From Candidatus Saccharimonadota bacterium (GTDB lineage Bacteria; Patescibacteriota; Saccharimonadia; Saccharimonadales; UBA4665), in NCBI GenBank assembly GCA_003153395.1, contig PLYP01000009.1:1-64000 (forward strand): a stretch of DNA of 64,000 nucleotides, written 5' to 3'. The notes below the pieces were generated by a model. The model worked only from the letters and a program-made list of their open reading frames with translations, had not been told where the DNA came from and did not search any database. Below are positions 1 to 64,000 of the stretch, piece after piece. Each line of letters begins with the position of its first letter. Position 1 is the first letter of the stretch. Made by a program: the position numbers and the translations under genes.

Positions 1-141
1 GGAGGTGTTTTTGAAAGGTACAAAGCGTTTTTTTAGCGTGGTTTGCTACCTATTCCACGTGTTGACTGCCGAATAGCTAAGCTCGAGATTAATATTGAAC
101 TTTATTCGGTTAGATTGTTAATGTACTTTTTTTGGGCTCTA
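1..141. other. Gene-free left edge of the window
   Basis: No open reading frame with a credible start is seen on either strand downstream of mraZ. There are weak inverted repeats (for example CCGAATA near 73 against TATTCGG near 106) but no T-tract that would make them a terminator. The usual mraZ partner rsmH is not visible; if present it must lie further left. Confidence 0.5.
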
Positions 142-507
142 TCAATCTTCCGGAGCCATAACTCGCCAGTAGTTTCCTACACCGACAGCTACTACATCCC
201 GGTTGATATTTGCGTAATCTAGCAGATGCTGCTCGATCATTACGCGCCCTTGCTTACCGTCAAGCGATTGCTCGGTCTTGCCCATTCGGAATTGAATGTT
301 GAGATCTGCTACTCGCTCGTCTAGGATATCTCCGGCTAATCTTGGTTCGACTAAGTTTTCCCAGACATCTTTTGGGTAAAGATGCAGGTACTTGCCAAAC
401 CCTCTAGTAATTACTGCTCCGCTCGCGAACTTAGCACGAAGTTCAGGTGGTATGGTTAACCTCCTCTTATCGTCTAGCTTGCGTTCAAAGTAGTCTACCG
501 TGGCCAT
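142..507 (-). CDS. mraZ: MraZ, division/cell-wall cluster transcriptional regulator
   Basis: DNA-binding AbrB/SpoVT-type repeat protein that represses the division and cell-wall (dcw) cluster promoter in other bacteria. The 121 residues are slightly shorter than typical MraZ (about 140-150). Both halves carry the DxxxR-type loop: D12-R16 (LDDKRR) and D83-R88 (DGKQGR). The ATG at 507 is preceded by AAAGGA with 5-nt spacing, so this gene has a leader and a Shine-Dalgarno site. Three GTGGG boxes lie upstream at 579-614, as expected for MraZ autoregulation. The rest of the dcw cluster is not next to it here; ftsZ and ftsA are about 57 kb away. Identification is firm; the regulatory targets are inferred. 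Confidence 0.93.
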   Translation of the reverse strand: MATVDYFERKLDDKRRLTIPPELRAKFASGAVITRGFGKYLHLYPKDVWENLVEPRLAGDILDERVADLNIQFRMGKTEQSLDGKQGRVMIEQHLLDYANINRDVVAVGVGNYWRVMAPED

Positions 508-578
508 TGGTATCCTTTAAGCTACTAGTGGTTTTTTTATTTTTGGAAATGACACGCTATTTAACCGTACCATTTCTA

Positions 579-614
579 CCCACTGTCAAGAGTGTACTAC
601 CCACTGACACCCAC
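579..614 (-). promoter_or_regulatory. MraZ operator: three phased GTGGG boxes overlapping a -35 element
   Basis: On the minus strand GTGGG occurs at 614-610, 604-600 and 583-579. Starts are 10 and 21 bp apart, so all lie on one helical face. Direct repeats with this motif and 10-bp spacing are the known MraZ binding site. A consensus -35 TTGACA sits at 589-584, directly abutting the third box. The -10 is unclear (TTAAAT at 564-559 would need a 19-bp spacer). Binding here would block the promoter, suggesting autorepression. Confidence 0.75.
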
Positions 615-638
615 TGCAAGTCATTTAAATGATAATTG

Positions 639-729
639 GTGGTGTTTCTGACACCACTTATCCACAGTTTTTCAAGAGGTAACGAGAAAACGCTATATAT
701 CTAGTATTACAAGTTGTGGAAAACGCTAT
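639..729. promoter_or_regulatory. Compound element: palindrome, two DnaA-box-like sites, 11-bp direct repeat
   Basis: Visible elements: a 7-bp perfect inverted repeat GTGGTGT/ACACCAC with a 5-nt loop (639-657); a consensus DnaA box TTATCCACA at 658-666; a one-mismatch box TTTTCCACA on the minus strand at 723-715; and GAAAACGCTAT repeated exactly at 686-696 and 719-729. The second repeat overlaps the stop codon of the preceding gene. The block lies upstream of mraZ. A role in mraZ control or DnaA titration is inference. Confidence 0.4.
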
Positions 730-1133
730 TGAGGAGGTTGCTGAATATCACTTCTCGGTACAACAGGTACTTGATATGTTGCACCATCTTGGATTATTCC
801 GTTGGATGCTTCGCTTGATATTTTACCTTCAACCTGTGCTTCTAATGCTGAATTGCTAATTAAGCCTTCTGCACGTAATACTAGACTCTGTGCACCGTCA
901 CCTGTTTGAGCTGTTACTGGAACAGTAGGTAATTCAGCAACTTGAGCAGCCGTCATAGGAGAGTGAACCTTATTAGTATCAGATTTAGTTGCAAGTCCAT
1001 TAATATATAAAACAACAGAGGCAGCTACAGCACCGACACCTAACATTGTTCTAGCTAGTGCTTGGCGAGGGGTTACCTGTTCTTGGCTTCTAGACCGATT
1101 AGATCTAGTATTGTTTCCGGTTAAAGAATTCAT
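726..1133 (-). CDS. Hypothetical single-pass membrane protein
   Basis: Not recognised. The 135 residues have a basic, Ser/Asn/Arg-rich N-terminus (1-25), one probable membrane helix (about 27-48, LGVGAVAASVVLYINGLAT) and an extracytoplasmic Ala/Gly/Val-rich domain ending in QQPPQ. There are no cysteines. It may be a signal-anchored surface protein. The ATG at 1133 has no Shine-Dalgarno site but has TGgTAATAT only 6 nt upstream, so a leaderless mRNA is likely. It lies just downstream of another small membrane protein (1170-1460) and the two may work together. Confidence 0.6.
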   Translation of the reverse strand: MNSLTGNNTRSNRSRSQEQVTPRQALARTMLGVGAVAASVVLYINGLATKSDTNKVHSPMTAAQVAELPTVPVTAQTGDGAQSLVLRAEGLISNSALEAQVEGKISSEASNGIIQDGATYQVPVVPRSDIQQPPQ

Positions 1134-1139
1134 GAAATT

Positions 1140-1148
1140 ATATTACCA
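1140..1148 (-). promoter_or_regulatory. Extended -10 promoter, leaderless start of the 726-1133 gene
   Basis: TGgTAATAT ends 6 nt before the ATG at 1133. No Shine-Dalgarno site is present. The expected +1 falls on or next to the start codon. Confidence 0.5.
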
Positions 1149-1169
1149 TAAGTATTATGTTTAGTCAAG

Positions 1170-1460
1170 TTAGCTTTTGCCCGATCGTGCTGGGGTGCGT
1201 TGTGTAATACTGTAACTAATATAATGAGGTGCAGATTCGTCACGCTCTCTTCTTAAAGTATTCTCGTTCTGATCACTGTTCTGTATTCCAAAAGCAAAAG
1301 TCGGACGACTAGTATTTATAACCAGTGGTCCTCTGCCATGATCTGGTAGTTCTAACATACCGAGTGTTGCGGCCGCAGACATTAGCAGCAAGCCTAGCTG
1401 AGACGACACCATCATAGCTTTATCCGTTTTTTTGATTTTATTTTTTATTTTAGATGACAT
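1170..1460 (-). CDS. Hypothetical small membrane protein
   Basis: Not recognised. The 96 residues have a strongly basic N-terminus (KIKNKIKKTDK), one hydrophobic helix at about 17-37 rich in Leu/Met/Ala, then a polar tail with RRERDE. It could be a signal anchor or an uncleaved signal peptide. There is no Shine-Dalgarno site; TGcTATTAT lies 9 nt before the ATG. The next gene follows after a 36-bp gap with its own promoter. Coding status rests on the credible promoter-start arrangement and membrane-topology pattern only. Confidence 0.5.
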   Translation of the reverse strand: MSSKIKNKIKKTDKAMMVSSQLGLLLMSAAATLGMLELPDHGRGPLVINTSRPTFAFGIQNSDQNENTLRRERDESAPHYISYSITQRTPARSGKS

Positions 1461-1469
1461 TAATTATAG

Positions 1470-1478
1470 ATAATAGCA
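1470..1478 (-). promoter_or_regulatory. Extended -10 promoter, leaderless start of the 1170-1460 gene
   Basis: TGcTATTAT with 9 nt to the ATG at 1460 and no Shine-Dalgarno site. The predicted 5' UTR is 0-3 nt. Confidence 0.5.
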
Positions 1479-1510
1479 AATATTACCCTTTTTGTCAATA
1501 TTATGTCTAA

Positions 1511-2146
1511 CTAATTTGTAGTGTCGACTTCTATCGCCTGTCCTGTTTCAGGTTTATAAAAAGTTATGCCTTCCTTGCCTAATACCTTTTCGAACCTCTC
1601 GTATGTTGACTTTCGAGCTTCGTCACTCCAATGCCAATCGTGAATAGGAATAATATATTTAGGCTTAAGATCGAGTGCTAGGTTTAAGGCGCGAATTGAT
1701 CCTCCCCACGGGGCAGTAATAGGCAAAGCCAGAATTTTTTTGGTCTGGGTAAAACTATGCGAATCTCCAGGATCAGATAATAAGTCTAGATAATTTATAC
1801 CTATTTCTTCCGGTTGCGGGAACAATGGCTTAACGTTTTCGTGTGGTGAATCGAAAAAGCTTACACCTTCTGGCGCTTCGCTGCTGGCTTTAATACCCTC
1901 ATTTTTTAACATCTCTACTACTTCTTTAGTGCTCGTGATTCGTACATCTGGAAATTTATCGACCAGTTCTTGAATAAACGGCAAATGTAAGTGATCCTGA
2001 TGAATATGTGTAATAAAGATATCGTCAAGCTTATCCAGTGCATTTATATTAAATGCGGAGTAGCTCATTGCCCCAGGGTCAAATATTGCAATTCTATCTG
2101 GCGTTTCTACTAGTAAACAAGAATGTACATATTTAGTAATTTTCAT
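1511..2146 (-). CDS. Metallo-beta-lactamase-fold hydrolase (UlaG/UPF0173-like)
   Basis: Zinc-dependent MBL-fold hydrolase of the short single-domain type (211 residues). The metal-binding motif HIHQDH is at residues 47-52, with later His ligand candidates in DSHS and in IPIHDWHW near the C-terminus. Substrate is unknown; relatives include L-ascorbate-6-phosphate lactonase and broad phosphodiesterases. The start has a strong AGGAGG with 5-nt spacing. It is the second gene of an operon behind the flavodoxin-like gene (17-bp gap), so a redox or metabolite-repair role is possible but not shown. Confidence 0.75.
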   Translation of the reverse strand: MKITKYVHSCLLVETPDRIAIFDPGAMSYSAFNINALDKLDDIFITHIHQDHLHLPFIQELVDKFPDVRITSTKEVVEMLKNEGIKASSEAPEGVSFFDSPHENVKPLFPQPEEIGINYLDLLSDPGDSHSFTQTKKILALPITAPWGGSIRALNLALDLKPKYIIPIHDWHWSDEARKSTYERFEKVLGKEGITFYKPETGQAIEVDTTN

Positions 2147-2163
2147 TACTACCTCCTATTATT

Positions 2164-2898
2164 TTATCGATATTCAGGATTAGCAAAATCAAATCTGCTA
2201 CCAGCATCCCATTCTGAACGCTGATTGCCGTATGCCGGTATACCGCCGTTATCCTTAAGCATCTTTGCCGCATGCATTAAGTTCCATGTCATAAACGTCG
2301 TATTACGATTTGTAAAATCATTATCATAGCCTTCTTTTGTGCCATCTTCTCTATCATCTCCATAACTCGGTCCAGGCCCAGCCTCGCCTATCCATCCGGC
2401 ATCAGCCTGCGGTGGAATAGTATAGCCTACGTGCTGCAGACTGTATAAAACATTCATTGCGCAATGCTTAATACCATCTTCGTTACCCGTAATTAAACAG
2501 CCACCAACTTTGCCATAAAATGCATACTGCCCTTTGTCATTTAGGATGCTGCTACATGCATATAGTCTTTCAATAATTTTTTTTGTTTCACTACTATTGT
2601 CTCCCAGCCATATTGGTCCTGCTAAAACTAAGACGTCAGCTGCCATTACCCCTTTATATATTTCTGGCCATTGATCTTTTTCCCATCCATGCTCGGTCAT
2701 GTCAGGCCATACGCCAGTAGCAATATCTTGATCAATTGTTCTAATTACGGACGTTTTTATGCCATGCATATTCATTATATTTTGGCTAATATGGATTAAT
2801 CGATCTGTATGACTAGGTTCAGGAGATTTTGTTAATGTTCCATTAAAAAATATTGCTTTTAATCCTGAAAAGTCTATATCAGTATTATTATCAACCAT
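2164..2898 (-). CDS. Flavodoxin-fold NAD(P)H-dependent FMN reductase family protein
   Basis: Flavin-binding oxidoreductase of the FMN-reductase/flavodoxin superfamily, 244 residues. The N-terminal strand-loop FFNGTLTKSPEPSHTDRL resembles the phosphate-binding loop. The middle shows VLVLAGPIWLGDNSSETKKIIERL and YGKVGGCLITGNEDG, typical of flavin-contacting segments of this family. The long C-terminal part is Gly/Asp-rich. The start has GGAGG with 9-nt spacing. It probably forms a two-gene operon with the MBL-fold gene downstream. Physiological acceptor unknown. Confidence 0.75.
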   Translation of the reverse strand: MVDNNTDIDFSGLKAIFFNGTLTKSPEPSHTDRLIHISQNIMNMHGIKTSVIRTIDQDIATGVWPDMTEHGWEKDQWPEIYKGVMAADVLVLAGPIWLGDNSSETKKIIERLYACSSILNDKGQYAFYGKVGGCLITGNEDGIKHCAMNVLYSLQHVGYTIPPQADAGWIGEAGPGPSYGDDREDGTKEGYDNDFTNRNTTFMTWNLMHAAKMLKDNGGIPAYGNQRSEWDAGSRFDFANPEYR

Positions 2899-2997
2899 CT
2901 ACAATTTCCTCCGGCGTATTAGCTACTGTTAAAATTTAAAGTAATCTATATTATACTCCCCGTTCTTTAACAGTGAGAATGAAGATTTCTTAAAATA

Positions 2998-3585
2998 TCA
3001 CTTTTGTTTGGTTTGATTTTTTCTGCGTCGGTCGTGATAAGCCAAATTTCTTCTTAATTTGTCTAACCTAACTATTTTGGGTTCAAATATTTTAAGTAAA
3101 CTCGAATATTGCCAGTTTGGTGCCATTATTGAATCAAGCTTATTATTTTCTTCTAAATACTCGGCGAGACTAAAAAAGTCACCATCTCCCGAGACTATTA
3201 TCGCCTTATCGTAATTCGGCATTTCCTTCATTGCATAAAGGACTAGCTCCGCATCAACATTGCCTTTTACACTAGATTTTTCTTTCTCGTCGCTATCTTT
3301 TTTATCAATATTCTCATCATTATCATTAGTATCCTTATCGTTAGACTGGACATCTACTGTTGGCTTTAGAACCACTAAATAACCTAGCTCGTGCATATAT
3401 TCATATAACTGTTCATTTTCAATCATATACCCAATAAAAAGATAAGCCTTAGAAACGTTATATTTATCATTTAAATATTGTCTAAATTTTCTCCAATCCA
3501 ATTTCCAACCCATTCTTTGAGTGCCCAAATTCAAATTTTGGCTATCTACAAATGCGTATGTGACTGGTTTGTTTACATTACTCAT
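2998..3585 (-). CDS. NYN-domain (LabA/DUF88-like) nuclease with acidic insert
   Basis: PIN-like NYN-domain protein, probably an RNase. Conserved acidic residues are visible (numbered from the GTG one codon upstream): D15 in FVDSQNLN, D112 in GNVDAELV, and D135/D137 in SGDGDF. A highly acidic Asn/Asp/Lys/Glu-rich insert (about 81-107) interrupts the fold between two strands, and the C-terminus is very basic (RRNLAYHDRRRKNQTKQK). I choose the ATG at 3585; a GTG lies one codon upstream. No Shine-Dalgarno site is seen and a TATAAG hexamer lies 16 nt upstream. RNA turnover is inferred from the family. Confidence 0.78.
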   Translation of the reverse strand: MSNVNKPVTYAFVDSQNLNLGTQRMGWKLDWRKFRQYLNDKYNVSKAYLFIGYMIENEQLYEYMHELGYLVVLKPTVDVQSNDKDTNDNDENIDKKDSDEKEKSSVKGNVDAELVLYAMKEMPNYDKAIIVSGDGDFFSLAEYLEENNKLDSIMAPNWQYSSLLKIFEPKIVRLDKLRRNLAYHDRRRKNQTKQK

Positions 3586-3625
3586 CACTAATTAGTTTAT
3601 TCTTATATTTCAGCATGTGGAGCAA

Positions 3626-4045
3626 TTAAGGATGAATCAACCCTAGTATGAGACCCATGGCCAATATTGATAACAATCTGTTGCCGGTCGCTATAACTAT
3701 CAATTTAGATGGCTTTTGATCAAGTGAACTGTGGATGAAAATACTTGTTGCAGAAACCCCTAGCCATAGAATTAGTGATGTTTGTATTCCTGCTCCAACC
3801 CATGAACCCAAAAAATAATTATGAAATAAGTATGTAAAGTAGCCTACTATATAAGCTGTTAATAACGCCGCTATAAATATATATGGCATTACTTTCGGCA
3901 TTTTTTTATTAAATTCTTTTTGATCAATTTTACTTAACGCTCTCCATTGTTTGCCTACTACAGAATCAGAATAATAAATAGTTCCAATTAGCATACTAGA
4001 AATTGCCGCAACAATAACTCCTAACAAATTGACATGTACTTGCAT
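3626..4045 (-). CDS. DUF1761-family integral membrane protein
   Basis: Short multi-pass membrane protein (139 residues from this start) matching the DUF1761 pattern: an N-terminal helix, VGKQWRALSKID-type motif, then hydrophobic segments at about 50-70, 80-100 and near the C-terminus. The function of the family is unknown. The start is ambiguous. ATG 4045 has GGAG with 9-nt spacing and gives MQVHVNLLG. A longer GTG start at 4060 or an ATG at 4054 (9 nt from TATAAA, leaderless) is also possible. Confidence 0.65.
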   Translation of the reverse strand: MQVHVNLLGVIVAAISSMLIGTIYYSDSVVGKQWRALSKIDQKEFNKKMPKVMPYIFIAALLTAYIVGYFTYLFHNYFLGSWVGAGIQTSLILWLGVSATSIFIHSSLDQKPSKLIVIATGNRLLSILAMGLILGLIHP

Positions 4046-4128
4046 GATTATCATCTCCACGTATTTATACTTAGGAGTATATTCTCCCTATTGAAGAAAA
4101 GCCATATTATTTAAGTAAAGTTATTATT

Positions 4129-5484
4129 TTAAATAAGTAAAAGTGCTTTTAAACGAGTCTCAAGTTCGTCAATTTTTATTCTCGTTTGTTCTGTGCTATC
4201 TCGGTCACGAATCGTTACTGTCTCGTCTTCTAAAGTATCAAAATCAACTGTTATGCAGTAAGGGGTGCCAATTTCATCTTGCCTTCTATAACGTTTGCCG
4301 ATATTGCCATTATCATCCCACATGACATTACCAAATACTTTCTTTAATGTGCCATAAACTTCTCGGGCTTTATTAACTAGCTCGGGTTTATTCTTCAGTA
4401 GTGGCGAAACGGCTAACCGATAAGGTGCTAGGCTGGGCTTTATTTTTAAGACAACGCGCTTTTCCCCATTAATTTCTTCCTCGTAATAAGAGTTAACAAT
4501 TACAGCCATAAGAAGTCGCCCCACACCAACTGAGCTTTCAATAACAAATGGCATAAACCGCTCTCTTTTTTCTTCGTCAAAGTAAGTAAGTTCCTTACCG
4601 CTTACGCGTTGATGATTACTTAAGTCAAAGTCGGTACGATTATGAGTTCCCCAAAGCTCCTTAAAACCTTGAGGAAATTTGAAATAAATATCGTGAGCAG
4701 CAGCAGCATAATGTGCTCTCTCGCTTGCATCATGTTCATGCCATTCTAAATTTTCTTTTGAAATACCAAGCCGCTCGATACAGAACTGCCAAGCAAAATC
4801 ACGCCAATTTTGATAATTTTTCTCTTGATCATTGGGATTAATAAAATACTGCATCTCCATTTGTTCAAGTTCACGAACGCGAAAAATAAAATCACGTGGA
4901 CTTATCTCGTTGCGGAAAGCCTTGCCGATCTGAGCAACACCAAAAGGTAATTTAGCACGCATCGTTTCCCGAACGTTTTCATAGTTGGTAAAGATAGGGC
5001 CCGCTGTTTCAGGACGTAAATATGCAACACTCTCGCTATCTTCGACTGGGCCTACATAGGTCTTCATCATCATATTAAATGTTCGGACTGGGCCAAGCGG
5101 ATTACCGTCTGGAGATTTTTTACCTTCCAGCAGTTTCATCAGCTGTTCTACATCGTTACTGTCCACACCCGCCAAATGATCAGCTCTATAACGTTTATGT
5201 GTTACCTCGTCTTCAACCAGCGGATCGGTAAACCCAGCAATATGACCGCTAGCTTCCCAAAGTCTTGGATTTTGAATGATGGCACTATCAACACCAAAGA
5301 TGTTGTCGTGCTCCCGCACCATTGCTTTCCACCATTCCTGCTTAATATTGTTTACTAGTTCAACGCCAAGAGGACCGTAGTCGTAAAATCCAGCTAAACC
5401 ACCATAAATTTCACTAGACTGAAATACAAAGCCTCTTCGTTTACAAAGGCTGACAATTGTTTCTAGATTTACCTCTGGACTCAT
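4129..5484 (-). CDS. glyS: Glycyl-tRNA synthetase, class II single-chain type
   Basis: Charges tRNA-Gly. This is the single-polypeptide (alpha2) GlyRS type, not the glyQ/glyS two-subunit enzyme. Class II motif 2 (FRNEISPRDF..RELEQMEMQYF) lies in the middle and motif 3 (ESSVGVGRLLMAV) in the second half. The C-terminal anticodon-binding domain follows (LAPYRLAVSPL..DDNGNIGKRYRRQDEIGTPYCITVD). About 451 residues, on the short side for the family. I place the start at ATG 5484 (MSPEVN) because a longer GTG start at 5493 would overlap a TATAAT promoter element 9 nt upstream of the ATG. The mRNA is probably leaderless. Confidence 0.95.
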   Translation of the reverse strand: MSPEVNLETIVSLCKRRGFVFQSSEIYGGLAGFYDYGPLGVELVNNIKQEWWKAMVREHDNIFGVDSAIIQNPRLWEASGHIAGFTDPLVEDEVTHKRYRADHLAGVDSNDVEQLMKLLEGKKSPDGNPLGPVRTFNMMMKTYVGPVEDSESVAYLRPETAGPIFTNYENVRETMRAKLPFGVAQIGKAFRNEISPRDFIFRVRELEQMEMQYFINPNDQEKNYQNWRDFAWQFCIERLGISKENLEWHEHDASERAHYAAAAHDIYFKFPQGFKELWGTHNRTDFDLSNHQRVSGKELTYFDEEKRERFMPFVIESSVGVGRLLMAVIVNSYYEEEINGEKRVVLKIKPSLAPYRLAVSPLLKNKPELVNKAREVYGTLKKVFGNVMWDDNGNIGKRYRRQDEIGTPYCITVDFDTLEDETVTIRDRDSTEQTRIKIDELETRLKALLLI

Positions 5485-5493
5485 TAATGCCAC

Positions 5494-5522
5494 ATTATAG
5501 CTATAGTGCAGATCAATGTCAC
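5494..5522 (-). promoter_or_regulatory. glyS promoter (GTGACA-17-TATAAT), leaderless
   Basis: Near-consensus -35 GTGACA (5522-5517), 17-bp spacer, perfect -10 TATAAT (5499-5494), then 9 nt to ATG 5484. No Shine-Dalgarno site. Confidence 0.7.
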
Positions 5523-5557
5523 TAAGCTTAAGTCAGATTATCCTTAAAACTTATAGT

Positions 5558-6250
5558 TTATAGCCTTATATATGTGCTCAGTGAAGTGGTAATAATTGGA
5601 GAGACGTCTTTAATGGTCGTTAACAAATTATTAACTTTGCTAATCTCTTTTGGCAGATTATTGCTGAATAATAACCTTAAAGTTTTGATGTGCTTAGAGT
5701 TGAATTTACCTTCGGCACTTGATACAAAAGACATATTCTCGTAGTCAAAATTATACGAAACATCCTCTAATAACTTTTTTTCAGCTTGATCATACTTTAA
5801 ATTTGGCGAATGTCCGCTTAGTTTAAGAAGCTGAGCCTCAAACCAAAACAAAATTAGGTCAATATCTAGCTCTAAATTATTAAGTGCTTCAAATGACTTA
5901 TCAAGTAATTCGAAATATCCCTCTTCTGTATGAGCTTCAGTAGCTCTATTCAACATTTTTATAAGCTTATATCCTAATTGCACCCTGTCTAAATCGGTGA
6001 CAATATTGCCGTAGTAGGTAATAAGCCTGGATGAAATTAAATTACCCATATCGCCTTTGCCAACTAAGAAAGTTATGTCACTTAAACAGAATAACTCGAT
6101 GCCCCCAGCTAGTTTAGATTTAATCTTTCTTGTTCCCTTTGCCATTAAGCTTATCTTGCCATTATCAGGAGTCAATACATTTAATATTCTGTCTGATTCG
6201 CCGTAGTCTGTGCGGCTGAGAACTATCCCTTTTGTAACGATTTGTTTCAC
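5558..6250 (-). CDS. recO: DNA repair protein RecO
   Basis: Recombination mediator that helps load RecA on SSB-coated DNA in the RecFOR pathway. The N-terminal OB-fold is recognisable (IVTKGIVLSRTDYGESDRILNVLTPDNGKISLMAKGTRK), followed by the helical domain. The zinc-finger cysteines of many RecO proteins are absent; the only Cys is in ELFCLSD. 230 residues, normal length. It starts at GTG 6250 overlapping the stop of the upstream pseudo-receiver gene (GTGA overlap), so the two are translationally coupled. Confidence 0.9.
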   Translation of the reverse strand: MKQIVTKGIVLSRTDYGESDRILNVLTPDNGKISLMAKGTRKIKSKLAGGIELFCLSDITFLVGKGDMGNLISSRLITYYGNIVTDLDRVQLGYKLIKMLNRATEAHTEEGYFELLDKSFEALNNLELDIDLILFWFEAQLLKLSGHSPNLKYDQAEKKLLEDVSYNFDYENMSFVSSAEGKFNSKHIKTLRLLFSNNLPKEISKVNNLLTTIKDVSPIITTSLSTYIRL

Positions 6251-6633
6251 ATTTTTATGGCTATATAACTGTTAGCGGTTGAAATTAGTTTTTTTAAATT
6301 AACGTGAGGTTTATATAGATAGGACACCACGCCAAGTTCATTTTTAAGAAGATCCCAACTTTCAAAAAACTCACTCGGTGGTACCTGTGTTTGTATAATA
6401 ACTGGGATTTGCTGCCATTCTGGGTAAGATCTAAACTCATACAGAAATTCAATTCCACTGTGCTCGATTAATTGTATCTCTAAAATAACGATATCTGGAT
6501 AAACCTTATCGGCCGCAGTTATGGCAGACTGAGCACTTTTAGCGATTATTACGTTCCACCCTGCTCTTTCCAGTCCAGTCTTATACTCGTTGCCTAGAAT
6601 ATAGTCAGGTTCTACCAGAAGCAAGTTATTCAT
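6247..6633 (-). CDS. Degenerate response-regulator receiver domain (phospho-Asp replaced by Glu)
   Basis: Stand-alone receiver (REC) domain, 128 residues, no output domain. Fold landmarks are clear: LLLVEPD (acidic pocket), IVILEIQLIEHSGIEFL (phosphoacceptor strand), IIQTQV (conserved Thr82) and SYLYKP (Lys108). The phosphoacceptor Asp is Glu52; the canonical receiver at 13443-13868 has LLDVMMP at this place. One acidic-pocket residue is Pro9. A Glu here cannot accept phosphate normally and may mimic a permanently active state. It overlaps the stop of the upstream pseudo-kinase (ATGA) and the start of recO (GTGA). Role unknown; a scaffold or sensor acting on RecO is a guess. Confidence 0.85.
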   Translation of the reverse strand: MNNLLLVEPDYILGNEYKTGLERAGWNVIIAKSAQSAITAADKVYPDIVILEIQLIEHSGIEFLYEFRSYPEWQQIPVIIQTQVPPSEFFESWDLLKNELGVVSYLYKPHVNLKKLISTANSYIAIKM

Positions 6634-7364
6634 GGGATTAATTGAAGTTGATGATTAGGATTTAGCACTGTTCCTATCCCGTAAAGACTATGATGTCTAC
6701 TAGCCATTAAGCTTAGATCCATGGCTTTTAAGATTGCGTCAGCTATAAATACACCCGCACCGCTACTATGAGTTAAGTTCATCAATGGTTGCCGACTACT
6801 TAATTGAAGCTTCCGACCCGTTTTTAATGCCTGTGCTGATATTTGCTTTGTGTCTGCGTACACACCGGCAACAACACCGTACCGACTTCTATGAGTTGCT
6901 AAATGAAGTTTTAGCTGACAATTATCTAGCGCTGGCAATGCCTCAATTAAGGCAGCTCCTAGGCTTACAAGTGCTGCCTGAAGACCCTGCTTATTGGCGG
7001 ATACCGGACCAAATTTACCGGCAATATTTAGTTCCAGTTCTACTCCATAGTTTTTTGCTATAGCTTCCAATTGTTGCCCCGCATCATATAAGACTGATGA
7101 CACTGAAACTGCTTCAATTTCAAAATTTTGCGGTTCTAGGGTTAATCTGACGCCAAGAATATAGTTATCTATTAATCTAAGTGCAGATGACGCTGTTTCC
7201 TGAATAACAGTATTTGTTATTTCGTTTTTTAATTCATTAGCTCTGTTGTTTTCCGAGAGCCGAGCTATCTGTATTAAGGGCATCTTTAATTCTTCGGCAA
7301 TGCTGAGTAGTAGCTGTTGTGACAAAATTGAGAATTCGCCTTCGTCTTTAATATTACGCCCCAT
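6630..7364 (-). CDS. Degenerate sensor histidine kinase-like protein (pseudokinase)
   Basis: The layout follows a histidine kinase core: a DHp-like helical pair (about 11-80) then an HATPase-like domain (about 85-240). Key residues are missing. The H-box reads SIAEELKMPL with Glu24 where the phospho-His belongs. The N-box region (ALVSLGAALIEALP, 131-144) has no Asn. The G1 motif is DTK instead of DxG. Only the second glycine motif survives (SSGAGVFIADAI, 200-211). No transmembrane segment. It is translationally coupled to the Glu-receiver gene and then recO. Start ATG 7364 has AAGGG about 10 nt upstream; a TTG at 7382 is an alternative. Kinase activity is unlikely. Confidence 0.72.
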   Translation of the reverse strand: MGRNIKDEGEFSILSQQLLLSIAEELKMPLIQIARLSENNRANELKNEITNTVIQETASSALRLIDNYILGVRLTLEPQNFEIEAVSVSSVLYDAGQQLEAIAKNYGVELELNIAGKFGPVSANKQGLQAALVSLGAALIEALPALDNCQLKLHLATHRSRYGVVAGVYADTKQISAQALKTGRKLQLSSRQPLMNLTHSSGAGVFIADAILKAMDLSLMASRHHSLYGIGTVLNPNHQLQLIP

Positions 7365-7411
7365 TAGAACACTGCCCTTCAACTTATATTAAGTAGTATA
7401 AAGCAATCGGA

Positions 7412-8083
7412 CTAAGGCGAGAAGCTGAAATGTGGCAATATATTTGTATTAAAATCAGATAGATATAGGTTGCCTTCTGTCCAAATTTTAATAGTTTGAG
7501 AACGAAGTGGAAGAATAATAATAGTTTCGTTTTTAGGAGTATTTCCCTGAATTAATCCGCTTATTTCAACTCCTACGGTTTTAGGCAATAGAGGTAGAGC
7601 ATAAGCCGTTGATGTCAGCGTTCCCTGTTGTATTTGTCCACTATAGTTTTGTAAAGTCTGCGAATACGTTTGATTTAGAACTTGGAACCTTAAGGCAAAA
7701 ACGGACGCATCGTTTGCCAGTGCCGGAATAACTAATGGATCAAAGAATGCATCAACTGGACCGCCACCTGATCCTGTGTCATCTACATACGCACTCCAGG
7801 TTTTAGGATAACTTACTTGAATACTCCCATACGCAGCAGGGCCGTTATAAGTTCTTAAAGGCTGTTTTTCGTCCTGAGCAAACTGAGCATCTTTGACTTT
7901 ACTCTCTTGCAGCACCGCATCCGATGCCGCAGCTTTTACTTTGGTATCTACATTATTTTTATAGTCTTGTCGGCTACTAAAAGCCCAGCCTCCGAAAGCC
8001 AATGCCGCGATAAGCAAAATAATTGAGAAAACGAGAGAAACTGCGACGGCACTTACTGCGCCATCTTGGTTATGTTTGTTCAT
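7412..8083 (-). CDS. Hypothetical membrane-anchored extracytoplasmic protein
   Basis: 223 residues with one N-terminal membrane helix (about 10-35, AVSLVFSIILLIAALAFGGWAF), a charged coiled-coil-like linker (DYKNNVDTKVKAAASDAVLQ), then a beta-rich extracytoplasmic domain with IQVSYPKTWSAYVDD and a Gly-rich turn (TGSGGGPVD). That segment resembles PsbP/Mog1-like lipoprotein domains, but this is a weak resemblance. It lies just upstream of the pseudokinase with a 47-bp gap and could supply an extracellular input. Possible promoter TTGCCC-17-TAACAT lies 7 nt before the ATG. Confidence 0.6.
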   Translation of the reverse strand: MNKHNQDGAVSAVAVSLVFSIILLIAALAFGGWAFSSRQDYKNNVDTKVKAAASDAVLQESKVKDAQFAQDEKQPLRTYNGPAAYGSIQVSYPKTWSAYVDDTGSGGGPVDAFFDPLVIPALANDASVFALRFQVLNQTYSQTLQNYSGQIQQGTLTSTAYALPLLPKTVGVEISGLIQGNTPKNETIIILPLRSQTIKIWTEGNLYLSDFNTNILPHFSFSP

Positions 8084-8131
8084 ATCCTCAATGTTACCTC
8101 AGAAGTGTTGCAAGGGCAAATATGCTTGTCC

Positions 8132-8623
8132 TTAAGTGTACTTATAAAGATATATGCCGTCTTTTTGCTGCACTGGGGTTTTATCAGGTATTTGAAAAGC
8201 AAAACTAACAAGTTTCAGCGGCTTATATGGATATTGCATACATTTATTGTCCAGTTTTTTCATATATTTATCTATTAAAAATACAAATATTGCATCTGTT
8301 TGTGGCCATTTTTTTGTCCAATAATTTCCAATTACAATTTTTACTTGCCTGCGATATCTTCGTGTTCTAGCCCAGGCCACAAACGCTAAAAATGGATTAA
8401 GCTCGTATCCTATGGCATTAAGTCCAAGATGGGCTGCCGCTATAAGTACTCTTCCGTCGCCGCAGCCTAACTCTAGAAGCGTTTGTCCTTTTTCTAAATC
8501 TGCAAGTTCTAGAGATACGTTAATTTGCTTCTTTAAAGTTGGTAAATATGGTGCTCCAAACAGTACAATTCCGCAGAAGAATAATATTAATAAACCTATT
8601 AATATATATAAAATTGTTATCAC
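8132..8623 (-). CDS. Membrane-anchored class I SAM-dependent methyltransferase
   Basis: 163 residues: an N-terminal hydrophobic helix (about 3-28) followed by a Rossmann methyltransferase core with the SAM-binding motif I LLELGCGDGRVL, then AIGYELNPFLAFVAWAR (motif II acidic residue). The predicted motif IV region is DAIFVFLIDKYM. Substrate unknown; similar small membrane methylases occur across CPR genomes. It starts at GTG overlapping the xseB stop (GTGA), so it is cotranslated with xseB. Confidence 0.75.
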   Translation of the reverse strand: MITILYILIGLLILFFCGIVLFGAPYLPTLKKQINVSLELADLEKGQTLLELGCGDGRVLIAAAHLGLNAIGYELNPFLAFVAWARTRRYRRQVKIVIGNYWTKKWPQTDAIFVFLIDKYMKKLDNKCMQYPYKPLKLVSFAFQIPDKTPVQQKDGIYLYKYT

Positions 8624-8841
8624 TTTTGCTTATCTAAATTTGATCTTATTTCGGTTATGGAATTTTCGGCATGTTTTAAATAATCTAGCAGTTCAGCAAT
8701 AATTTGTTGACCACTTTTATAAAGTTCTATTGCTTCGTCAATATCAGTGTCTTCTTGTTGAAGTTTGCTTAATATACTATCCAACTCTAACTTCTTTTCT
8801 CTGAAGTTTATATTACTTTTCTGATTGTCTTTCTTAACCAT
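8620..8841 (-). CDS. xseB: Exodeoxyribonuclease VII small subunit
   Basis: Small helical subunit of ExoVII, which degrades single-stranded DNA with XseA. 73 residues with the family core: FREKKLELDSILSKLQQEDTDIDEAIELYKSGQ, a two-helix coiled coil. GGAG with 5-nt spacing precedes the ATG. It sits 10 bp after xseA and overlaps the downstream methylase gene. Confidence 0.9.
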   Translation of the reverse strand: MVKKDNQKSNINFREKKLELDSILSKLQQEDTDIDEAIELYKSGQQIIAELLDYLKHAENSITEIRSNLDKQK

Positions 8842-8851
8842 ATACGCTCCA

Positions 8852-10000
8852 TTAACTCTTTAATCTGATCATTTTCGCCTTAAATCCACCCTTGGATAAT
8901 TGAACATCTAATATGTCATCCTCTTTAAGTACTTCTGAGGACTTAACTATCTTACCTCTATCATCGCGAATTATGGAATATCCTCGATCTAAAACTGCTT
9001 CAGGATTAAACGCATTCAATAATTCATTCTTACTTTCTAGATTTCTTCTTAAATTATTTATATGCAATTTTATATTTTCAGAAATACTCGTTCTCAAATG
9101 GCTTATTTCCATTTTAGTTTGTTGCAATATACTGTTAACGATATTATAGCTATATTCTTGGGCATGCTTTATTTCCTGCAAAACACTATTTACGTCCGGG
9201 AAAATTAATTCTGCTGCATTGCTAGGGGTACTAGCTCTTTGGTCAGCCGCAAGCTCCGCCAGAGAAATATCCACTTCATGACCAATAGCTACCAATGTAG
9301 GTACCCTGCTAGATGCTATGGACCTTGTAACCTGTTCCGTATTAAAAGCTGCTAAATCCTCTGCACTTCCGCCACCGCGGATAATTACAATGACATCAGG
9401 AGGTCTAGATTCAGCGTTAAGCAGGTTAACCGCAGATACAATTTGAATCGGTGCTGCTTCACCTTGGACTTGCACGTCAATTACTTCAACTTTTGCACCC
9501 ACCCATCTTGCATTCATAATCTTTTGAAAATCAAAATATGCTGCAGACTGCGTCGATGTTATTAAGCCTATTTTTACAGGAGGATACGGCAGCTGTCTTT
9601 TACGAGACTCATCAAATAAACCTTCTTTTGCCAGCTTTTCCTGGAGTAAGTTAGCTGCCCTTCGTATTGTTCCTTCGCCCGATAAAGAGATATTTTGAAT
9701 ATTTATACTGAAGCCATATAGATTGTGAAGCTTGGGATTACCTCTTACTTTTACTAACATACCGTCTTCTAATGGTCCTGGTAATTGATAAACAGTACCG
9801 AAAAATTTTAATACGGAATCATCATCTTTGAGATCAAAGTACACCCAACGGTTTCTGCTAACTCTGAAATTTGCCAGTTCTCCGGTTATAGAGACGCTAG
9901 GATATGCGAAGTCAATTGTCTGATTAAACAGAGCAATAAATTCACTTACACCTAGAGATAAGTCGCTCTCATCCAAAGAAATGCTAGTTTGTGGTTTCAT
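8852..10000 (-). CDS. xseA: Exodeoxyribonuclease VII large subunit
   Basis: Catalytic subunit of ExoVII, acting bidirectionally on single-stranded DNA in repair. N-terminal OB-fold (about 15-105, VSITGELANFRVSRNRWVYF), central nuclease domain with GLITSTQSAAYFDF, VIIRGGGSAEDLAAFN and VATIGHEVD-like VAIGHEVDISLAELAADQRASTPSNAAEL, then a C-terminal coiled coil. 382 residues, slightly short. It overlaps the upstream membrane gene by 17 bp. Gene order xseA-xseB is standard. Confidence 0.94.
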   Translation of the reverse strand: MKPQTSISLDESDLSLGVSEFIALFNQTIDFAYPSVSITGELANFRVSRNRWVYFDLKDDDSVLKFFGTVYQLPGPLEDGMLVKVRGNPKLHNLYGFSINIQNISLSGEGTIRRAANLLQEKLAKEGLFDESRKRQLPYPPVKIGLITSTQSAAYFDFQKIMNARWVGAKVEVIDVQVQGEAAPIQIVSAVNLLNAESRPPDVIVIIRGGGSAEDLAAFNTEQVTRSIASSRVPTLVAIGHEVDISLAELAADQRASTPSNAAELIFPDVNSVLQEIKHAQEYSYNIVNSILQQTKMEISHLRTSISENIKLHINNLRRNLESKNELLNAFNPEAVLDRGYSIIRDDRGKIVKSSEVLKEDDILDVQLSKGGFKAKMIRLKS

Positions 10001-11036
10001 TTTGACCCGATCTTAATGCCTTTTGATATAAATAATATCCTGGCGGTATCTGAATTAAAGTATTCAATATCCTATACATAACTATTGCTGGTAGGCTGAC
10101 ACCAGCCGATACGCCTGTGCTGGCTAGCGTAGCGGTCATTAAAGCCTCGTAAATACCCACGCCGCCCGGCAATACTGATATTAGTCCTGCAAAATTGGCA
10201 ATGCCATAAGCCAGAATAATTGCTCCAATATTAACTAGGTGCCCAAAGGCTATAAATACCACATAAACCGCTGCTATTTCTGTTGCATTGGCAATAAAGG
10301 CATATATGAAAGGAGCCTTTAACTTAGAATAGTCCTTTTTAATTTCCTGATAATTATTATGAACATCATCAAATATGAACCTAACCCTTTCGATACTTAT
10401 AGTCTCAGGATATTTGGGTCTAATTATCTGAATAATCCTATTCAATATCTTGGTAATACTTGTAAAGAAACTATTTATTCTTTCGCGACTGCCTATTATG
10501 TAGATGAAAATAAGCGTTCCAACTATCAATAAGGTAGTGATTGAGCTAGCTACTAAAATGACCAAGTTATTAACACGTCCCATAACAGCAAGTGCAATTA
10601 CGCCGAATATTAGGGCGATCTCATAAGATACAAAATACAGACCTATTTTTAAAACATGCATAAGCGAGGCTTTGCCTGACGATATTTTTTTACCATCACG
10701 CAGTCTTAAAGTGAAATATGACATTCCTGTTACACCACCGCTAGGAAAAACATGATTTACAAAATTTAACTCAAGTGAGGCTCGAAAAAGGAATTTATAC
10801 GAAAGCTTATTTCCCACAATTGCAAAAAGTTTTTGGTATAACCTAGCCTGCGAATGATAATTTAGGAACTCGACAGGAATTAATAGCAGTAGAGCCCATG
10901 CATGCACTTGGCCTAGGTTCTTCACAGTTGCACCCACTTGGTGTCTGGAAAGATAAAATACTATAATTAACGCCACGAGAGTAACAACATTTAGAACTAA
11001 TTTCCAGCGTTTTCTGATCCAGGATTTTTCGCTCAT
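9984..11036 (-). CDS. LPG synthase-like/UPF0104 integral membrane flippase protein
   Basis: 350-residue polytopic membrane protein of the YbhN/UPF0104 family (membrane domain of lysylphosphatidylglycerol synthase, AglD-like). About eight helices. Family hallmarks: VFPSGGVTGMSYFTLRLRDG near 98-117 and LPGGVGIYEALM near 292-303. The soluble aminoacyl-transferase domain of full MprF is absent. Likely role is lipid or lipid-linked glycan transfer across the membrane. First gene of the xse operon, with TGaTATAAT 8 nt before the ATG. Confidence 0.8.
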   Translation of the reverse strand: MSEKSWIRKRWKLVLNVVTLVALIIVFYLSRHQVGATVKNLGQVHAWALLLLIPVEFLNYHSQARLYQKLFAIVGNKLSYKFLFRASLELNFVNHVFPSGGVTGMSYFTLRLRDGKKISSGKASLMHVLKIGLYFVSYEIALIFGVIALAVMGRVNNLVILVASSITTLLIVGTLIFIYIIGSRERINSFFTSITKILNRIIQIIRPKYPETISIERVRFIFDDVHNNYQEIKKDYSKLKAPFIYAFIANATEIAAVYVVFIAFGHLVNIGAIILAYGIANFAGLISVLPGGVGIYEALMTATLASTGVSAGVSLPAIVMYRILNTLIQIPPGYYLYQKALRSGQNETTN

Positions 11037-11044
11037 ATTGGCCT

Positions 11045-11053
11045 ATTATATCA
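11045..11053 (-). promoter_or_regulatory. Extended -10 promoter, leaderless start of the 9984-11036 gene
   Basis: Perfect TGaTATAAT with 8 nt to ATG 11036. No clear -35 and no Shine-Dalgarno site. Predicted +1 is at the start codon. Confidence 0.7.
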
Positions 11054-11145
11054 ACAGTACGTATATTCATTGGATTTAATGTAAAACACCTAATACTTCA
11101 TATTAATTAGTTTATAATCATCATTCTTACCTGTAGACTGATAAG

Positions 11146-12402
11146 ATGCAAAGTTTAGTAATTTTGGGAAGACAGCCTGATCTTGGTTTAGCAGAAATTG
11201 AAAGTCTATATGGTGAAGACAAAGTTCATCGGGCTGGGCATAACGTTGCTTTGATTGACGTAGATCCCTGTCTGTTTGCATTCGATCGATTAGGCGGAAG
11301 CATTAAATTTTGTAAAGTTTTAACTATTCTAGAAACAGATAATTGGCAGGAAATTGAAGATTTTCTTGTTAAAGTTTCTCCGGAGCAATCAAAAAATATG
11401 CCCGAAGGAAAAATGCGTCTAGGACTAAGTCTATATGGCTACAATCTTTCAAATCAAAAAATACTATCTTCTGGTCTAAATCTAAAGAAAGCAATTCAAA
11501 AAACTGGTCGATCCGTAAGATTAATTCCCAACAAGTCTGCAGAGCTTAGTAGCGCTCAGATAATACATAATAACCTAACCAGTCCAACAGGTTGGGAGCT
11601 AATCTTTATAAACAATGATCATCGTACAATTATCGCCCAAACAGTAAAAGTACAGGACATAGAAGCTTATAGTTTAAGGGACAGGAACAGGCCCTTTAGG
11701 GATACTAAGGTTGGCATGCTCCCCCCAAAGCTTGCACAAATTATCATAAATCTGTCTGTAGGACTTTTACCAGATGAATCTAGGCAATCGGTGTGCGACT
11801 TCCCTCCAGAACAGATTATACCTCTCAAACATTTAAACAAAACAATACTTGATCCATTCTGTGGAACAGGAGTTATTTTGCAGGAAGCAGTACTCATGGG
11901 TTACAAAATATTAGGTAGTGATAGAGATCCAAGAATGGTCCAGTATTCAAAATCAAACATGGAGTGGGCTAAAAAACTGCTTAGCGACGAATCAACTATA
12001 AATAGAATTGGTAATTTGGATCAAATAATTGAGCTGGCCGATGCGACTGATCATAAATGGCCAAATTTTGATTTCGTAGCAACAGAATCATATTTAGGAA
12101 AAGCACTAAGTTCACAACCCTCCACCGATGCATTAAATAAAATAATTACAGACTGTAATACAATCATCACTAAATTTTTAATCAATATTTCCAAGCAAGT
12201 AAGTTTCGGAACCAGATTATGTATTGCGATTCCTGCTTGGCAAATTAAAGGAGGAGAGTTTAGAAATCTACCCCTTATTGACCAGATAAGCGAATTGGGC
12301 TATAATTTAGTCAGATTTAAGCACGCTGAGGATGATAAATTATTGTATTTTAGAGACTCTCAGATTGTTGCTAGACAATTATTAGTAATCACAAGGAAAT
12401 AG
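11146..12402 (+). CDS. Trm11/TrmG10-like RNA methyltransferase
   Basis: SAM-dependent RNA methylase of the archaeal TrmG10/eukaryal Trm11 type. The signature RDRNRPFRDTKVGMLPPKLAQIIINLS matches the linker typical of this group. SAM motif I is DPFCGTG (236-242), followed by GSDRDPRMVQYSKSNM. The catalytic DPPY motif is replaced by VATESYLGKAL, so activity or target may differ. The N-terminal 150 residues could hold a THUMP-like RNA-binding region. No Shine-Dalgarno site. The rpmA ATG follows the stop by one base. Confidence 0.75.
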   Translation: MQSLVILGRQPDLGLAEIESLYGEDKVHRAGHNVALIDVDPCLFAFDRLGGSIKFCKVLTILETDNWQEIEDFLVKVSPEQSKNMPEGKMRLGLSLYGYNLSNQKILSSGLNLKKAIQKTGRSVRLIPNKSAELSSAQIIHNNLTSPTGWELIFINNDHRTIIAQTVKVQDIEAYSLRDRNRPFRDTKVGMLPPKLAQIIINLSVGLLPDESRQSVCDFPPEQIIPLKHLNKTILDPFCGTGVILQEAVLMGYKILGSDRDPRMVQYSKSNMEWAKKLLSDESTINRIGNLDQIIELADATDHKWPNFDFVATESYLGKALSSQPSTDALNKIITDCNTIITKFLINISKQVSFGTRLCIAIPAWQIKGGEFRNLPLIDQISELGYNLVRFKHAEDDKLLYFRDSQIVARQLLVITRK

Positions 12403-12403
12403 A

Positions 12404-12676
12404 ATGTCACACGTTAAAGCCGGCGGTACAGCCAAAAACGTACATGATAGCCCAGGACAAAGATTAGGCGTAAAGCTATTTGGCGGACAAGCGGTAAAAA
12501 TCGGTCAAGTAATCGTACGGCAAGTCGGCATGAGCAAAAGACCCGGCATTGGTACCAAAATGAGCCGAAATTACACAATTCATGCGGCTAAAGACGGTAC
12601 GGTAGGATACGAAAAACGAAAAGTACGACTTTTCAGTGGACGCAGCGTTATGCGCACTGAAGTGACAGTAAAATAA
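12404..12676 (+). CDS. rpmA: 50S ribosomal protein L27 (bL27)
   Basis: bL27 reaches the peptidyl-transferase centre with its N-terminus. 90 residues with the family pattern: AGGTAKNVHDSPGQRLGVKLFGGQ and later HAAKDGTVGYEKR. The N-terminus (MSHVKAGG) shows no cleavable Firmicutes-like extension. The start has AAGGA 6-7 nt upstream and lies one base after the methylase stop, so it is cotranscribed. Its usual operon partner rplU is about 36 kb away at 48935-49243. Confidence 0.94.
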   Translation: MSHVKAGGTAKNVHDSPGQRLGVKLFGGQAVKIGQVIVRQVGMSKRPGIGTKMSRNYTIHAAKDGTVGYEKRKVRLFSGRSVMRTEVTVK

Positions 12677-12687
12677 ACTACTTACTT

Positions 12688-13356
12688 TTAGCTACGTCTT
12701 GCTTGTAATAATTTTCTGACTTGTTCAGTAGCACTTTTTAACCTTTCAGGTCGGCCTTGTGCTATTTCCGTCGATACGGCGGCTGGCTTCTGCGAAATAT
12801 TAACTCCTTTTATATGTGGTGACTTTACTTGTAATGGTAATTGATTTCTTGCAGCTACAGTAATCGAACCTGCTTGAACATGCAACATAAAAATGCTGTC
12901 TTCTACAGACGGATTGTCTTTAAAAGGAAACTCTCCTGAACTGCGATCATCAACTGCACCAAACCCAAACCAGACCAAATTACCTGATTTGCCTACTTGA
13001 GGTATCACTGACTTACTTGGTACAAATGCCCCACTTACAAATTGACCATTCTGATCTGTGGCTAACAGTAAATAATCACTAGTTTCAGTACCGGCCTGTT
13101 CAGCAAGATGAGTAAGCGACTGATAAGTTTCATCGTTGCCTTCCCTATCTTTTTTTACAAGATACATCGCCTCGCTCGGAATTACACTACTATCATCATT
13201 TATGCCGCCACCAAGTTTAAATTCAGCAAGTGTTATAAGATTACCGATATTTAATAACCCCTGGTTATCTGTAGCATTGGAATCAACAACTACACTATCA
13301 CCGCCCTTTAAATCATGGGCTTGCATTGGTTTTAGTTTTTCTAGAGATGCGGGCAT
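12688..13356 (-). CDS. Hypothetical soluble protein
   Basis: Not recognised. 222 residues, no membrane helix or cysteine, with many Asp/Ser/Gly turns. It has FVSGAFVPSKSVIPQVGKSGNLVWFGFGAVDDRSSGEF in the middle and a basic helical tail (RPERLKSATEQVRKLLQARRS). The beta-rich core suggests a structural or binding domain. Its 3' end faces rpmA with an 11-bp gap. A TAATAC hexamer 7 nt before the ATG could serve as -10; no Shine-Dalgarno site is seen. Confidence 0.55.
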   Translation of the reverse strand: MPASLEKLKPMQAHDLKGGDSVVVDSNATDNQGLLNIGNLITLAEFKLGGGINDDSSVIPSEAMYLVKKDREGNDETYQSLTHLAEQAGTETSDYLLLATDQNGQFVSGAFVPSKSVIPQVGKSGNLVWFGFGAVDDRSSGEFPFKDNPSVEDSIFMLHVQAGSITVAARNQLPLQVKSPHIKGVNISQKPAAVSTEIAQGRPERLKSATEQVRKLLQARRS

Positions 13357-13442
13357 ATTTTTTGTATTAGAATATTAACATTATTATAACAAATACATTA
13401 ATATTTGTCAATTTGATTGTATTAATTTTTTATCTTAATTAA

Positions 13443-13868
13443 CTAAGCAGTCTCTAGATGATGACGAATTCTCTCTATTACGTCAGCTATAACTACTTGA
13501 GATTTTATAAGGTAATCGTCCACTTTAAGTGATTTTGCTCTTTCCTGATCGCTTTCTTGGCTTAGTGCCGTCAGCATAATTATTTTTAAATTTGCTGTTT
13601 CCGGAGTATTTCTAAGAATATCTAAAACGTCAAAACCGCTCACAATAGGCATCATCACATCGAGTAGAACTAAACTGGGATGGTAACTCATTGCGGCAGC
13701 TAGAGCATCTTCTCCGTTACTAACGCGCCTTACATCAAAACCTTCTGCTTGTAACCTAGTAATGTATACATTAGCTAGACTATCATCGTCTTCAACCAAA
13801 AGAATTCGCTTTAAATCGCTATTCTTGTCTTCGCTGTTTGTTGTGTCATTTTGATCCATACTGCTCAT
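13443..13868 (-). CDS. Single-domain response regulator
   Basis: CheY-like receiver domain without output domain, 141 residues with a 20-residue polar N-terminal extension. All catalytic residues are present: acidic pair E26/D27 in LVEDDD, phosphoacceptor D70 in LLDVMMP, Thr100 in IMLTAL and Lys122 in YLIKS. No histidine kinase is adjacent; pyrG follows 35 bp downstream. It could be phosphorylated by an unlinked kinase. It serves as an internal reference showing that the Glu52 receiver at 6247-6633 is degenerate. Confidence 0.88.
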   Translation of the reverse strand: MSSMDQNDTTNSEDKNSDLKRILLVEDDDSLANVYITRLQAEGFDVRRVSNGEDALAAAMSYHPSLVLLDVMMPIVSGFDVLDILRNTPETANLKIIMLTALSQESDQERAKSLKVDDYLIKSQVVIADVIERIRHHLETA

Positions 13869-13903
13869 GTTAGCTTAACTGGCTATAATGTTCAACTTTT
13901 ATG

Positions 13904-15505
13904 CTATAGAATTGCTTTTATAAATCCATCGAACATAGGATGAGGCCTGTTTGGACGACTTTTAAATTCTGGATGAAATTGACTTGCAAGAAAGAACGGA
14001 TGATCAATACCTTCAATTATTTCTACTAGATTGTTCTCTTGATTAATTCCACTGGCGCGGATTCCCCAATCCTTATATTTATCTCTATAATCGTTATTGC
14101 ATTCACCTCTATGTCTATGTCTTTCAATAATGTCATTAGCTTCATATACCTTCTCTGCCAAGCTGCCTTTTTCTAGATGACAGTTGTAATTCCCAAGTCG
14201 CATGGTACCGCCGGTCATATGCTTGCCCACTTGATCAGCCATAGTGATAATAATTTGATCTTTGGCTTCCGGGTCTAATTCAAAAGTTGTAGCACCGACT
14301 AATCCATTATTTCTGGCGGCAGCAATCACACCCATTTGTAGTCCTAGGCACAATCCCAGATATGGCATTTTTGCAGATAGAGCATACTGAGCCGCTTTTA
14401 TCTTGCCTTCTAGACCCCTCTGACCAAATCCACCAGGAACTACTATCCCATCGTATTCTTCTATTTCTTTACTTATATCCGCTCCCGGTTCATCAAATTT
14501 GGATGCATCTATCCAGGTAATATCTATGCTACATTTGTTATTCCAGGCTGCTGACTTTAAAGCTTCAAAAACAGACATATATGTATCTGTGTTATCCATG
14601 TATTTAGCAACAAAACCAACTTTAACTAGTCTTTCATAGCTCGTAGTAGCTTTAGCTACTACTTTTCTCCATTCATTTAACTCAGGTTTCTTAGCTTTAA
14701 TACCCAGTCTTTCAGTTAGTACATCAGCTATGCCTGCATCTTCCAAAGTTAGCGGGACCTCATAAATGCTCCTAGCATTAGCCAGTGGTGCAATTGCGTC
14801 GGTAGGCACGCCGCTAAATAGGCTAAGCTTATTTATTGCTGACTCGCCTGCAGTCTGCTCGCTGCGGCATACTAGAACGTCGGGAGATATTCCTAGCCCC
14901 CTTAATTCCCTTACAGAATTCTGGGCTGGTTTAGTTTTAGTTTCGTTGCTAGCGTGTAAATAAGGTAGATATACAACATGAACGTAGGCACAATTTTCTA
15001 ATCCTACATATATGCCCAGTTCTCGAATTGCCTCAATAAATGCCAACGATTCATAATCTCCGACTGTTCCACCTATTTCTACAATATGAACATCAAATCC
15101 TGATCCAGCATTAATAATCCAATCTTTTATAGCACCGGTTAAATGAGGGATTATTTGAACGTCATCGCCATCGAATTTCCCGGCTCGTTCATCTTGGATA
15201 AGTTTCAGAAGTACCCGACCGCTCATGAGACTGCTTGACGAGGTCATTTCTTCATCTACAAAACGCTCATAGTGGCCTAAATCAAGATCAGTTTCAGCAC
15301 CGTCTTTAGTTACAAAGCATTCGCCGTGCTCGCGCGGGTTGAGAAGACCGGCGTCTACATTTAAATATGGATCACATTTTTGCAGATTAACTCTTAATCC
15401 GCGAGCTTTTAAAAGGTTGCCAATCGAGGCGGCTGTTATACCCTTTCCTAATCCGGAAAGCACACCTCCTGTAACAAATACATACTTAGTCGCTTGATCA
15501 GCCAC
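13904..15505 (-). CDS. pyrG: CTP synthase
   Basis: Makes CTP from UTP, ATP and glutamine. N-terminal amidoligase domain begins KYVFVTGGVLSGLGKGITAASIG. C-terminal class I glutamine amidotransferase has the nucleophile Cys in YLGLCLGLQM and the His-Glu pair in FHPEF. About 533 residues, full length. I choose GTG 15505 (MADQATKYVF), since the sequence before it is not conserved in the family and GAGG lies about 11 nt upstream; GTG 15517 is an alternative. No pyrimidine de novo genes are seen in the window, so UTP presumably comes from salvage. Confidence 0.96.
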   Translation of the reverse strand: MADQATKYVFVTGGVLSGLGKGITAASIGNLLKARGLRVNLQKCDPYLNVDAGLLNPREHGECFVTKDGAETDLDLGHYERFVDEEMTSSSSLMSGRVLLKLIQDERAGKFDGDDVQIIPHLTGAIKDWIINAGSGFDVHIVEIGGTVGDYESLAFIEAIRELGIYVGLENCAYVHVVYLPYLHASNETKTKPAQNSVRELRGLGISPDVLVCRSEQTAGESAINKLSLFSGVPTDAIAPLANARSIYEVPLTLEDAGIADVLTERLGIKAKKPELNEWRKVVAKATTSYERLVKVGFVAKYMDNTDTYMSVFEALKSAAWNNKCSIDITWIDASKFDEPGADISKEIEEYDGIVVPGGFGQRGLEGKIKAAQYALSAKMPYLGLCLGLQMGVIAAARNNGLVGATTFELDPEAKDQIIITMADQVGKHMTGGTMRLGNYNCHLEKGSLAEKVYEANDIIERHRHRGECNNDYRDKYKDWGIRASGINQENNLVEIIEGIDHPFFLASQFHPEFKSRPNRPHPMFDGFIKAIL

Positions 15506-15590
15506 TTCTTTTAACACCTCTCTATACGGATTTAATCCTATCTTAAATGCCTCTGTTTGGCAAGCCTGTAATGGCTAGAAGTATCATGCA

Positions 15591-16841
15591 TCACTTATTC
15601 AAATAAGCTTCGGCTGCTAGAAGCTGACTGTCATTACCAGAAGATATGTCAGTAGGCGATAACTTCACCGTCTTATCAGGATTTATGCCTTTATGATTTA
15701 TATTCTGTCCATTGGGTCTAAACCAACTCGCGATAGTTACTTTAAGTTCATCAGCCGGACAAGTACCATCAGTATTAGTTTGTCCAGTAATGCATATAAT
15801 GTCCTGTACTACCCCTTTACCGTAACTCTTCTCGCCTATAACGTAAGCCGCGTTATTATCGTGTAAGGCACCTGTTGTTATTTCGCTAGCACTTGCACTA
15901 CCAGCATTAATTAAAATAACTGTAGGTATGCCATGCAATTCATCGCCACCTAATGCATACTGGCTATCTATTACCTGCGTCCCACGCTTCTCATCTAATA
16001 CTTTTTGGCCACTTGGCAACCATAGACTGGATAAATGAACTGCAGCGTCTAATAGACCGCCGGGGTTATCTCTTAGATCAAGTATGATTCCCTTAACATG
16101 AGCACTTGCAAATTGATCAGCTGTTTTCTTGGATAAACTATTAGTGTCGTCAGCAAATGTACTTATTTGCATGTAGCCAATATTGCCGGTAAGTATTTTT
16201 GAAGTTACGCTGGGTAAATTTATATCGTTTCTAGTAATTGTGAAACTCAGCGCACTTGTTCCATTCCTTACAATCTGCAACGTTACTTTGCTACCTTTAG
16301 CGCCTCTTATTTTATTAACAGCGTCGTCAATACTTAAACCTGAAGTACTGGTTCCATTAATGCTTGTGATGATGTCTTTGGCTTTTACCCCTGCTTTATC
16401 CGCCGGAAGGCCAGATATTGGAGCAATCACTTCTAGATTACCGTCGTTGTCTTTACCTAGCTGTGCTCCTATACCGCTAAATGAATTATTAAGCTGGCTA
16501 TTAAAGGCTTTAGCCTCTTGGGCACTGAAATACACCGTGTACGGATCTTTAGGGGCATCAGCCAGACCGTGCTTCAAACCATCCAGTAGCTGACTTTGAT
16601 TTAAAGTTCCGTCGTAATTATTTTTTAAGGCCTGATAAACAGCGTCTATAGAACTGTAATCTAACTTATTAGGAAGGCTGGCTGCAACTGGTTTAATGTG
16701 GTTGGAGTGAAGGCTTAATCTACCAACACCAACCCCAATACCAAATATTATTACTATAAATAATAGGCTTCTGAAGAATACTAACCATCGTTTGCGTTGA
16801 GATTTACTACCCCTACCCACATACCTTTGTTTTAATCTCAT
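15591..16841 (-). CDS. S41-family C-terminal processing protease (CtpA-like)
   Basis: Periplasmic/extracytoplasmic serine protease that trims exported proteins. N-terminal membrane anchor (about 20-45), PDZ domain (about 118-200, SGIGAQLGKDNDGNLEVIAPISGLPADKAGVKAKD), and protease core. The catalytic Ser is in NAGSASASEI and the catalytic Lys in EKSYGKGVVQ. 416 residues, usual size. The perfect TGcTATAAT lies 8 nt before the ATG with no Shine-Dalgarno site. It lies directly downstream of the CHAP hydrolase and ftsEX block, so an envelope-maturation role fits. Confidence 0.92.
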   Translation of the reverse strand: MRLKQRYVGRGSKSQRKRWLVFFRSLLFIVIIFGIGVGVGRLSLHSNHIKPVAASLPNKLDYSSIDAVYQALKNNYDGTLNQSQLLDGLKHGLADAPKDPYTVYFSAQEAKAFNSQLNNSFSGIGAQLGKDNDGNLEVIAPISGLPADKAGVKAKDIITSINGTSTSGLSIDDAVNKIRGAKGSKVTLQIVRNGTSALSFTITRNDINLPSVTSKILTGNIGYMQISTFADDTNSLSKKTADQFASAHVKGIILDLRDNPGGLLDAAVHLSSLWLPSGQKVLDEKRGTQVIDSQYALGGDELHGIPTVILINAGSASASEITTGALHDNNAAYVIGEKSYGKGVVQDIICITGQTNTDGTCPADELKVTIASWFRPNGQNINHKGINPDKTVKLSPTDISSGNDSQLLAAEAYLNK

Positions 16842-16849
16842 TGTTAGTA

Positions 16850-16858
16850 ATTATAGCA
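16850..16858 (-). promoter_or_regulatory. Extended -10 promoter, leaderless start of the S41 protease gene
   Basis: TGcTATAAT with 8 nt to ATG 16841. No Shine-Dalgarno site. Confidence 0.7.
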
Positions 16859-16868
16859 AACAATATGT

Positions 16869-17987
16869 TCAAAAGTGGAGGAATAGTAGTCCGGAAGGAT
16901 CAAGATTACTACGAGTTGAGTAGCGACCATCAAGAGAGGCGTTGTATTGACTTATATTGATTGTGCCATCGCCATTTACGCTCTCTACATACATAGCATG
17001 ACCGAATGCACCACGCATGCTTATTGCGACAGAACCTGGCGTAGGATTACTATCAATGGGTATTCCGGCTGCCCTTGCATCTCCTGGCCATTGGTTTGCG
17101 TTACCACTGCCGCCCCAATAAGGCATGTTGCGACCAGATTCAGCTACTCTAAAAGCGGTATAGCTAACGCATTCTCGGTTATACATACCCCAACTATCAA
17201 TAACTGAATCCTGTGCTATTTCACACCATTTAGCAGGGTAACCGCCGCCGCAGGCAGGACCACTACCTGGCGCTCCGCCTCCAGTGAATCTAGCGTTTGC
17301 AGCTATCTGTGCCTGTCGCAATTTAGCAATTTGGCTACTGTTAGCACTAATTTGTTGATTATAGGCATCCTGTTGGCCTTGATTAAACGACAATAAATTA
17401 TTCTGTTGTGATTGGGCGCTGCTAAGCTGCGCGTTTTGAGTTTTTTCTGATTCCAACAGTACTGTAATTTTTTGCTTTTCGCTTTGTAACAGAACCTGTA
17501 GGGCGCCTATCTCTTTAATCTTACCGTCTAATTGGTTTTGAACCGTAGTCCTATACTCTTCTTTGTCTACATAGTCGCTTAAGTTTTTGCTTGTAGCTAA
17601 TTCTTCTATAGTTGTTGTTTGCCCATCAATGTATAAGACTTTAATAGTGGCGCTAAGCTCCTGTTTTTTAAGGTCTATTTGTTGCTGGTTATCTACAATT
17701 TGCTGTTGAAGTTGTGCTTGTTGGGTTTGATTATCTGCTATTTGCGCCTGAACTGTATCAATTTGGGTTTGCAGCTGCCCAATAGCCGCTTGATAGCTAC
17801 CAGCCTGACTTTCTAAACCATTCACAATACCCTGCGTCGATGAGTTCTGGGCATTTAACGCGTTAATTTGTACATCAAATTGATCGGCGTGAACAATAAC
17901 AACGCCTCCAATTAATCCGCATGAAGCAAGTGTCACTAATATGACACGAAGCTTATAATATATTATGGTCTGTTTTATTTTTGGCAT
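16869..17987 (-). CDS. Secreted CHAP-domain peptidoglycan hydrolase with coiled coil (PcsB-like)
   Basis: About 372 residues: signal anchor/peptide (about 10-35, VILVTLASCGLIGGVVIVHA), long Gln/Ala-rich coiled coil (about 40-230), short Gly/Pro linker, C-terminal CHAP amidase domain. The catalytic Cys is in RECVSYTAFR and the His in GAFGHAMYVE. The architecture matches PcsB/CwlO-type hydrolases activated by FtsEX, and ftsX-ftsE lie immediately upstream. I choose ATG 17987 because the signal peptide starts there; TTG 18035 gives a longer form. TGaTATACT 28 nt upstream of the ATG is a candidate promoter with an A-rich leader. Confidence 0.85.
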   Translation of the reverse strand: MPKIKQTIIYYKLRVILVTLASCGLIGGVVIVHADQFDVQINALNAQNSSTQGIVNGLESQAGSYQAAIGQLQTQIDTVQAQIADNQTQQAQLQQQIVDNQQQIDLKKQELSATIKVLYIDGQTTTIEELATSKNLSDYVDKEEYRTTVQNQLDGKIKEIGALQVLLQSEKQKITVLLESEKTQNAQLSSAQSQQNNLLSFNQGQQDAYNQQISANSSQIAKLRQAQIAANARFTGGGAPGSGPACGGGYPAKWCEIAQDSVIDSWGMYNRECVSYTAFRVAESGRNMPYWGGSGNANQWPGDARAAGIPIDSNPTPGSVAISMRGAFGHAMYVESVNGDGTINISQYNASLDGRYSTRSNLDPSGLLFLHF

Positions 17988-18153
17988 ATTTTTGTTTTTG
18001 GTTATGCTATTTATGAGTATATCACGGTTAATCAAGTCTTACCACCCTCTGTTAAATGTTAACTATAAGATAAGATCTAGATAACAAAATTACTTAGCCC
18101 GCGATGCTTAAAGGCTTATTTACGCCTAATCTTATTATCTTGCTCTATTTTAC

Positions 18154-19095
18154 TTACTTTGTCTTGAATTTTAGGTAGCGGCGTGTAGCAATTGTGGAAG
18201 AAACCGCTCCTAGTACTATACCAAGCACAAGTTGTATGGTCAAAAGCTGCCAGAAATGAGCATCAAAATATTGGTTTGCATAATTAATGTCAAGAAGTCC
18301 TAGGCTACTTGCCTGAAGCGCATTACTGGATGCCAAGAAGGCTGAATTAATAATAAGTACTGAAAAAACAGCCGAGAGTAGTCCGTAGATGACGCTTTCA
18401 ACTATAAAAGGTCCACGGATATAAGTAGTGCTAGCTCCTAGTAATCTCATAATGTTTATCTCTTCGCGACGATTAAAAATTGCCATTTGGATAGTATTGA
18501 ATATAATCAATGCACATATAAATGTGAATACTACCACAGTTATTACGCCAATTTGTCTTAAAACATCTGTCGCATGCGTAATCTTATCAATTGCCGCTTT
18601 CCGGTCACCACTATAGCTCGGTTGGTCAGATTGCAGCGAGGCTACGTCAGGATTACCTAAGAAATTTTTTATGTCCTGAATTTTATTCAAATCAATAGGC
18701 TTGATAAGTATAGTAGCTGGCAGAGGATTACTTGTTTCGTTTATAGCTGCAAGCAGTTGCTGATTCCCTTTGTTTTGCAAAACGTATTGCCTAAGTGCTG
18801 CTGCTTTATCGAAATAAGATACAGCCTTAACGTTTGGTAATTTTTTGATTCGTGTAATTAGTTGCTGAGTTTGTGCAGTAGTATCTGTATCTTTTAAAAA
18901 CACAGAGATGTCTATTTTATTAGTAATCGATGCAATTGTATTAATAAAAGTAGCGTTTGTAATTATAGAAAACAATACTATTGTCAGAGTTACGACCATC
19001 ACCGCCATAGCAGCGACAGCCAATGTAACATTCCTTATAAAATTAACAATTCCGGCATGTATTATTCGCCAGAAAGTTATTAGCCTTCTTTTCAT
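18154..19095 (-). CDS. ftsX: Cell division protein FtsX
   Basis: Membrane subunit of the FtsEX complex, transmitting ATP hydrolysis to extracellular peptidoglycan hydrolases. 313 residues: N-terminal helix (about 15-45), extracytoplasmic domain (about 50-170), then three C-terminal helices with the cytoplasmic motif FNRREEINIMRLLGAS typical of FtsX. It overlaps ftsE by 4 bp (ATGA). The CHAP hydrolase downstream is the likely effector. Confidence 0.93.
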   Translation of the reverse strand: MKRRLITFWRIIHAGIVNFIRNVTLAVAAMAVMVVTLTIVLFSIITNATFINTIASITNKIDISVFLKDTDTTAQTQQLITRIKKLPNVKAVSYFDKAAALRQYVLQNKGNQQLLAAINETSNPLPATILIKPIDLNKIQDIKNFLGNPDVASLQSDQPSYSGDRKAAIDKITHATDVLRQIGVITVVVFTFICALIIFNTIQMAIFNRREEINIMRLLGASTTYIRGPFIVESVIYGLLSAVFSVLIINSAFLASSNALQASSLGLLDINYANQYFDAHFWQLLTIQLVLGIVLGAVSSTIATRRYLKFKTK

Positions 19096-19778
19096 GACTT
19101 ATATCCGGCATTAGCACGGTCGCTAACTACCTTACCATTCTTGATGGTTACCACCCTTCGCTTAAGCTTGTTAACTATATCTTGATTATGAGTCGTTAAT
19201 AATACCGTGGTTCCATATCTATTAATCTTTTCAAGAACTTTAATTACGTCCCAAGCATGTTTTGGGTCCAAGTTACCAGTCGGTTCATCTGCAATTAGTA
19301 TTCTCGGTTGTCTAACTATTGCTCTGGCAATAGCAACTCTTTGACGCTCTCCACCAGATAACATTCTCGGATAGGAATTTTCCTTGCCCTTCAAATTGAC
19401 TATTTCCAGGACTTTAGGCACAGTATGCTTAATCTCTCTACTGCTCACGCCCACGATTTCTAATGCAAAAGCAACATTTTCAAATACAGTTTTATTAGGT
19501 AAAAGCTTGAAATCTTGAAAAACTACACCGATCTTTCGCCTGAGCAAAGGTATATTTTTATCTTTAAGCTTATCGTAATCTATACCGCCAACAATGATTT
19601 TGCCAGTGCTCGGTCGTTCTTCCCTGGTGAGTAGTCTTAGTAGAGTAGTTTTGCCCGCTCCACTTTGTCCAATAACAATAACGAACTCTTTCGGATCAAC
19701 ATGAAGGCTAATCCGATCTAAAGCAGATCCTCCACCTGATCTTGGATATTTTTTTGTCACCCGGTCGAGCAGTATCAT
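19092..19778 (-). CDS. ftsE: Cell division ATP-binding protein FtsE
   Basis: ABC-type ATPase paired with FtsX. 228 residues with Walker A GQSGAGKTTLLRLL, signature LSGGERQRVAIARAIV, Walker B ILIADEPTGNLD and the switch His in LLTTHNQD. First gene of the ftsEX operon. No Shine-Dalgarno site; TGgTATAAT lies 8 nt upstream. Confidence 0.95.
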   Translation of the reverse strand: MILLDRVTKKYPRSGGGSALDRISLHVDPKEFVIVIGQSGAGKTTLLRLLTREERPSTGKIIVGGIDYDKLKDKNIPLLRRKIGVVFQDFKLLPNKTVFENVAFALEIVGVSSREIKHTVPKVLEIVNLKGKENSYPRMLSGGERQRVAIARAIVRQPRILIADEPTGNLDPKHAWDVIKVLEKINRYGTTVLLTTHNQDIVNKLKRRVVTIKNGKVVSDRANAGYKS

Positions 19779-19786
19779 TGAGCTTT

Positions 19787-19795
19787 ATTATACCA
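19787..19795 (-). promoter_or_regulatory. Extended -10 promoter, leaderless start of ftsE
   Basis: TGgTATAAT with 8 nt to ATG 19778. No clear -35 and no Shine-Dalgarno site. Confidence 0.7.
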
Positions 19796-19921
19796 TAAGA
19801 ACAAAGGTCAGACTTTACTCTAACAGCGATAATTATATTGCTCTTTTGCTATTACTTTGTTCTTCCAAGTAGCTTTAATATATGTATATAAAGCATAGTG
19901 TTTTAACTGTTGCCGGCAACT

Positions 19922-21004
19922 CTAGCTGATAGAGCTATCCAAATATGAATTTATAAATTGATCTATATCCCCATCTAAAACTACGTCTGGATCGCTTCTT
20001 TCTACTTTGGTTCGAAGGTCTTTAACTTGTTTGTAAGGATGTAGTACATAATTTCGAATTTGATTGCCCCATTCAGCTGATTGATTCTCGCCTTTTATCT
20101 CGGATAATTTATCTTTATGCTGTTCTAATTTTATCTGCGTTAACTTGGATTTTAGAATGGTTAGTGCGGTCTCCTTATTTTGGAGCTGTGATCTCTCATT
20201 TTGAATAGCCACACTTACACCTGATGGAATATGTGTTATCCTTACTGCCGAGTCTGTAGTATTAACGCTTTGGCCACCGTGACCACCGCTTCTATATACA
20301 TCTATTTTCAAATCTTTCTCATCAATTATTAAGTCATCCTGCTTGTCAATTTTTGGCATTACTTCAACTTTTGCAAAGCTAGTTTGTCTTAAATTATCGG
20401 AGTTATAAGGACTTAATCTTACCAATCTATGCACACCGTGTTCACCCCTTAATTTACCGTAGGCGTATGGTCCTTCGATATCGACAGTTACACTTTTGAT
20501 CCCGGCTTCATCCCCTGGGGATTCTTCAACAAGACTAAGGTTGTAATTATGCTTCTCGCACCACCTCGTATACATTCTGAGCAACATTTGTGTCCAGTCT
20601 TGTGCATCTGTGCCACCTGCTCCAGCATATAAGCTAAGTATAGCGTTGTGATCATCATAGGGGCCGCTAAACTTTAAATCATCTTTGAGTCTCAAATAAG
20701 CTTTCTCTGTTTTAGATAGCTGCTCCTTGATTTCCGAACTTAACGCGTTGTCATTAAGTTTTACTAATTCATTAACTTCATCAATCTCTTGCCTAATTTT
20801 AACCCAAGGATTAATTCTAGATTCAAGATTTGAAATCTCTTTCATGACGTCTTGAGCGTTACGATTATCATTCCAGAAGTCTTCCTTCGAACTATCTTCT
20901 TTTAAAGAAATTAACTTCGTGTTTAACTCATCAATTTTAAGCTGGGAGTAGGCTTTATCAATTTGCTCTTTTAAAGATGTAGCGCTTGCTCCTAAATCGT
21001 CCAT
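19922..21004 (-). CDS. prfB: Peptide chain release factor 2
   Basis: Terminates translation at UGA and UAA. 360 residues with the catalytic GGQ loop ([18 protein letters not shown]). The SPF codon-recognition tripeptide appears as SPY in VRLSPYNSDNLRQTSF. The frame is open from the ATG, so the programmed +1 frameshift and internal UGA of many prfB genes is absent. Its presence agrees with UGA being used as stop. TGaTATACT lies 7 nt before the ATG. Confidence 0.95.
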   Translation of the reverse strand: MDDLGASATSLKEQIDKAYSQLKIDELNTKLISLKEDSSKEDFWNDNRNAQDVMKEISNLESRINPWVKIRQEIDEVNELVKLNDNALSSEIKEQLSKTEKAYLRLKDDLKFSGPYDDHNAILSLYAGAGGTDAQDWTQMLLRMYTRWCEKHNYNLSLVEESPGDEAGIKSVTVDIEGPYAYGKLRGEHGVHRLVRLSPYNSDNLRQTSFAKVEVMPKIDKQDDLIIDEKDLKIDVYRSGGHGGQSVNTTDSAVRITHIPSGVSVAIQNERSQLQNKETALTILKSKLTQIKLEQHKDKLSEIKGENQSAEWGNQIRNYVLHPYKQVKDLRTKVERSDPDVVLDGDIDQFINSYLDSSIS

Positions 21005-21011
21005 AATAGAA

Positions 21012-21020
21012 AGTATATCA
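21012..21020 (-). promoter_or_regulatory. Extended -10 promoter, leaderless start of prfB
   Basis: TGaTATACT with 7 nt to ATG 21004. No Shine-Dalgarno site. Confidence 0.65.
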
Positions 21021-21038
21021 GTTTAAAAAGCGAAACAA

Positions 21039-22349
21039 TTATAGGGGCAAAGATATAGACGGCTGGACCCATAAGGGTGATAGCTGAGCTTGCAACCCAT
21101 ACGTAAATTTTTCACCGCAATTTCCTAGTACGCCAATTCCCCACGTGTTGTCTACGAACATAGATCTTGCTACTTCAATTATTTGCAGTTTAGTTACTGC
21201 TTTTATTCTTTCCGGTACTCTGTAATAGTCTTCAATAACATCATCGAAGAAATAGCGACCGGCGTATCCTGCAGCAGTGCCGCCAACGGTTTGCGCACTG
21301 CGCTGAAAACGTCCAAGCGCATACTGCTTGGTAGAATCAATATCAGTTTGCGGTATTTCTCCGGCCAACACCTTATGTAATTCATTTACAACTATATTAA
21401 GTAGGGGGCCGGCGTTCTTATCGGAAACTTGCGCACCAAACCACCAGTTGCTAGCGTCGCGCGTGTGGCTAAGCCCAGAGTTCATACCATAAACCAGTCC
21501 TTTTTCACGTGCTGTTCCTAAGATTTTTGAATAAAGTGTTTCGGTTAACATTGTATTTACTAAACTCAGGGCATCCGTTTCAGGATCTTTTAGTCGTCTT
21601 TTAATAAATGTATCGATATAGAAATATAAGTTCTCTACTGTGTCATTAGGTACATAAACTGGCTGATTAAGCTTTTTAGGAATTTCACGAGGCAGTTCGA
21701 AACGCGTGCCCTCGGTTGGTAAATCAATAGAATCTAACAGTTTAATAATGGCTTTTCGTCTTTGAGTGTTTAAGTTACCAGCAATAGTAAAGCGCATATT
21801 AGGAGCAGAATGTGTGCGCTTATAATGCGCTCTAACATCATCGACATTAACATTTAACATTAATTCCAGCCTTTCAGCATCCGTTTTAGCAATAAGGCCT
21901 AAGCTCTGCCTCATTTCCAAGCTTAAACGGCGGAAGTGATTATTGCTTCTAGCGACCATCTCCTCTTGTACGTTCCCAAATTCAGCTTTAAATTCCTCTT
22001 CTAGGAATAAGGGCTTCGTAATGGCAATTAAGAGTAGGCCTAGAACCCTATCCCACTCAAAGTCTGCGCATTCAGCTTCGTAAGTTATGTCGTAAACCCC
22101 GGTAGTAGCGTTTGAATAAGCACCATTTTTCTCAAGCTCTGCTTGAAATTCACGTGCTTTAGGAATTAATTCATTGGCACCTAATAATACGTGCTCCATA
22201 AGATGCGGAACTTCCCACTTCTCTTTATCTACTAAATATTCGCCTGCCCTAAAATTGATATCAAAAGTCATAACAGACGCATTTGGTATATGAATTAAAA
22301 TTCCTTTGGAACCATTATTGAGCTGGACTTCATTGATAGTATGTCGCAT
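21039..22349 (-). CDS. M16-family zinc peptidase
   Basis: Inverzincin-type metallopeptidase (pitrilysin/processing peptidase family). The inverted zinc motif HLMEH is at residues 49-53 and the third ligand Glu lies in FGNVQEEM. 436 residues, so one N-terminal active half plus the C-terminal inactive half, as in two-domain bacterial M16B. It starts 26 bp after secA and is probably cotranscribed. The start lacks a Shine-Dalgarno site. Substrate unknown; no signal peptide, so cytoplasmic. Confidence 0.88.
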   Translation of the reverse strand: MRHTINEVQLNNGSKGILIHIPNASVMTFDINFRAGEYLVDKEKWEVPHLMEHVLLGANELIPKAREFQAELEKNGAYSNATTGVYDITYEAECADFEWDRVLGLLLIAITKPLFLEEEFKAEFGNVQEEMVARSNNHFRRLSLEMRQSLGLIAKTDAERLELMLNVNVDDVRAHYKRTHSAPNMRFTIAGNLNTQRRKAIIKLLDSIDLPTEGTRFELPREIPKKLNQPVYVPNDTVENLYFYIDTFIKRRLKDPETDALSLVNTMLTETLYSKILGTAREKGLVYGMNSGLSHTRDASNWWFGAQVSDKNAGPLLNIVVNELHKVLAGEIPQTDIDSTKQYALGRFQRSAQTVGGTAAGYAGRYFFDDVIEDYYRVPERIKAVTKLQIIEVARSMFVDNTWGIGVLGNCGEKFTYGLQAQLSPLWVQPSISLPL

Positions 22350-22375
22350 TAATTATTCAACTTGATCATACTTAT

Positions 22376-24985
22376 TTATTTTTTTCGCCTTTTACCAGCA
22401 GCTTTACGTTTGCGCTCAGATTTTCTGGCCTTCTTAAGGCTGCTAGTCTGCTTTTTCTTATTTTTTTGAGACGTTAACTTATCGTCAAAATCTTTAGCTT
22501 GAAACTCCGCTTCACTAGTTATTATTTGTGAAGCATTACTAACTGAGCCTTGGGCTGCTCTGGTTAGTTCAGTTTCCGTTGCTCTATCTAAATCTTCCTG
22601 CGAGATTGGTTCTGCATGATACAAATGCATTAGTGCATCATGTCTTAGACTATTTTGCATATCTTCAAATAACAACTGTCCGCGTCGCCGATACTCTACT
22701 AATGGATCCTGCTGCCCGACACTCATCCAGTGAATTCCCTCTCGAAGATGGTCCATATTCTCTAAATGTTGCATCCATAAATTATCCAAAACTTGAAGAT
22801 ATATATCGCGCTCTACTTTATGTAATATATCTTCTCCGAAAGATTTCTCTCTGCTCTTATATACATCTAGTGCATCTTTTTTAAGCGTATCCTCGAACTT
22901 GTCTGCATCGGTATCAAATAATTTATCAAAAGTTTTTTCATTTAATGGAAATACCTCTCTAATTAAGTCCTCGAATTGATCCGTCGCAGCTAATGGTGAA
23001 GTTGCTAAGTCGTGAGATTCTTCGTCTATTAAAATCTTTATACGTTTGCTTATATTGCTAGATCGCAGCACTTCTCTTCGCATAGCGTATATTGCTTTCC
23101 TGTGGCGGTTCATAACATCGTCATACTGCACGACATTCTTTCTCTGATCAAAGTGAAAACCTTCCACTTTTTTCTGGGCGCTTTCCAGACTACGACTGAT
23201 TAGCCTGTTTTCTATGGGAGTTTCATCATCTACGCTTAATCGTCCCATAACATTACTAATTCTATCGCCACCAAAAATTCGCATTAAATCGTCCTCAGTA
23301 CTTACGAAGAATTGAGTTACTCCCGGATCTCCCTGTCGCCCGGAACGCCCTCTAAGTTGGTTATCTATTCTCCTGGATTCATGCCTCTCTGAACCTAGTA
23401 CAAATAGTCCACCCAAATCTTTTACTCCATCACCAAGAACAATATCGGTACCTCTACCAGCGATATTAGTGGCCAGTGTTACAGCGCCCTTATTTCCAGC
23501 TTTTGACACTATCGATGCTTCTCGTTCATTATTTTTTGCATTAAGTACCTGGTGCGGTATACCCGCCTTATTTAGCATATTTCCAAGAGCTTCGTTTTTT
23601 TCAATCGATACTGTTCCAAGAAGCACTGGCTGGCCTTTCGTATGGAGCGTTTGGACTTCTCTAACTATTGCCTTGAACTTCGCTTTCTCGGTTCTATAAA
23701 TCCTGTCGCTACGGTCTATTCTGGCTAATACCCGATTTGAGGGCACCTCTACAACATCCAGCTTATAAATCTGGTGAAATTCTTCGGCTTCAGTTAGCGC
23801 GGTTCCGGTCATACCCGCTAATTTGTCATACAGTCGGAAATAATTCTGGAATGATATTGTTGCTAGAGTCATACTTTCTTGCTGAACTTCCACTCCTTCT
23901 TTCGCTTCTATAGCCTGATGCAGTCCTTCGTTATATCTACGACCGGCAAGTAATCGCCCTGTAAACTCGTCGACTATGACTACTTCGCCTTCGCGTGTTA
24001 CAACGTAATCCTTATCTCTGTTAAATAAGGCATGGGCTCTCAGGGCTTGCTGTAAGTGATAGATGGTTCTAATATTTTCGCTGCCATATAAATTGTCTAT
24101 GCCTAATACTTTTTCTATTTTTTCCACGCCGGGGTCAGTTAAAATTACAGTCTTTCTTTTTTCATCAGTTTCAAAATGTTTCTCTTTAGTAAGCTGTCTC
24201 ACTATTTTTGCAAACTGCGAATATGCAGTTCCACTAGTTACACTTGGTGCGCTTATTATTAGTGGAGTTCTTGCTTCGTCAATTAGTATTGAATCAACTT
24301 CGTCCACGATTGCATAATTTAATTCTCTCTGCCGAAGCTGATCTTCTTCACGAACCATATTATCCCTTAAATAATCGAAGCCATATTCATTATTTGTTCC
24401 GTAAGTTATATCTGCCGCATACGCTTCTTGTCTTGTTGCAGGTTTCAGGTGTCTAAATCTTTCATCCTCATGATCAGTATTAGTGAAATCCGGGTCATAA
24501 ATAAAACTTAAATCGGCTACGATAACACCGGTAGATAGACCGAGAAAATTGTATACCTGACCCATCCAGCCTGCATCACGCTGAGCAAGATAATCATTTA
24601 CTGTAACTACATGGACGCCTTTTTCAGTTAGTGCATTTAAATATACGGCTAGAGTTGCTACCAGGGTTTTTCCTTCACCGGTCTTCATCTCCGCAACGCT
24701 ACCCTCATGAAGCACCATACCGCCAATTAGCTGAACATCAAAATGTCTTTGACCCAAAGAGCGAGTAGCTCCTTCTCTTGTTACTGCAAATGCGTCTGGG
24801 AGAATATCGTTAAGCGATTCTTTCTTTAGCCTTTCTTTTAAGACTGAAGTTTGTTCCTTTAATTGCTTGTCAGACATTTTTTTATATTTGTCCGACAGAT
24901 CATTTATCGATTTTATGCGCTTAGCCAACCGTTTTACGGTTTTTGCCTGTGGGTCTCCCAAAATCTTTTTAAAAACAATATTCAT
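22376..24985 (-). CDS. secA: Preprotein translocase ATPase SecA
   Basis: Motor ATPase of Sec export. 869 residues with Walker A MKTGEGKTLVATLA, DEVDSILIDEARTPLIISAP (DEAD-box Walker B and preprotein-binding start), ATNIAGRGTDIVLG, and RGRSGRQGDPG. The C-terminal zinc-binding motif that binds SecB is missing; instead the tail is very basic (KKARKSERKRKAAGKRRKK). Consistent with a CPR cell without SecB and with membrane binding by charge. Upstream of ATG only a weak GGGG at 4-nt spacing. Confidence 0.96.
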   Translation of the reverse strand: MNIVFKKILGDPQAKTVKRLAKRIKSINDLSDKYKKMSDKQLKEQTSVLKERLKKESLNDILPDAFAVTREGATRSLGQRHFDVQLIGGMVLHEGSVAEMKTGEGKTLVATLAVYLNALTEKGVHVVTVNDYLAQRDAGWMGQVYNFLGLSTGVIVADLSFIYDPDFTNTDHEDERFRHLKPATRQEAYAADITYGTNNEYGFDYLRDNMVREEDQLRQRELNYAIVDEVDSILIDEARTPLIISAPSVTSGTAYSQFAKIVRQLTKEKHFETDEKRKTVILTDPGVEKIEKVLGIDNLYGSENIRTIYHLQQALRAHALFNRDKDYVVTREGEVVIVDEFTGRLLAGRRYNEGLHQAIEAKEGVEVQQESMTLATISFQNYFRLYDKLAGMTGTALTEAEEFHQIYKLDVVEVPSNRVLARIDRSDRIYRTEKAKFKAIVREVQTLHTKGQPVLLGTVSIEKNEALGNMLNKAGIPHQVLNAKNNEREASIVSKAGNKGAVTLATNIAGRGTDIVLGDGVKDLGGLFVLGSERHESRRIDNQLRGRSGRQGDPGVTQFFVSTEDDLMRIFGGDRISNVMGRLSVDDETPIENRLISRSLESAQKKVEGFHFDQRKNVVQYDDVMNRHRKAIYAMRREVLRSSNISKRIKILIDEESHDLATSPLAATDQFEDLIREVFPLNEKTFDKLFDTDADKFEDTLKKDALDVYKSREKSFGEDILHKVERDIYLQVLDNLWMQHLENMDHLREGIHWMSVGQQDPLVEYRRRGQLLFEDMQNSLRHDALMHLYHAEPISQEDLDRATETELTRAAQGSVSNASQIITSEAEFQAKDFDDKLTSQKNKKKQTSSLKKARKSERKRKAAGKRRKK

Positions 24986-25112
24986 CAGTCCCCGATATCC
25001 TTATCTCTCTTAAGCAGATTACTGTAGCTCTTATCTGAAAAAACGAGCGTGTTATGACATATAATTATAGCGTTTTATTCGTACAAATGCGACAGTATTT
25101 TTACCAACAATT

Positions 25113-25475
25113 TTAGGCCGACTTGCGAGAAAATCTGCCCATTAAATGTCTGCGTATTTTTGCGCTGTTGTGTAGTTCTTTATACTTTTTAAGCTGAAGT
25201 TTTAATTTTGCTTCAGTTATATCTATAGCCGCGTACATATTGATAGAAGTTTCATTAATAATTAAGGTCTGTTTGGGTAAAAATAATGTAACTTCACATG
25301 TACAAGAGTTATTATTTTTCGTCTTTCCTTCTTTAATAAAGACCTCTACATGAGCACTATCACGGGCGTGCTTGGGAATATATTTATCGAGATTACCAAT
25401 CTTTTTATTGATGTACTTCCTTAAAACTGGATCTACTGTGGAATGAACACCATTTATCTCAAATTTTTGAAACAC
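25113..25475 (-). CDS. hpf: Ribosome hibernation promoting factor (short HPF/RaiA type)
   Basis: Binds the 30S decoding centre in inactive ribosomes. 120 residues, only the N-terminal S30AE domain, with no C-terminal dimerisation domain. The pattern DPVLRKYINKKIGNLDKYIP, VEVFIKEGKTKNNNSCTCEVTLFLP and AAIDITEAKLKLQLKKYKE is typical. GTG start with AAGGAG at 8-nt spacing. Lies upstream of secA, as hpf does in many Gram-positives. Confidence 0.92.
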   Translation of the reverse strand: MFQKFEINGVHSTVDPVLRKYINKKIGNLDKYIPKHARDSAHVEVFIKEGKTKNNNSCTCEVTLFLPKQTLIINETSINMYAAIDITEAKLKLQLKKYKELHNSAKIRRHLMGRFSRKSA

Positions 25476-25584
25476 TTATGCGACTCCTTAATTTTAAGAT
25501 CAAACTATTTAACTTTATTTTTGCTGCAACTATATTATACTCTTCGACTGTACACTCTGTCTTCGAAGATATCTACAGTTTCAA

Positions 25585-26880
25585 CTATATTTCTTTTCGT
25601 CCCGCTAGATAAGGCTGCAATACTTCGGGAACTTTAACGTTACCGTCTATAGTTTGAAAATTCTCTATAATTCCTATTAATGGGCGTTCAGAGAAGGCAG
25701 TAGCGTCATTAGTATGAGCCAACACAAGGCTTCCATCCGGCTTACGTACTCTGGTTTTCATTCCTTGCGCCTGAAAATCTGTTATGTAGTCAGCGGTATG
25801 CGTTTCCCTATATTTATCTTGACCTGGTAGCCATACTTCAATGTCCATGCCTCTGGCATTTGGAAATCCTATATCCGCAGTGCACTTATTTAATACTCTG
25901 TAAGGCAGCCCTAGTCGCTGCATAAGATACTCTTGTACTGCAACCATGAACAAATGCTCCTGCATAGATTCATCAGGGCTATTGAAGGATTCCATTTCAA
26001 GTTTATTAAACTGATGAAGCCTCAGAATACCCTCCATATCCTTACCATAAGTACCAGCTTCACGCCGAAAAGCGGTAGTATAGCCTACGAAACGTAGAGG
26101 CAGATCAGATTCATTAATAATTTCATTTAAATACATTGGAGCAAGTGTATGTTCAGCGCTGGCATTTAGCCATAAGTCTTCATCCTCTATCTTATAAGTC
26201 TGCTCTTCTTTATTAAGCCGTCCTGTTGCTTCATAAACTTCTTTCTTAGCTACTGCAGGTGGTAAAACGGGTATAAACGGTTTAGAACTAATCCCTAAGT
26301 TATTTTTAGTGACGATATCTCTTATTACATTTTCATCCGTCAACTGAGTTAGCGCAAACTGCCAGAGAGCAAATTCTAAAAGCACGAGATCGCCCTTTAA
26401 ATATGCGAACCTAGAAGCTGCAACTTTACTAGCCCGCTCCTTATCAATCCACCCTTTTGCTTCACCTATTTGCCAATGGTTCTTTGGTACGAAATCAAAA
26501 TTAGGCTTATTCCCCCACTCTTTAACAACTACATTATCATTCTCGCTTTTGCCTACAGGAACATCCTCCGCCGGCATATTGGGTACTTTTTTTAATAATT
26601 CAAAGTATTCCAATTCTATCGATGCTAGCTGGTGCTCTATTTTTGCTATGTTTTCCTTTATTAATCGGCCTGCCTCGATTTGTTCTTCGCTAGGCCTTTG
26701 CCCTTTAGCCGTATCAGATAACTCGTTTCTTTTTTGGCGTAGATTATCGACTTCATTTAAAAGTATCCGGCGCTCGTTATCGAAACCGAGTAACTGTGTT
26801 ACGTCTACGTCGTAACCTTTTTGCGCCGATTTTTCTTTAACTAAATCGGGATTATCTCTAATATACTGAATGTCTAGCAT
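25585..26880 (-). CDS. serS: Seryl-tRNA synthetase
   Basis: Class II synthetase charging tRNA-Ser and tRNA-Sec. N-terminal long coiled-coil arm (about 28-105), motif 2 FRREAGTYGKDMEGILRLHQF, motif 3 near FSERPLIGIIENFQ. 431 residues, full length. Motif 3 has AFSERPL where many enzymes have GLAVGRTL, a divergent but usable arginine-containing form. No Shine-Dalgarno site; perfect TATAAT 6 nt before the ATG. Confidence 0.95.
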   Translation of the reverse strand: MLDIQYIRDNPDLVKEKSAQKGYDVDVTQLLGFDNERRILLNEVDNLRQKRNELSDTAKGQRPSEEQIEAGRLIKENIAKIEHQLASIELEYFELLKKVPNMPAEDVPVGKSENDNVVVKEWGNKPNFDFVPKNHWQIGEAKGWIDKERASKVAASRFAYLKGDLVLLEFALWQFALTQLTDENVIRDIVTKNNLGISSKPFIPVLPPAVAKKEVYEATGRLNKEEQTYKIEDEDLWLNASAEHTLAPMYLNEIINESDLPLRFVGYTTAFRREAGTYGKDMEGILRLHQFNKLEMESFNSPDESMQEHLFMVAVQEYLMQRLGLPYRVLNKCTADIGFPNARGMDIEVWLPGQDKYRETHTADYITDFQAQGMKTRVRKPDGSLVLAHTNDATAFSERPLIGIIENFQTIDGNVKVPEVLQPYLAGRKEI

Positions 26881-26886
26881 AGAAAT

Positions 26887-26892
26887 ATTATA
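26887..26892 (-). promoter_or_regulatory. -10 TATAAT, leaderless start of serS
   Basis: Consensus TATAAT ends 6 nt before ATG 26880. No Shine-Dalgarno site and no strong -35. Confidence 0.6.
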
Positions 26893-26922
26893 GCCTAGTG
26901 TTAATTAAGATTTATTTAAAAT

Positions 26923-27165
26923 CTAATTATCTAAGATTGCACCAATATCTGGCGAAGAAACTAAGGTATCAAAGTCGCCTCTTCTACTAAGCTCTTTTCG
27001 GTTCAGTAAATATGTTAGTCGGACAAGCGGTAACATGCCTCGTGCTATATTTCTAACGAAAAAATCGTCAACACTTTTCTCTTTTATGTCAGTAAGCTCT
27101 ACACCAAAATGCTGCAGTTGTTCTCTTTGATCTAAAAGATGCAGTAATTCACTATTGCTTGCCAT
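26923..27165 (-). CDS. Hypothetical small protein
   Basis: Not recognised. 80 residues, soluble, predicted mostly helical: LLHLLDQREQLQHFGVEL and MLPLVRLTYLLNRKELSRRGDFDTLV. It starts 13 bp after the stop of the Fe-S nuclease gene and is probably cotranscribed with it. No Shine-Dalgarno site. Too little to assign a function. Confidence 0.5.
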   Translation of the reverse strand: MASNSELLHLLDQREQLQHFGVELTDIKEKSVDDFFVRNIARGMLPLVRLTYLLNRKELSRRGDFDTLVSSPDIGAILDN

Positions 27166-27178
27166 ATGGACTTAATCT

Positions 27179-27961
27179 TTACTTTAATCTGTTGCTTAAG
27201 GCTTTAACTGTAAGCTCAGTTCTTGCTTTTGCGTATGTACAAAAATCACAGTCTCCGCCCATTGCCGCTTTGCCTATTGATGGCATCGTATTATTTTCTA
27301 AGCATGCTTTAATTTCGTCTATGGTTTTTTCCACCCAAGAATCATTTCCAGTATATGGAATAACTTTTGTTATAAATTCTACTCGGTCATTAAATCCATC
27401 TAAATCGACTCTTCCATTGGCATAGACGAAATAACCAGTATCATTTACTTTAAAACCATTTTGCCGGAGCAGCCACTGATACACTTCCAGCTGCCGCTTA
27501 TAACTTATTTGCCAATCTGAATCTATATTAACTTCAGAGTTTTTAGAAGTGGCCTTATAATCGACAACTATTAATTCGTCGTTATTATTGACCCAAATAT
27601 CGTCCACAGCTCCAAAAATAAATAAATTAGTCGGAGCATGCAACGTCCCTATACCTGTAAAGTTTGCTCTCCATTTATCTAAATCTTTGTGAGCAAAAGG
27701 AATTGCTTTAATTTGATTATCAAGCATTAAGGGATGCGGTTCACCCTTTGTGCGGTAAGTGTCAAATTCTTTCTTAAATAGTTCATCAATAGCCTTATTG
27801 ATATTAAATGGGGGTGAGTTGGGGCGAGTAATTTTCAATCGAGCGTCAAGCCAAAAACATCTAGGGCACTGCTTATAAAGCTCGATTTTTGATCGAGAAA
27901 TTTTAAAAGGTGTCGTTTGCCCAGGAGCATAAGGCAACGATCTTGTTCTTCCATAAGCCAT
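27179..27961 (-). CDS. PD-(D/E)XK nuclease with four-cysteine Fe-S site (Cas4/AddB-like)
   Basis: RecB-family exonuclease domain, 260 residues. Catalytic motif: D120/D121 in FGAVDDIWV, then D134-Y-K136 in IVVDYKAT, and Gln157 in YKRQLEVYQWLL. Cysteines C32/C35 (YKQCPRCF) and C238/C241 (GDCDFCTY) flank the domain, the arrangement that holds a [4Fe-4S] cluster in AddB and Cas4. No CRISPR array, cas genes or helicase are near, so a stand-alone repair nuclease is likelier. Strong leaderless promoter: TGaTATAAT 8 nt before the ATG. A small helical protein follows. Confidence 0.82.
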   Translation of the reverse strand: MAYGRTRSLPYAPGQTTPFKISRSKIELYKQCPRCFWLDARLKITRPNSPPFNINKAIDELFKKEFDTYRTKGEPHPLMLDNQIKAIPFAHKDLDKWRANFTGIGTLHAPTNLFIFGAVDDIWVNNNDELIVVDYKATSKNSEVNIDSDWQISYKRQLEVYQWLLRQNGFKVNDTGYFVYANGRVDLDGFNDRVEFITKVIPYTGNDSWVEKTIDEIKACLENNTMPSIGKAAMGGDCDFCTYAKARTELTVKALSNRLK

Positions 27962-27969
27962 TACACTAC

Positions 27970-27978
27970 ATTATATCA
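27970..27978 (-). promoter_or_regulatory. Extended -10 promoter, leaderless start of the Fe-S nuclease gene
   Basis: TGaTATAAT with 8 nt to ATG 27961. No Shine-Dalgarno site. Confidence 0.7.
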
Positions 27979-27991
27979 GTTTAGAGATGCT

Positions 27992-28612
27992 CTAAAGATC
28001 ATTGATGATCTGAAGCAATTCTTTAGGGCTGTTCGCTACAGCATCCGGCTGAGTATCAATAAGGTCATCCATGCTGGCAAAGCCCCATGAAACAGCAATA
28101 GTCCGGATCCCAACAGATTTAGCCGCCTCTAAATCTCTTTTTTCATCCCCTATACTCATAGCATCATTTAGACTAATTGAGTGATCGTTTAGCAATTCTC
28201 TTATGATCGGCGCTTTTCCGAATATCTCAATACCTCCATATACTTCAACTATCTGCTCCCTTAAATGATTATGTTTGAGAAAACTTCTTATATTTCTCAA
28301 ACTATTACTGCTAACTATAAATAGTTCATGTCCTTCCGAATGTAGTTTTTTTATAACTTCACAAATGCCATCAAATGGTTTAACGTGGCCCATTGATCTA
28401 CCCATCTTTTCTCTACCTTTTAGAAACAAAGAAGGCAAACGCCACCACGGATAGTCCAGTCGCCGAGCAATACCTATAATTGATAGTCCGTATAGATCGT
28501 GTTTTTCTTGGAGACTTAGTGGCAACCTGTTAGCTTCCTTAGCGATATAGTTTATAACGTAGTCACGACTGTCTGCTATAGTCCCATCAAAATCAAAAAT
28601 TATTACTGACAT
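27992..28612 (-). CDS. HAD-family hydrolase (phosphoglycolate phosphatase-like)
   Basis: Haloacid dehalogenase-type phosphatase with C1 cap, 206 residues. Motif I FDFDGTIADS (D6/D8), motif II IVSSNS, motif IV GDEKRDLEAAKSVG. Likely acts on a small phosphorylated metabolite; substrate cannot be read from sequence. AGGA lies only 3 nt before the ATG, unusually close for a Shine-Dalgarno site. Confidence 0.85.
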   Translation of the reverse strand: MSVIIFDFDGTIADSRDYVINYIAKEANRLPLSLQEKHDLYGLSIIGIARRLDYPWWRLPSLFLKGREKMGRSMGHVKPFDGICEVIKKLHSEGHELFIVSSNSLRNIRSFLKHNHLREQIVEVYGGIEIFGKAPIIRELLNDHSISLNDAMSIGDEKRDLEAAKSVGIRTIAVSWGFASMDDLIDTQPDAVANSPKELLQIINDL

Positions 28613-28679
28613 GTGTCCTTTAATTAACTATCTATGTTAATGCTTCTATCTTAACCATTATAAGCTAAATTGAGGTACC

Positions 28680-29228
28680 ATGATAATAATGAACAACAAT
28701 CAAATGGCTACTCTAGGCGGTGGATGCTTTTGGTGTATAGAAGCAATATTTCAAAGAGTAGAAGGCGTTAATTCAGTTGTGTCAGGTTACAGTGGCGGCA
28801 ATACCGAAAATCCAACAATGGAAGAAATATACGGAGGCGATACCCATCACGCTGAAGTAATACAGTTAACTTTTGATCCGAATATCATAAGTTATAAAGA
28901 CTTATTAGAGATTTTCTTCGTAATGCACGATCCGACTACTCTAAACCGCCAAGGTAACGACATTGGAGAAGAATATAGATCAATTATTTTTTATCATAAC
29001 GACGACCAAAAGAAAGTTGCCGAAAGCTCAACCAAAAACTTTGCGGCTAAATTATGGAAAGATCCAATTGTGACCGAAGTAGTACCCTATAAAAAATTTT
29101 GGCCTGCCGAAGAAAATCAGCAAAACTTTTTCAATAATAACTCTCAGGTTGGTTACTGCCAAGTAATCATTAATCCAAAAGTTCAAAAGCTAAGACAAGA
29201 ATTCTCCAGTAAACTTAAAGCAGTTTGA
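28680..29228 (+). CDS. msrA: Peptide methionine sulfoxide reductase MsrA
   Basis: Repairs oxidised methionine (S-epimer) in proteins. Catalytic motif GGGCFWC with C16 as nucleophile and C19 beside it, then VVSGYSGG and the family block HAEVIQLTFDP. 182 residues. No MsrB partner in the window. GAGG lies 4-5 nt before the ATG at 28680. Its 3' end overlaps the convergent gene at 29215-29499 by 14 bp. Confidence 0.95.
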   Translation: MIIMNNNQMATLGGGCFWCIEAIFQRVEGVNSVVSGYSGGNTENPTMEEIYGGDTHHAEVIQLTFDPNIISYKDLLEIFFVMHDPTTLNRQGNDIGEEYRSIIFYHNDDQKKVAESSTKNFAAKLWKDPIVTEVVPYKKFWPAEENQQNFFNNNSQVGYCQVIINPKVQKLRQEFSSKLKAV

Positions 29229-29499
29229 TGATCGATAACACGGAAAAAACAAATACAACAAGGCCCAGTATTCTTCGAAAATAATTTACGCCTTTAATAA
29301 TTTCTAGAAGTGACCAAACCACTAAGGCGATATCACCAATCCACTGAAATACATCTGCTGATTTCCCGGTAACTATGAGGGACACTACAGTAGCTACAGC
29401 CCAAATAATAAGTGGTATATTCGGCATTTGCCAAATTACTATCTTTCCCTTTTTATCTTTCCATATGTTTTCCCAGATATTTTCAACCGATTTTTGCAT
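29215..29499 (-). CDS. Hypothetical small membrane protein
   Basis: 94 residues with two or three hydrophobic segments (about 28-44, 50-66 and 74-93) and an amphipathic, Trp/Lys-rich N-terminus. It is not assigned to a family, but two-to-three-helix proteins of this kind are common in CPR. TATACT lies 7 nt before the ATG, no Shine-Dalgarno site. Its end overlaps convergent msrA. Confidence 0.6.
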   Translation of the reverse strand: MQKSVENIWENIWKDKKGKIVIWQMPNIPLIIWAVATVVSLIVTGKSADVFQWIGDIALVVWSLLEIIKGVNYFRRILGLVVFVFSVLSIIKLL

Positions 29500-29506
29500 G
29501 TTAATC

Positions 29507-29512
29507 AGTATA
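29507..29512 (-). promoter_or_regulatory. -10 TATACT, leaderless start of the 29215-29499 gene
   Basis: TATACT with 7 nt to ATG 29499 and no Shine-Dalgarno site. Confidence 0.5.
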
Positions 29513-29542
29513 CTTCAAAAAAGTAATGATTAAAAATTAGGC

Positions 29543-29911
29543 TTATTCCAGATCATTAATTTGGCTATGATTAAGACCGTAGTAATGTGCAATCTCATGC
29601 CACAAGGTATGTTTAATATTATTCTTTAAGTCGTTTGCGTCTACTGATTTATAAAGTAACGGTCTTTTAAATAGAGTAATCTTATCTGGAAGTACACGCG
29701 CAGATCCTTGTCTTTGAATTAGTGGCACTCCTTCATATAGTCCTAAAAGCGTTTGATCATTTCTTAATTTAAGTTCATCCCTTTGAGCTAAAGTCGGTTC
29801 GTCTTGATATAAGATTGCTACATTTTTAATATTTTTTACATGTTCGCCAGGTAATTCTTCCAGCGCTTTATTAATAAGAATTTGAAATTCTTGATCGTCT
29901 ATTTCGAACAT
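29543..29911 (-). CDS. Minimal zincin-type metallopeptidase
   Basis: 122-residue protein of the small zincin family (PF06262-like). The complete zinc motif HEIAHYYGLNH (HExxHxxGxxH, residues 105-115) sits near the C-terminus. No signal peptide or membrane helix, so cytoplasmic. The ATG directly abuts the lysS TAA stop, so it is translated by coupling to lysS. Substrate unknown. Confidence 0.8.
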   Translation of the reverse strand: MFEIDDQEFQILINKALEELPGEHVKNIKNVAILYQDEPTLAQRDELKLRNDQTLLGLYEGVPLIQRQGSARVLPDKITLFKRPLLYKSVDANDLKNNIKHTLWHEIAHYYGLNHSQINDLE

Positions 29912-31423
29912 TTACTCAAATTTTACATTAGGGTATAAAGATTTAGTGATTTCGTCAGTATCTTTTTTAAGATGAGGAAATGGAACTCCCTCCCTTGCAC
30001 TAACACCTTCCAGTAACCAAAATACTCTTTCCGAATAGCCCCAACCACAAGCCGGGGGCATACCATATTCCAGCATCTCGATATAATCTATGTCCAGCAT
30101 CATTGCTTCGTTATCACCCTTGTCTCTCATCTCTTGCTGATGCATAAATCTGTTAAGCTGTTCAACCGGATCGTTTAGTTCGCTAAAGCCGTTACCTACT
30201 TCAGTTCCGCCAATTACGGCTTGGAATCTCTGTACAGTATCAGGCCTATCAGGATTTATCTTTGACAGTGGGCTAATAAATGTTGGGGTATTAACAAGCC
30301 ATACCGGACCAGCAATGGTTTTACGTATATTTTTCCATAACTTGTCAATTCCACGTGCTTTATTTTCTACATCTCCAACTTCTAAATTGTTATTCTTAAG
30401 TGCTTCTTTTACTTCTTCGAGGCTGCAGGTGCTAATGTCTAGGTTGTAATGTTTCTTAATAACTTCCGAGTAATCTAGGTCTTCCCACTCTTTGCTCAAG
30501 TCTACATCTAATCCATGAATCTTAAATTGTAACTTGGAGAAAGTTTGCTCTGCTACTGAGCGAAACATTGAGCTCATTAAATTCATGCCCTGCCGCCAAT
30601 TTGCGTAGGCCCAATACCATTCCATTGCCATATGTTCCGGCAAATGCTCTTCAGAATAGTTTTCATTTCTAAATCTTGGGCCAATATCATATACCTTCTC
30701 AAAACCCGCACCGAGTAAACGTTTCAACGGTAATTCATGGGATATTCGTAGGTAAAAGTCTTGATCTAGCGCGTCCATATGAGTTACGAAGGGGTTTGCA
30801 TCTGCCCCGCCAGTTGTATGCTCAAGTACGGGTGTGTTTATTTCCGTAAAACCTTCTTTATTTAGAAATTCTCGAGTTGCTTCCCAAAATTTACTTCTGC
30901 GAATAAATCGGTCTCTTACATCGAGGTTTACATTCATGTCTACATATCTACGCCTGAGACGCTCTTCCTTATTTGTAAAACCTTCTTGGGCTAGAGGCAT
31001 AGGTCTTAAAGATTTTGAAAGTAGTCTTAAGTTGCTTATTTCAATGGATATTTCACCGGTCTGAGTCTTTATCACTTTTCCATACGCTTCTATAAAATCA
31101 CCAATATCTAATAAGCTAATCTGCTCAAAACCGAGTTGGCTTTTTGGTGCATCTAGACCAGACATTTTTTCTGGTGATAAGAATAGTTGAAGTTGTCCAG
31201 TTTGATCTCTAATAACAATAAAGGCTATTTTTCCGAATTTACGGATATTAATAACTCTACCAACCACGGTTACTTCATGATTTTCTAATTCGTCAAAATT
31301 GTTTCTTATGCTGCCAAGAGTATGGCTTCGATTAGTTTGAGAAGGATAAGGGTCTATACCTAATTCTTTTAAGTCATTAAGTTTTCTAAGACGCTCATCA
31401 CGTAATTCTTTAAGTGTGGCCAT
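29912..31423 (-). CDS. lysS: Lysyl-tRNA synthetase, class II
   Basis: Charges tRNA-Lys. N-terminal OB-fold (about 52-150, EVTVVGRVINIRKFGKIAFIVIRDQTGQLQLF), motif 2 FRNENYSEEHLPEH, motif 3 in the C-terminal part (GWGYSERVFWLLEGV, a divergent version of G-x-G-x-G-x-ER). 503 residues, full length. Starts with a perfect TATAAT 7 nt before the ATG and no Shine-Dalgarno site. Cotranscribed with the zincin gene; greA lies 40 bp upstream. Confidence 0.95.
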   Translation of the reverse strand: MATLKELRDERLRKLNDLKELGIDPYPSQTNRSHTLGSIRNNFDELENHEVTVVGRVINIRKFGKIAFIVIRDQTGQLQLFLSPEKMSGLDAPKSQLGFEQISLLDIGDFIEAYGKVIKTQTGEISIEISNLRLLSKSLRPMPLAQEGFTNKEERLRRRYVDMNVNLDVRDRFIRRSKFWEATREFLNKEGFTEINTPVLEHTTGGADANPFVTHMDALDQDFYLRISHELPLKRLLGAGFEKVYDIGPRFRNENYSEEHLPEHMAMEWYWAYANWRQGMNLMSSMFRSVAEQTFSKLQFKIHGLDVDLSKEWEDLDYSEVIKKHYNLDISTCSLEEVKEALKNNNLEVGDVENKARGIDKLWKNIRKTIAGPVWLVNTPTFISPLSKINPDRPDTVQRFQAVIGGTEVGNGFSELNDPVEQLNRFMHQQEMRDKGDNEAMMLDIDYIEMLEYGMPPACGWGYSERVFWLLEGVSAREGVPFPHLKKDTDEITKSLYPNVKFE

Positions 31424-31430
31424 ATTTTAG

Positions 31431-31436
31431 ATTATA
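31431..31436 (-). promoter_or_regulatory. -10 TATAAT, leaderless start of lysS
   Basis: Consensus TATAAT with 7 nt to ATG 31423, in the 40-bp gap after greA. No Shine-Dalgarno site. Confidence 0.65.
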
Positions 31437-31463
31437 CAGTAGCGATTTTTTTGCTTATGCTTC

Positions 31464-31922
31464 TTAAGATATTTCTGTAATTTTATATGACGTTGTATCG
31501 GCAGGAGTTACAAGCTCAACTTTATCGCCAACTTTTTTACCAATTAAGGCTTGTCCTATTGGAGACTCATCAGATATTTTCCCGCTTAGCGGATCAGCTT
31601 CTACGGTTCCAACAACTTGAAACTGTTTAACGCCACTCTCATTTTTTAATTTTACTGTCGATCCTAGCTGAACTTTACTGTCACCCTTAGGCTTTTTAAT
31701 AATCTCTACGCTCTGAAGTATATTTTCAATCTCGGAAATCCTAGCTTCATTGCGGTCTTGTTCGGCACGAGCAGATTGGTATTCGGCATTTTCAGTTAAG
31801 TCACCCTGTTCTCGTGCAGTTTTTATAGCATCAGCAATACCACTTCGCTTTTCTGTTAGCGAATCTAGTTCTGTCTGAAGTTCTTCAACTCCTGCTTTTG
31901 TCAATCTGAACATTTTTTTCAT
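31464..31922 (-). CDS. greA: Transcription elongation factor GreA
   Basis: Rescues backtracked RNA polymerase by stimulating transcript cleavage. 152 residues: N-terminal coiled coil with the catalytic acidic tip (about 36-50, TAREQGDLTENAEYQSAR) and the C-terminal FKBP-like domain (KISDESPIGQALIGKKVGDKVEL). The ATG has AAGGAG at 9-nt spacing. The greA-lysS order is common in bacteria. Confidence 0.95.
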   Translation of the reverse strand: MKKMFRLTKAGVEELQTELDSLTEKRSGIADAIKTAREQGDLTENAEYQSARAEQDRNEARISEIENILQSVEIIKKPKGDSKVQLGSTVKLKNESGVKQFQVVGTVEADPLSGKISDESPIGQALIGKKVGDKVELVTPADTTSYKITEIS

Positions 31923-32001
31923 GGCATATCACTCCTTATATCACTCATGTGATTTGCTATAATTACCACCACTTAAATGTCTGGCTTTATTATATCAACG
32001 C

Positions 32002-33258
32002 TTAGCTGTTAATTCCTAGTATTTTAAATAGATTTTCTTTATCTACTAACTCAACGTTATCACTTTGCCTGGCTTTATATTCATAGCGGGACTGATTTAT
32101 TGTCTTTTCGCTAATAACGACCCTATGAGGTATTCCAAGCAGATCAGCATCGGCAAACTTCTCGCCTGCTCTTGCATCACGGTCATCATATATTACTTGA
32201 ATACCAGCCATAGTCAAGGTCTTGTACAACTCTTCGGCACTATCAATTACTTCCTTACTTAAGCCTAGATTAATTAATATAACGCTAGCCGGAGCAATAG
32301 CTTCAGGCCATACCAGCCCCTTATCATCCGCAAATACTTCCGCAATTACTCCAATTAACCTAGTTATTCCTAGGCCGTAGCTTCCCAGTACAACTGGCTT
32401 ATCGTCACCGTTCTGATCTGTAAATAAAAGCCCTAATTGTTCACTTTTAATTGTGCCAAAACTGAATATATTACCTACTTCGGATGCCTTAGTTTCTTCA
32501 AGATTATCCTTTGTTAGACCCAGATGACTTATTACCTCATCAGTGTAGACTTCCTTATTTATTGCTAGTTTTTTGTGTTTATCTAAATAAATAATATCCT
32601 CTCCCGCATCAGTAATAGTTTGGAACTCATGGCTGAACTTAGTAAAAGCTCCCCCAGAGGCGTAAGTTACATAAGTCCGATCGCCAATCCCTACACGATC
32701 ATAAACCCTAAGGTAGGCCTTGGTTACTTCATCATAGAAGTTCTGATGCTCAACATCGTCTTTTGAATAAGAATATAAATCCTTCATTACAAACTCTCTG
32801 CCGCGCATTATGCCGCTTTTAGCCCTTAGTTCGTTACGAAGCTTTGTTTGAAATTGATAAACATTCACAGGCAGATCACGATAACTTGATACAAAAGATT
32901 TCATCATATCGGTAATTGGCTCCTCATGAGACCATGCTAGACCAACTTCAGTATCGTTTTTTAGTTTGGATTTAAACCATATATCTACGGCCTCATCACT
33001 CCATCTATCGGTTTTCTGCCAAAGTTCTTGCCTCTGTAAGTTAGTCATAATTATCTCACTGGCACCAAGAGAGTTCATTTCTTCTCTTACAATCCGTTTA
33101 ACATTCTCGACAACCCGTAGGCCTAGTGGCAGATACGCGTAGACACCAGCCATTTCCTTATATATATATCCAGCTTGAATTAATAATCTAGCATTTCTAG
33201 AGGTTTCATCTGAAGAAACGTTCTTATTCGTCTTGGTAAATAGTTTTGAAAGTCTCAT
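32002..33258 (-). CDS. proS: Prolyl-tRNA synthetase, short form without editing insertion
   Basis: Class II synthetase for proline. Motif 1 GLRVVENVKRIVREEM, motif 2 KLRNELRAKSGIMRGREFVMKD, motif 3 GSYGLGITRLIGVIAE, then the anticodon-binding domain. At 418 residues it lacks the roughly 180-residue INS editing domain of E. coli-type ProRS, which would normally deacylate Ala-tRNA-Pro. No Shine-Dalgarno site at ATG 33258. It starts 22 bp after the CPBP protease gene and is probably in the rseP operon. Confidence 0.93.
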   Translation of the reverse strand: MRLSKLFTKTNKNVSSDETSRNARLLIQAGYIYKEMAGVYAYLPLGLRVVENVKRIVREEMNSLGASEIIMTNLQRQELWQKTDRWSDEAVDIWFKSKLKNDTEVGLAWSHEEPITDMMKSFVSSYRDLPVNVYQFQTKLRNELRAKSGIMRGREFVMKDLYSYSKDDVEHQNFYDEVTKAYLRVYDRVGIGDRTYVTYASGGAFTKFSHEFQTITDAGEDIIYLDKHKKLAINKEVYTDEVISHLGLTKDNLEETKASEVGNIFSFGTIKSEQLGLLFTDQNGDDKPVVLGSYGLGITRLIGVIAEVFADDKGLVWPEAIAPASVILINLGLSKEVIDSAEELYKTLTMAGIQVIYDDRDARAGEKFADADLLGIPHRVVISEKTINQSRYEYKARQSDNVELVDKENLFKILGINS

Positions 33259-33280
33259 AATTTGATATCCGAATTATACG

Positions 33281-34045
33281 CTAGGTAAGATGCAGCGCAA
33301 ACAGCGCTACAAAAGCAATACCATTTTTGAGAGCATGTAACGTCATGCTAGCCCATAATCCATTTGTCTTCTCTCTTAGATAGATGAGTATCAGGCTAAG
33401 TGCAAACGTGTCGATTGCAGCTATATAAAGAGGTCCGGCTGCTCCGCCCTCAGGTATATGACCAGCTGCAAAAAGCAAGCTCGTTACTATTACAGCCCCA
33501 CCTAGAGGCATAAACTTCTTCAGGCTAGAATAAAGTAGTCCCCTAAAAATAATCTCTTCTCCTATAGGTGGAAGTATTACGAGACTAATAAAAGTTAGAG
33601 TAAGCTGCAATAACCCATGGGGGTTATTAAATCCTATTTGCTGTTTTTCAGTAGTATTCAATCCCGGTATAAGGTAAATAGATATATTTACTGCAAGAAA
33701 ATATATTACCAAATACGCTGGTAAACCAGCCAAACCGTAAATAGGATCGATCCATTTAGGTCGTCGTAACCCAATCTTTTTAAATGCGCCCTGGTAGCCC
33801 CTTAAAAAGATGAAGATTATAGATAAAATTAGCGTCTCTGCAATAAGTACAAAAATAAATTGTGCTGCTATTGAATTACTTAGCCAATCATTTGCCTTAA
33901 ATCCACCCCACCCCCTTAATGCAGGGTAAATGGATAGCAAAACACCTGCTATAATTTGTGATCCGAATAATGCAACTACTGCAACTATTACACCAATCCA
34001 AGGATTCCAAGATACTTTTGTGTTTTTTTCTTCAGTCGTTGACAT
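33281..34045 (-). CDS. CPBP-family intramembrane metalloprotease
   Basis: Abi/CAAX-type (Rce1-like) glutamic membrane protease. 254 residues, about seven hydrophobic helices. Conserved motifs: EEIIFRGLLYS (EExxxR, about 164-174), AAGHIPEGG, and HALKNG near the end. Substrate unknown. Starts 3 nt after the rseP stop, so cotranslated with that site-2 protease. Confidence 0.85.
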   Translation of the reverse strand: MSTTEEKNTKVSWNPWIGVIVAVVALFGSQIIAGVLLSIYPALRGWGGFKANDWLSNSIAAQFIFVLIAETLILSIIFIFLRGYQGAFKKIGLRRPKWIDPIYGLAGLPAYLVIYFLAVNISIYLIPGLNTTEKQQIGFNNPHGLLQLTLTFISLVILPPIGEEIIFRGLLYSSLKKFMPLGGAVIVTSLLFAAGHIPEGGAAGPLYIAAIDTFALSLILIYLREKTNGLWASMTLHALKNGIAFVALFALHLT

Positions 34046-34048
34046 TAA

Positions 34049-35269
34049 CTAATTTAGTATGAATCTATTAATATCTACTACGGAAATCAAAATGATAAGG
34101 CCCAGTAAAATTATAAAACCAGTAGCATTAATATGTTCTTCCCTCTTTGCTGATAATGGTTTGCGAATACTGTGTGTAAAAAGCGTTAGCCATAACCTTC
34201 CTCCATCTAAAGCAGGTATGGGCAGAATATTCATGATTGCTAGAGTAAGAGAAATAATAGCAATAATAAACAGCATAAACTCTATACCCATTTGACTACC
34301 ATCTTTAAGGATAACGGCAATAGCAATGGGTCCACCTACCTGACTACTGGCGCTACATTGTCCATTGGATCTTGCAGTATTATTACCCGTTAAAAAGCCA
34401 GCAATTAAACTGCCGAGACCGCCAATAGCATGTCCTAAACCTTGAAATGTTAAGGTTGTAACCTGCGTACTAAGTCCTACGGCAGCAACAGGAGCTGACC
34501 AAGTAGATCGCTGCAAAGTATAGTCCGTTGGAGTTATACCTAAATTACCTTTTGGCGAAGGTATATTTGCACAGTCAAGTTTTGTTGAGTTAATTTGCTT
34601 GTTAAATTCTGCTAAACTTGCACTCACTACAGATGCACTCACCAATGTTGCGCTCGTCTCCAATTGTTTTCCGCCTCTGCTATAAAGTATGTTAACTTTT
34701 TGGCCAGCATAAGTTTTAGTAGTACTTTTTAAGACGTCCGAACTTGTAATTTTAATAGGTTGTTTTCCGGCAACACTAATTTCATTTAAGACATCCTGGT
34801 TTTTTAGACCTGCTTTCTGGGCAGGTGATCCTTTCTCAATATTTCCAACCAATACTTTCTGTGAGGATACTTTGGTGTCATTTTTGACTGTATATTGGTT
34901 AGGTATAAGCTTTGGTATGCCTATTAAAGCCAGTAATGTGAACAATGCTAAGGCAGCCAATAGATTCATGCCTACACCTGCAGCCATTATCTTACTTTTC
35001 GCCCATAAACTTGCGCTACCAAATGTACCAGGGGCTTTATCGCTGTCGTGTTCACCTTTTAGACGCACAAAGCCGCCCAAGGGAATAGCTCTTATAGAGA
35101 AGATCCATCCCTTCCTGGTTTTTCTGCTATATAATTTAGGTCCAAAAAATATTGCGAACTCTTCTGGTTTGACTCCATTACGCCTTGCAAGGAGAAAATG
35201 ACCATATTCATGGACAACAATTAGGCACGTAAAAAGCAATATACCCAAAACTAGGATCAAGAAAGACAT
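34049..35269 (-). CDS. rseP: RseP/site-2-type intramembrane zinc protease (M50)
   Basis: Regulated intramembrane protease. HEYGH zinc motif at residues 20-24 in the first helix, PDZ domain around 145-220 (GSPAQKAGLKNQDVLNEI), and third ligand Asp in NILPIPALDGGRLW near 340-355. 406 residues, four transmembrane helices. Could remove signal-peptide remnants or release anchored factors; no anti-sigma target is visible. TGtTACAAT lies 6 nt before the ATG. Divergent from the L,D-transpeptidase gene. Confidence 0.92.
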   Translation of the reverse strand: MSFLILVLGILLFTCLIVVHEYGHFLLARRNGVKPEEFAIFFGPKLYSRKTRKGWIFSIRAIPLGGFVRLKGEHDSDKAPGTFGSASLWAKSKIMAAGVGMNLLAALALFTLLALIGIPKLIPNQYTVKNDTKVSSQKVLVGNIEKGSPAQKAGLKNQDVLNEISVAGKQPIKITSSDVLKSTTKTYAGQKVNILYSRGGKQLETSATLVSASVVSASLAEFNKQINSTKLDCANIPSPKGNLGITPTDYTLQRSTWSAPVAAVGLSTQVTTLTFQGLGHAIGGLGSLIAGFLTGNNTARSNGQCSASSQVGGPIAIAVILKDGSQMGIEFMLFIIAIISLTLAIMNILPIPALDGGRLWLTLFTHSIRKPLSAKREEHINATGFIILLGLIILISVVDINRFILN

Positions 35270-35275
35270 TATATT

Positions 35276-35284
35276 ATTGTAACA
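35276..35284 (-). promoter_or_regulatory. Extended -10 promoter, leaderless start of rseP
   Basis: TGtTACAAT with 6 nt to ATG 35269. No Shine-Dalgarno site. Confidence 0.6.
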
Positions 35285-35340
35285 AACCTCTTATTTATAT
35301 ATTACGATTGCGCCACATTTAACATATTAGTGCTTAAAGC

Positions 35341-35368
35341 TTTACAAAGTTATATTGCTGTATATAAT
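35341..35368 (+). promoter_or_regulatory. L,D-transpeptidase promoter (TTTACA-16-TATAAT), leadered
   Basis: -35 TTTACA 35341-35346, 16-bp spacer, perfect TATAAT 35363-35368. Gives a leader of about 38 nt carrying GAGG before GTG 35413, in contrast to the leaderless promoters nearby. Confidence 0.65.
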
Positions 35369-35412
35369 TGAGATTAAGCTTAAATAAAAGCAAACAAACA
35401 GAGGTTAAAAAA

Positions 35413-36570
35413 GTGAGCAGCGTACATATGCGCAATAATATGGCGGTAGGTAATGACTTTATAGTTCCACAGACTGGGTTTATTAATAAAATCCAAGTTG
35501 TTTCTGAAGTTTCTCAAAGTGTTTCAGTTCAGATACCTATTCATTTAAATCCTACTAGGGAATCAAAAAGTTCTAAGTCTCTATATATAAAAACCTTAGA
35601 CATTCTTCATAATCACAGCTTAATCGTATTTGCACTACTAATCCTTGCTATCGCCTTTACAGGTGCACCTATAGCAACTGCCTATTTCACTAGAGATCTA
35701 ACATTAAGCTTAAAAGCTGCACCGCTTAGTGCTCTAGCAACATCAAACAATATAACGGGTATCAATACCTCATTGAGTTCCAGCCAGTTCCACGGATGGT
35801 TAAATAACCTTACATCGCAAGCTGCAACCTTAAACTTAGGGAATCAAAATGTAGCTATTGCGCCTGATATTATTAAAAGCTGGTTGCAGATTACTTCAAA
35901 TTCATCGAAAACAGAATATAACGTTCACGTTAAAGAAGATGCAGTATCATCATCATTAATGTCGCTTGCGAACAAATATGTAGAATCTCCTGTTAGTCAG
36001 GTTGTGGCAACTAGGACAGATGGCAGTAGTGAAATTGCCGTTAATGGTAAAAACGGCACAAAGCTTCTGGACCCTAGTTCAATATCATCTCAAGCCGCTT
36101 CGGTCTCAAAAAATTTATTTAGTAATAAAGGATTTCAAATAAATGCTCCGCTTGTTGTTTTACCCTTTCAGAGTGTGACTCCATCTGCTTTTAGCAAATT
36201 AATACTAGTAGATGTGAATAGTAAGAAAATGTATGCCTACCAGAATGGTCAAATTGTTAACACGTTTTTAGTAAGTGCCGGAGCTCCCGCTACTCCTACG
36301 CCGATAGGCGAATATCATATTTACGAGAAGTTAGCCGTTCAAGACATGTCAGGCTATAATTCCAACGGCACTAAATATTTTCAACCTCATGTACACTTTA
36401 TAAACTATTTTTACGGTGGCGATGCAGTACATGGAGTTTACTGGCATCCTCTAAGCTGGTTTGGTGCAAATAATAGCTCTCATGGATGCGTAGGACTTCC
36501 GGACGATATAGCACAGTGGGTATATAATTGGGCGCCAATCGGAACAACTGTAATTACGACCGCAACCTAA
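35413..36570 (+). CDS. L,D-transpeptidase (YkuD domain), membrane anchored
   Basis: Cross-links peptidoglycan 3-3 or attaches proteins to the wall. About 385 residues: cytoplasmic tail, membrane helix (around 70-95, SLIVFALLILAIAFTGAPIATAYF), extracytoplasmic linker, then the C-terminal YkuD domain with VDVNSKKMYAYQNGQIV, HFINYFYGGDAVHG and the catalytic SHGCVGLP. Start chosen at GTG 35413, which has GAGG at 8-nt spacing; the in-frame TTG at 35368 overlaps the promoter. Ends 18 bp from the convergent frr gene. Confidence 0.92.
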   Translation: MSSVHMRNNMAVGNDFIVPQTGFINKIQVVSEVSQSVSVQIPIHLNPTRESKSSKSLYIKTLDILHNHSLIVFALLILAIAFTGAPIATAYFTRDLTLSLKAAPLSALATSNNITGINTSLSSSQFHGWLNNLTSQAATLNLGNQNVAIAPDIIKSWLQITSNSSKTEYNVHVKEDAVSSSLMSLANKYVESPVSQVVATRTDGSSEIAVNGKNGTKLLDPSSISSQAASVSKNLFSNKGFQINAPLVVLPFQSVTPSAFSKLILVDVNSKKMYAYQNGQIVNTFLVSAGAPATPTPIGEYHIYEKLAVQDMSGYNSNGTKYFQPHVHFINYFYGGDAVHGVYWHPLSWFGANNSSHGCVGLPDDIAQWVYNWAPIGTTVITTAT

Positions 36571-36588
36571 TTTAAATTTTTAGCAACC

Positions 36589-37152
36589 TTAGAGAGTAGT
36601 AATTTCTGTAACTTTACTTTTTGCGATTATTTCTGCATCAGTTCGGGCTTTATTCATTGCTTCTTCAACGGATCCAGTTAATCTTTTGGCTTCATCTTCA
36701 CTGATATTCTTTGCCTTTTTTTCACTGTCTATAGCATCTAATGCTTCATGCCTTACGTTCCTAATACTTATCATGCTTTCTTCTTGCTTCTGACCCACCT
36801 GTTTGGCCAGTTCTTTACGTCGCTCTTCAGTAAGAGGCGGTATAGAAATACGAACTACCCTCCCATCATCAGTAGGATTTAAACCAAGACTACTGTCATT
36901 TCTGATAGCATTAGCAATAGCTGCTAAGTTGCTGGGGTCAAATGGCGTTATTTGAATCTGTTGGGCTTCAGGTACAACAATCGAACCAACCTGCTTGAGT
37001 GGCATTAAAGATCCATAGGCCTCTACCTTGACGCCGTCCAGCATGTTGGCGCTTGCTCTACCGGTCCTAAGAGTCTTTAAGCTATCTTCAAACCTTTCAA
37101 TAGCCTGGCTTAACTTATCCTGAGTTTTACTAACTACGTTTGAGCTATCCAT
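36589..37152 (-). CDS. frr: Ribosome recycling factor
   Basis: Splits post-termination ribosomes with EF-G. 187 residues, classic tRNA-mimic pattern: ERFEDSLKTLRTGRASANMLDGVKVEAYG at the start and PPLTEERRKELAKQVGQKQEE later. Own promoter (TATAAT 9 nt before the ATG) although it follows tsf. The pyrH gene usually found between tsf and frr is absent. Confidence 0.96.
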   Translation of the reverse strand: MDSSNVVSKTQDKLSQAIERFEDSLKTLRTGRASANMLDGVKVEAYGSLMPLKQVGSIVVPEAQQIQITPFDPSNLAAIANAIRNDSSLGLNPTDDGRVVRISIPPLTEERRKELAKQVGQKQEESMISIRNVRHEALDAIDSEKKAKNISEDEAKRLTGSVEEAMNKARTDAEIIAKSKVTEITTL

Positions 37153-37161
37153 TAGAGTTAG

Positions 37162-37167
37162 ATTATA
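37162..37167 (-). promoter_or_regulatory. -10 TATAAT, leaderless start of frr
   Basis: Consensus TATAAT with 9 nt to ATG 37152. No Shine-Dalgarno site. Confidence 0.6.
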
Positions 37168-37197
37168 GACCTTGATATCATCATATTCTACTTAACT

Positions 37198-37794
37198 TTA
37201 CGATACTTCACCTAAAGCAAATCGCGTAAATCGTCTTATGACTATATTTTCTCCGAGTCTAGCGGCATGATCCTTAACAAAATCCCCGACTGAAAGATCA
37301 GGATTCTTCACGAATGGCTGATCCATTAGACATCGCTCAGCAAAATACTTGCTTACCTGACCCTCTACAATTTTTTTAACGATGTCATCCGATTTGTTAT
37401 CAGATTTTGCTTGTTCAACAAATTCAGCTTCTACTCTACTGCGTTCTTCATCGCTTATAGAATTAGAATCAACGTAAACCGGGTTACTAGCCGCTATATG
37501 CATAGTAATATCTTTAACTAGATCCTTAAATATATCATTGCGGGCAACAAAATCGGTTTCGCAATTTATCTCCACTAATACACCAATGCGGTTATCGTGA
37601 TTATATGTCCCTATTACGCCCGCCCGAGCTTCTCTTTCGCCCCTTTTTTCAGCTTTGGTTAAGCCTTTTTTTCGCATTGCTGTTAGTGCTATGTCAAAAT
37701 CTCCATTAGCTTCTTCTAATGCTTTTTTGGCATCGGTCAAACCAACGCCGGTTAAGTCTTTAAGTCTTTTTACTTCATCAATATTTACTGCCAT
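37198..37794 (-). CDS. tsf: Elongation factor Ts
   Basis: Nucleotide-exchange factor for EF-Tu. 198 residues, the short form without the second half of the dimerisation core. N-terminal UBA-like domain (VKRLKDLTGVGLTDAKKALEEANGDFDIAL) and the TDFVARND motif, which contacts EF-Tu. GGAG with 7-nt spacing. Second gene of the rpsB-tsf operon. Confidence 0.95.
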   Translation of the reverse strand: MAVNIDEVKRLKDLTGVGLTDAKKALEEANGDFDIALTAMRKKGLTKAEKRGEREARAGVIGTYNHDNRIGVLVEINCETDFVARNDIFKDLVKDITMHIAASNPVYVDSNSISDEERSRVEAEFVEQAKSDNKSDDIVKKIVEGQVSKYFAERCLMDQPFVKNPDLSVGDFVKDHAARLGENIVIRRFTRFALGEVS

Positions 37795-37819
37795 AAATCT
37801 TCTCCGTGGTTATTCTTAT

Positions 37820-38548
37820 CTAAGTTTTTTCGTCTGTCTTATCGACTGGCTTCTTAGCCTTGCTTTTACCGCTTTCTATAGCGGTTTTTATGTAATCCAG
37901 TATTAGCTGAATCGTTTTTATTGCGTCATCATTACACGGGATAGGATATGTAATTAATGATGGATCAGCATTTGTGTCTACCATAGCAACGGTAGGAACT
38001 TTAATTTTTATTGCTTCTCTAACCGCATTGGCATCATTCACAATATCTACTATGAATACTGCTCCTGGCTTTTTGTTTAACTCTTTTATACCGCCGTATA
38101 GTATATTCATTTGATCAATTTCTTCTTGAAAACGCTGTACTTCAAGCTTGCTATATTTATTGGCTAATTCGCCACTCGCCATACGGTTTTCTAAATCCTG
38201 AAGATGTTTAACTCTTTCGCCGATTGTATTCCAGTTAGTAAGCATTCCTCCAAGCCAACGTTCTGTAACATATGGCATCCCAGTCTCAATAGCTGTCTTC
38301 TTTACTAAGTTTTTTGCCTGCCGTTTTGTACCTACTAGCAATATTTGCTTTCCTTCGCTGGCTGTTTTAGCTAAAAAATCTAGAGCTATCTCTAAATTGG
38401 CAACAGTCTGAGTTAGGTCGATTATATGCGATCCGTCTCTTTTACTGTGAATATATGGCGCCATTTTCGGGTGCCATCTTTCAGTCTTATGACCAAAATG
38501 TGCTCCGGCTTCTAATAGTTTCTTAATATCTACTGTATTAGTAGGCAT
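37820..38548 (-). CDS. rpsB: 30S ribosomal protein S2 (uS2)
   Basis: uS2 binds the back of the 30S subunit with S1. 242 residues with LLEAGAHFGHKTERWHPKMAPYI, VGTKRQAKNLV, YVTERWLGGMLTNW and the late VDTNADPSLITYPIPCNDDA. AAAGGA at 5-nt spacing precedes the ATG. Heads the rpsB-tsf operon behind a structured leader of about 88 nt (see 38549-38671). Confidence 0.96.
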   Translation of the reverse strand: MPTNTVDIKKLLEAGAHFGHKTERWHPKMAPYIHSKRDGSHIIDLTQTVANLEIALDFLAKTASEGKQILLVGTKRQAKNLVKKTAIETGMPYVTERWLGGMLTNWNTIGERVKHLQDLENRMASGELANKYSKLEVQRFQEEIDQMNILYGGIKELNKKPGAVFIVDIVNDANAVREAIKIKVPTVAMVDTNADPSLITYPIPCNDDAIKTIQLILDYIKTAIESGKSKAKKPVDKTDEKT

Positions 38549-38671
38549 AGTAGTCCTTTCTCTTTAGACGAAAGCCTTACCTGTCCTGCGCGGATTAAGA
38601 TAAGGAGGATTTATTTCCGTCCTGCTTAATGTTGATAAGCCTATTTTAACAGATTAAAACTTCTAATACAA
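38549..38671 (-). promoter_or_regulatory. rpsB promoter and leader with anti-Shine-Dalgarno segment
   Basis: Promoter TTGTAT (38671-38666), 17-bp spacer, extended TGtTAAAAT (-10 at 38648-38643). The leader of about 88 nt holds CCTCCTT (38608-38602), complementary to the Shine-Dalgarno AAAGGA (38559-38554), and two copies of GCAGGAC (38625-38619 and 38589-38583). Pairing of UCCUU with AAGGA would hide the start. This fits autogenous S2 control, known for rpsB leaders in other bacteria; for this leader it is inference. Confidence 0.6.
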
Positions 38672-38680
38672 TTGAAGCTC

Positions 38681-39334
38681 TTAAAAGCTATTAATTAAAT
38701 CCTCGGTAAGATTAGATAACGAATCTAGGATGACGTCGGCAGTCTGAACATATTTATCATTCTTTAAATTAGCTTCTGGTACCGCTATACACACCATTTT
38801 TGCTGCTTTAGCGGCTAGTACTCCTGATGGTGCATCTTCAAAAACTAGGCATTGTTGAACTGGAACAGACAGCAACTTAGCTGTGCTAATAAATACGCCG
38901 GGATGGGGTTTTCCATATTCTTCATTGTCGGCTGAATATACAATATTAAAATGCTTCCTTAGATCGAAAGTATCTAGCACAACGTCAATTAATTTGTCTG
39001 GAGACGATGACGCAACAGCTAATTTTATATTTAACTTATTGCAGAGATTTATTGCTTCTATTACACCATCCTTCAAGCGACCTTTTAGTTTAATAAGATC
39101 GATAACGTCTTGCACAATTGAATTCGAAACTTCTTTCTGGCTGGGACCTACCCAGGGTTGGTCTAAGAAAATATGTTCTATATTTTCACTTATCCTTCTT
39201 CCCCGATGATCATCTTCTTGGGCTTTACTTAATTTAACTCCAATTGAATCAAAATTCTTCCTTTTTGCAGTGTCCCAATGTGGCTCACTGTCTATTAATA
39301 AACCATCCATATCAAAAATTGCTGCTTTAATCAT
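38681..39334 (-). CDS. HAD-family phosphatase/phosphoglucomutase-like
   Basis: HAD hydrolase, 217 residues, with beta-phosphoglucomutase/YniC-like layout: AIFDMDGLLIDSEP (motif I), AVASSSPDKL (motif II), GKPHPGVF (motif III Lys) and VFEDAPSGVLAAKAA (motif IV). Sugar phosphate or nucleotide phosphatase activity is likely. TGtTAATAT 6 nt before the ATG; no Shine-Dalgarno site. Divergent from rpmE2. Confidence 0.88.
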   Translation of the reverse strand: MIKAAIFDMDGLLIDSEPHWDTAKRKNFDSIGVKLSKAQEDDHRGRRISENIEHIFLDQPWVGPSQKEVSNSIVQDVIDLIKLKGRLKDGVIEAINLCNKLNIKLAVASSSPDKLIDVVLDTFDLRKHFNIVYSADNEEYGKPHPGVFISTAKLLSVPVQQCLVFEDAPSGVLAAKAAKMVCIAVPEANLKNDKYVQTADVILDSLSNLTEDLINSF

Positions 39335-39340
39335 TCACAT

Positions 39341-39349
39341 ATATTAACA
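39341..39349 (-). promoter_or_regulatory. Extended -10 promoter, leaderless start of the 38681-39334 gene
   Basis: TGtTAATAT with 6 nt to ATG 39334. No Shine-Dalgarno site. Confidence 0.55.
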
Positions 39350-39378
39350 AATCAGGATATATAAAAACTTTAACCGGC

Positions 39379-39407
39379 TTGACCGATGTTAAACAGATGT
39401 GTATACT
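39379..39407 (+). promoter_or_regulatory. rpmE2 promoter (TTGACC-17-TATACT), near-leaderless
   Basis: -35 TTGACC 39379-39384, exactly 17 bp, -10 TATACT 39402-39407, then 12 nt to ATG 39420. Predicted 5' UTR about 5 nt and no Shine-Dalgarno site. It also shows that an upstream GTG at 39399 would lie inside the promoter. Confidence 0.75.
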
Positions 39408-39419
39408 TTTAATTCTATT

Positions 39420-39779
39420 ATGAAGCAAGGATTACACCCCGATAATTATCGTTTAGTAGTTTATGAGGATTTAAATAATGGGTTTAAGTTCCTAACTAAA
39501 TCTACTGCTAATAGTGATGAAAAAGTAAAATGGGAAGACGGAAACGAATACCCCCTAGTTAAAGTACATATTACAAGCGCGTCACATCCCTTTTTCACAG
39601 GCGAAGAACGTATTCTGGATATTGAAGGACGAGTTGATAAGTTCAAAGCACGTGCTGCTGCAGGTAAAGCAGCTAAAGAAAAACGTGCTGCATCAGCACA
39701 AAAGCTAGAAAAACGTGCTGCAGCTAAGGCAGAAAAAGCAGAATCAAAAGCAGAAGTAGCTACTACATCTAAAGATTAA
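39420..39779 (+). CDS. rpmE2: 50S ribosomal protein L31 type B (bL31) with charged tail
   Basis: 119 residues. The first 80 match type B bL31: MKQGLHPDNYRLVVYEDL, TSASHPFFTGEERILDIEGRVDKFKAR. It lacks the zinc CxxC of type A. The last 40 residues are an Ala/Lys/Glu-rich helical extension (AGKAAKEKRAASAQKLEKRAAAKAEKAESK), longer than in most L31 proteins. Start set at ATG 39420 from the promoter position. A terminator follows at 39792-39826. Confidence 0.9.
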   Translation: MKQGLHPDNYRLVVYEDLNNGFKFLTKSTANSDEKVKWEDGNEYPLVKVHITSASHPFFTGEERILDIEGRVDKFKARAAAGKAAKEKRAASAQKLEKRAAAKAEKAESKAEVATTSKD

Positions 39780-39791
39780 TTTAATGCATGT

Positions 39792-39826
39792 AAACCATTC
39801 GGTAGTTATGTATCGAATGGTTTTTC
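39792..39826 (+). terminator. Intrinsic terminator of rpmE2
   Basis: Perfect 10-bp stem AAACCATTCG/CGAATGGTTT (39792-39801 and 39814-39823), 12-nt loop, running into a T5 tract. It separates rpmE2 from prfA. Confidence 0.8.
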
Positions 39827-39854
39827 ATTATACTGATAGTTACTAAGGATAGTT

Positions 39855-40910
39855 ATGAACAATAAAGAAGAAGAACTCCGATCAGAACTTAGCGATATAG
39901 ATACTAAGCTTAGCGACCCAAATATTTATAATGATAAAAGTTACCCACGATTAGCGAAACGAAAAAACCAAATTGAAAATATTATTCAATTATTTGATGA
40001 GAGAGATAGTTTATTAAAAGACAAGCTCTCTGCCGAAGATGTGCTAAAAAGTTCAGACGGCGAAATGCAACAACTAGCAGAAAACGAACTGCTAGAAATC
40101 AACTCGAAACTGCAATCTATTGAGGCTGACTTATTAGATCGGATTACACCCAAGGACCCCAATAATGACCGTGACGTTATTATCGAAATTCGTGCGGCTG
40201 CCGGTGGAGATGAATCTAGTTTATTCGCCGCTGAGTTATATAGAATGTATACTCGTTGGGCTGAAAATCATAGTTATAAGTATGAACTAATAAGTGAGGC
40301 ACCTAATGAGGTTGGCGGATTTAAAGACATAACTTTTGCGGTAAGAGGTAATGAAGCATATAAATATTTAAAATTTGAAGCTGGAGTACATCGAGTCCAG
40401 AGAGTTCCAGTAACAGAGAGCCAGGGTCGAATTCATACCTCAACTGTCACGGTAGCTGTCCTACCCGAAGCAGAAGAATCGGATATAGAAATAAACCCTT
40501 CAGATTTACGCATAGATGTATATAGAAGCAGCGGACACGGTGGCCAAAGCGTAAATACTACCGATTCCGCTGTACGAATTACCCATATACCAACCGGTTT
40601 AGTGGTCGCTAATCAAGATGAAAAATCTCAAATAAAAAATAAAGCTAAGGCGCTGAGTATTCTACGGTCTCGCCTTTTACAGATAAAAATTGACGAGGAA
40701 CAGAAAGATTTATCTGCAGCTAGGCTTAAACTAATTGGTTCAGGCGATAGATCTGAAAAAATAAGAACATATAATTTTCCTCAAGATCGAATAACGGATC
40801 ACAGAATTGGATATTCTCGATCTAATATACCCGGAGCTTTAAATGGTGAAATCGATGATCTAATTGAAAAGCTTCAGGCTGCAGAGAACGAACTAAATAA
40901 CAAAGAGTAA
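39855..40910 (+). CDS. prfA: Peptide chain release factor 1
   Basis: Terminates at UAA and UAG. 351 residues with GGQ loop [18 protein letters not shown]. The PxT codon-reading tripeptide is PVT ([15 protein letters not shown]) where most bacteria have PAT. AAGGA with 5-nt spacing before the ATG. Followed by prmC, which methylates the GGQ glutamine. Confidence 0.96.
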
Positions 40911-40951
40911 TGATCTATTCTAAGCTAGATTGAGTTATCCAAAACTTACAT

Positions 40952-41791
40952 ATGCTACTTAATCAATATATAAAAACTAAGCAGATTGAACTGCAAAGAA
41001 GCGGTATTAAATCCGCCCGTCTAGATGTTCTCATTTTACTAGAGGACACTTTAAATAAAGACAGGGCCTGGTTGCTGGCTAATCAGGATTTAAATTTAAC
41101 TAGCCAAAATATTGAAATATTAAATAAATTGTTCAAGTTACGCAGTACTCATATACCCCTCGCCTACATCAGAGGGCACGTTGAATTTTATGGTCGCACT
41201 TTTGTGATCAATGCATCAACGTTAGTCCCGCGACCTGAAAGTGAAGATATGGTCAGCGAGCTTATTAACTTAGCTGCACAGTTAGATCTCGCTAGTAAAA
41301 ACCATAAAAACAAACGCTGGCTTAGAGTTGCCGACGTGGGTACAGGCAGCGGCGCGCTCGGTATAACAGCTTACCTGGAGACTTCAAATACACTTGTTGA
41401 CCTGATAGATATAGACAAAGACGCCCTTAAAGTAGCAAAAATTAATGTAGATATATTTACATTAAACTTAAGCATTATAAAAAATGATCTGCTTGCTAAT
41501 TTAACTAATGAGTATGATGTTCTATTATGCAATCTCCCATATGTACCGAATGACTTTGAGGTTAATGAAGCGGCTAAAAAGGAACCTAGAATTGCATTAT
41601 ATGGTGGGCATGATGGTTTGGATCTATATAGACGTCTCTATAAACAGCTAGAGGAGCGCGCTATTAAACCGTTGTATATTTTAAGTGAGTCTTTACCCAT
41701 GCAACATGAGACTCTTGTTAGGATATCTGAATCTCACGGCTATAAACTAAGAAACACAAATAATTACATCCAGGTTTTTAAGCTTACTTAA
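40952..41791 (+). CDS. prmC: Release-factor glutamine methyltransferase PrmC (HemK)
   Basis: N5-methylates Gln of the GGQ motif in RF1/RF2. 279 residues: helical N-terminal domain, then SAM core with VADVGTGSGALGI (motif I) and LIDIDKDALKVAKINV. The catalytic NPPY motif reads NLPY in LLCNLPYVPNDF, a Pro-to-Leu change. Directly behind prfA as in most bacteria. No Shine-Dalgarno site at ATG 40952. Confidence 0.92.
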   Translation: MLLNQYIKTKQIELQRSGIKSARLDVLILLEDTLNKDRAWLLANQDLNLTSQNIEILNKLFKLRSTHIPLAYIRGHVEFYGRTFVINASTLVPRPESEDMVSELINLAAQLDLASKNHKNKRWLRVADVGTGSGALGITAYLETSNTLVDLIDIDKDALKVAKINVDIFTLNLSIIKNDLLANLTNEYDVLLCNLPYVPNDFEVNEAAKKEPRIALYGGHDGLDLYRRLYKQLEERAIKPLYILSESLPMQHETLVRISESHGYKLRNTNNYIQVFKLT

Positions 41792-41929
41792 CTTGCATTA
41801 GATTGATCAGTTTATCGTTGCATACTACTAACAATACAATAATATTTCTATCAAAATCAGTTCTAAAGTCAATATTCTTGTCTGCTAATTTATATCCCCA
41901 AGTTCACTATGTTGAACAACTAAGTGTGT

Positions 41930-43234
41930 CTAACTATTGGGATCGCTGCTTAAAGTAACGTCTATTTCTTTTGATGAACCATTTCTTAATACAGTAAGCT
42001 TAACAGTATCTCCAGGTAAATGCTGGTCTAACAAACCTGTTAAGCTATGAGTCTGATCTATATTATTTCCGTTGACGGCGGTTATTATATCGTTATCTTT
42101 TAATCCTGCACTGTCTGCTGGGCTGCCCACTATAACAGATGGATTTGATGGATCGCCGCTAGGAGCAATAAATGCACCGCTATTTACGCCAAGGTTATAT
42201 TGACTTGCAACAGATGCAGTAAGTGGTATATAACGAACCCCCATATAAGGGCGAGCAAATTTACCAGTTTTTACTACTTGCTCAATAAGTCCTTTAATAT
42301 CATTAATTGGTATGGCAAAGCCAATATTCTGTGCATTGCCCGCTGTAGCAGTATTTATGCCTATTACTTGACCGTTCATATTTACTAACGGTCCTCCTGA
42401 GTTACCTTCATTTATAGCTGCATCCGTTTGAAATAAATCAGCTAAGTTCTCTGTTGAACCCGTACCTGAGCTATCGCCGGCTTGTACGCTTCGACCATAG
42501 CCAGATATTATTCCGCTTGTAACTGTATTCTGAAATTGACCTAGTGCATTTCCTATAGCTACAACCGAGTCACCTACTTGTACCGTTGATGAGTCACCTA
42601 CTATTGCCGGTGACAACTTATGCCCAGAAGTGTTATTTATTTTTAAGAATGCTATGTCTAAACTATCGGTAGCACTAGTCCTACCGATCACCGACACATC
42701 TTTCAACTCAGTACCGTCACTCAAAGTAATACTTACATTTGTTGTGCCTGCAGGTACAACGTGCCGATTCGTAATTACTAATCCTTCGTTAGATAAAATT
42801 ATCCCTGTTCCAGCAGCTTGCAACTGATTAGGTTGCGAGAATCCAAAAATACTTGAGCTATTTGATGAAGAGGTTATATTAACGTTTACGCTTACTACAC
42901 TTGGTCCTACTGTTTTTGCAATTTGGTTAATTAATTGGCTTTGGCTGGTAACTATCTTCTTCTGATCACTCAGATTACCAACCGTAATTCCGCCGTTATT
43001 ATTATGATTCTCTATCCATGCACCCGCATACCCTACTAGCAGCGTCAAAAGTAGAAATGCTGATAGTAAAATGTTTCTGCTCCAATTATTAGGATTTACA
43101 TATTTATCCCAGTTATTTTTATTAAATTTAACAAAATTTATTTTCTGTCTATTCTTTGGTGTTGTCGCATTACTAGAAACACTGTAACTATCTTTATTTG
43201 TTTCGGTGGAATCCGATTTCATATTATCAGTCAT
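41930..43234 (-). CDS. htrA: HtrA/DegP-type serine protease with PDZ domain
   Basis: Extracytoplasmic quality-control protease. 434 residues: polar cytoplasmic tail, membrane helix (about 52-72), trypsin-like domain with His in ITNRHVV, Asp in DSLDIAFLKI and Ser in NEGNSGGPLVN, then one PDZ domain (VIVGSPADSAGLKDNDIITAVNG). GGGAGG with 5-6-nt spacing. Last gene of the LCP-membrane protein-htrA series. Confidence 0.94.
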   Translation of the reverse strand: MTDNMKSDSTETNKDSYSVSSNATTPKNRQKINFVKFNKNNWDKYVNPNNWSRNILLSAFLLLTLLVGYAGAWIENHNNNGGITVGNLSDQKKIVTSQSQLINQIAKTVGPSVVSVNVNITSSSNSSSIFGFSQPNQLQAAGTGIILSNEGLVITNRHVVPAGTTNVSITLSDGTELKDVSVIGRTSATDSLDIAFLKINNTSGHKLSPAIVGDSSTVQVGDSVVAIGNALGQFQNTVTSGIISGYGRSVQAGDSSGTGSTENLADLFQTDAAINEGNSGGPLVNMNGQVIGINTATAGNAQNIGFAIPINDIKGLIEQVVKTGKFARPYMGVRYIPLTASVASQYNLGVNSGAFIAPSGDPSNPSVIVGSPADSAGLKDNDIITAVNGNNIDQTHSLTGLLDQHLPGDTVKLTVLRNGSSKEIDVTLSSDPNS

Positions 43235-43254
43235 GTTTTCCCTCCCAAATTAAC

Positions 43255-44007
43255 CTATACAACCTTATTGCCCCAGTCCGAAAGAGCCAATATGACTATA
43301 ACTATTGCTAGCATAATAAAAATAAATTGTCTTTTAAGCCCAGTAGATAATTTATCATTATGATCTAAATAATATAGAGCTGCTAAACCATAGCCTAAAC
43401 TACTCAAAAGTAACGTAGGTAGTGATACTCCTCTATAAAAAAGCAACCAATGGCTTAAAAGCCACGCAGTTGCGGCTCCAAAATATCCCCAAGTATATGC
43501 TAATAATCTAGCGTATGGTTCTTCAAACGCTTCTAAGAAATGACGGGCCGCTAAAAAGCAGAATATACCTGTTAATACGGTTAATCCATAGACAGGACCT
43601 GCAGCCCAACTTAAATAAAGTGCCATTAATGCAAATAGTTGGCCTATAAACGCTTGGGTCGTAACCATTAAGACGCTACTTGCAGGTTTAATAAAAAGTA
43701 ACCAAGCGGCATATAGAACCATCCAACCCAACCTTATACCAACACTAGAAGTGTGGTTCATAAATAATACTATGGATAGGCCAACCATTAAATCAATTGA
43801 ATTGGCTCTAACGTTGGCCGCCCAAAATCGAGGTCTAACAGCAATCATACGCCATTTACTTAAAATGATTATGCTGAAGGCTAGCTGAACGAAATTAAGA
43901 CTAACTAAAGCAAAAACCGCTCCCGGTAGCACAACCCCTACTAAAACTAAATGCAAAAAATGCGCAAAACCGCTTGTAGGTTTAATTTTGACTAATATTG
44001 GCCTCAT
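43255..44007 (-). CDS. Hypothetical polytopic membrane protein
   Basis: Not recognised. 250 residues with about eight hydrophobic helices rich in Trp, Leu and Ala, and short polar loops (DHNDKLSTGLKRQ near the C-terminus). No catalytic motif seen. It overlaps the 3' end of the LCP gene by 26 bp and is followed by htrA, so it belongs to an envelope operon. Could be a small transporter or lipid-linked wall-synthesis partner; this is a guess. Confidence 0.65.
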   Translation of the reverse strand: MRPILVKIKPTSGFAHFLHLVLVGVVLPGAVFALVSLNFVQLAFSIIILSKWRMIAVRPRFWAANVRANSIDLMVGLSIVLFMNHTSSVGIRLGWMVLYAAWLLFIKPASSVLMVTTQAFIGQLFALMALYLSWAAGPVYGLTVLTGIFCFLAARHFLEAFEEPYARLLAYTWGYFGAATAWLLSHWLLFYRGVSLPTLLLSSLGYGLAALYYLDHNDKLSTGLKRQFIFIMLAIVIVILALSDWGNKVV

Positions 44008-45514
44008 CGCTACCTATTATGATAACAAAGTCAGCACCATTCGTAGGTATACTTTTATCAGCTAAATGATTGTCCGATGTAGTATTAAATCTTTTTTCTA
44101 AGAAATGTTTGGTAAAAGGGTTCTTATTAGTTAAATTAATGATCTGGGTATTGTTCCACCCACTGCTAGGTGTATTTGCCGCACCAATAATGTTATACCC
44201 GAAAGGTTTAAGTTGAGTAGTCATATTTGTTGCTACACCTGGAATATTAGTTCCATTAAGAATCAGTATTTTTGCATTTTCTTTAAGTATGTAAGGATCT
44301 TTGAGTTGTGTCCTAACATAACCTTGAATTGCTCCGTAATTGAATAGCCCCGCCTTAGGTAGCACAATTGATTGCCCACTAATATTTCCGGTTGATACTA
44401 AATTATTAGTGGCGCTCACAAGATCTATGGAAGTAATTTTGCTATTATCTATATCTTTACCAATACTATACAGCCTCGTAGCATCATTAATGGATAAATC
44501 TGTAGCTATATTATTACCGAACGTATTAATAAGGCCTGATATTTTCAACGGGTTACTTAATGTATTTAAAGATATAACTTTACTCTTTATCGCTACCATA
44601 ACATCACGTTGACGTTGAGCTCTAGCAAAATCACTGGATGTTTCCCTTGATCTTACATATAACAGCGCCTGCTGACCGGCAAAATTCTGTATTCCTGCTT
44701 GTGCTAATACAGGATTGTTCTTATTCTCCCAAGCCATGGTTGGGTCAACGAGATCAGTAGGTACATTTACCGTTACCCCGCTCACAGTATCAACAGCTTG
44801 TTTGAATGCCTGAAAGTTTACTAGCACATTGTAATCAATATTTACTCCTAAGACCTGACTAACCGTCTGATCTGCCAAATTAAAACCCGCGGATATTGCC
44901 TTCGGATCCGTACTTCCAGGGGCAATTTTCCCTAAGTATTTAAATTCACCGGTTTCCCATGCAGAATTAATCTTCATAACGCCGGCTCCCGGAACATTAA
45001 CCCAAAGATCCCGAGGAATACTTAATAATGTAGCGTCATGATTGACTGGGTCAACGCTAGCCAACATCATAGAGTCAGTTAAATCTGGCCCGTCATGGTT
45101 ACCGCCTCCTCGACCCATCAGTAAAATATTTACACGTCCGCTACCTTCTCCCTTAAGTAAGTTGGGGGAAACCGTACTCTTTAGAGCGGCTGCGGTTGCG
45201 GTTCCTCCCCTAAATACTTTGTGTAACTTTAGATAGCTTTGAGAAAAAAGCATTCCACCAAGAGTAATAAGTAAGACTAAAGCTACTGCAAGACCTCTTG
45301 TAGCCACCAACCGCATTTTACGCCATTTCGCTCTTCTAATAAGGGTTTCTATTCGAGACTTACTTTCAACTCCCGGCAGAGACATATCCATTGGCTGTCT
45401 TCTGGCTAATAAAGCAGTCCGAGTCGGCTGCTCTAATTTTCTTGAAATAGGCAGCTCATTATTTGAGCTGGGTAATGGATTATTTACAAATTTATTTGAT
45501 ATGTCTGTGTTCAT
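43982..45514 (-). CDS. LytR-CpsA-Psr (LCP) family wall-polymer ligase with LytR_C domain
   Basis: Attaches glycopolymers to peptidoglycan. 510 residues: cytoplasmic tail (1-65), membrane helix (about 70-90, GLAVALVLLITLGGMLF), LCP domain with LLSIPRDLWVNVPGAGVMKINSAW and YVRSRETSSDFARAQRQRDV (conserved Arg/Asp), then a C-terminal LytR_C domain (KILILNGTNIPGVATNM). Starts by overlapping the stop of the small basic protein upstream (ATGA). Confidence 0.92.
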   Translation of the reverse strand: MNTDISNKFVNNPLPSSNNELPISRKLEQPTRTALLARRQPMDMSLPGVESKSRIETLIRRAKWRKMRLVATRGLAVALVLLITLGGMLFSQSYLKLHKVFRGGTATAAALKSTVSPNLLKGEGSGRVNILLMGRGGGNHDGPDLTDSMMLASVDPVNHDATLLSIPRDLWVNVPGAGVMKINSAWETGEFKYLGKIAPGSTDPKAISAGFNLADQTVSQVLGVNIDYNVLVNFQAFKQAVDTVSGVTVNVPTDLVDPTMAWENKNNPVLAQAGIQNFAGQQALLYVRSRETSSDFARAQRQRDVMVAIKSKVISLNTLSNPLKISGLINTFGNNIATDLSINDATRLYSIGKDIDNSKITSIDLVSATNNLVSTGNISGQSIVLPKAGLFNYGAIQGYVRTQLKDPYILKENAKILILNGTNIPGVATNMTTQLKPFGYNIIGAANTPSSGWNNTQIINLTNKNPFTKHFLEKRFNTTSDNHLADKSIPTNGADFVIIIGSDEANISQN

Positions 45515-45711
45515 TTTTTTACTCTTTTTATTTCAGAACTAAACGAGTAGTTCCCTAAAGCTATAGAGCCTTTATATACTTGCCTTTGAGCCTTGCTTAC
45601 TGGTTGTGCAAAACCAGCCCTTGGCACAGGATGCGAATTTCCAAAGGTTGTTTTTGTTGTTATTTGGCTCTGTGTTTGTGTTCCAGGCCGCCTGTATCGT
45701 GACCTATCCAT
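45511..45711 (-). CDS. Hypothetical small basic protein
   Basis: Not recognised. About 66 residues from ATG 45711, Arg/Gln/Thr-rich and probably disordered (RYRRPGTQTQSQITTKTTFG), no membrane helix. A TATACT element 17 nt upstream gives a leader of about 10 nt containing GGAAAAAGAG. A TTG at 45723 is an alternative start. Overlaps the LCP start (ATGA), so it is the coupled leader gene of the envelope operon. Confidence 0.5.
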   Translation of the reverse strand: MDRSRYRRPGTQTQSQITTKTTFGNSHPVPRAGFAQPVSKAQRQVYKGSIALGNYSFSSEIKRVKK

Positions 45712-45768
45712 CTCTTTTTCCAATATTCAGTATAACCGCAAAATGCTTATGAGTAAAGTCTTTTGCTG

Positions 45769-45777
45769 TGTTATAGT
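45769..45777 (+). promoter_or_regulatory. Extended -10 promoter of lepB, near-leaderless
   Basis: TGtTATAGT with 10 nt to ATG 45788. No Shine-Dalgarno site. Predicted UTR about 3-4 nt. In-frame upstream starts lie before or inside this element. Confidence 0.6.
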
Positions 45778-45787
45778 ATGCACTTAT

Positions 45788-46423
45788 ATGAATCTTCTAG
45801 AACCTTCGCTTTTAGAGCCTAAAATACCTGAAGATCCAAACAATCGTCATTCAGGATTTAGAGAGTTTATATCCACAATATTTATTCTTATAACTGCCTT
45901 AGGGGTAGCGCTTTTTATAATTGCTTTTGTATTTAGATCCTACCAGGTCGATGGACCAAGCATGGAAAGTACCCTTCAAAATGGTGATAAGTTAATAATT
46001 TGGAAAGTTCCGCGTACTTGGTCAAGAATTACTGGCCATGCCTATATTCCTAATCGTGGCGATATTATGGTCTTTAATGAATCTGGATTGAGCGCTTTCG
46101 GACAACAAGACAGCAAACAGCTTATAAAAAGAGTTATCGGGGTACCGGGTGATAGAGTTGTGGTAGATAATAATGTGGTAACTATTTATAATACTGCGCA
46201 CCCAAAAGGTTTTGAACCTGACAAAACACTACCATACGGAAAAAATATTCCCGCGACAACAGGCAATATTAATATTAAACTTGGATCGCAACAACTTTTT
46301 ATGGAGGGTGACAACCGTCCTGATTCATTGGATTCACGAAGTTTTGGACCAATAAATTCTAATCAAATTATTGGCAAACTTGTACTTCGCGTCTTTCCTG
46401 TAGGAAAAATTCAAGTTTTTTAA
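45788..46423 (+). CDS. lepB: Signal peptidase I
   Basis: Cleaves signal peptides of Sec-exported proteins. 211 residues from this start: membrane helix (about 23-48), catalytic Ser in DGPSMESTLQNGD, catalytic Lys in LIKRVIGVPGDRV, box E SLDSRSFGPI. The start is chosen from the promoter position; the peptide before it is not conserved. Divergent from the LCP operon and 45 bp upstream of parB. Confidence 0.94.
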   Translation: MNLLEPSLLEPKIPEDPNNRHSGFREFISTIFILITALGVALFIIAFVFRSYQVDGPSMESTLQNGDKLIIWKVPRTWSRITGHAYIPNRGDIMVFNESGLSAFGQQDSKQLIKRVIGVPGDRVVVDNNVVTIYNTAHPKGFEPDKTLPYGKNIPATTGNINIKLGSQQLFMEGDNRPDSLDSRSFGPINSNQIIGKLVLRVFPVGKIQVF

Positions 46424-46452
46424 GATATACATAATTTAATTTTTATCTGATG

Positions 46453-46461
46453 TGCTATATT
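46453..46461 (+). promoter_or_regulatory. Extended -10 promoter, leaderless start of parB
   Basis: TGcTATATT with 7 nt to ATG 46469. No Shine-Dalgarno site. Confidence 0.65.
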
Positions 46462-46468
46462 CATAAGC

Positions 46469-47344
46469 ATGGATGAGCCGTCAAAAAGAAAACAAGTTTT
46501 AGGACGTGGCTTTAACTCATTAATATCTGAGAATTTTGATACCAGTATACTGCTAAATTCTGACACGCGTATCGAAAATATACCTATAGATAGCCTCCAA
46601 CCGAATCCAAATCAGCCAAGAAAGCACTTTGATGACAAAGCAATAGCAGAACTATCTAGCTCAATAAAGAGACACGGAATTATTCAACCTCTGGTGGTTA
46701 CACCTCTAAAAGATGGTAAGTATACTTTAATTGCCGGCGAAAGACGTTGGCGGGCAGCAAAACATGCGAAACTTAAAAACGTTCCGGCAATCATTAGAAG
46801 CAGCAAAGAACTGGAGCAGCTTGAAATCGCACTTATTGAGAACGTCCAGAGGGTCGATCTAAACCCTTTGGAACAAGCGTTGAGTATTGAGGCTCTGAAT
46901 AAACAATTTGGGCTTTCTTTCGAAGTGATTTCTCAAAGATTAGGCAAAGCTACATCTACAGTAAACAATATAGTGAGGCTTCTACAGTTACCAGAAGAGG
47001 CAAAAGTTGCACTATCGGGAGGTAAAATAACAGAAGGTCACGCACGTGCCCTACTTTCTTTAAAAGAGGATTCTACGAGGCAAGCTTATCTTCTTAAAAC
47101 AATAATTGACCAGTCTTGGAATGTTAGACAAGCAGAAAGATTCGTTATTAGTATTAAAGAGGGCATCAAAGAAACTAAAAAAGCACACGAGCGCACACTT
47201 TCTGAGACGCCGGCGACCAAAAAACTCAGTCAAAAATTAGGTACAGGGGTGCACATTAGGCGAATGGCATATGGCGGTAAGCTGGAAATAAATTTCGCCG
47301 ACGATAATGATTTAGATAGAATTTTAGATCAATTTCAAAAATAG
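46469..47344 (+). CDS. parB: Chromosome partitioning protein ParB
   Basis: CTP-dependent clamp that loads at parS sites and partners ParA. 291 residues: N-terminal ParA-interacting peptide (RKQVLGRGFNSLI), ParB/Srx domain with PNPNQPRKHFDD, box II GERRWRAAKHA (CTP site), HTH region (GLSFEVISQRLGKATSTVNNIVRLLQLP) and C-terminal dimerisation segment. Own promoter; parA lies tail-to-tail 21 bp away, not upstream in one operon as usual. Confidence 0.94.
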   Translation: MDEPSKRKQVLGRGFNSLISENFDTSILLNSDTRIENIPIDSLQPNPNQPRKHFDDKAIAELSSSIKRHGIIQPLVVTPLKDGKYTLIAGERRWRAAKHAKLKNVPAIIRSSKELEQLEIALIENVQRVDLNPLEQALSIEALNKQFGLSFEVISQRLGKATSTVNNIVRLLQLPEEAKVALSGGKITEGHARALLSLKEDSTRQAYLLKTIIDQSWNVRQAERFVISIKEGIKETKKAHERTLSETPATKKLSQKLGTGVHIRRMAYGGKLEINFADDNDLDRILDQFQK

Positions 47345-47365
47345 CAAAGATTTAGTCTAAGAAGA

Positions 47366-48124
47366 TCATTTTGTTCGATTTATAACTTCTTTTGTGAATG
47401 CTTTATATGCCCGAGATCCTTTGCTCCATTTATCGTGTTCGTATACTGTTTTCCCGTAACTAGGAGCCTCGGCAAGTTTAACATTTCTAGGTATTATAGT
47501 ACTGAACATTTTTTCTCCAAAATAATTTTTCACCTCTGTATAAACCTGCTCACTAAGAGAATTTCTTTTATCAAACATCGTAAGTACTATACCCAGAAGA
47601 TCAAGTTGTGGATTAACGCTATTTCGTACCGCTTGAATCGTGTCGAGCAATTGGCTTAATCCTTCTAGTGCATAATATTCGGATTGAACCGGAATTAAAA
47701 CCATCTGGGCGGCAGTAAGAGCATTTATAGTTAGAAGTCCTAGAGAAGGTGGAGAATCAATAATTACATAATCAAAAGCTTCAGAGTCTAAAGCCTTCTT
47801 TAGAACGAATTCCCGACTTTCCACATTTACTAATTCAACTTCGGCTCCCGCTAAATTAGGGTTCGCAGTTATTAGTTTTAATTTTGCGACATGCGTTTCA
47901 TGTAAAGCATCAGCTAACTTAACGTTATTACGCAAAACATCATAAATGTTAAATCCATCACTTTTATTATTTCCTAGACCGCTTGTAGCATTCCCCTGGG
48001 GATCGAGATCAATAAGTAAAACATTAAAATCACTATTAGCTAGTTGGGCTGCTAAGTTAATAGCAGTCGTAGTCTTTCCTACTCCTCCTTTTTGGTTAAC
48101 TAACGCAATAACTTTTTGTGTCAT
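47366..48124 (-). CDS. parA: Chromosome partitioning ATPase ParA (Soj)
   Basis: Walker-type ATPase positioning ParB-parS complexes. 252 residues with deviant Walker A KGGVGKTT (12-19), signature Lys12, Walker A' DLDPQGNATSGLG and Walker B VIIDSPPSLGLLT. No N-terminal DNA-binding extension, so chromosomal type. GAGG with 6-nt spacing. A degenerate parS-like 16-mer lies inside at 47894-47909. Confidence 0.95.
   Translation of the reverse strand: MTQKVIALVNQKGGVGKTTTAINLAAQLANSDFNVLLIDLDPQGNATSGLGNNKSDGFNIYDVLRNNVKLADALHETHVAKLKLITANPNLAGAEVELVNVESREFVLKKALDSEAFDYVIIDSPPSLGLLTINALTAAQMVLIPVQSEYYALEGLSQLLDTIQAVRNSVNPQLDLLGIVLTMFDKRNSLSEQVYTEVKNYFGEKMFSTIIPRNVKLAEAPSYGKTVYEHDKWSKGSRAYKAFTKEVINRTK
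47894..47909. promoter_or_regulatory. Degenerate parS-like site inside parA
   Basis: The 16-mer CGTTTCATGTAAAGCA matches the common bacterial parS consensus TGTTTCACGTGAAACA at 12 of 16 positions and is mostly palindromic. It is coding sequence, so chance is possible. In other bacteria parS often lies in or beside parAB. Confidence 0.25.
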
Positions 48125-48255
48125 CTAGAACCTCTTTTGCTCAGTATATCATTATATAGGACACAATAAATTAAAAATTATAGTATTATTAGGCTACTAC
48201 TCTAGGTTATAAAGGGTGTATGCCTTAACTACCGCTTATGATTGTATTAACAACA

Positions 48256-48378
48256 CTAAACTGACTTGAACTGTTTATCGTTCATTATCATTCGTCTAAT
48301 CAACTCTTGATGCCTTCTTTCATGTATGGGTAGTCTTTTTAATAGCCGATCGTCTTGCTTTTTATTTTTACGATTCAT
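48256..48378 (-). CDS. Possible 40-residue basic peptide
   Basis: Open frame of 40 codons starting MNRKNKKQDDRLLKRL and ending NDKQFKSV. It is highly charged, predicted to be one long helix, and has 13 Arg/Lys. GGAG lies 10 nt before the ATG, which is the reason for listing it. Not recognised. It could be a nucleic-acid-binding microprotein, or chance. Confidence 0.4.
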   Translation of the reverse strand: MNRKNKKQDDRLLKRLPIHERRHQELIRRMIMNDKQFKSV

Positions 48379-48408
48379 TAATTTTAATCTCCAAACAACT
48401 ACATTTAA

Positions 48409-48546
48409 TTACAAACTTTTGGCATTTAATGAAAATTGAAATGCTTTGGCTACGTTTTGTTTAATATTTAAAATAAAAAGCACCCGGCGGAAGTAGTCGC
48501 GATGGGTGTATGGAATGCCTTTATAATTAAGCGCCTTATATTTCAT
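48409..48546 (-). other. Doubtful 45-codon frame overlapping a structured segment
   Basis: A frame from ATG 48546 would encode a basic, aromatic-rich peptide (KALNYKGIPYTHRDYFRRVL). There is no Shine-Dalgarno site, and the GC-rich part coincides with an inverted repeat (CACCC..GGGTG at 48481-48508), so an RNA structure explains the sequence as well as coding does. Confidence 0.25.
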
Positions 48547-48703
48547 TTTTCTTTTTGGCTTTGTTGGCTTCTCTTGGACATTTATACTGCCCAAGAGAAG
48601 TATTTTAGCTTTTTATTTGGTTTTAACCACTTTTTGTTGGTTAGGGCTACGCCCTGTTACCAGGTACCAACCCTATGTATGTAGTATCTACTCTTCAACA
48701 GGG
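48481..48703. ncRNA. Candidate structured RNA region, strand unknown
   Basis: Stacked inverted repeats in otherwise AT-rich DNA: CACCC/GGGTG with inner GCG/CGC (48481-48508); a perfect 10-bp stem CTTCTCTTGG/CCAAGAGAAG (48568-48577 and 48591-48600); GTTGGT/ACCAAC enclosing AGGGC/GCCCT (about 48636-48671); CCCTGTT/AACAGGG (48652-48658 and 48697-48703), which competes with the inner hairpins. No SRP, tmRNA, 6S or RNase P signature was found. Confidence 0.35.
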
Positions 48704-48934
48704 GTAATCAAGAACTTTTTGAACAAAAATATATTGCAAGAAAAGTGTAGTATATTAATATATTTCTAGTTATATTCGTAGTAATTTTAAGTACATAACC
48801 GTTATTTACACCTGTTTTGGCTTTTTTAACTACTACTAAGTGCTATAAAAATTAATTAATTCGTTGTTTAAATAGATACATTAAAAAAGAGGCCTTTTAG
48901 TTATCCACAATGGGATCCTGCTATATTATCGTAA

Positions 48935-49243
48935 TTAGCTTATTGTCTTAATTTTAATTAGCGTTTTACGCTGACGGTGTCCGCGTACTTTTTTAACACG
49001 TTTTTTAGCTTTAAATCGAATTGATGTTACTTTATCTGTTTGTACATCAGAATTTATGACGTCAGCAACTACTTTTACTTTATCCAGTACTGGCTTACCA
49101 ATCGATATATTATCCCCGTCTACAACTAGTAGGGCTTCAAATTCGGCCGTTTTATTAGGCGAGTTTAGCAGTTCCACACTTAATTCGTCTCCCACTGAGA
49201 CTAGGTATTGCTTGCCGCCTGATTGTATTACTGCTTTTTTCAT
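48935..49243 (-). CDS. rplU: 50S ribosomal protein L21 (bL21)
   Basis: bL21 binds 23S rRNA. About 102 residues from ATG 49243 (MKKAVIQSGGKQYLVSVGDELSVE), ending in the basic KKRVKKVRGHRQRKTLIKIKTI. A GTG two codons upstream is an alternative start. No clear Shine-Dalgarno site. Stands alone; rpmA, its usual neighbour, is at 12404. Confidence 0.94.
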   Translation of the reverse strand: MKKAVIQSGGKQYLVSVGDELSVELLNSPNKTAEFEALLVVDGDNISIGKPVLDKVKVVADVINSDVQTDKVTSIRFKAKKRVKKVRGHRQRKTLIKIKTIS

Positions 49244-49333
49244 ACTCACTTAATGCATTGTTTAAAAGTATAGGAAATAAAGTTACCGATTGAGCATACC
49301 AAAATATTCCCTCTCTGTAAAGAAGATGTTAAT

Positions 49334-49355
49334 AACATTTAAAGTGTTAAATGTT
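49334..49355. repeat. AT-rich inverted repeat spanning the ileS stop codon
   Basis: Perfect 9-bp stem AACATTTAA/TTAAATGTT with 4-nt loop. No T-tract follows on the minus strand, so terminator function is doubtful; it could protect the mRNA 3' end. Confidence 0.4.
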
Positions 49356-52256
49356 CTTTTTAAGCCTAATTATCAGTTCTGCGCCGCCTATGATTAAAGT
49401 CTCATAATCTTCTTCTAAGTTCGAACTCTTAAGATGTACCGCAAGAGTTTCTTCCTTAATGTCTTTAGATAACACGCTATCCGTAAGAACACTTAATAGT
49501 AATTTATCTTTTGTTAGATATTCAATTAATATTCTATCGTCAACTTCGAAATCCTTACGTTTCCTTACTTGCTGTATATGCCGAATTACTTCTCTAGCCA
49601 GCCCTTCTCTTTCTAATTCTGGCGATATAACGGTGTCCAGTTTTACGATGTGCTCAGAGTCATGCGTGTCATATATTACCGACTTAACATTTAGTTCTTC
49701 TTTTAATATTTCTGTGTAGTCAACCTCTATATTATCCAAATATATTGGTCCACCTTTAATATATAGTTTTTGAAGAGGTTGGCGTACCTTGATGCCCTCG
49801 CTAGCTCTTTGTGCCAAGCCTTCTGTTATTACTTCCCTTATATATTTCATTTTTGTAATTACTAGCTCATTTATATGCCCACTGGACGGCCAATCCTGTA
49901 AATGAACAGACTCAGCATCTGTTAGTAATCTGAATAGCTCATCGGACATAAATGGCGTAAACGGAGCCATAATAATACTTAACTGCACTAATACATAGTG
50001 CAGTGTCTTATATGCCCGCTGCTTGTCCTGATCATTAGTACTTTTCCAGAATCTTTTACGACTTCTCCTAACGTACCAGTTACTAGCATCGTCAATAAAT
50101 GGAATAATTGGTTTAATCGCATTAGGTAGATCATAAAGTCCCATATGATGATCTACTTCGTTTGTGAGCTGATGTAGCCTGCTAATAATCCAAAGGTCTA
50201 GATGGCTTGAAAGATCTAAGGTGGGGTCAGATGGAAGCTCGTTTTCTTCTAGTCCAGAATCCCACTTATCAACTTCTGCGTACAGAGTAAAAAAGTCGTA
50301 CATGTTCCATATCATAGATAGCTTACGGTTCACATCCGCTATTTCCTTATCTTGCAGAGCAAAATCTTCTCCATTTAATAGCGGTGACCCCAGTAGTAAC
50401 ATCCTATAAGCATCCGCGCTGTATTTATCTACTAGCTCTATAGGATCAGTATAGTTTCCGAAACTCTTACTCATCTTCCGGCCGTCATTTCCGGATAAAG
50501 TACCTGTTACTATTACATTTTTAAATGAGTTTTTTCCGAATAATCCTACCGAAACACTGTGTAGGGAATAGAACCAAGCTCTGACTTGTCCTACATACTC
50601 AGCAATAAAATCTCCTGGAAAATTATTTTCAAACTTTTCAGTATTCTCAAACGGATAATGGAATTGCGCGAAAGGCATAGAACCACTTTCAAACCAACAA
50701 TCCAGCACTTTATCAATGCGCTTATATTCAATGCCCTCTATTTTAAAGCTAACATCATCGACCCATGGTCTGTGGTAATCTTCAAGTTCGATGCCTGATA
50801 ATTCTTTTAGCTCGGCGTAGCTTCCTACAACTTTAATATGCTCTTTCCCTTCGTCGTCAACACCCTTCCATACCGGCATAGCGGTTGCCCAGAATCTATC
50901 TCTGCTTATGTTCCAGTCGGGGGCACTTTCAATGGTTTTCGCAAATCTACCCTGTTTTATGTGCTCTGGGAACCAATTAATATTTCCGTTTTGTTCCAGC
51001 ATTTGTTCCTTTTGATCCACAATATTAAGAAACCAGCTAGGATGAGCTCTGTACATAAGCCTAGTTCCACAGCGATGACAATGTGGGTAGTTATGCGTTA
51101 TGTAATCGATCTTCCACACAACACCTTCTTCATGTAATTGTTTTGCAATCGGTTTATTGGCATCCCATACAAGTTCCCCCTTCCAATCTCCACTACTGTA
51201 AAATCCGTTATCATCTATAACTGAAACTACTGGAAAATCTTTTTCCTTAGCTAGTAGGTAATCCTCTTCACCATATGCCGGCGCTAGATGCACAATACCA
51301 GTTCCATCTTCTAAGTTAACGTACTCTGCATCCCACACCTTGTGTGCTTTTTTTCCTCTATCTTCGAATAAAGGCTTATACGATTTTCCTATTAATTCAC
51401 TACCCTTAAAGGTTCTAATTACCTTATACGGAAGAACCTCGTGCTTTTCGTTAGTTAACACTCTATTTAATAGTTCATTAGCAATCACCAGCTTTTCGTT
51501 ATCTACTTCTACTTCCGCATATAATATATCCGCACTTACTGCCATGGCTGTATTAGCAGGCAGTGTCCACGGAGTAGTTGTCCATGCTAGTAAAGTTAGT
51601 TCACTATCCAAAAGTTTGAATTTTACATAAACGGAAGGATCAACCACATCCTTATATGAGTTGTCCATCGCCACTTCAGCTTTACTTATTGGAGTGGCAT
51701 CACGCGTACAATATAGTAGTACTTTTTCTCCTTCGTAAATTTTACCTGCCTCGTAAAGCTCTTTAAAAGCCCACCAAACAGACTCCATATAATCCTTATC
51801 CATAGTTTTATAAGCACCCTGGAAATCCACCCATCTACCAATTCTTTCTATTGTCTCTTCCCACTCACTTCCAGTCTGGACCATATTTTCTCTACAAGTA
51901 TTAATATATTCCTCTAGAGATACTTTGGTACCGATATCACGCCTGTCCTTAATTCCTAGCTTTTGTTCCGTAAAAACTTCAGCAGGTAGCCCATGACAAT
52001 CCCATCCCCAAACACGCTCAACATACTTTCCTTTCATAGCCCAATACCGTGGTACCGCATCCTTTACAATGCTGGATAATAGAGTACCGTGGTGGGGTAT
52101 TCCAGTAATAAATGGTGGGCCATCATAAAATACGTACGCTTCTGATTTAGGCCTTTGGTTCACAGATTTTTCAAAGATTTTATGATCTTTCCAATGCTTA
52201 ATCAAGCCTTTCTCGTACTCTATTGATGGACGGCGATTACCTTTTTTAAATTTCAC
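49347..52256 (-). CDS. ileS: Isoleucyl-tRNA synthetase
   Basis: Class I synthetase, 969 residues. HIGH-type motif GIPHHGTLL near residue 55, editing (CP1) domain with LLAWTTTPWTLPANTAMAV, RAHPSWFLN, and KMSKS in GNDGRKMSKSFGNY. The N-terminal pattern (WGWDCHGLPAE, CRENMVQTGSEWEETIERIGRW) resembles the eukaryote-like type 2 IleRS. GTG start with AAGGAG at 7-nt spacing. An out-of-frame ATG four nt upstream begins a 4-codon frame. Controlled by a T-box leader. Confidence 0.95.
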   Translation of the reverse strand: MKFKKGNRRPSIEYEKGLIKHWKDHKIFEKSVNQRPKSEAYVFYDGPPFITGIPHHGTLLSSIVKDAVPRYWAMKGKYVERVWGWDCHGLPAEVFTEQKLGIKDRRDIGTKVSLEEYINTCRENMVQTGSEWEETIERIGRWVDFQGAYKTMDKDYMESVWWAFKELYEAGKIYEGEKVLLYCTRDATPISKAEVAMDNSYKDVVDPSVYVKFKLLDSELTLLAWTTTPWTLPANTAMAVSADILYAEVEVDNEKLVIANELLNRVLTNEKHEVLPYKVIRTFKGSELIGKSYKPLFEDRGKKAHKVWDAEYVNLEDGTGIVHLAPAYGEEDYLLAKEKDFPVVSVIDDNGFYSSGDWKGELVWDANKPIAKQLHEEGVVWKIDYITHNYPHCHRCGTRLMYRAHPSWFLNIVDQKEQMLEQNGNINWFPEHIKQGRFAKTIESAPDWNISRDRFWATAMPVWKGVDDEGKEHIKVVGSYAELKELSGIELEDYHRPWVDDVSFKIEGIEYKRIDKVLDCWFESGSMPFAQFHYPFENTEKFENNFPGDFIAEYVGQVRAWFYSLHSVSVGLFGKNSFKNVIVTGTLSGNDGRKMSKSFGNYTDPIELVDKYSADAYRMLLLGSPLLNGEDFALQDKEIADVNRKLSMIWNMYDFFTLYAEVDKWDSGLEENELPSDPTLDLSSHLDLWIISRLHQLTNEVDHHMGLYDLPNAIKPIIPFIDDASNWYVRRSRKRFWKSTNDQDKQRAYKTLHYVLVQLSIIMAPFTPFMSDELFRLLTDAESVHLQDWPSSGHINELVITKMKYIREVITEGLAQRASEGIKVRQPLQKLYIKGGPIYLDNIEVDYTEILKEELNVKSVIYDTHDSEHIVKLDTVISPELEREGLAREVIRHIQQVRKRKDFEVDDRILIEYLTKDKLLLSVLTDSVLSKDIKEETLAVHLKSSNLEEDYETLIIGGAELIIRLKKNI

Positions 52257-52476
52257 TCATTTTCTCCTTATGGTAAATAAAAACACCTCAACAGGTTGCC
52301 GGAGTCCTTTTATTATTAGGACGGTACCATCCGGTTTCCTTTGAGGCGTTTCGCTCAAAAGCTCTCAGTTAAGACGCTATAACGGGCTCCCCGGTGAGTT
52401 CTAGTAGGCTTTAGACCGTTCTTCTCACTCCTTTGCGGTTGATAGCCGCTCAAATGGATTTAACACTTACTTACAG
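52257..52476 (-). promoter_or_regulatory. T-box riboswitch for ileS with AUC (Ile) specifier
   Basis: Minus-strand leader with the T-box hallmark UGGUACC (52329-52323) bulged between stems CCGGA/UCCGG (52334-52330, 52303-52299) and GUCC/GGAC (52322-52319, 52307-52304). Upstream is a stem III-like hairpin (52338-52361). A 4-bp GCGG/CCGC hairpin at 52435-52449 displays CUAUCAA, with AUC (52443-52441) followed by A, as specifiers are. Alternative pairing AAACGCCUCAA (52351-52341) with UUGAGGUGUUU (52291-52281) precedes a U-run. CUCC (52304-52301) can pair with the GGAG of the Shine-Dalgarno site. Stem I is very short, as in actinobacterial ileS T-boxes. Confidence 0.85.
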
Positions 52477-52481
52477 ATAAA

Positions 52482-52490
52482 ACTATAGCA
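52482..52490 (-). promoter_or_regulatory. Extended -10 promoter of the ileS T-box transcript
   Basis: TGcTATAGT (-10 at 52487-52482). Predicted start near 52475, giving a leader of about 220 nt covering the T-box. Confidence 0.6.
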
Positions 52491-52496
52491 CAAAAA

Positions 52497-52763
52497 TTAA
52501 ACGTTAGTATAGGAAGCAACTTCATCCATTAAGGGTAGCTGAGCACCTTGCCAAATTTTTTGTACGTAACCATCCGTCCTTAACACAAGAATTGCGGGGT
52601 ACTGCACTACATCGTAAAGTGTAGCTGTAGCAATACCTTCCCTGGTATCTATATTAAGGATCTCTAAATGTTCAACCTGGTGTCTGCTTTGATATTCACG
52701 GATGAATTCCTCAATAGTACGGCCATGCTCAGAGTTAGGTCGGTATATTATCAGTAGCTTCAT
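52497..52763 (-). CDS. Thioredoxin-fold protein lacking CxxC
   Basis: 88 residues with the thioredoxin/glutaredoxin layout: MKLLIIYRPNSEHGRTIEEFI (strand-helix), VEHLEILNIDTREGIATATLYDV, the cis-Pro loop VVQYPAILVL, and a final TDGYVQKIWQG strand-turn. The active-site CxxC is absent (YRPNSEH at that position) and there is no Cys at all, so it is not a redox enzyme. Lies 75 bp downstream of the RNR gene. Possibly a binding or scaffold role. Confidence 0.7.
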   Translation of the reverse strand: MKLLIIYRPNSEHGRTIEEFIREYQSRHQVEHLEILNIDTREGIATATLYDVVQYPAILVLRTDGYVQKIWQGAQLPLMDEVASYTNV

Positions 52764-52771
52764 ATTAAACT

Positions 52772-52780
52772 AGTTTAGCA
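52772..52780 (-). promoter_or_regulatory. Extended -10 promoter, leaderless start of the 52497-52763 gene
   Basis: TGcTAAACT with 8 nt to ATG 52763. Weak hexamer but good spacing; no Shine-Dalgarno site. Confidence 0.4.
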
Positions 52781-52838
52781 TAATCAGATTAGGCGTTCTA
52801 CTGAACGACCTTTTATCTGATATTAAAGTTAGTTTTTT

Positions 52839-55673
52839 CTAGCTACAGCCCGTTGTACTGCCACAACTGGTACAAACATAGCAGCTGCCTGCTCTTTGGG
52901 TTTGATTGCCGCAATTGTAGCAAAGAGGGGCTGTTGGATCCTTAATCTGATCTGTAGCTTTACTTTTTGCGTTACTATCATCACTAACTACCATCTCAAC
53001 AAGTTCTATTTTTAGATCTGTAGGCAGCGAATGTTGAGATTTAGTAGATTCCATTGACGTGGTACTAATTGCTAACGTATCTGTACTCGACTTTAATCCG
53101 ATAGAAGTTACGCCCTCAATTAATGTTGTCTGATTATCTGGTAAATCATCAATTGACGCCAATCCAAGTTCAAGCCTATCTTCGAAATTCAAGTAGCTAA
53201 ATGCCAGTCTTCGGAAAATATAGTCTACTAAACTTGACGCTGTACGTATTTCAGGATCATCAGTTATTCCCGAAGGTGCAAAACTCATATAGCTCAAGCC
53301 TTTAACATACGTCTTAAGTGGAACACCATACTGGAGACCGTAGCTGACAGATCTTGCGAAGGAATCCATAAGGCCGGCCAGTGTAGAACCCATTTTAGCG
53401 ATGTTAATGAATACTTCACCCGGAGTTCCGTCTTCATACTCTCCAACTGTTACATATCCGTGGCTATCTGAAACTGTGAAAGAAAAAGTTTTGGCTTTTC
53501 GAACTTTTGGTAACGGTTTCCTAACAGCTCCCTTTACAACGTATTTGTCTGCATTAGCATTGTCTTCTGCAACTAATTCACCATCTTTTACTTCTTTCTT
53601 AGCCATGCTAAGCGGTTGAGCTACTTTACAGTTGTCTCTATAAATAGCTACCGCTTTAAGACCCATTTTCCATGCGTCAATATGTATTTGCTCAATTTCT
53701 TCTACGCTTGCCTCCTCGGGCATATTGACTGTCTTACTTATTGCGCCACTAATGAAAGTTTGAACAGCCGCCATCATTTTGACATGTCCTAAGTAATGAA
53801 TTGAGTTATCGCCCATTGAACAAGCGAAGACTGCTTCATGATCCTTCTTTAAGTGCGGTGCTCCCAGTATGGTTTTTTCTTCATCAATATACGCAACAAT
53901 GTCATTAGCTTGTTGGACACTATATCCTAAAGCTTTAAGAGCTCTAGGGACAGTTTGATTTACTATGCTCATTGTTCCGCCACCAACTAGCTTCTTAACT
54001 TTGACTAGCCCTAAGTCTGGCTCAATACCTGTTGTATCACAATCCATCATTAGACCTATTGTTCCTGTAGGAGCAAGTACACTGGCTTGTGAATTTCGAA
54101 CTCCGTATAACTCGCCGAGTTCTACCGCTTCATCCCATGCACTAGCGGCGGCACTAAGTAGTTCTTCCGGCACAAGGCTTGCATCAATATTAGATACTTC
54201 AGCTCGGTGCATTTTTAGAACTTTAAGCATTCCGTCACGGTCTTTTGCGAATCCGGAAAACGGCCCAACTCTATTTGCAATTTTTGCACTCGTGGCATAT
54301 GCGTGTCCAGTTAGCAAAGCAGTTATTGCTCCTGCAATGGCGCGACCTTCATCGGAGTCATATGGCAATCCGAGAGCCATAAGTAATGCACCAAGATTTG
54401 CGTAACCTATGCCTAATTCACGATAAGCTTTAGCGTTTTTAGCAATGCTCTCTGTTGGATATTCACTGTAGCCTACTAGAATTTCTTGAGCTGTAAATAT
54501 CAGCTCAGTAGTGTGCATGAAAGCCTTTATATCAAAAGTGTTATCTTCTCTTAAGAATTTTAGAAGATTCAAACTAGCTAAATTACATGCCGAATTGTCT
54601 AAGTGCATATATTCACTACATGGATTTGATCCATTAATCCGTCCTGCGTTAGGCGAAGTGTGCCATTTATTTATAGTAGTATCGAATTGCATTCCTGGGT
54701 CCGCGCATTCCCACGCCGCATCAGCGAATTGTCGAAATAGTTTACGGGCCTTAACAGTTTTGACTGGTTTACCAGTTGTTACAGCCTTTAATTGCCAATC
54801 GCCGTCATTCTCAACAGCTTCCATAAATTCGTCTGTTACTCTTACGGAGATATTAGCATTTTGGTATTGAACGCTAAATGAATCTTTACCGTCAAGACTC
54901 ATGTCCCAACCTAAAGTTTGAAGATCTCGAGCTTTTCTCTCTTCTATCGCCTTGGACCAAATAAATTCTTCTACATCTGGGTGATCCACGTTTAGAATAA
55001 CCATCTTTGCCGCTCTACGAGTTTTTCCGCCGCTTTTAATTGCTCCAGCACTGGCGTCTGCTCCGCGCATGAAGCTTAAGGGGCCGCTAGCAGTTCCAGC
55101 GCTCTTTCCTAATGTCTCAACACTTGAACGAATAGGGCTTAGGTTAATCCCACTACCGCTACCGCCCTTAAAAATCATTCCTTCTTCTACATACCAGTTT
55201 AAAATAGAAGGCATTGTATCTTCTATGCCTAATATAAAACAGGCGCTTGCCTGCTGCGCTCTTGAAGGTGCTCCTATGTTAAACCACACAGGACTATTAA
55301 ATGCAGCTCTTTGTGTAGCTAAGATGTATTTTAATTCCTCACGAAAGTCTTCTGCTTCGGTCTCATTGCTAAAATAACCTTCTTGCACACCCTGGCGAGT
55401 AATGGTATCGACTACACGATCAATCAAATCTTTAAGTGAGCTTTCGCGGCTTTTGGTACCTGGAGTACCGGTAAAATATTTCTGTGCAACAATGTTTATC
55501 GCATTCAATGACCAGTCACTCGGAAACTCTACGCCTTTTTGTTCGAAAACTGGAATATCCGTTGCTGGATTTTTAATAATAGAATCACGTTTTACCCATT
55601 TTAATTGATCATATGCTTTGCTTTTTGGGGTAGTGAATAGCCTTTCTACCCCTAAACTGGTAGTTTGTCCCAT
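52839..55673 (-). CDS. nrdJ: Class II (adenosylcobalamin-dependent) ribonucleotide reductase
   Basis: Reduces ribonucleotides to deoxyribonucleotides without oxygen or a small subunit. 944 residues with RAAFNSPVWFNIG, GGSGSGINLSPIRS, NGSNPCSEYMHLDNSACNLASLNL (active-site region), and LAPTGTIGLMMDCDTTGIEPD. The C-terminus has a zinc-ribbon-like cluster of cysteines (CYNCGNQ, CYVCTSCGSTTGCS), which re-reduces the enzyme. GAGG with 6-nt spacing. Sits between nrdR and the thioredoxin-fold gene. Needs vitamin B12, which a reduced genome would have to import. Confidence 0.95.
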   Translation of the reverse strand: MGQTTSLGVERLFTTPKSKAYDQLKWVKRDSIIKNPATDIPVFEQKGVEFPSDWSLNAINIVAQKYFTGTPGTKSRESSLKDLIDRVVDTITRQGVQEGYFSNETEAEDFREELKYILATQRAAFNSPVWFNIGAPSRAQQASACFILGIEDTMPSILNWYVEEGMIFKGGSGSGINLSPIRSSVETLGKSAGTASGPLSFMRGADASAGAIKSGGKTRRAAKMVILNVDHPDVEEFIWSKAIEERKARDLQTLGWDMSLDGKDSFSVQYQNANISVRVTDEFMEAVENDGDWQLKAVTTGKPVKTVKARKLFRQFADAAWECADPGMQFDTTINKWHTSPNAGRINGSNPCSEYMHLDNSACNLASLNLLKFLREDNTFDIKAFMHTTELIFTAQEILVGYSEYPTESIAKNAKAYRELGIGYANLGALLMALGLPYDSDEGRAIAGAITALLTGHAYATSAKIANRVGPFSGFAKDRDGMLKVLKMHRAEVSNIDASLVPEELLSAAASAWDEAVELGELYGVRNSQASVLAPTGTIGLMMDCDTTGIEPDLGLVKVKKLVGGGTMSIVNQTVPRALKALGYSVQQANDIVAYIDEEKTILGAPHLKKDHEAVFACSMGDNSIHYLGHVKMMAAVQTFISGAISKTVNMPEEASVEEIEQIHIDAWKMGLKAVAIYRDNCKVAQPLSMAKKEVKDGELVAEDNANADKYVVKGAVRKPLPKVRKAKTFSFTVSDSHGYVTVGEYEDGTPGEVFINIAKMGSTLAGLMDSFARSVSYGLQYGVPLKTYVKGLSYMSFAPSGITDDPEIRTASSLVDYIFRRLAFSYLNFEDRLELGLASIDDLPDNQTTLIEGVTSIGLKSSTDTLAISTTSMESTKSQHSLPTDLKIELVEMVVSDDSNAKSKATDQIKDPTAPLCYNCGNQTQRAGSCYVCTSCGSTTGCS

Positions 55674-55746
55674 GATTATCCTCTTTTCTTATCTACCATC
55701 TCCCTAGTAGATATAATTTATTGTTTTATTTTTATATATTGTTTAT

Positions 55747-56214
55747 TTAGGTGACAATGTGTTTGCCTTGTCTAACTAAGGACAGTTCTTGCTCAAAACT
55801 TGCAATGTCTTTGAACCGCCTGTATACGCTAGCAAAACGCACATATGCAACCTCATTTAACCTAGCCAATTGATCCATAACCATTTCGCCTATGCGCTTT
55901 GAGTTGACCTCTTGATCTCCACAAGCATACAGCTCTTGCTCTATTGAATCGACGACTTTTTCGAGATCTAAACTTGTGACTGAAGTTTTTTCACAGGCTC
56001 TATAAAGCCCTGCTAGTAACTTTGGCCTATTAAATAGTTCTCTAGTACCATCGTTTTTAATAACAATAAGCTGTGGCCGTTCTAGCCTCTCATAAGTCGT
56101 AAAACGTTGCCCGCAACTGTTGCACATACGGCGGCGGCGGATTGCTTGACCCTCTGCTACGTCACGCGATTCTATCACTTTGATGTCTTCGCTTTGACAT
56201 TGGGTGCATTTCAT
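55747..56214 (-). CDS. nrdR: NrdR, ribonucleotide reductase transcriptional repressor
   Basis: Zinc-ribbon plus ATP-cone repressor sensing dATP/ATP. 155 residues: CTQCQSEDIKVIESRDV..RRRMCNSCGQRFTTYER at the N-terminus, then ATP-cone (VIKNDGTRELFNRPKLLAGLYRACEK). AAGGAGG with 4-nt spacing. Directly upstream of nrdJ. NrdR boxes are not clear; only half-site-like stretches (ATATAGTG at 56278, CAATATATA at about 55735-55743) are seen. Confidence 0.95.
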   Translation of the reverse strand: MKCTQCQSEDIKVIESRDVAEGQAIRRRRMCNSCGQRFTTYERLERPQLIVIKNDGTRELFNRPKLLAGLYRACEKTSVTSLDLEKVVDSIEQELYACGDQEVNSKRIGEMVMDQLARLNEVAYVRFASVYRRFKDIASFEQELSLVRQGKHIVT

Positions 56215-56339
56215 TCTGCCTCCTTTTAGGATTAAATGTGCTCAGCTCTTAATGTCTATGTGATGTTGATTTTCCACATATAGTGCTGTGTTCTCCCAAT
56301 ATAACCCTAGCTATAGCGTTTTGCAAGTAATCAATCGCT

Positions 56340-56375
56340 GTATTATTTAGTACGAACTACCCCTTTAAATAATAC
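56340..56375. repeat. AT-rich hairpin between nrdR and ftsZ
   Basis: Perfect 10-bp inverted repeat GTATTATTTA/TAAATAATAC (56340-56349, 56366-56375) with a 16-nt loop. Lies just downstream of ftsZ on the minus strand. No T-run follows, so it may be a 3'-end stabiliser or attenuator rather than a terminator. Confidence 0.4.
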
Positions 56376-56396
56376 ATCTAACAGAGGTAAGGAGAT

Positions 56397-57728
56397 TCAT
56401 TTATTGTCATCATTATTGTTAGAGTCATCCTTGTTGCGTCTTCTTAGTCTTCTTAAGAAGGATGGTTCTTCAACTTGATCTTCTAGATCACTAGTAATTA
56501 CATCTGTTGAATCTTCTTCGCCTTTATCATCCTTTTCATTATCTTCATTTTTCTTAGCCTCATCGTCATTATCTTCATTTTCTTTTATTGACCATATATT
56601 TGATACTGGATTATCTTGAGTGAAATCATGTTCGGCAGGCTGATTTTGATCTTCCAGCTCCATGTCTATTTCAGACAATGCCTTTTCATCTTGCTTGCTG
56701 TTAACATTATCTAATCCTGAGCTTATTACGCTTGAAGTCCTCTCGCTGCTACGGCTGCGTTTTGCGTAATATGATGCATCAAAGCCAGTTGCAACGACGG
56801 TAATAATTACTTCTCCTTCTAGTTCAGGATTTATTGTTGCACCAAAAATTATATTTGCTTCTGGATCTGCGGCAGTGGTAATAGTTTCTGCAGCTGCATT
56901 AATCTCATGCATAGTTAAATCGTTACCACCTATTACATTGAATAGCACCCCTCTAGCTCCATCAATTGAAACTTCCAGTAATGGTGATTCTATGGCTTGT
57001 TTAGCTGCATCAACGGCTCGGTTTTCACCGCTGGCCCGTCCAATTCCCATTAATGCTGATCCTGCTTTAGTCATAACTGTTTTTACATCTGCAAAGTCCA
57101 AATTAATTAATCCGTGAACGGTAATTAGATCAGATATTCCTTGAACGCCTTGACGTAGTACATCATCAGCAACTTTAAATGCCTCCATTAATGGAGTGTC
57201 TCGGTCAATAGTTTGAAGTAGTCTATCGTTAGGTATAACAATCAGTGTGTCTACTGCGTCACGTAGTTTATCTATTGCAATGTCAGCGTTTTTCCGTCGC
57301 TTTTCACCTTCAAATGCAAAGGGTTTCGTGGCAAATCCAATAACTAATGTATTTAGTTCCTTAGCAACTTCAGCAACGATATGACCGGCACCACTGCCCG
57401 TGCCACCGCCAGCACCAATCGTTATAAACACCATGTCAGCGCCTTCGATTACGTGTCGTATTTCTTCACTTGATTCTTTTGCGGCATTTTCTCCGACAGC
57501 TGGGTCAGCGCCTGCCCCTAACCCTTTAGTCGCTCCCTTGCCTATATGTAGTTTCTTATGAGCTTTTGAGTGATGTAGTGCTTGCGCATCTGTATTGATT
57601 GCCACAAATTCTACATTCTCGATACCGGCATCAACCATTCTATTAATAGCTGCTCCGCCAGCACCGCCAATTCCAATTACTTTAATTTGGGCAAACGTTT
57701 CGATCGCTGGATCTACAACTTGCGGCAT
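56397..57728 (-). CDS. ftsZ: Cell division protein FtsZ
   Basis: Tubulin-like GTPase forming the Z-ring. 443 residues: [11 protein letters not shown] near 21-31, tubulin signature [11 protein letters not shown] (106-116), T7 loop [11 protein letters not shown], then a long acidic, disordered linker (about 325-425) ending in the conserved-type tail [21 protein letters not shown] with 5-nt spacing; own promoter with a leader of about 40 nt. Follows ftsA. Confidence 0.97.
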
Positions 57729-57774
57729 AACTTCCCCTTTACTCTCTCAAAATTCTTCCTTGATATACGCTGAC

Positions 57775-57803
57775 AGTATAACCGAGCTAAACCTAAAGTT
57801 CAA
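57775..57803 (-). promoter_or_regulatory. ftsZ promoter (TTGAAC-17-TATACT)
   Basis: -35 TTGAAC (57803-57798), 17-bp spacer, -10 TATACT (57780-57775). The leader of about 40 nt ends with AAGGGG before ATG 57728. Confidence 0.7.
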
Positions 57804-57863
57804 TTAATTTGCACACCCAATTTTAGGAAGCAGCCCGTAAAAAAATATAGTTCACTTAATTTG
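57797..57863. repeat. Tandem 15-bp direct repeats upstream of ftsZ
   Basis: AGTTCAATTAATTTG (57797-57811) and AGTTCACTTAATTTG (57849-57863), 14 of 15 identical and 52 bp apart (about five helical turns). The first contains the ftsZ -35. Possible operator pair or duplicated promoter upstream part. Confidence 0.45.
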
Positions 57864-57889
57864 TGCAGTCGTACCTATTTTTTTATTCG

Positions 57890-59113
57890 TTATGGTTTTA
57901 GGTGGCCAAATATGCTTTTAAGTAAGGAGCTAGCACTTTGTGTAGCTCTTCCTCTACTGTCCGGGGGCAAGGATGGAAGCAGCAGCATATCTAAAAGCAT
58001 CAAGCCAACTACGGTTATGTAGCTGGAATCTTCAACTGTATCTACTAAGCCGCCTATGTTTTGCAATCTTCCTTTTCGTGCAGGTAATTGAAGTTTTTGC
58101 TTTGCATACTCATCAAAGCCGGGGAGTTTTGCTGTTCCTCCTGTAATAATGATTCCCCCTGGAAGTTTTCGTGATCGCTTTATCTTCTGAAGTTCCTTAT
58201 CAACATATTCTAAAAGCTCTTCTACTCTTGCACCTACAATCATTTTAATTTCTTCGAAATCAAATGTGTGATTCTGATTACCTATTTTAACTATGGCTGT
58301 CGCTTTATTATGATCAGCTCTGAGATCGGCGTGCTGCACTTTAACTTCTTCCGCGATGTCTAGATCGGTTCTAAGCCCGATAGCCAAATCATTTGTAATA
58401 TGTTGACCGCCGATTGGTAATACTGCGATATGCTGCACTTCTCCATCTTCAAATACTATTAAATTAGTGGTGCCTGCTCCTACATCGATTAAAGCGGTGC
58501 CTGCTTCTTTTTGTTGACGGGTAAATACAGCCTCAGCTGCTGCCAGTCCCGAGACAGTATGATGACTTACGCTTATCTCCGCCTTTTCAAGTGCAATATC
58601 GAGGTTTCTCAAGTTTGGAGTAGCTGCAGTAACCATATGGGCATCTACTTCTAATCTAACTCCGTGCATTCCAACAGGATCTTTAATATTTCTTTGACCA
58701 TCTAAACTGTAATTCTTAGCGAAAAACTGAATTATTTCTCGATTTGATGGTAGTTTTACGATAGTTGCTGCTTCTTCTACCCTTAGCCTATCTTCAGCAG
58801 TAATTTCTCTGTTGGCGGCACTGATAGCGATAACGCCTTCAGAGTTTAGTCCACTAACATGAGACCCGTTAACATTTACCGTCGCGCTTTTAATCGGTAT
58901 CCCTGAAATTCTTTCTGCTTCAGTTGTGGCTTGTATAATCGCATCTACTACGTCATCAATATGTACGACAGTGCCCCGTCTCATACCCTGGTTTACTGCC
59001 TGTCCATGTCCGATAATAGAGGGCATAGAACTAGTATTTGGATCAAACGTACCAACAACGCAGCGAACCATACTTGTTCCTATGTCTAGACCTACAAATT
59101 GTTCGGGCTTCAT
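57890..59113 (-). CDS. ftsA: Cell division protein FtsA
   Basis: Actin-like ATPase anchoring FtsZ to the membrane. 407 residues: GLDIGTSMVRCVVG (phosphate 1), 1C domain, LIDVGAGTTNLIVFEDG (phosphate 2), IIITGGTAKLPGFDEYA (adenosine). C-terminal amphipathic membrane-targeting helix SSLLKSIFGHLKP. TATACT 9 nt before the ATG suggests a leaderless start, though GGGG at 5-nt spacing could also act. 26 bp after map. Confidence 0.96.
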   Translation of the reverse strand: MKPEQFVGLDIGTSMVRCVVGTFDPNTSSMPSIIGHGQAVNQGMRRGTVVHIDDVVDAIIQATTEAERISGIPIKSATVNVNGSHVSGLNSEGVIAISAANREITAEDRLRVEEAATIVKLPSNREIIQFFAKNYSLDGQRNIKDPVGMHGVRLEVDAHMVTAATPNLRNLDIALEKAEISVSHHTVSGLAAAEAVFTRQQKEAGTALIDVGAGTTNLIVFEDGEVQHIAVLPIGGQHITNDLAIGLRTDLDIAEEVKVQHADLRADHNKATAIVKIGNQNHTFDFEEIKMIVGARVEELLEYVDKELQKIKRSRKLPGGIIITGGTAKLPGFDEYAKQKLQLPARKGRLQNIGGLVDTVEDSSYITVVGLMLLDMLLLPSLPPDSRGRATQSASSLLKSIFGHLKP

Positions 59114-59122
59114 CTGGACCCC

Positions 59123-59128
59123 AGTATA
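59123..59128 (-). promoter_or_regulatory. -10 TATACT at the ftsA start
   Basis: TATACT with 9 nt to ATG 59113, in the 26-bp gap after map. Read-through from map is also possible. Confidence 0.45.
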
Positions 59129-59139
59129 GCGCTATTGCT

Positions 59140-59901
59140 TCATGCTGACAACGCTGTTAGGATCTCAGCACCATCTTTAGTTATTAGGACGGTATGTTCA
59201 AAATGTGCTGAATAAGAGTTATCCTCTGTTAGAATTGTCCATCCGTCCTTAGCAATATTCACTTTGTCCGTACCAAGCGTAACCATTGGTTCGATAGCAA
59301 TAGTCATACCTACTTGCAACCAGGGACCAGTATTGGACCGCCCGAAGTTAGGTATATTTGGGTCTTCATGAACATAATGTCCAACTCCATGACCAACTAA
59401 ATCTTTAACGATGCCGTAAGGTCTTTTTTTTAAGTAAGACTCAATTGCGAAACCAATATCTCCGGTCCTTACTTGATCTTTAACTACAAATATTCCCGCC
59501 TGTAGAGCGTTCTTGGTGTCCTCGATTAATTGAATATGCCCTTTTTGCTTTGGCTTACCTGCAATAACACTAATCGCCCCATCCGTAATCATTCCCTTCC
59601 ATAAAACGCCGAAGTCTAATCCAACAATATCGCCATCACCTATTACTTTGCTCTTGCTCGGAATACCATGAACCACCTCATTATTAACTGAGATGCATAT
59701 TACGTCAGGAAATCCTTGATAACCTAAAAAAGCTGGTTCAGCGCCAAGAGCCTTTAATTCATCCTTGGCCGTAATGGCAAGATCTTTAGTTGTCATCCCG
59801 ACTTGCAATTTATTTTTAAGCAGCTCTAGCACGGACATCAGCATATTGCCGCCCTGGCGCATGGCGTCTATTTCCCGTGCAGTTTTTACTCTAGTTACCA
59901 T
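59140..59901 (-). CDS. map: Methionine aminopeptidase type I
   Basis: Removes initiator Met. 253 residues with metal ligands Asp in GLDFGVLWKGMITDGAIS, His in GHGVGHYVHEDP, and Glu in TIAIEPMVTLG plus the late FEHTVLIT. AGGAG with 5-nt spacing. Follows adk in the rpsU-yqeY-adk-map run. Confidence 0.96.
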   Translation of the reverse strand: MVTRVKTAREIDAMRQGGNMLMSVLELLKNKLQVGMTTKDLAITAKDELKALGAEPAFLGYQGFPDVICISVNNEVVHGIPSKSKVIGDGDIVGLDFGVLWKGMITDGAISVIAGKPKQKGHIQLIEDTKNALQAGIFVVKDQVRTGDIGFAIESYLKKRPYGIVKDLVGHGVGHYVHEDPNIPNFGRSNTGPWLQVGMTIAIEPMVTLGTDKVNIAKDGWTILTEDNSYSAHFEHTVLITKDGAEILTALSA

Positions 59902-59915
59902 GTCATCTCCTGGAT

Positions 59916-60461
59916 TTAGGCTGGAACATCTTTAGATATATATCGGGCAAGGTCTTTATTTACTTCATTAACATCCCGTTCGGCATTTATATTAACTACC
60001 TTAATGTCATGGCTTTTTAGCCAATCAATAATGGGAATAGTAGACTTTTCATATTCATTGAATCTTGCCTCTATAGATTCTTCAATATCATCTATTCTTG
60101 CTCTTTTTATGAGCCGCTCTTTAACGGCTTTTCTACTAGCAACTAAATGTAATGCGACTTTTAAGTCAATTTTCCCTGACTTGACTTGCTCTAATAACCA
60201 CTCTGCTTGTCGAATAGTCCTTGGAAATCCGTCTATGATTATACCCTCTTTATCGGATATTGATTCTAATACCTTATCGACAATTGATATGATTTCTTCA
60301 TCATCTAATAATTCCCCAGCCAGCATTCTTTCTCGTTGTCGACCCGTAACATACATTCTTAGCACATCACCCATAGACAATAAATGTAGGCCGTATTGAT
60401 CTGCTAGCATTTTCCCCTGGGTGCCTTTGCCTGACCCTGCTATTCCCATTAGTAAAATCAT
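59916..60461 (-). CDS. adk: Adenylate kinase, short form
   Basis: Interconverts AMP, ADP and ATP. 181 residues with P-loop GIAGSGKGTQGKM, DGFPRTIRQAEWLL and RARIDDIEESIEARFNEY. Short LID without zinc cysteines. Starts by overlapping the yqeY stop (ATGA). Confidence 0.93.
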   Translation of the reverse strand: MILLMGIAGSGKGTQGKMLADQYGLHLLSMGDVLRMYVTGRQRERMLAGELLDDEEIISIVDKVLESISDKEGIIIDGFPRTIRQAEWLLEQVKSGKIDLKVALHLVASRKAVKERLIKRARIDDIEESIEARFNEYEKSTIPIIDWLKSHDIKVVNINAERDVNEVNKDLARYISKDVPA

Positions 60462-60907
60462 TGCAATTTCTCTTTTACTATTCTTGCAATGACGCTTCCA
60501 TCAGCAGTCGAACCTAATTTTGACTTTACTTGACCAATTACTTTACCCATCTCAGACAGACTATTAATTCCACTCTCTTCTATTACGCTCTCAATTTCCT
60601 TAGCAATATCCTCTTCGGACATCTTTGGCGGTAGATAAGCTTCAATTATTTTCTTTTCATCAAGTTCTGCTTCGGCTCTCTCCTCACTACCACCTTGTCT
60701 ATACAAGTCAGCACTATCTTGTCTCTTTTTTGCTTCCTTTGAAAATACATCAATGACTACATCATCGCTAAGACCGCTTTCTCTTTTACCTGTAGCGACT
60801 TTAACGTTTAATAATACTGCTTTTAATCCTCTCAGGGTTGTAGCAAGTTTTCTATCGCCAGCAAGAAGAGCAGTCTTTATGTCTTGCTCGAGTTTTTCCT
60901 CAAGCAT
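60458..60907 (-). CDS. yqeY: YqeY/GatB-tail-like protein
   Basis: 149 residues matching the YqeY (GatB/YqeY domain) family: LRGLKAVLLNVKVATGKRESGLSDD, YLPPKMSEEDIAKEIESVIEESG, MGKVIGQVKSKLGSTADGSVIARIVKE. It resembles the tRNA-binding tail of GatB and its role is uncertain. Starts 7 nt after the rpsU stop; order rpsU-yqeY is common in bacteria. Confidence 0.9.
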   Translation of the reverse strand: MLEEKLEQDIKTALLAGDRKLATTLRGLKAVLLNVKVATGKRESGLSDDVVIDVFSKEAKKRQDSADLYRQGGSEERAEAELDEKKIIEAYLPPKMSEEDIAKEIESVIEESGINSLSEMGKVIGQVKSKLGSTADGSVIARIVKEKLQ

Positions 60908-60914
60908 AGTCTAT

Positions 60915-61130
60915 TTAACGCTGTCCTAACTTAATTTTCTTTAATTTTATGTTTTTTCGTTCTTGTCTAATAATAGCTTTACTTCTACGATCACGCTTGC
61001 TGACTGGCTTTTGATAAAATTGTCCCTGTTTAACAGCAGCAATTAGACCGGATTGCTGTACCTTACGATTAAATCGTCTAAGTAGGTTTTCGGTCGATTC
61101 TTTGGAATCTTTGCGGGTTACTTGTATCAT
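60915..61130 (-). CDS. rpsU: 30S ribosomal protein S21 (bS21)
   Basis: bS21 sits at the anti-Shine-Dalgarno region of the 30S subunit. 71 residues: ESTENLLRRFNRKVQQSGLIAAVKQGQFYQKPVSKRDRRSKA, then a basic tail. Heads the rpsU-yqeY-adk-map run behind a well-formed promoter with no Shine-Dalgarno site and 9 nt from -10 to ATG. So a ribosomal protein linked to Shine-Dalgarno recognition is itself probably translated from a leaderless mRNA. Confidence 0.95.
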   Translation of the reverse strand: MIQVTRKDSKESTENLLRRFNRKVQQSGLIAAVKQGQFYQKPVSKRDRRSKAIIRQERKNIKLKKIKLGQR

Positions 61131-61139
61131 CAGTAAATT

Positions 61140-61168
61140 ATTGTACTTTACAGGGGTAATTTTTGCAA
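61140..61168 (-). promoter_or_regulatory. rpsU promoter (TTGCAA-17-TACAAT), leaderless
   Basis: -35 TTGCAA (61168-61163), 17-bp spacer, -10 TACAAT (61145-61140), 9 nt to ATG 61130. No Shine-Dalgarno site. Confidence 0.7.
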
Positions 61169-61172
61169 GTAT

Positions 61173-61463
61173 TTATCCGGTTACTCTTTTCTGTTGAGCT
61201 GTTCGTTGTGATTTTAGCACTATACTTTGTAATTCTCGAAATATTGGGAATTGCTTATTAGTAGAATATACTTTCGTATTTCCCTGACGTTCACTAGTCA
61301 GAAAGCCAACTTTTTCTAATCGCTTAAGTTCTCGCTGAATGTTGCCTGCATCTTCTTTGATTAGCTTAGCTAGTCCTCTAACATGAGTTTTGAAATCAGG
61401 ATATTTAGCATATATAACAATGATCTTGCGCCTTACTCGGGAAGTTATAAAAACATCTAACAT
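61173..61463 (-). CDS. ArsR-type winged-helix transcriptional regulator
   Basis: 96 residues with a winged helix: VRGLAKLIKEDAGNIQRELKRLEKVGFLTSERQGNTKVYSTN (helix-turn-helix then wing). No metal-binding cysteines, so not a metal sensor. Divergent from priA with a 114-bp gap. The upstream ATTGTTATACGGACAACGT (about 61481-61499) is a rough palindrome over its -10 and a possible self-operator. AGAGG lies about 12 nt before the ATG. Confidence 0.82.
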   Translation of the reverse strand: MLDVFITSRVRRKIIVIYAKYPDFKTHVRGLAKLIKEDAGNIQRELKRLEKVGFLTSERQGNTKVYSTNKQFPIFRELQSIVLKSQRTAQQKRVTG

Positions 61464-61564
61464 AATTAATTTCTACCTCTCATTGTTATACGGACAACGT
61501 TAAATCTAGTATAGACACCCAGTACAAGTTTGGCAAGACTATAATATTCTATTTCCGTCTACTT

Positions 61565-61570
61565 TATACT
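61565..61570 (+). promoter_or_regulatory. -10 TATACT, leaderless start of priA
   Basis: TATACT with 7 nt to ATG 61578. No Shine-Dalgarno site and no clear -35. Confidence 0.55.
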
Positions 61571-61577
61571 AAGTGGT

Positions 61578-63515
61578 ATGTTCTATTATTTAGTTGGGGT
61601 GCGTAGCAACCGTTATCACGGCAGTGATGCTCTAACTTATTCATCTGAAAAAAAAATATTAACAGGTACGATTGTTGCGGTTGAGCTTCAAAACACATCC
61701 GTACTTGCTATAGTTTTCAGCTCGACTACAAAACCAAAATTTAAGACTAAGGTGATTATAGACATACTCGATTTACCACCCCTTCCAGGTCATTCTTTAA
61801 AGTTATTAAGCTGGATGCAAGATTTTTATCCTGCCCCACTCGGCTTAATCACCCAGCAATTTTTACCTCCGGCAATTTCAATTAAAAATATCGATAAGTT
61901 AGAGGAAAAGAAGACTAATCAGTTAAATACTGATCTGTTGCCGCCATTAAATGCTGAGCAGTCTAAGGCATTCAATAATATGTCCGACAACAACACCTAT
62001 ATTCTTCATGGAAAAACCGGAACGGGTAAAACTAGGATATACCTTGAGATGGCAGCTCAAAAGATACGTGAAAATAAATCCGTAGTTGTTTTAACTCCAG
62101 AAATTAGCTTAACTTCTCAACTTGCCCAAAGTTTCAGTGATGTATTTGGCACAAGAGTCATAGTTATTCACTCCAGGCAATCACCAAAACAAAGGCAAGA
62201 GGCTTGGTTAAAGTGTTTGCTATCTACAGAGCCGCTCATATTAATCGGCCCAAGATCAGCTTTATTTGCCCCTCTAAACAAACTTGGCCTGATTGTGATT
62301 GATGAATCTCATGAAGGAGCATATAAGCAAACTCAGTCGCCTCAGTACCAAACAACCCGAGTAGCTTCTTATTTATCCAAAATTACGCAGTCTACTTTGA
62401 TACTAGGCTCAGCAACTCCTTTAGTTACAGATTATTTCATTGCTAAGGCCAAGAACAAGCCAATCCTGGAATTACACAAGCTTGCCGTAAAGTCTAACTT
62501 CGACAAAAAGGACATAACTATTGTAGATCGGAAAGATAATAACTCTTTCAGCCAATCACCTTATTTGAGTAAAGAATTAATTGAAATCATAGCCAAATCG
62601 TTAAGAAACAAAGAACAAACGTTACTGTATCTTAATCGAAGGGGTACTGCACGGTTGGTTTTGTGCGAAAATTGCGGTTGGCAAGCAATATGCCCTCATT
62701 GTTATATTCCTTTAACTTATCACAGCGATAAGCACCAATTGAGATGTCATAGTTGTAATTATAGCTCTTCTCCCCCAACCAATTGTCCGGAATGTGGTTA
62801 TAGCAGCGTTGTTTTTAAAACTGCAGGAACTAAGGCAATAATGCAAGATGTGGTGAAAATATTTCCTCACGCACGTATATCAAGATTTGATACGGATAAC
62901 TTAAAAGCTGACAGCTTTGAACAAAATTATTTGGCTGCAAAAAATGGAGATATAGACATATTAATAGGTACCCAAATATTGGCTAAGGGATTAGATCTTC
63001 CACGCTTAAGTACTGTAGGTATACTTTTAGCAGATACCAGCTTATATATCCCTGATTACACTGCTCAAGAACGAACATTTCAATTAATCAATCAAGTATT
63101 AGGACGAATTGGTAGAGGTCATGTTGCCGGACATGCAGTTATTCAAACTTATCACCCTGATCACCCTATTATTAAATTTGCAATTGAAGAAGATTATTCC
63201 GGTTTTTACGATAATGAAATCAAGAGCCGCAAACAATTCCTATTTCCTCCTTATTGCTATTTATTAAAAATTACGACACGGCGTTCGTCTTTATCGGCTG
63301 TCGAGAAAGCCATGGATAATTTAAAAACAGATATTATTAATAACAACACTAAAGTTAAAGTTGAGGGGCCAGCACCGTCATTTCAAGAACGTTATCAAGG
63401 AAAATATCAATGGCAAGTTGTTGTTAAATCTACCGATAGAAGTCGGCTCGTAAAAATAGTACGTGAACTTCCTGCAAATTTTCATTCAGATATTGATCCT
63501 GTGGATCTCCTCTGA
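61578..63515 (+). CDS. priA: Primosomal protein N' (PriA helicase)
   Basis: Restarts stalled replication forks by loading the replicative helicase. 645 residues: N-terminal DNA-binding domain, Walker A HGKTGTGKT (about 143-151), DEAH-type box VIDESHE (about 243-249), zinc-binding cysteines CENCGWQAICPHC and CHSCNYSSSPPTNCPEC (about 363-410), helicase motifs TQILAKGLDLPRL and LGRIGRGHVAGHAVIQTY. Somewhat short for PriA. Followed by def, a frequent priA-def pairing. Confidence 0.95.
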   Translation: MFYYLVGVRSNRYHGSDALTYSSEKKILTGTIVAVELQNTSVLAIVFSSTTKPKFKTKVIIDILDLPPLPGHSLKLLSWMQDFYPAPLGLITQQFLPPAISIKNIDKLEEKKTNQLNTDLLPPLNAEQSKAFNNMSDNNTYILHGKTGTGKTRIYLEMAAQKIRENKSVVVLTPEISLTSQLAQSFSDVFGTRVIVIHSRQSPKQRQEAWLKCLLSTEPLILIGPRSALFAPLNKLGLIVIDESHEGAYKQTQSPQYQTTRVASYLSKITQSTLILGSATPLVTDYFIAKAKNKPILELHKLAVKSNFDKKDITIVDRKDNNSFSQSPYLSKELIEIIAKSLRNKEQTLLYLNRRGTARLVLCENCGWQAICPHCYIPLTYHSDKHQLRCHSCNYSSSPPTNCPECGYSSVVFKTAGTKAIMQDVVKIFPHARISRFDTDNLKADSFEQNYLAAKNGDIDILIGTQILAKGLDLPRLSTVGILLADTSLYIPDYTAQERTFQLINQVLGRIGRGHVAGHAVIQTYHPDHPIIKFAIEEDYSGFYDNEIKSRKQFLFPPYCYLLKITTRRSSLSAVEKAMDNLKTDIINNNTKVKVEGPAPSFQERYQGKYQWQVVVKSTDRSRLVKIVRELPANFHSDIDPVDLL

Positions 63516-63546
63516 TGGTTGAGGTATACTCTAGACTTAAGTAGCT

Positions 63547-64000
63547 ATGACTAAAGAAGATATAATTTCATTACCTAACAATCATCTTAGGCTTAAATCT
63601 AAGCGTATAGGTGTAATTACGCCTGAAATAATAAAGGTCATTGAGGATATGCAAGCCGCAACCATCAGCTGGGATGTGAGTAGAAAACACGAGGTCGGAG
63701 TAGCACTAGCGGCAATACAAGTTGATAGACCATATAAAATAGTTGTTGTACGAAATAACTATGATAACAAGCAAGACCACACCTTTACAGCTTTTATAAA
63801 TCCGCAAATAACGAAGTATGAGGGTGAACAAGTCGTGGATTTCGAAGGATGTTTAAGTGTTCCAAATATATACGGACGTGTGCCCCGGTACACCAAAGTC
63901 AAAGTCAAAGCATTAAATACCGAAGGCAAAATTTTTCGTGTTACAGCAGAAGGTTTTCTAGCAAGAATATTTCAGCACGAAATTGATCATTGCGAAGGCT
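63547..64000 (+). CDS. def: Peptide deformylase (partial, runs off the window)
   Basis: Removes the formyl group from nascent N-formyl-Met. The frame from ATG 63547 is open to the window end (151 codons). All three motifs are present: GVALAAIQ (51-58, GxGLAAxQ with Ala for the second Gly), EGCLSVP (100-106, Cys102 metal ligand) and QHEIDH (143-148, H144, E145, H148). TATACT lies 16 nt upstream, giving a leader of about 9 nt without a Shine-Dalgarno site. Starts 31 bp after priA. The C-terminus is missing only because the window ends. Confidence 0.93.
   Translation, partial: MTKEDIISLPNNHLRLKSKRIGVITPEIIKVIEDMQAATISWDVSRKHEVGVALAAIQVDRPYKIVVVRNNYDNKQDHTFTAFINPQITKYEGEQVVDFEGCLSVPNIYGRVPRYTKVKVKALNTEGKIFRVTAEGFLARIFQHEIDHCEG

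Follow-up and report, generated by a model that had tools for sequence, protein, structure and literature searches.

The window, that is the whole 64,000-nucleotide stretch of contig PLYP01000009.1 that was analysed, carries on its minus strand the isoleucyl-tRNA synthetase gene ileS (49347..52256), which is matched by TIGR00392 above its cut-off (E 1.5e-241) and is the target gene that the original prediction had named. Its start was set at the GTG codon at 52256, because an ATG just upstream meets a stop after four codons. Directly 5' of ileS lies a leader (minus strand, ~52490-52257), adjoined upstream by an 88-aa ORF (52497-52763, minus strand) that is thioredoxin-like by eye and without an NCBIfam match. 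The genome assembly comprises 920 kb in 11 contigs, and its closest named relatives are Candidatus Saccharibacteria. Neither 16S rRNA nor tRNA-Ile(GAU) was found in this assembly, which is rated 100% complete; their joint absence looks like an assembly gap in which an rRNA operon is missing. The tRNA-Ile(GAU) is present in one Saccharibacteria relative, as confirmed by ARAGORN, and further relatives contain matches to its sequence pattern.

Anatomy of the leader

All the features described here are on the minus strand. The leader region includes an extended -10 promoter element, TGCTATAGT (52482..52490), from which the transcription start is expected near 52475. A -10 match of at least 5/6 is found just upstream of Stem I in 58/62 relatives, vs 51% of shuffled sequences, and no consensus -35 was found. 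Stem I, with its outer UCC/GGA helix (52458-52456 / 52431-52429), is confined to 52429..52458. It contains the specifier hairpin GCGG-CUAUCAA-CCGC (52435..52449), whose four pairs have all changed on both sides and whose cells are paired at 99.2%; the 7-nt loop displays the isoleucine codon AUC (52441..52443) followed by A 52440. The 4-bp inner stem presents kink-turn-like GA/AA flanks in the window, and a GA or AA flank is found in 58/65 relatives on the 5' side and in 60/65 on the 3' side of the inner helix, which is compatible with a kink-turn.

Stem II (52394..52428), formed by GUGAG (52428-52424) and CUCAC (52398-52394), combines covarying pairs with the invariant AGAA and UAGA, its S-turn-like strands being AAGAAC and UACUAGAA. 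It is followed by Stem IIA (CGG/CCG) and a possible IIB pseudoknot (52374..52393). Stem IIA is supported by covariation and IIB amounts here to only ~2 bp, the window's own pseudoknot not being found at a 3-bp minimum; a IIB helix of at least 4 bp occurs in 51% of relatives vs 18% of shuffled sequences. The purine string RRRxG (GAGAG, 52362..52366), in which the A, the G and the last G are invariant in 32/32 sequences, precedes Stem III (52338..52361). The latter pairs CUUUUGAG (52361-52354) with CUCAAAGG (52345-52338), with double-sided changes in 7/8 pairs and 97.3% of cells paired, and is followed by an AA that is invariant in the alignment; some relatives are without Stem III.

The antiterminator (52299..52334) is built from helix A1, CCGGA (52334-52330) with UCCGG (52303-52299), and helix A2, GUCC (52322-52319) with GGAC (52307-52304), separated by the UGGUACC bulge (52329-52323). 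A1 is paired in 100% and A2 in 99.1% of cells, both with double-sided changes, and the UGGNACC bulge is invariant in the 32/32 model sequences; the Rfam T-box model RF00230 independently matches relatives at the antiterminator position. The closing pair of A2, where a G-U wobble is thought to sense the amino acid, is G-C in the window and not the G-U present in 19/32 relatives. The bulge between two paired stems, the stem III-like hairpin and the AUC followed by A in a 7-nt loop on a 4-bp stem had all been read from this one sequence by the original prediction, and each was recovered at the positions given above.

Conservation, specifiers and search models

The T-box core was found in 68 of ~90 Saccharibacteria ileS leaders, and nearly all these 68 also carry an N4-YUAUCAR-N4' hairpin ~100-145 nt upstream. 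Among 65 leaders picked by the T-box core alone, AUC not being required, 62 keep a hairpin of 4 bp whose loop has AUC at positions 3-5, vs 2.1 expected from shuffled leaders. In an alignment of 32 sequences, the 30-pair structure formed by Stem I, Stem II, IIA, Stem III, A1 and A2 is paired in 96.5% of its cells and 24/30 pairs have changed on both sides; 0/500 shuffles were as good and slid partners pair at 34-53%. The comparison of related ileS leaders that the original prediction had proposed thus shows a structure that is conserved and covaries. At four loci (L081, L082, L089 and L109), ileS is separated from the T-box terminator by a small ORF of ~60-80 codons, which may be under T-box control together with it. 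One assembly (G089) contains, on contigs C19 and C20, two distinct ileS genes that share 70% and 67% identity with that of the window and each have a T-box of their own; they are either two real copies or the product of mixed strains.

A covariance model built from the Saccharibacteria ileS leaders, R1, detects a single element in the window's genome, and has matches in 72/93 genomes of the window's family and in 140/380 sampled Patescibacteria genomes. In Saccharibacteria, two weak matches (L228 and L229, E ~2e-4) precede hisG and another gene. The gene context was determined by NCBIfam and BLAST for 60 R1 matches, nearly all outside the window's family: an aminoacyl-tRNA synthetase gene lies downstream in 55 (29 ileS, 18 valS, 6 aspS-type, 1 thrS and 1 lysS). 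The specifier was called blind to the gene, as the codon before the loop's A in the most stable qualifying hairpin of each leader. With this procedure, chosen after two earlier versions had been scored, the hairpin codon agrees with the amino acid of the gene in 42/55 cases, while 20,000 permutations of the labels average 17.3 agreements and never exceed 29. A looser test giving 50/55 was dropped, its permutation mean being 35, as was a version giving 30/55 in which AUC/UCA ties were wrongly broken in loops ending in AA. The Val leaders carry GUC and the Asp/Asn leaders GAC or AAC. The Asn specifier AAC stands before three aspS-type genes (L190, L194 and L209, two of them nondiscriminating AspRS) and the others have the Asp specifier GAC, a hint that tRNA-Asn charging drives AspRS in some lineages.

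The discriminator base is G73 in tRNA-Asp and tRNA-Asn and A73 in tRNA-Ile. The T-box base N is C (UGGC) rather than U (UGGU) in 4/6 Asp/Asn cases vs 3/49 others (p 0.0014), an enrichment that is expected if N pairs with the G73 of those tRNAs. Base N fits the discriminator, U for tRNA-Ile and C enriched at Asp/Asn, when the tRNA discriminators are taken as the textbook bases rather than those of these genomes. The specifier-gene match and the shift of base N are two signatures of tRNA recognition that were not imposed by R1. An ordinary ribosome-mediated attenuator, or another leader merely resembling a T-box, could explain the presence of a terminator together with an alternative hairpin, but neither the invariance of the UGGUACC bulge nor the phylum-wide agreement of the specifiers with Ile, Val and Asp/Asn genes, and the ATG in the antiterminator (GATGGTACC) opens a frame that ends after four codons; such an explanation is hardly credible. 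Covariation, phylum-wide conservation and specifier-gene agreement bear out the T-box identity originally assigned to this leader of a CPR host, which is very probably a switch reading uncharged tRNA-Ile.

The Rfam models gave nothing on the window at the gathering cut-off, and RF00230 was without a match even at E 10; the sole Rfam match at E 10, a fungal snoRNA on the opposite strand, was taken as chance. The original prediction had staked itself on a covariance-model hit and on conservation of the bulge or the AUC hairpin in related ileS leaders: the hit is indeed missing for Rfam in this genome, but the lack of conservation is contradicted by the 68 core-bearing leaders. At its cut-off, RF00230 recovered 0/20 tested loci. 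Of the 380 Patescibacteria genomes, 127 have an RF00230 match at E <=0.001, only 13 of them above the cut-off; 82 genomes are common to R1 and RF00230, 185/380 are found by either, 49 places stand in both tables and 58 genomes found by R1 are missed by RF00230. RF00230 matches relatives at the places of R1, typically with E 1e-5 to 1e-11, so the identity proposed for these elements agrees with an independent model made from known T-boxes. Most of them would be lost in routine annotation, and T-boxes are probably under-reported in this phylum; Rfam may already list a few Patescibacteria members, because 13 genomes exceed its cut-off. The T-boxes L230-L241 of other Patescibacteria, of the same phylum and the same family by RF00230 score, are matched above the cut-off over the full length of this model, whereas the ultrashort class scores below.

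The predicted off-switch and its competitors

Between the antiterminator and the Shine-Dalgarno sequence AAGGAG (52264..52269) lies a U-run, UUUUUAUUU (52283-52275). Two outputs had been proposed for this region: an 11-bp pairing of 52351-52341 with 52291-52281 just before the U-run, and a pairing of CUCC, in the 3' strand of the antiterminator, with the GGAG of the Shine-Dalgarno. The first is real. In the minimum-energy fold, ~52352-52338 pair with 52295-52281, just before or into the U-run, and this hairpin has a z of -4.6, with 0/200 shuffles as stable. The predicted terminator (52275..52352) surrounds the antiterminator and breaks up Stem III; when the sequence is folded without the 52295-52281 strand, Stem III forms instead. 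A plain terminator scan of the leader came up empty, owing to the large structured region that tops the hairpin, and no unusual stability was found for the full 234-nt leader (z -1.2) or for its 5' domain alone (z +0.9).

The same competition is conserved in the relatives. Pairing of the terminator strand with the Stem III 3' half of the same leader averages -14.1 kcal/mol, vs -6.9 with the partners of other species, and in Saccharibacteria leaders a U-run nearly always comes after this strand, so that the mutually exclusive pairing followed by a U-run is itself a conserved feature. The terminator strand folds on the Stem III 3' half with A1 retained in 60/65 Saccharibacteria leaders, and at least 5 Stem III bases are re-paired in 59/64. 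The addition of this strand yields a gain of ~12 kcal/mol over the alternative fold, which makes the off state the predicted default. Twelve leaders are apparently devoid of Stem III (L034, L043, L049, L072; L171, L173, L178, L184, L185, L187, L202 and L207). In the Stem III-less leaders, the strand that runs into the U-run has the purine string (AAGxxCC) as its partner, and this subset appears to capture the purine string itself. Among other Patescibacteria, many leaders capture the antiterminator 3' strand, which is the textbook route, and a few use the Saccharibacteria route.

The second output is that of a translational T-box of the actinobacterial ileS type, in which the ACUCC of the antiterminator 3' strand would hide the GGAG when the tRNA is charged, the U-run being idle. 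The 4-bp CUCC:GGAG pairing can indeed be drawn in the window, and published translational T-boxes are the ones described with an ultrashort Stem I (PMC7583486). However, the 3' strand pairs with its own Shine-Dalgarno region at -5.1 kcal/mol, with that of others at -5.2 and with shuffles at -4.3, so that the own partner is no better than a foreign one, and the strand before the U-run covaries with Stem III instead. A purely translational switch is consequently unlikely. The comparison originally drawn with the extremely short Stem I of the actinobacterial translational ileS T-boxes survives as to architecture and finds no support as to output, the Shine-Dalgarno pairing being no better with its own partner than with others. 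Dual control, with termination followed by Shine-Dalgarno sequestration on the escaping transcripts, would reconcile the two drawable pairings, but its second part is without covariation support and we judge it very unlikely. The likely output, as predicted from these foldings, is transcription termination, and Shine-Dalgarno sequestration is unsupported.

The retention of A1/A2 in the predicted terminator fold also evokes a reversed logic, in which uncharged tRNA would bind the bulge inside the terminator-like hairpin and strengthen termination. But Stem III, without which the tRNA is described as unable to bind (PMC7583486), is destroyed in this fold, and raising the synthetase only when the amino acid is plentiful would make little sense; this reversal is highly improbable.

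A probable T-box with a proposed capture of Stem III

The model we favour, with good confidence on the basis of the sequence evidence, is that of an ultrashort-Stem-I T-box riboswitch through which Saccharibacteria control ileS by attenuating its transcription. The AUC in the 7-nt terminal loop would pair with the GAU anticodon of tRNA-Ile, and Stem II with IIA/B would brace the specifier-anticodon duplex. An uncharged tRNA would pair through its ACCA end with UGGU while Stem III and the purine string dock, and the tRNA-held Stem III and antiterminator would let the RNA polymerase continue into ileS. With a charged tRNA, or with none, the newly transcribed strand ~52295-52281 would displace the Stem III 5' half and pair with the 3' half, thereby forming the terminator hairpin before the U-run, with the A1/A2 helix surviving as its top. 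We infer in this model the binding of the tRNA, the sensing of its charging, termination itself and the sign of the response (on with uncharged tRNA). The window's RRRxG string and the AA after Stem III fit the discriminator motif of PMC7583486. According to the same review, known terminators are formed with the A1/A2 3' strands, and the tRNA needs Stem III in order to bind; the capture of Stem III is hence a plausible, different way to the same end.

By published description only, the leader resembles the actinobacterial translational ileS T-boxes (Nocardia farcinica, Mycobacterium tuberculosis; TBDB class II) in the AUC of a short kink-turned Stem I, the Stem II S-turn, the IIA/B pseudoknot, Stem III, the UGGN antisequestrator and the ileS target. 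The class II features found here are the specifier in the terminal loop, the absence of an elbow-binding module, the Stem II S-turn and the IIA/B pseudoknot, weak in the window. It differs from the actinobacterial elements by its phylum and by its predicted output, a terminator with a U-run and not Shine-Dalgarno sequestration. With the class I T-boxes (RF00230, e.g. Bacillus subtilis glyQS) it shares UGGN between A1/A2, the RRRxG-Stem III-AA series, an intrinsic terminator and the specifier logic; unlike them, it has no long Stem I or elbow-binding module, and the predicted Saccharibacteria terminator competes with Stem III and not with the A1/A2 3' strands. It is therefore a known kind of switch with an unusual off-switch, rather than a new kind.

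In the T-box database, the class II model was run on Actinobacteria only, apart from class I matches with a truncated Stem I (PMC7778990). No paper linking T-boxes to Saccharibacteria, CPR, Patescibacteria or Parcubacteria turned up in the open-licence literature, and in a 2024 perspective on Patescibacteria riboswitches appear only as engineering tools (PMC11665869). We lean towards the view that Patescibacteria hold a large unreported T-box class combining an ultrashort Stem I with transcription termination, and that in the Saccharibacteria branch the evolved terminator captures Stem III, or the purine string where Stem III is absent, instead of the antiterminator, the tRNA-sensing helix persisting in the off state.

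In conclusion, ultrashort Stem I and translational control, which are paired in the literature, would come apart here, and the capture of Stem III suggests a novel means by which the discriminator relays its state. CPR bacteria are often seen as poor in regulation and as relying on a host for their amino acids. Should a tRNA-sensing switch be present in about half of the genomes sampled (185/380), mostly ahead of synthetase genes among the loci examined, these leaders would offer a direct, testable handle on the sensing of starvation in this phylum.
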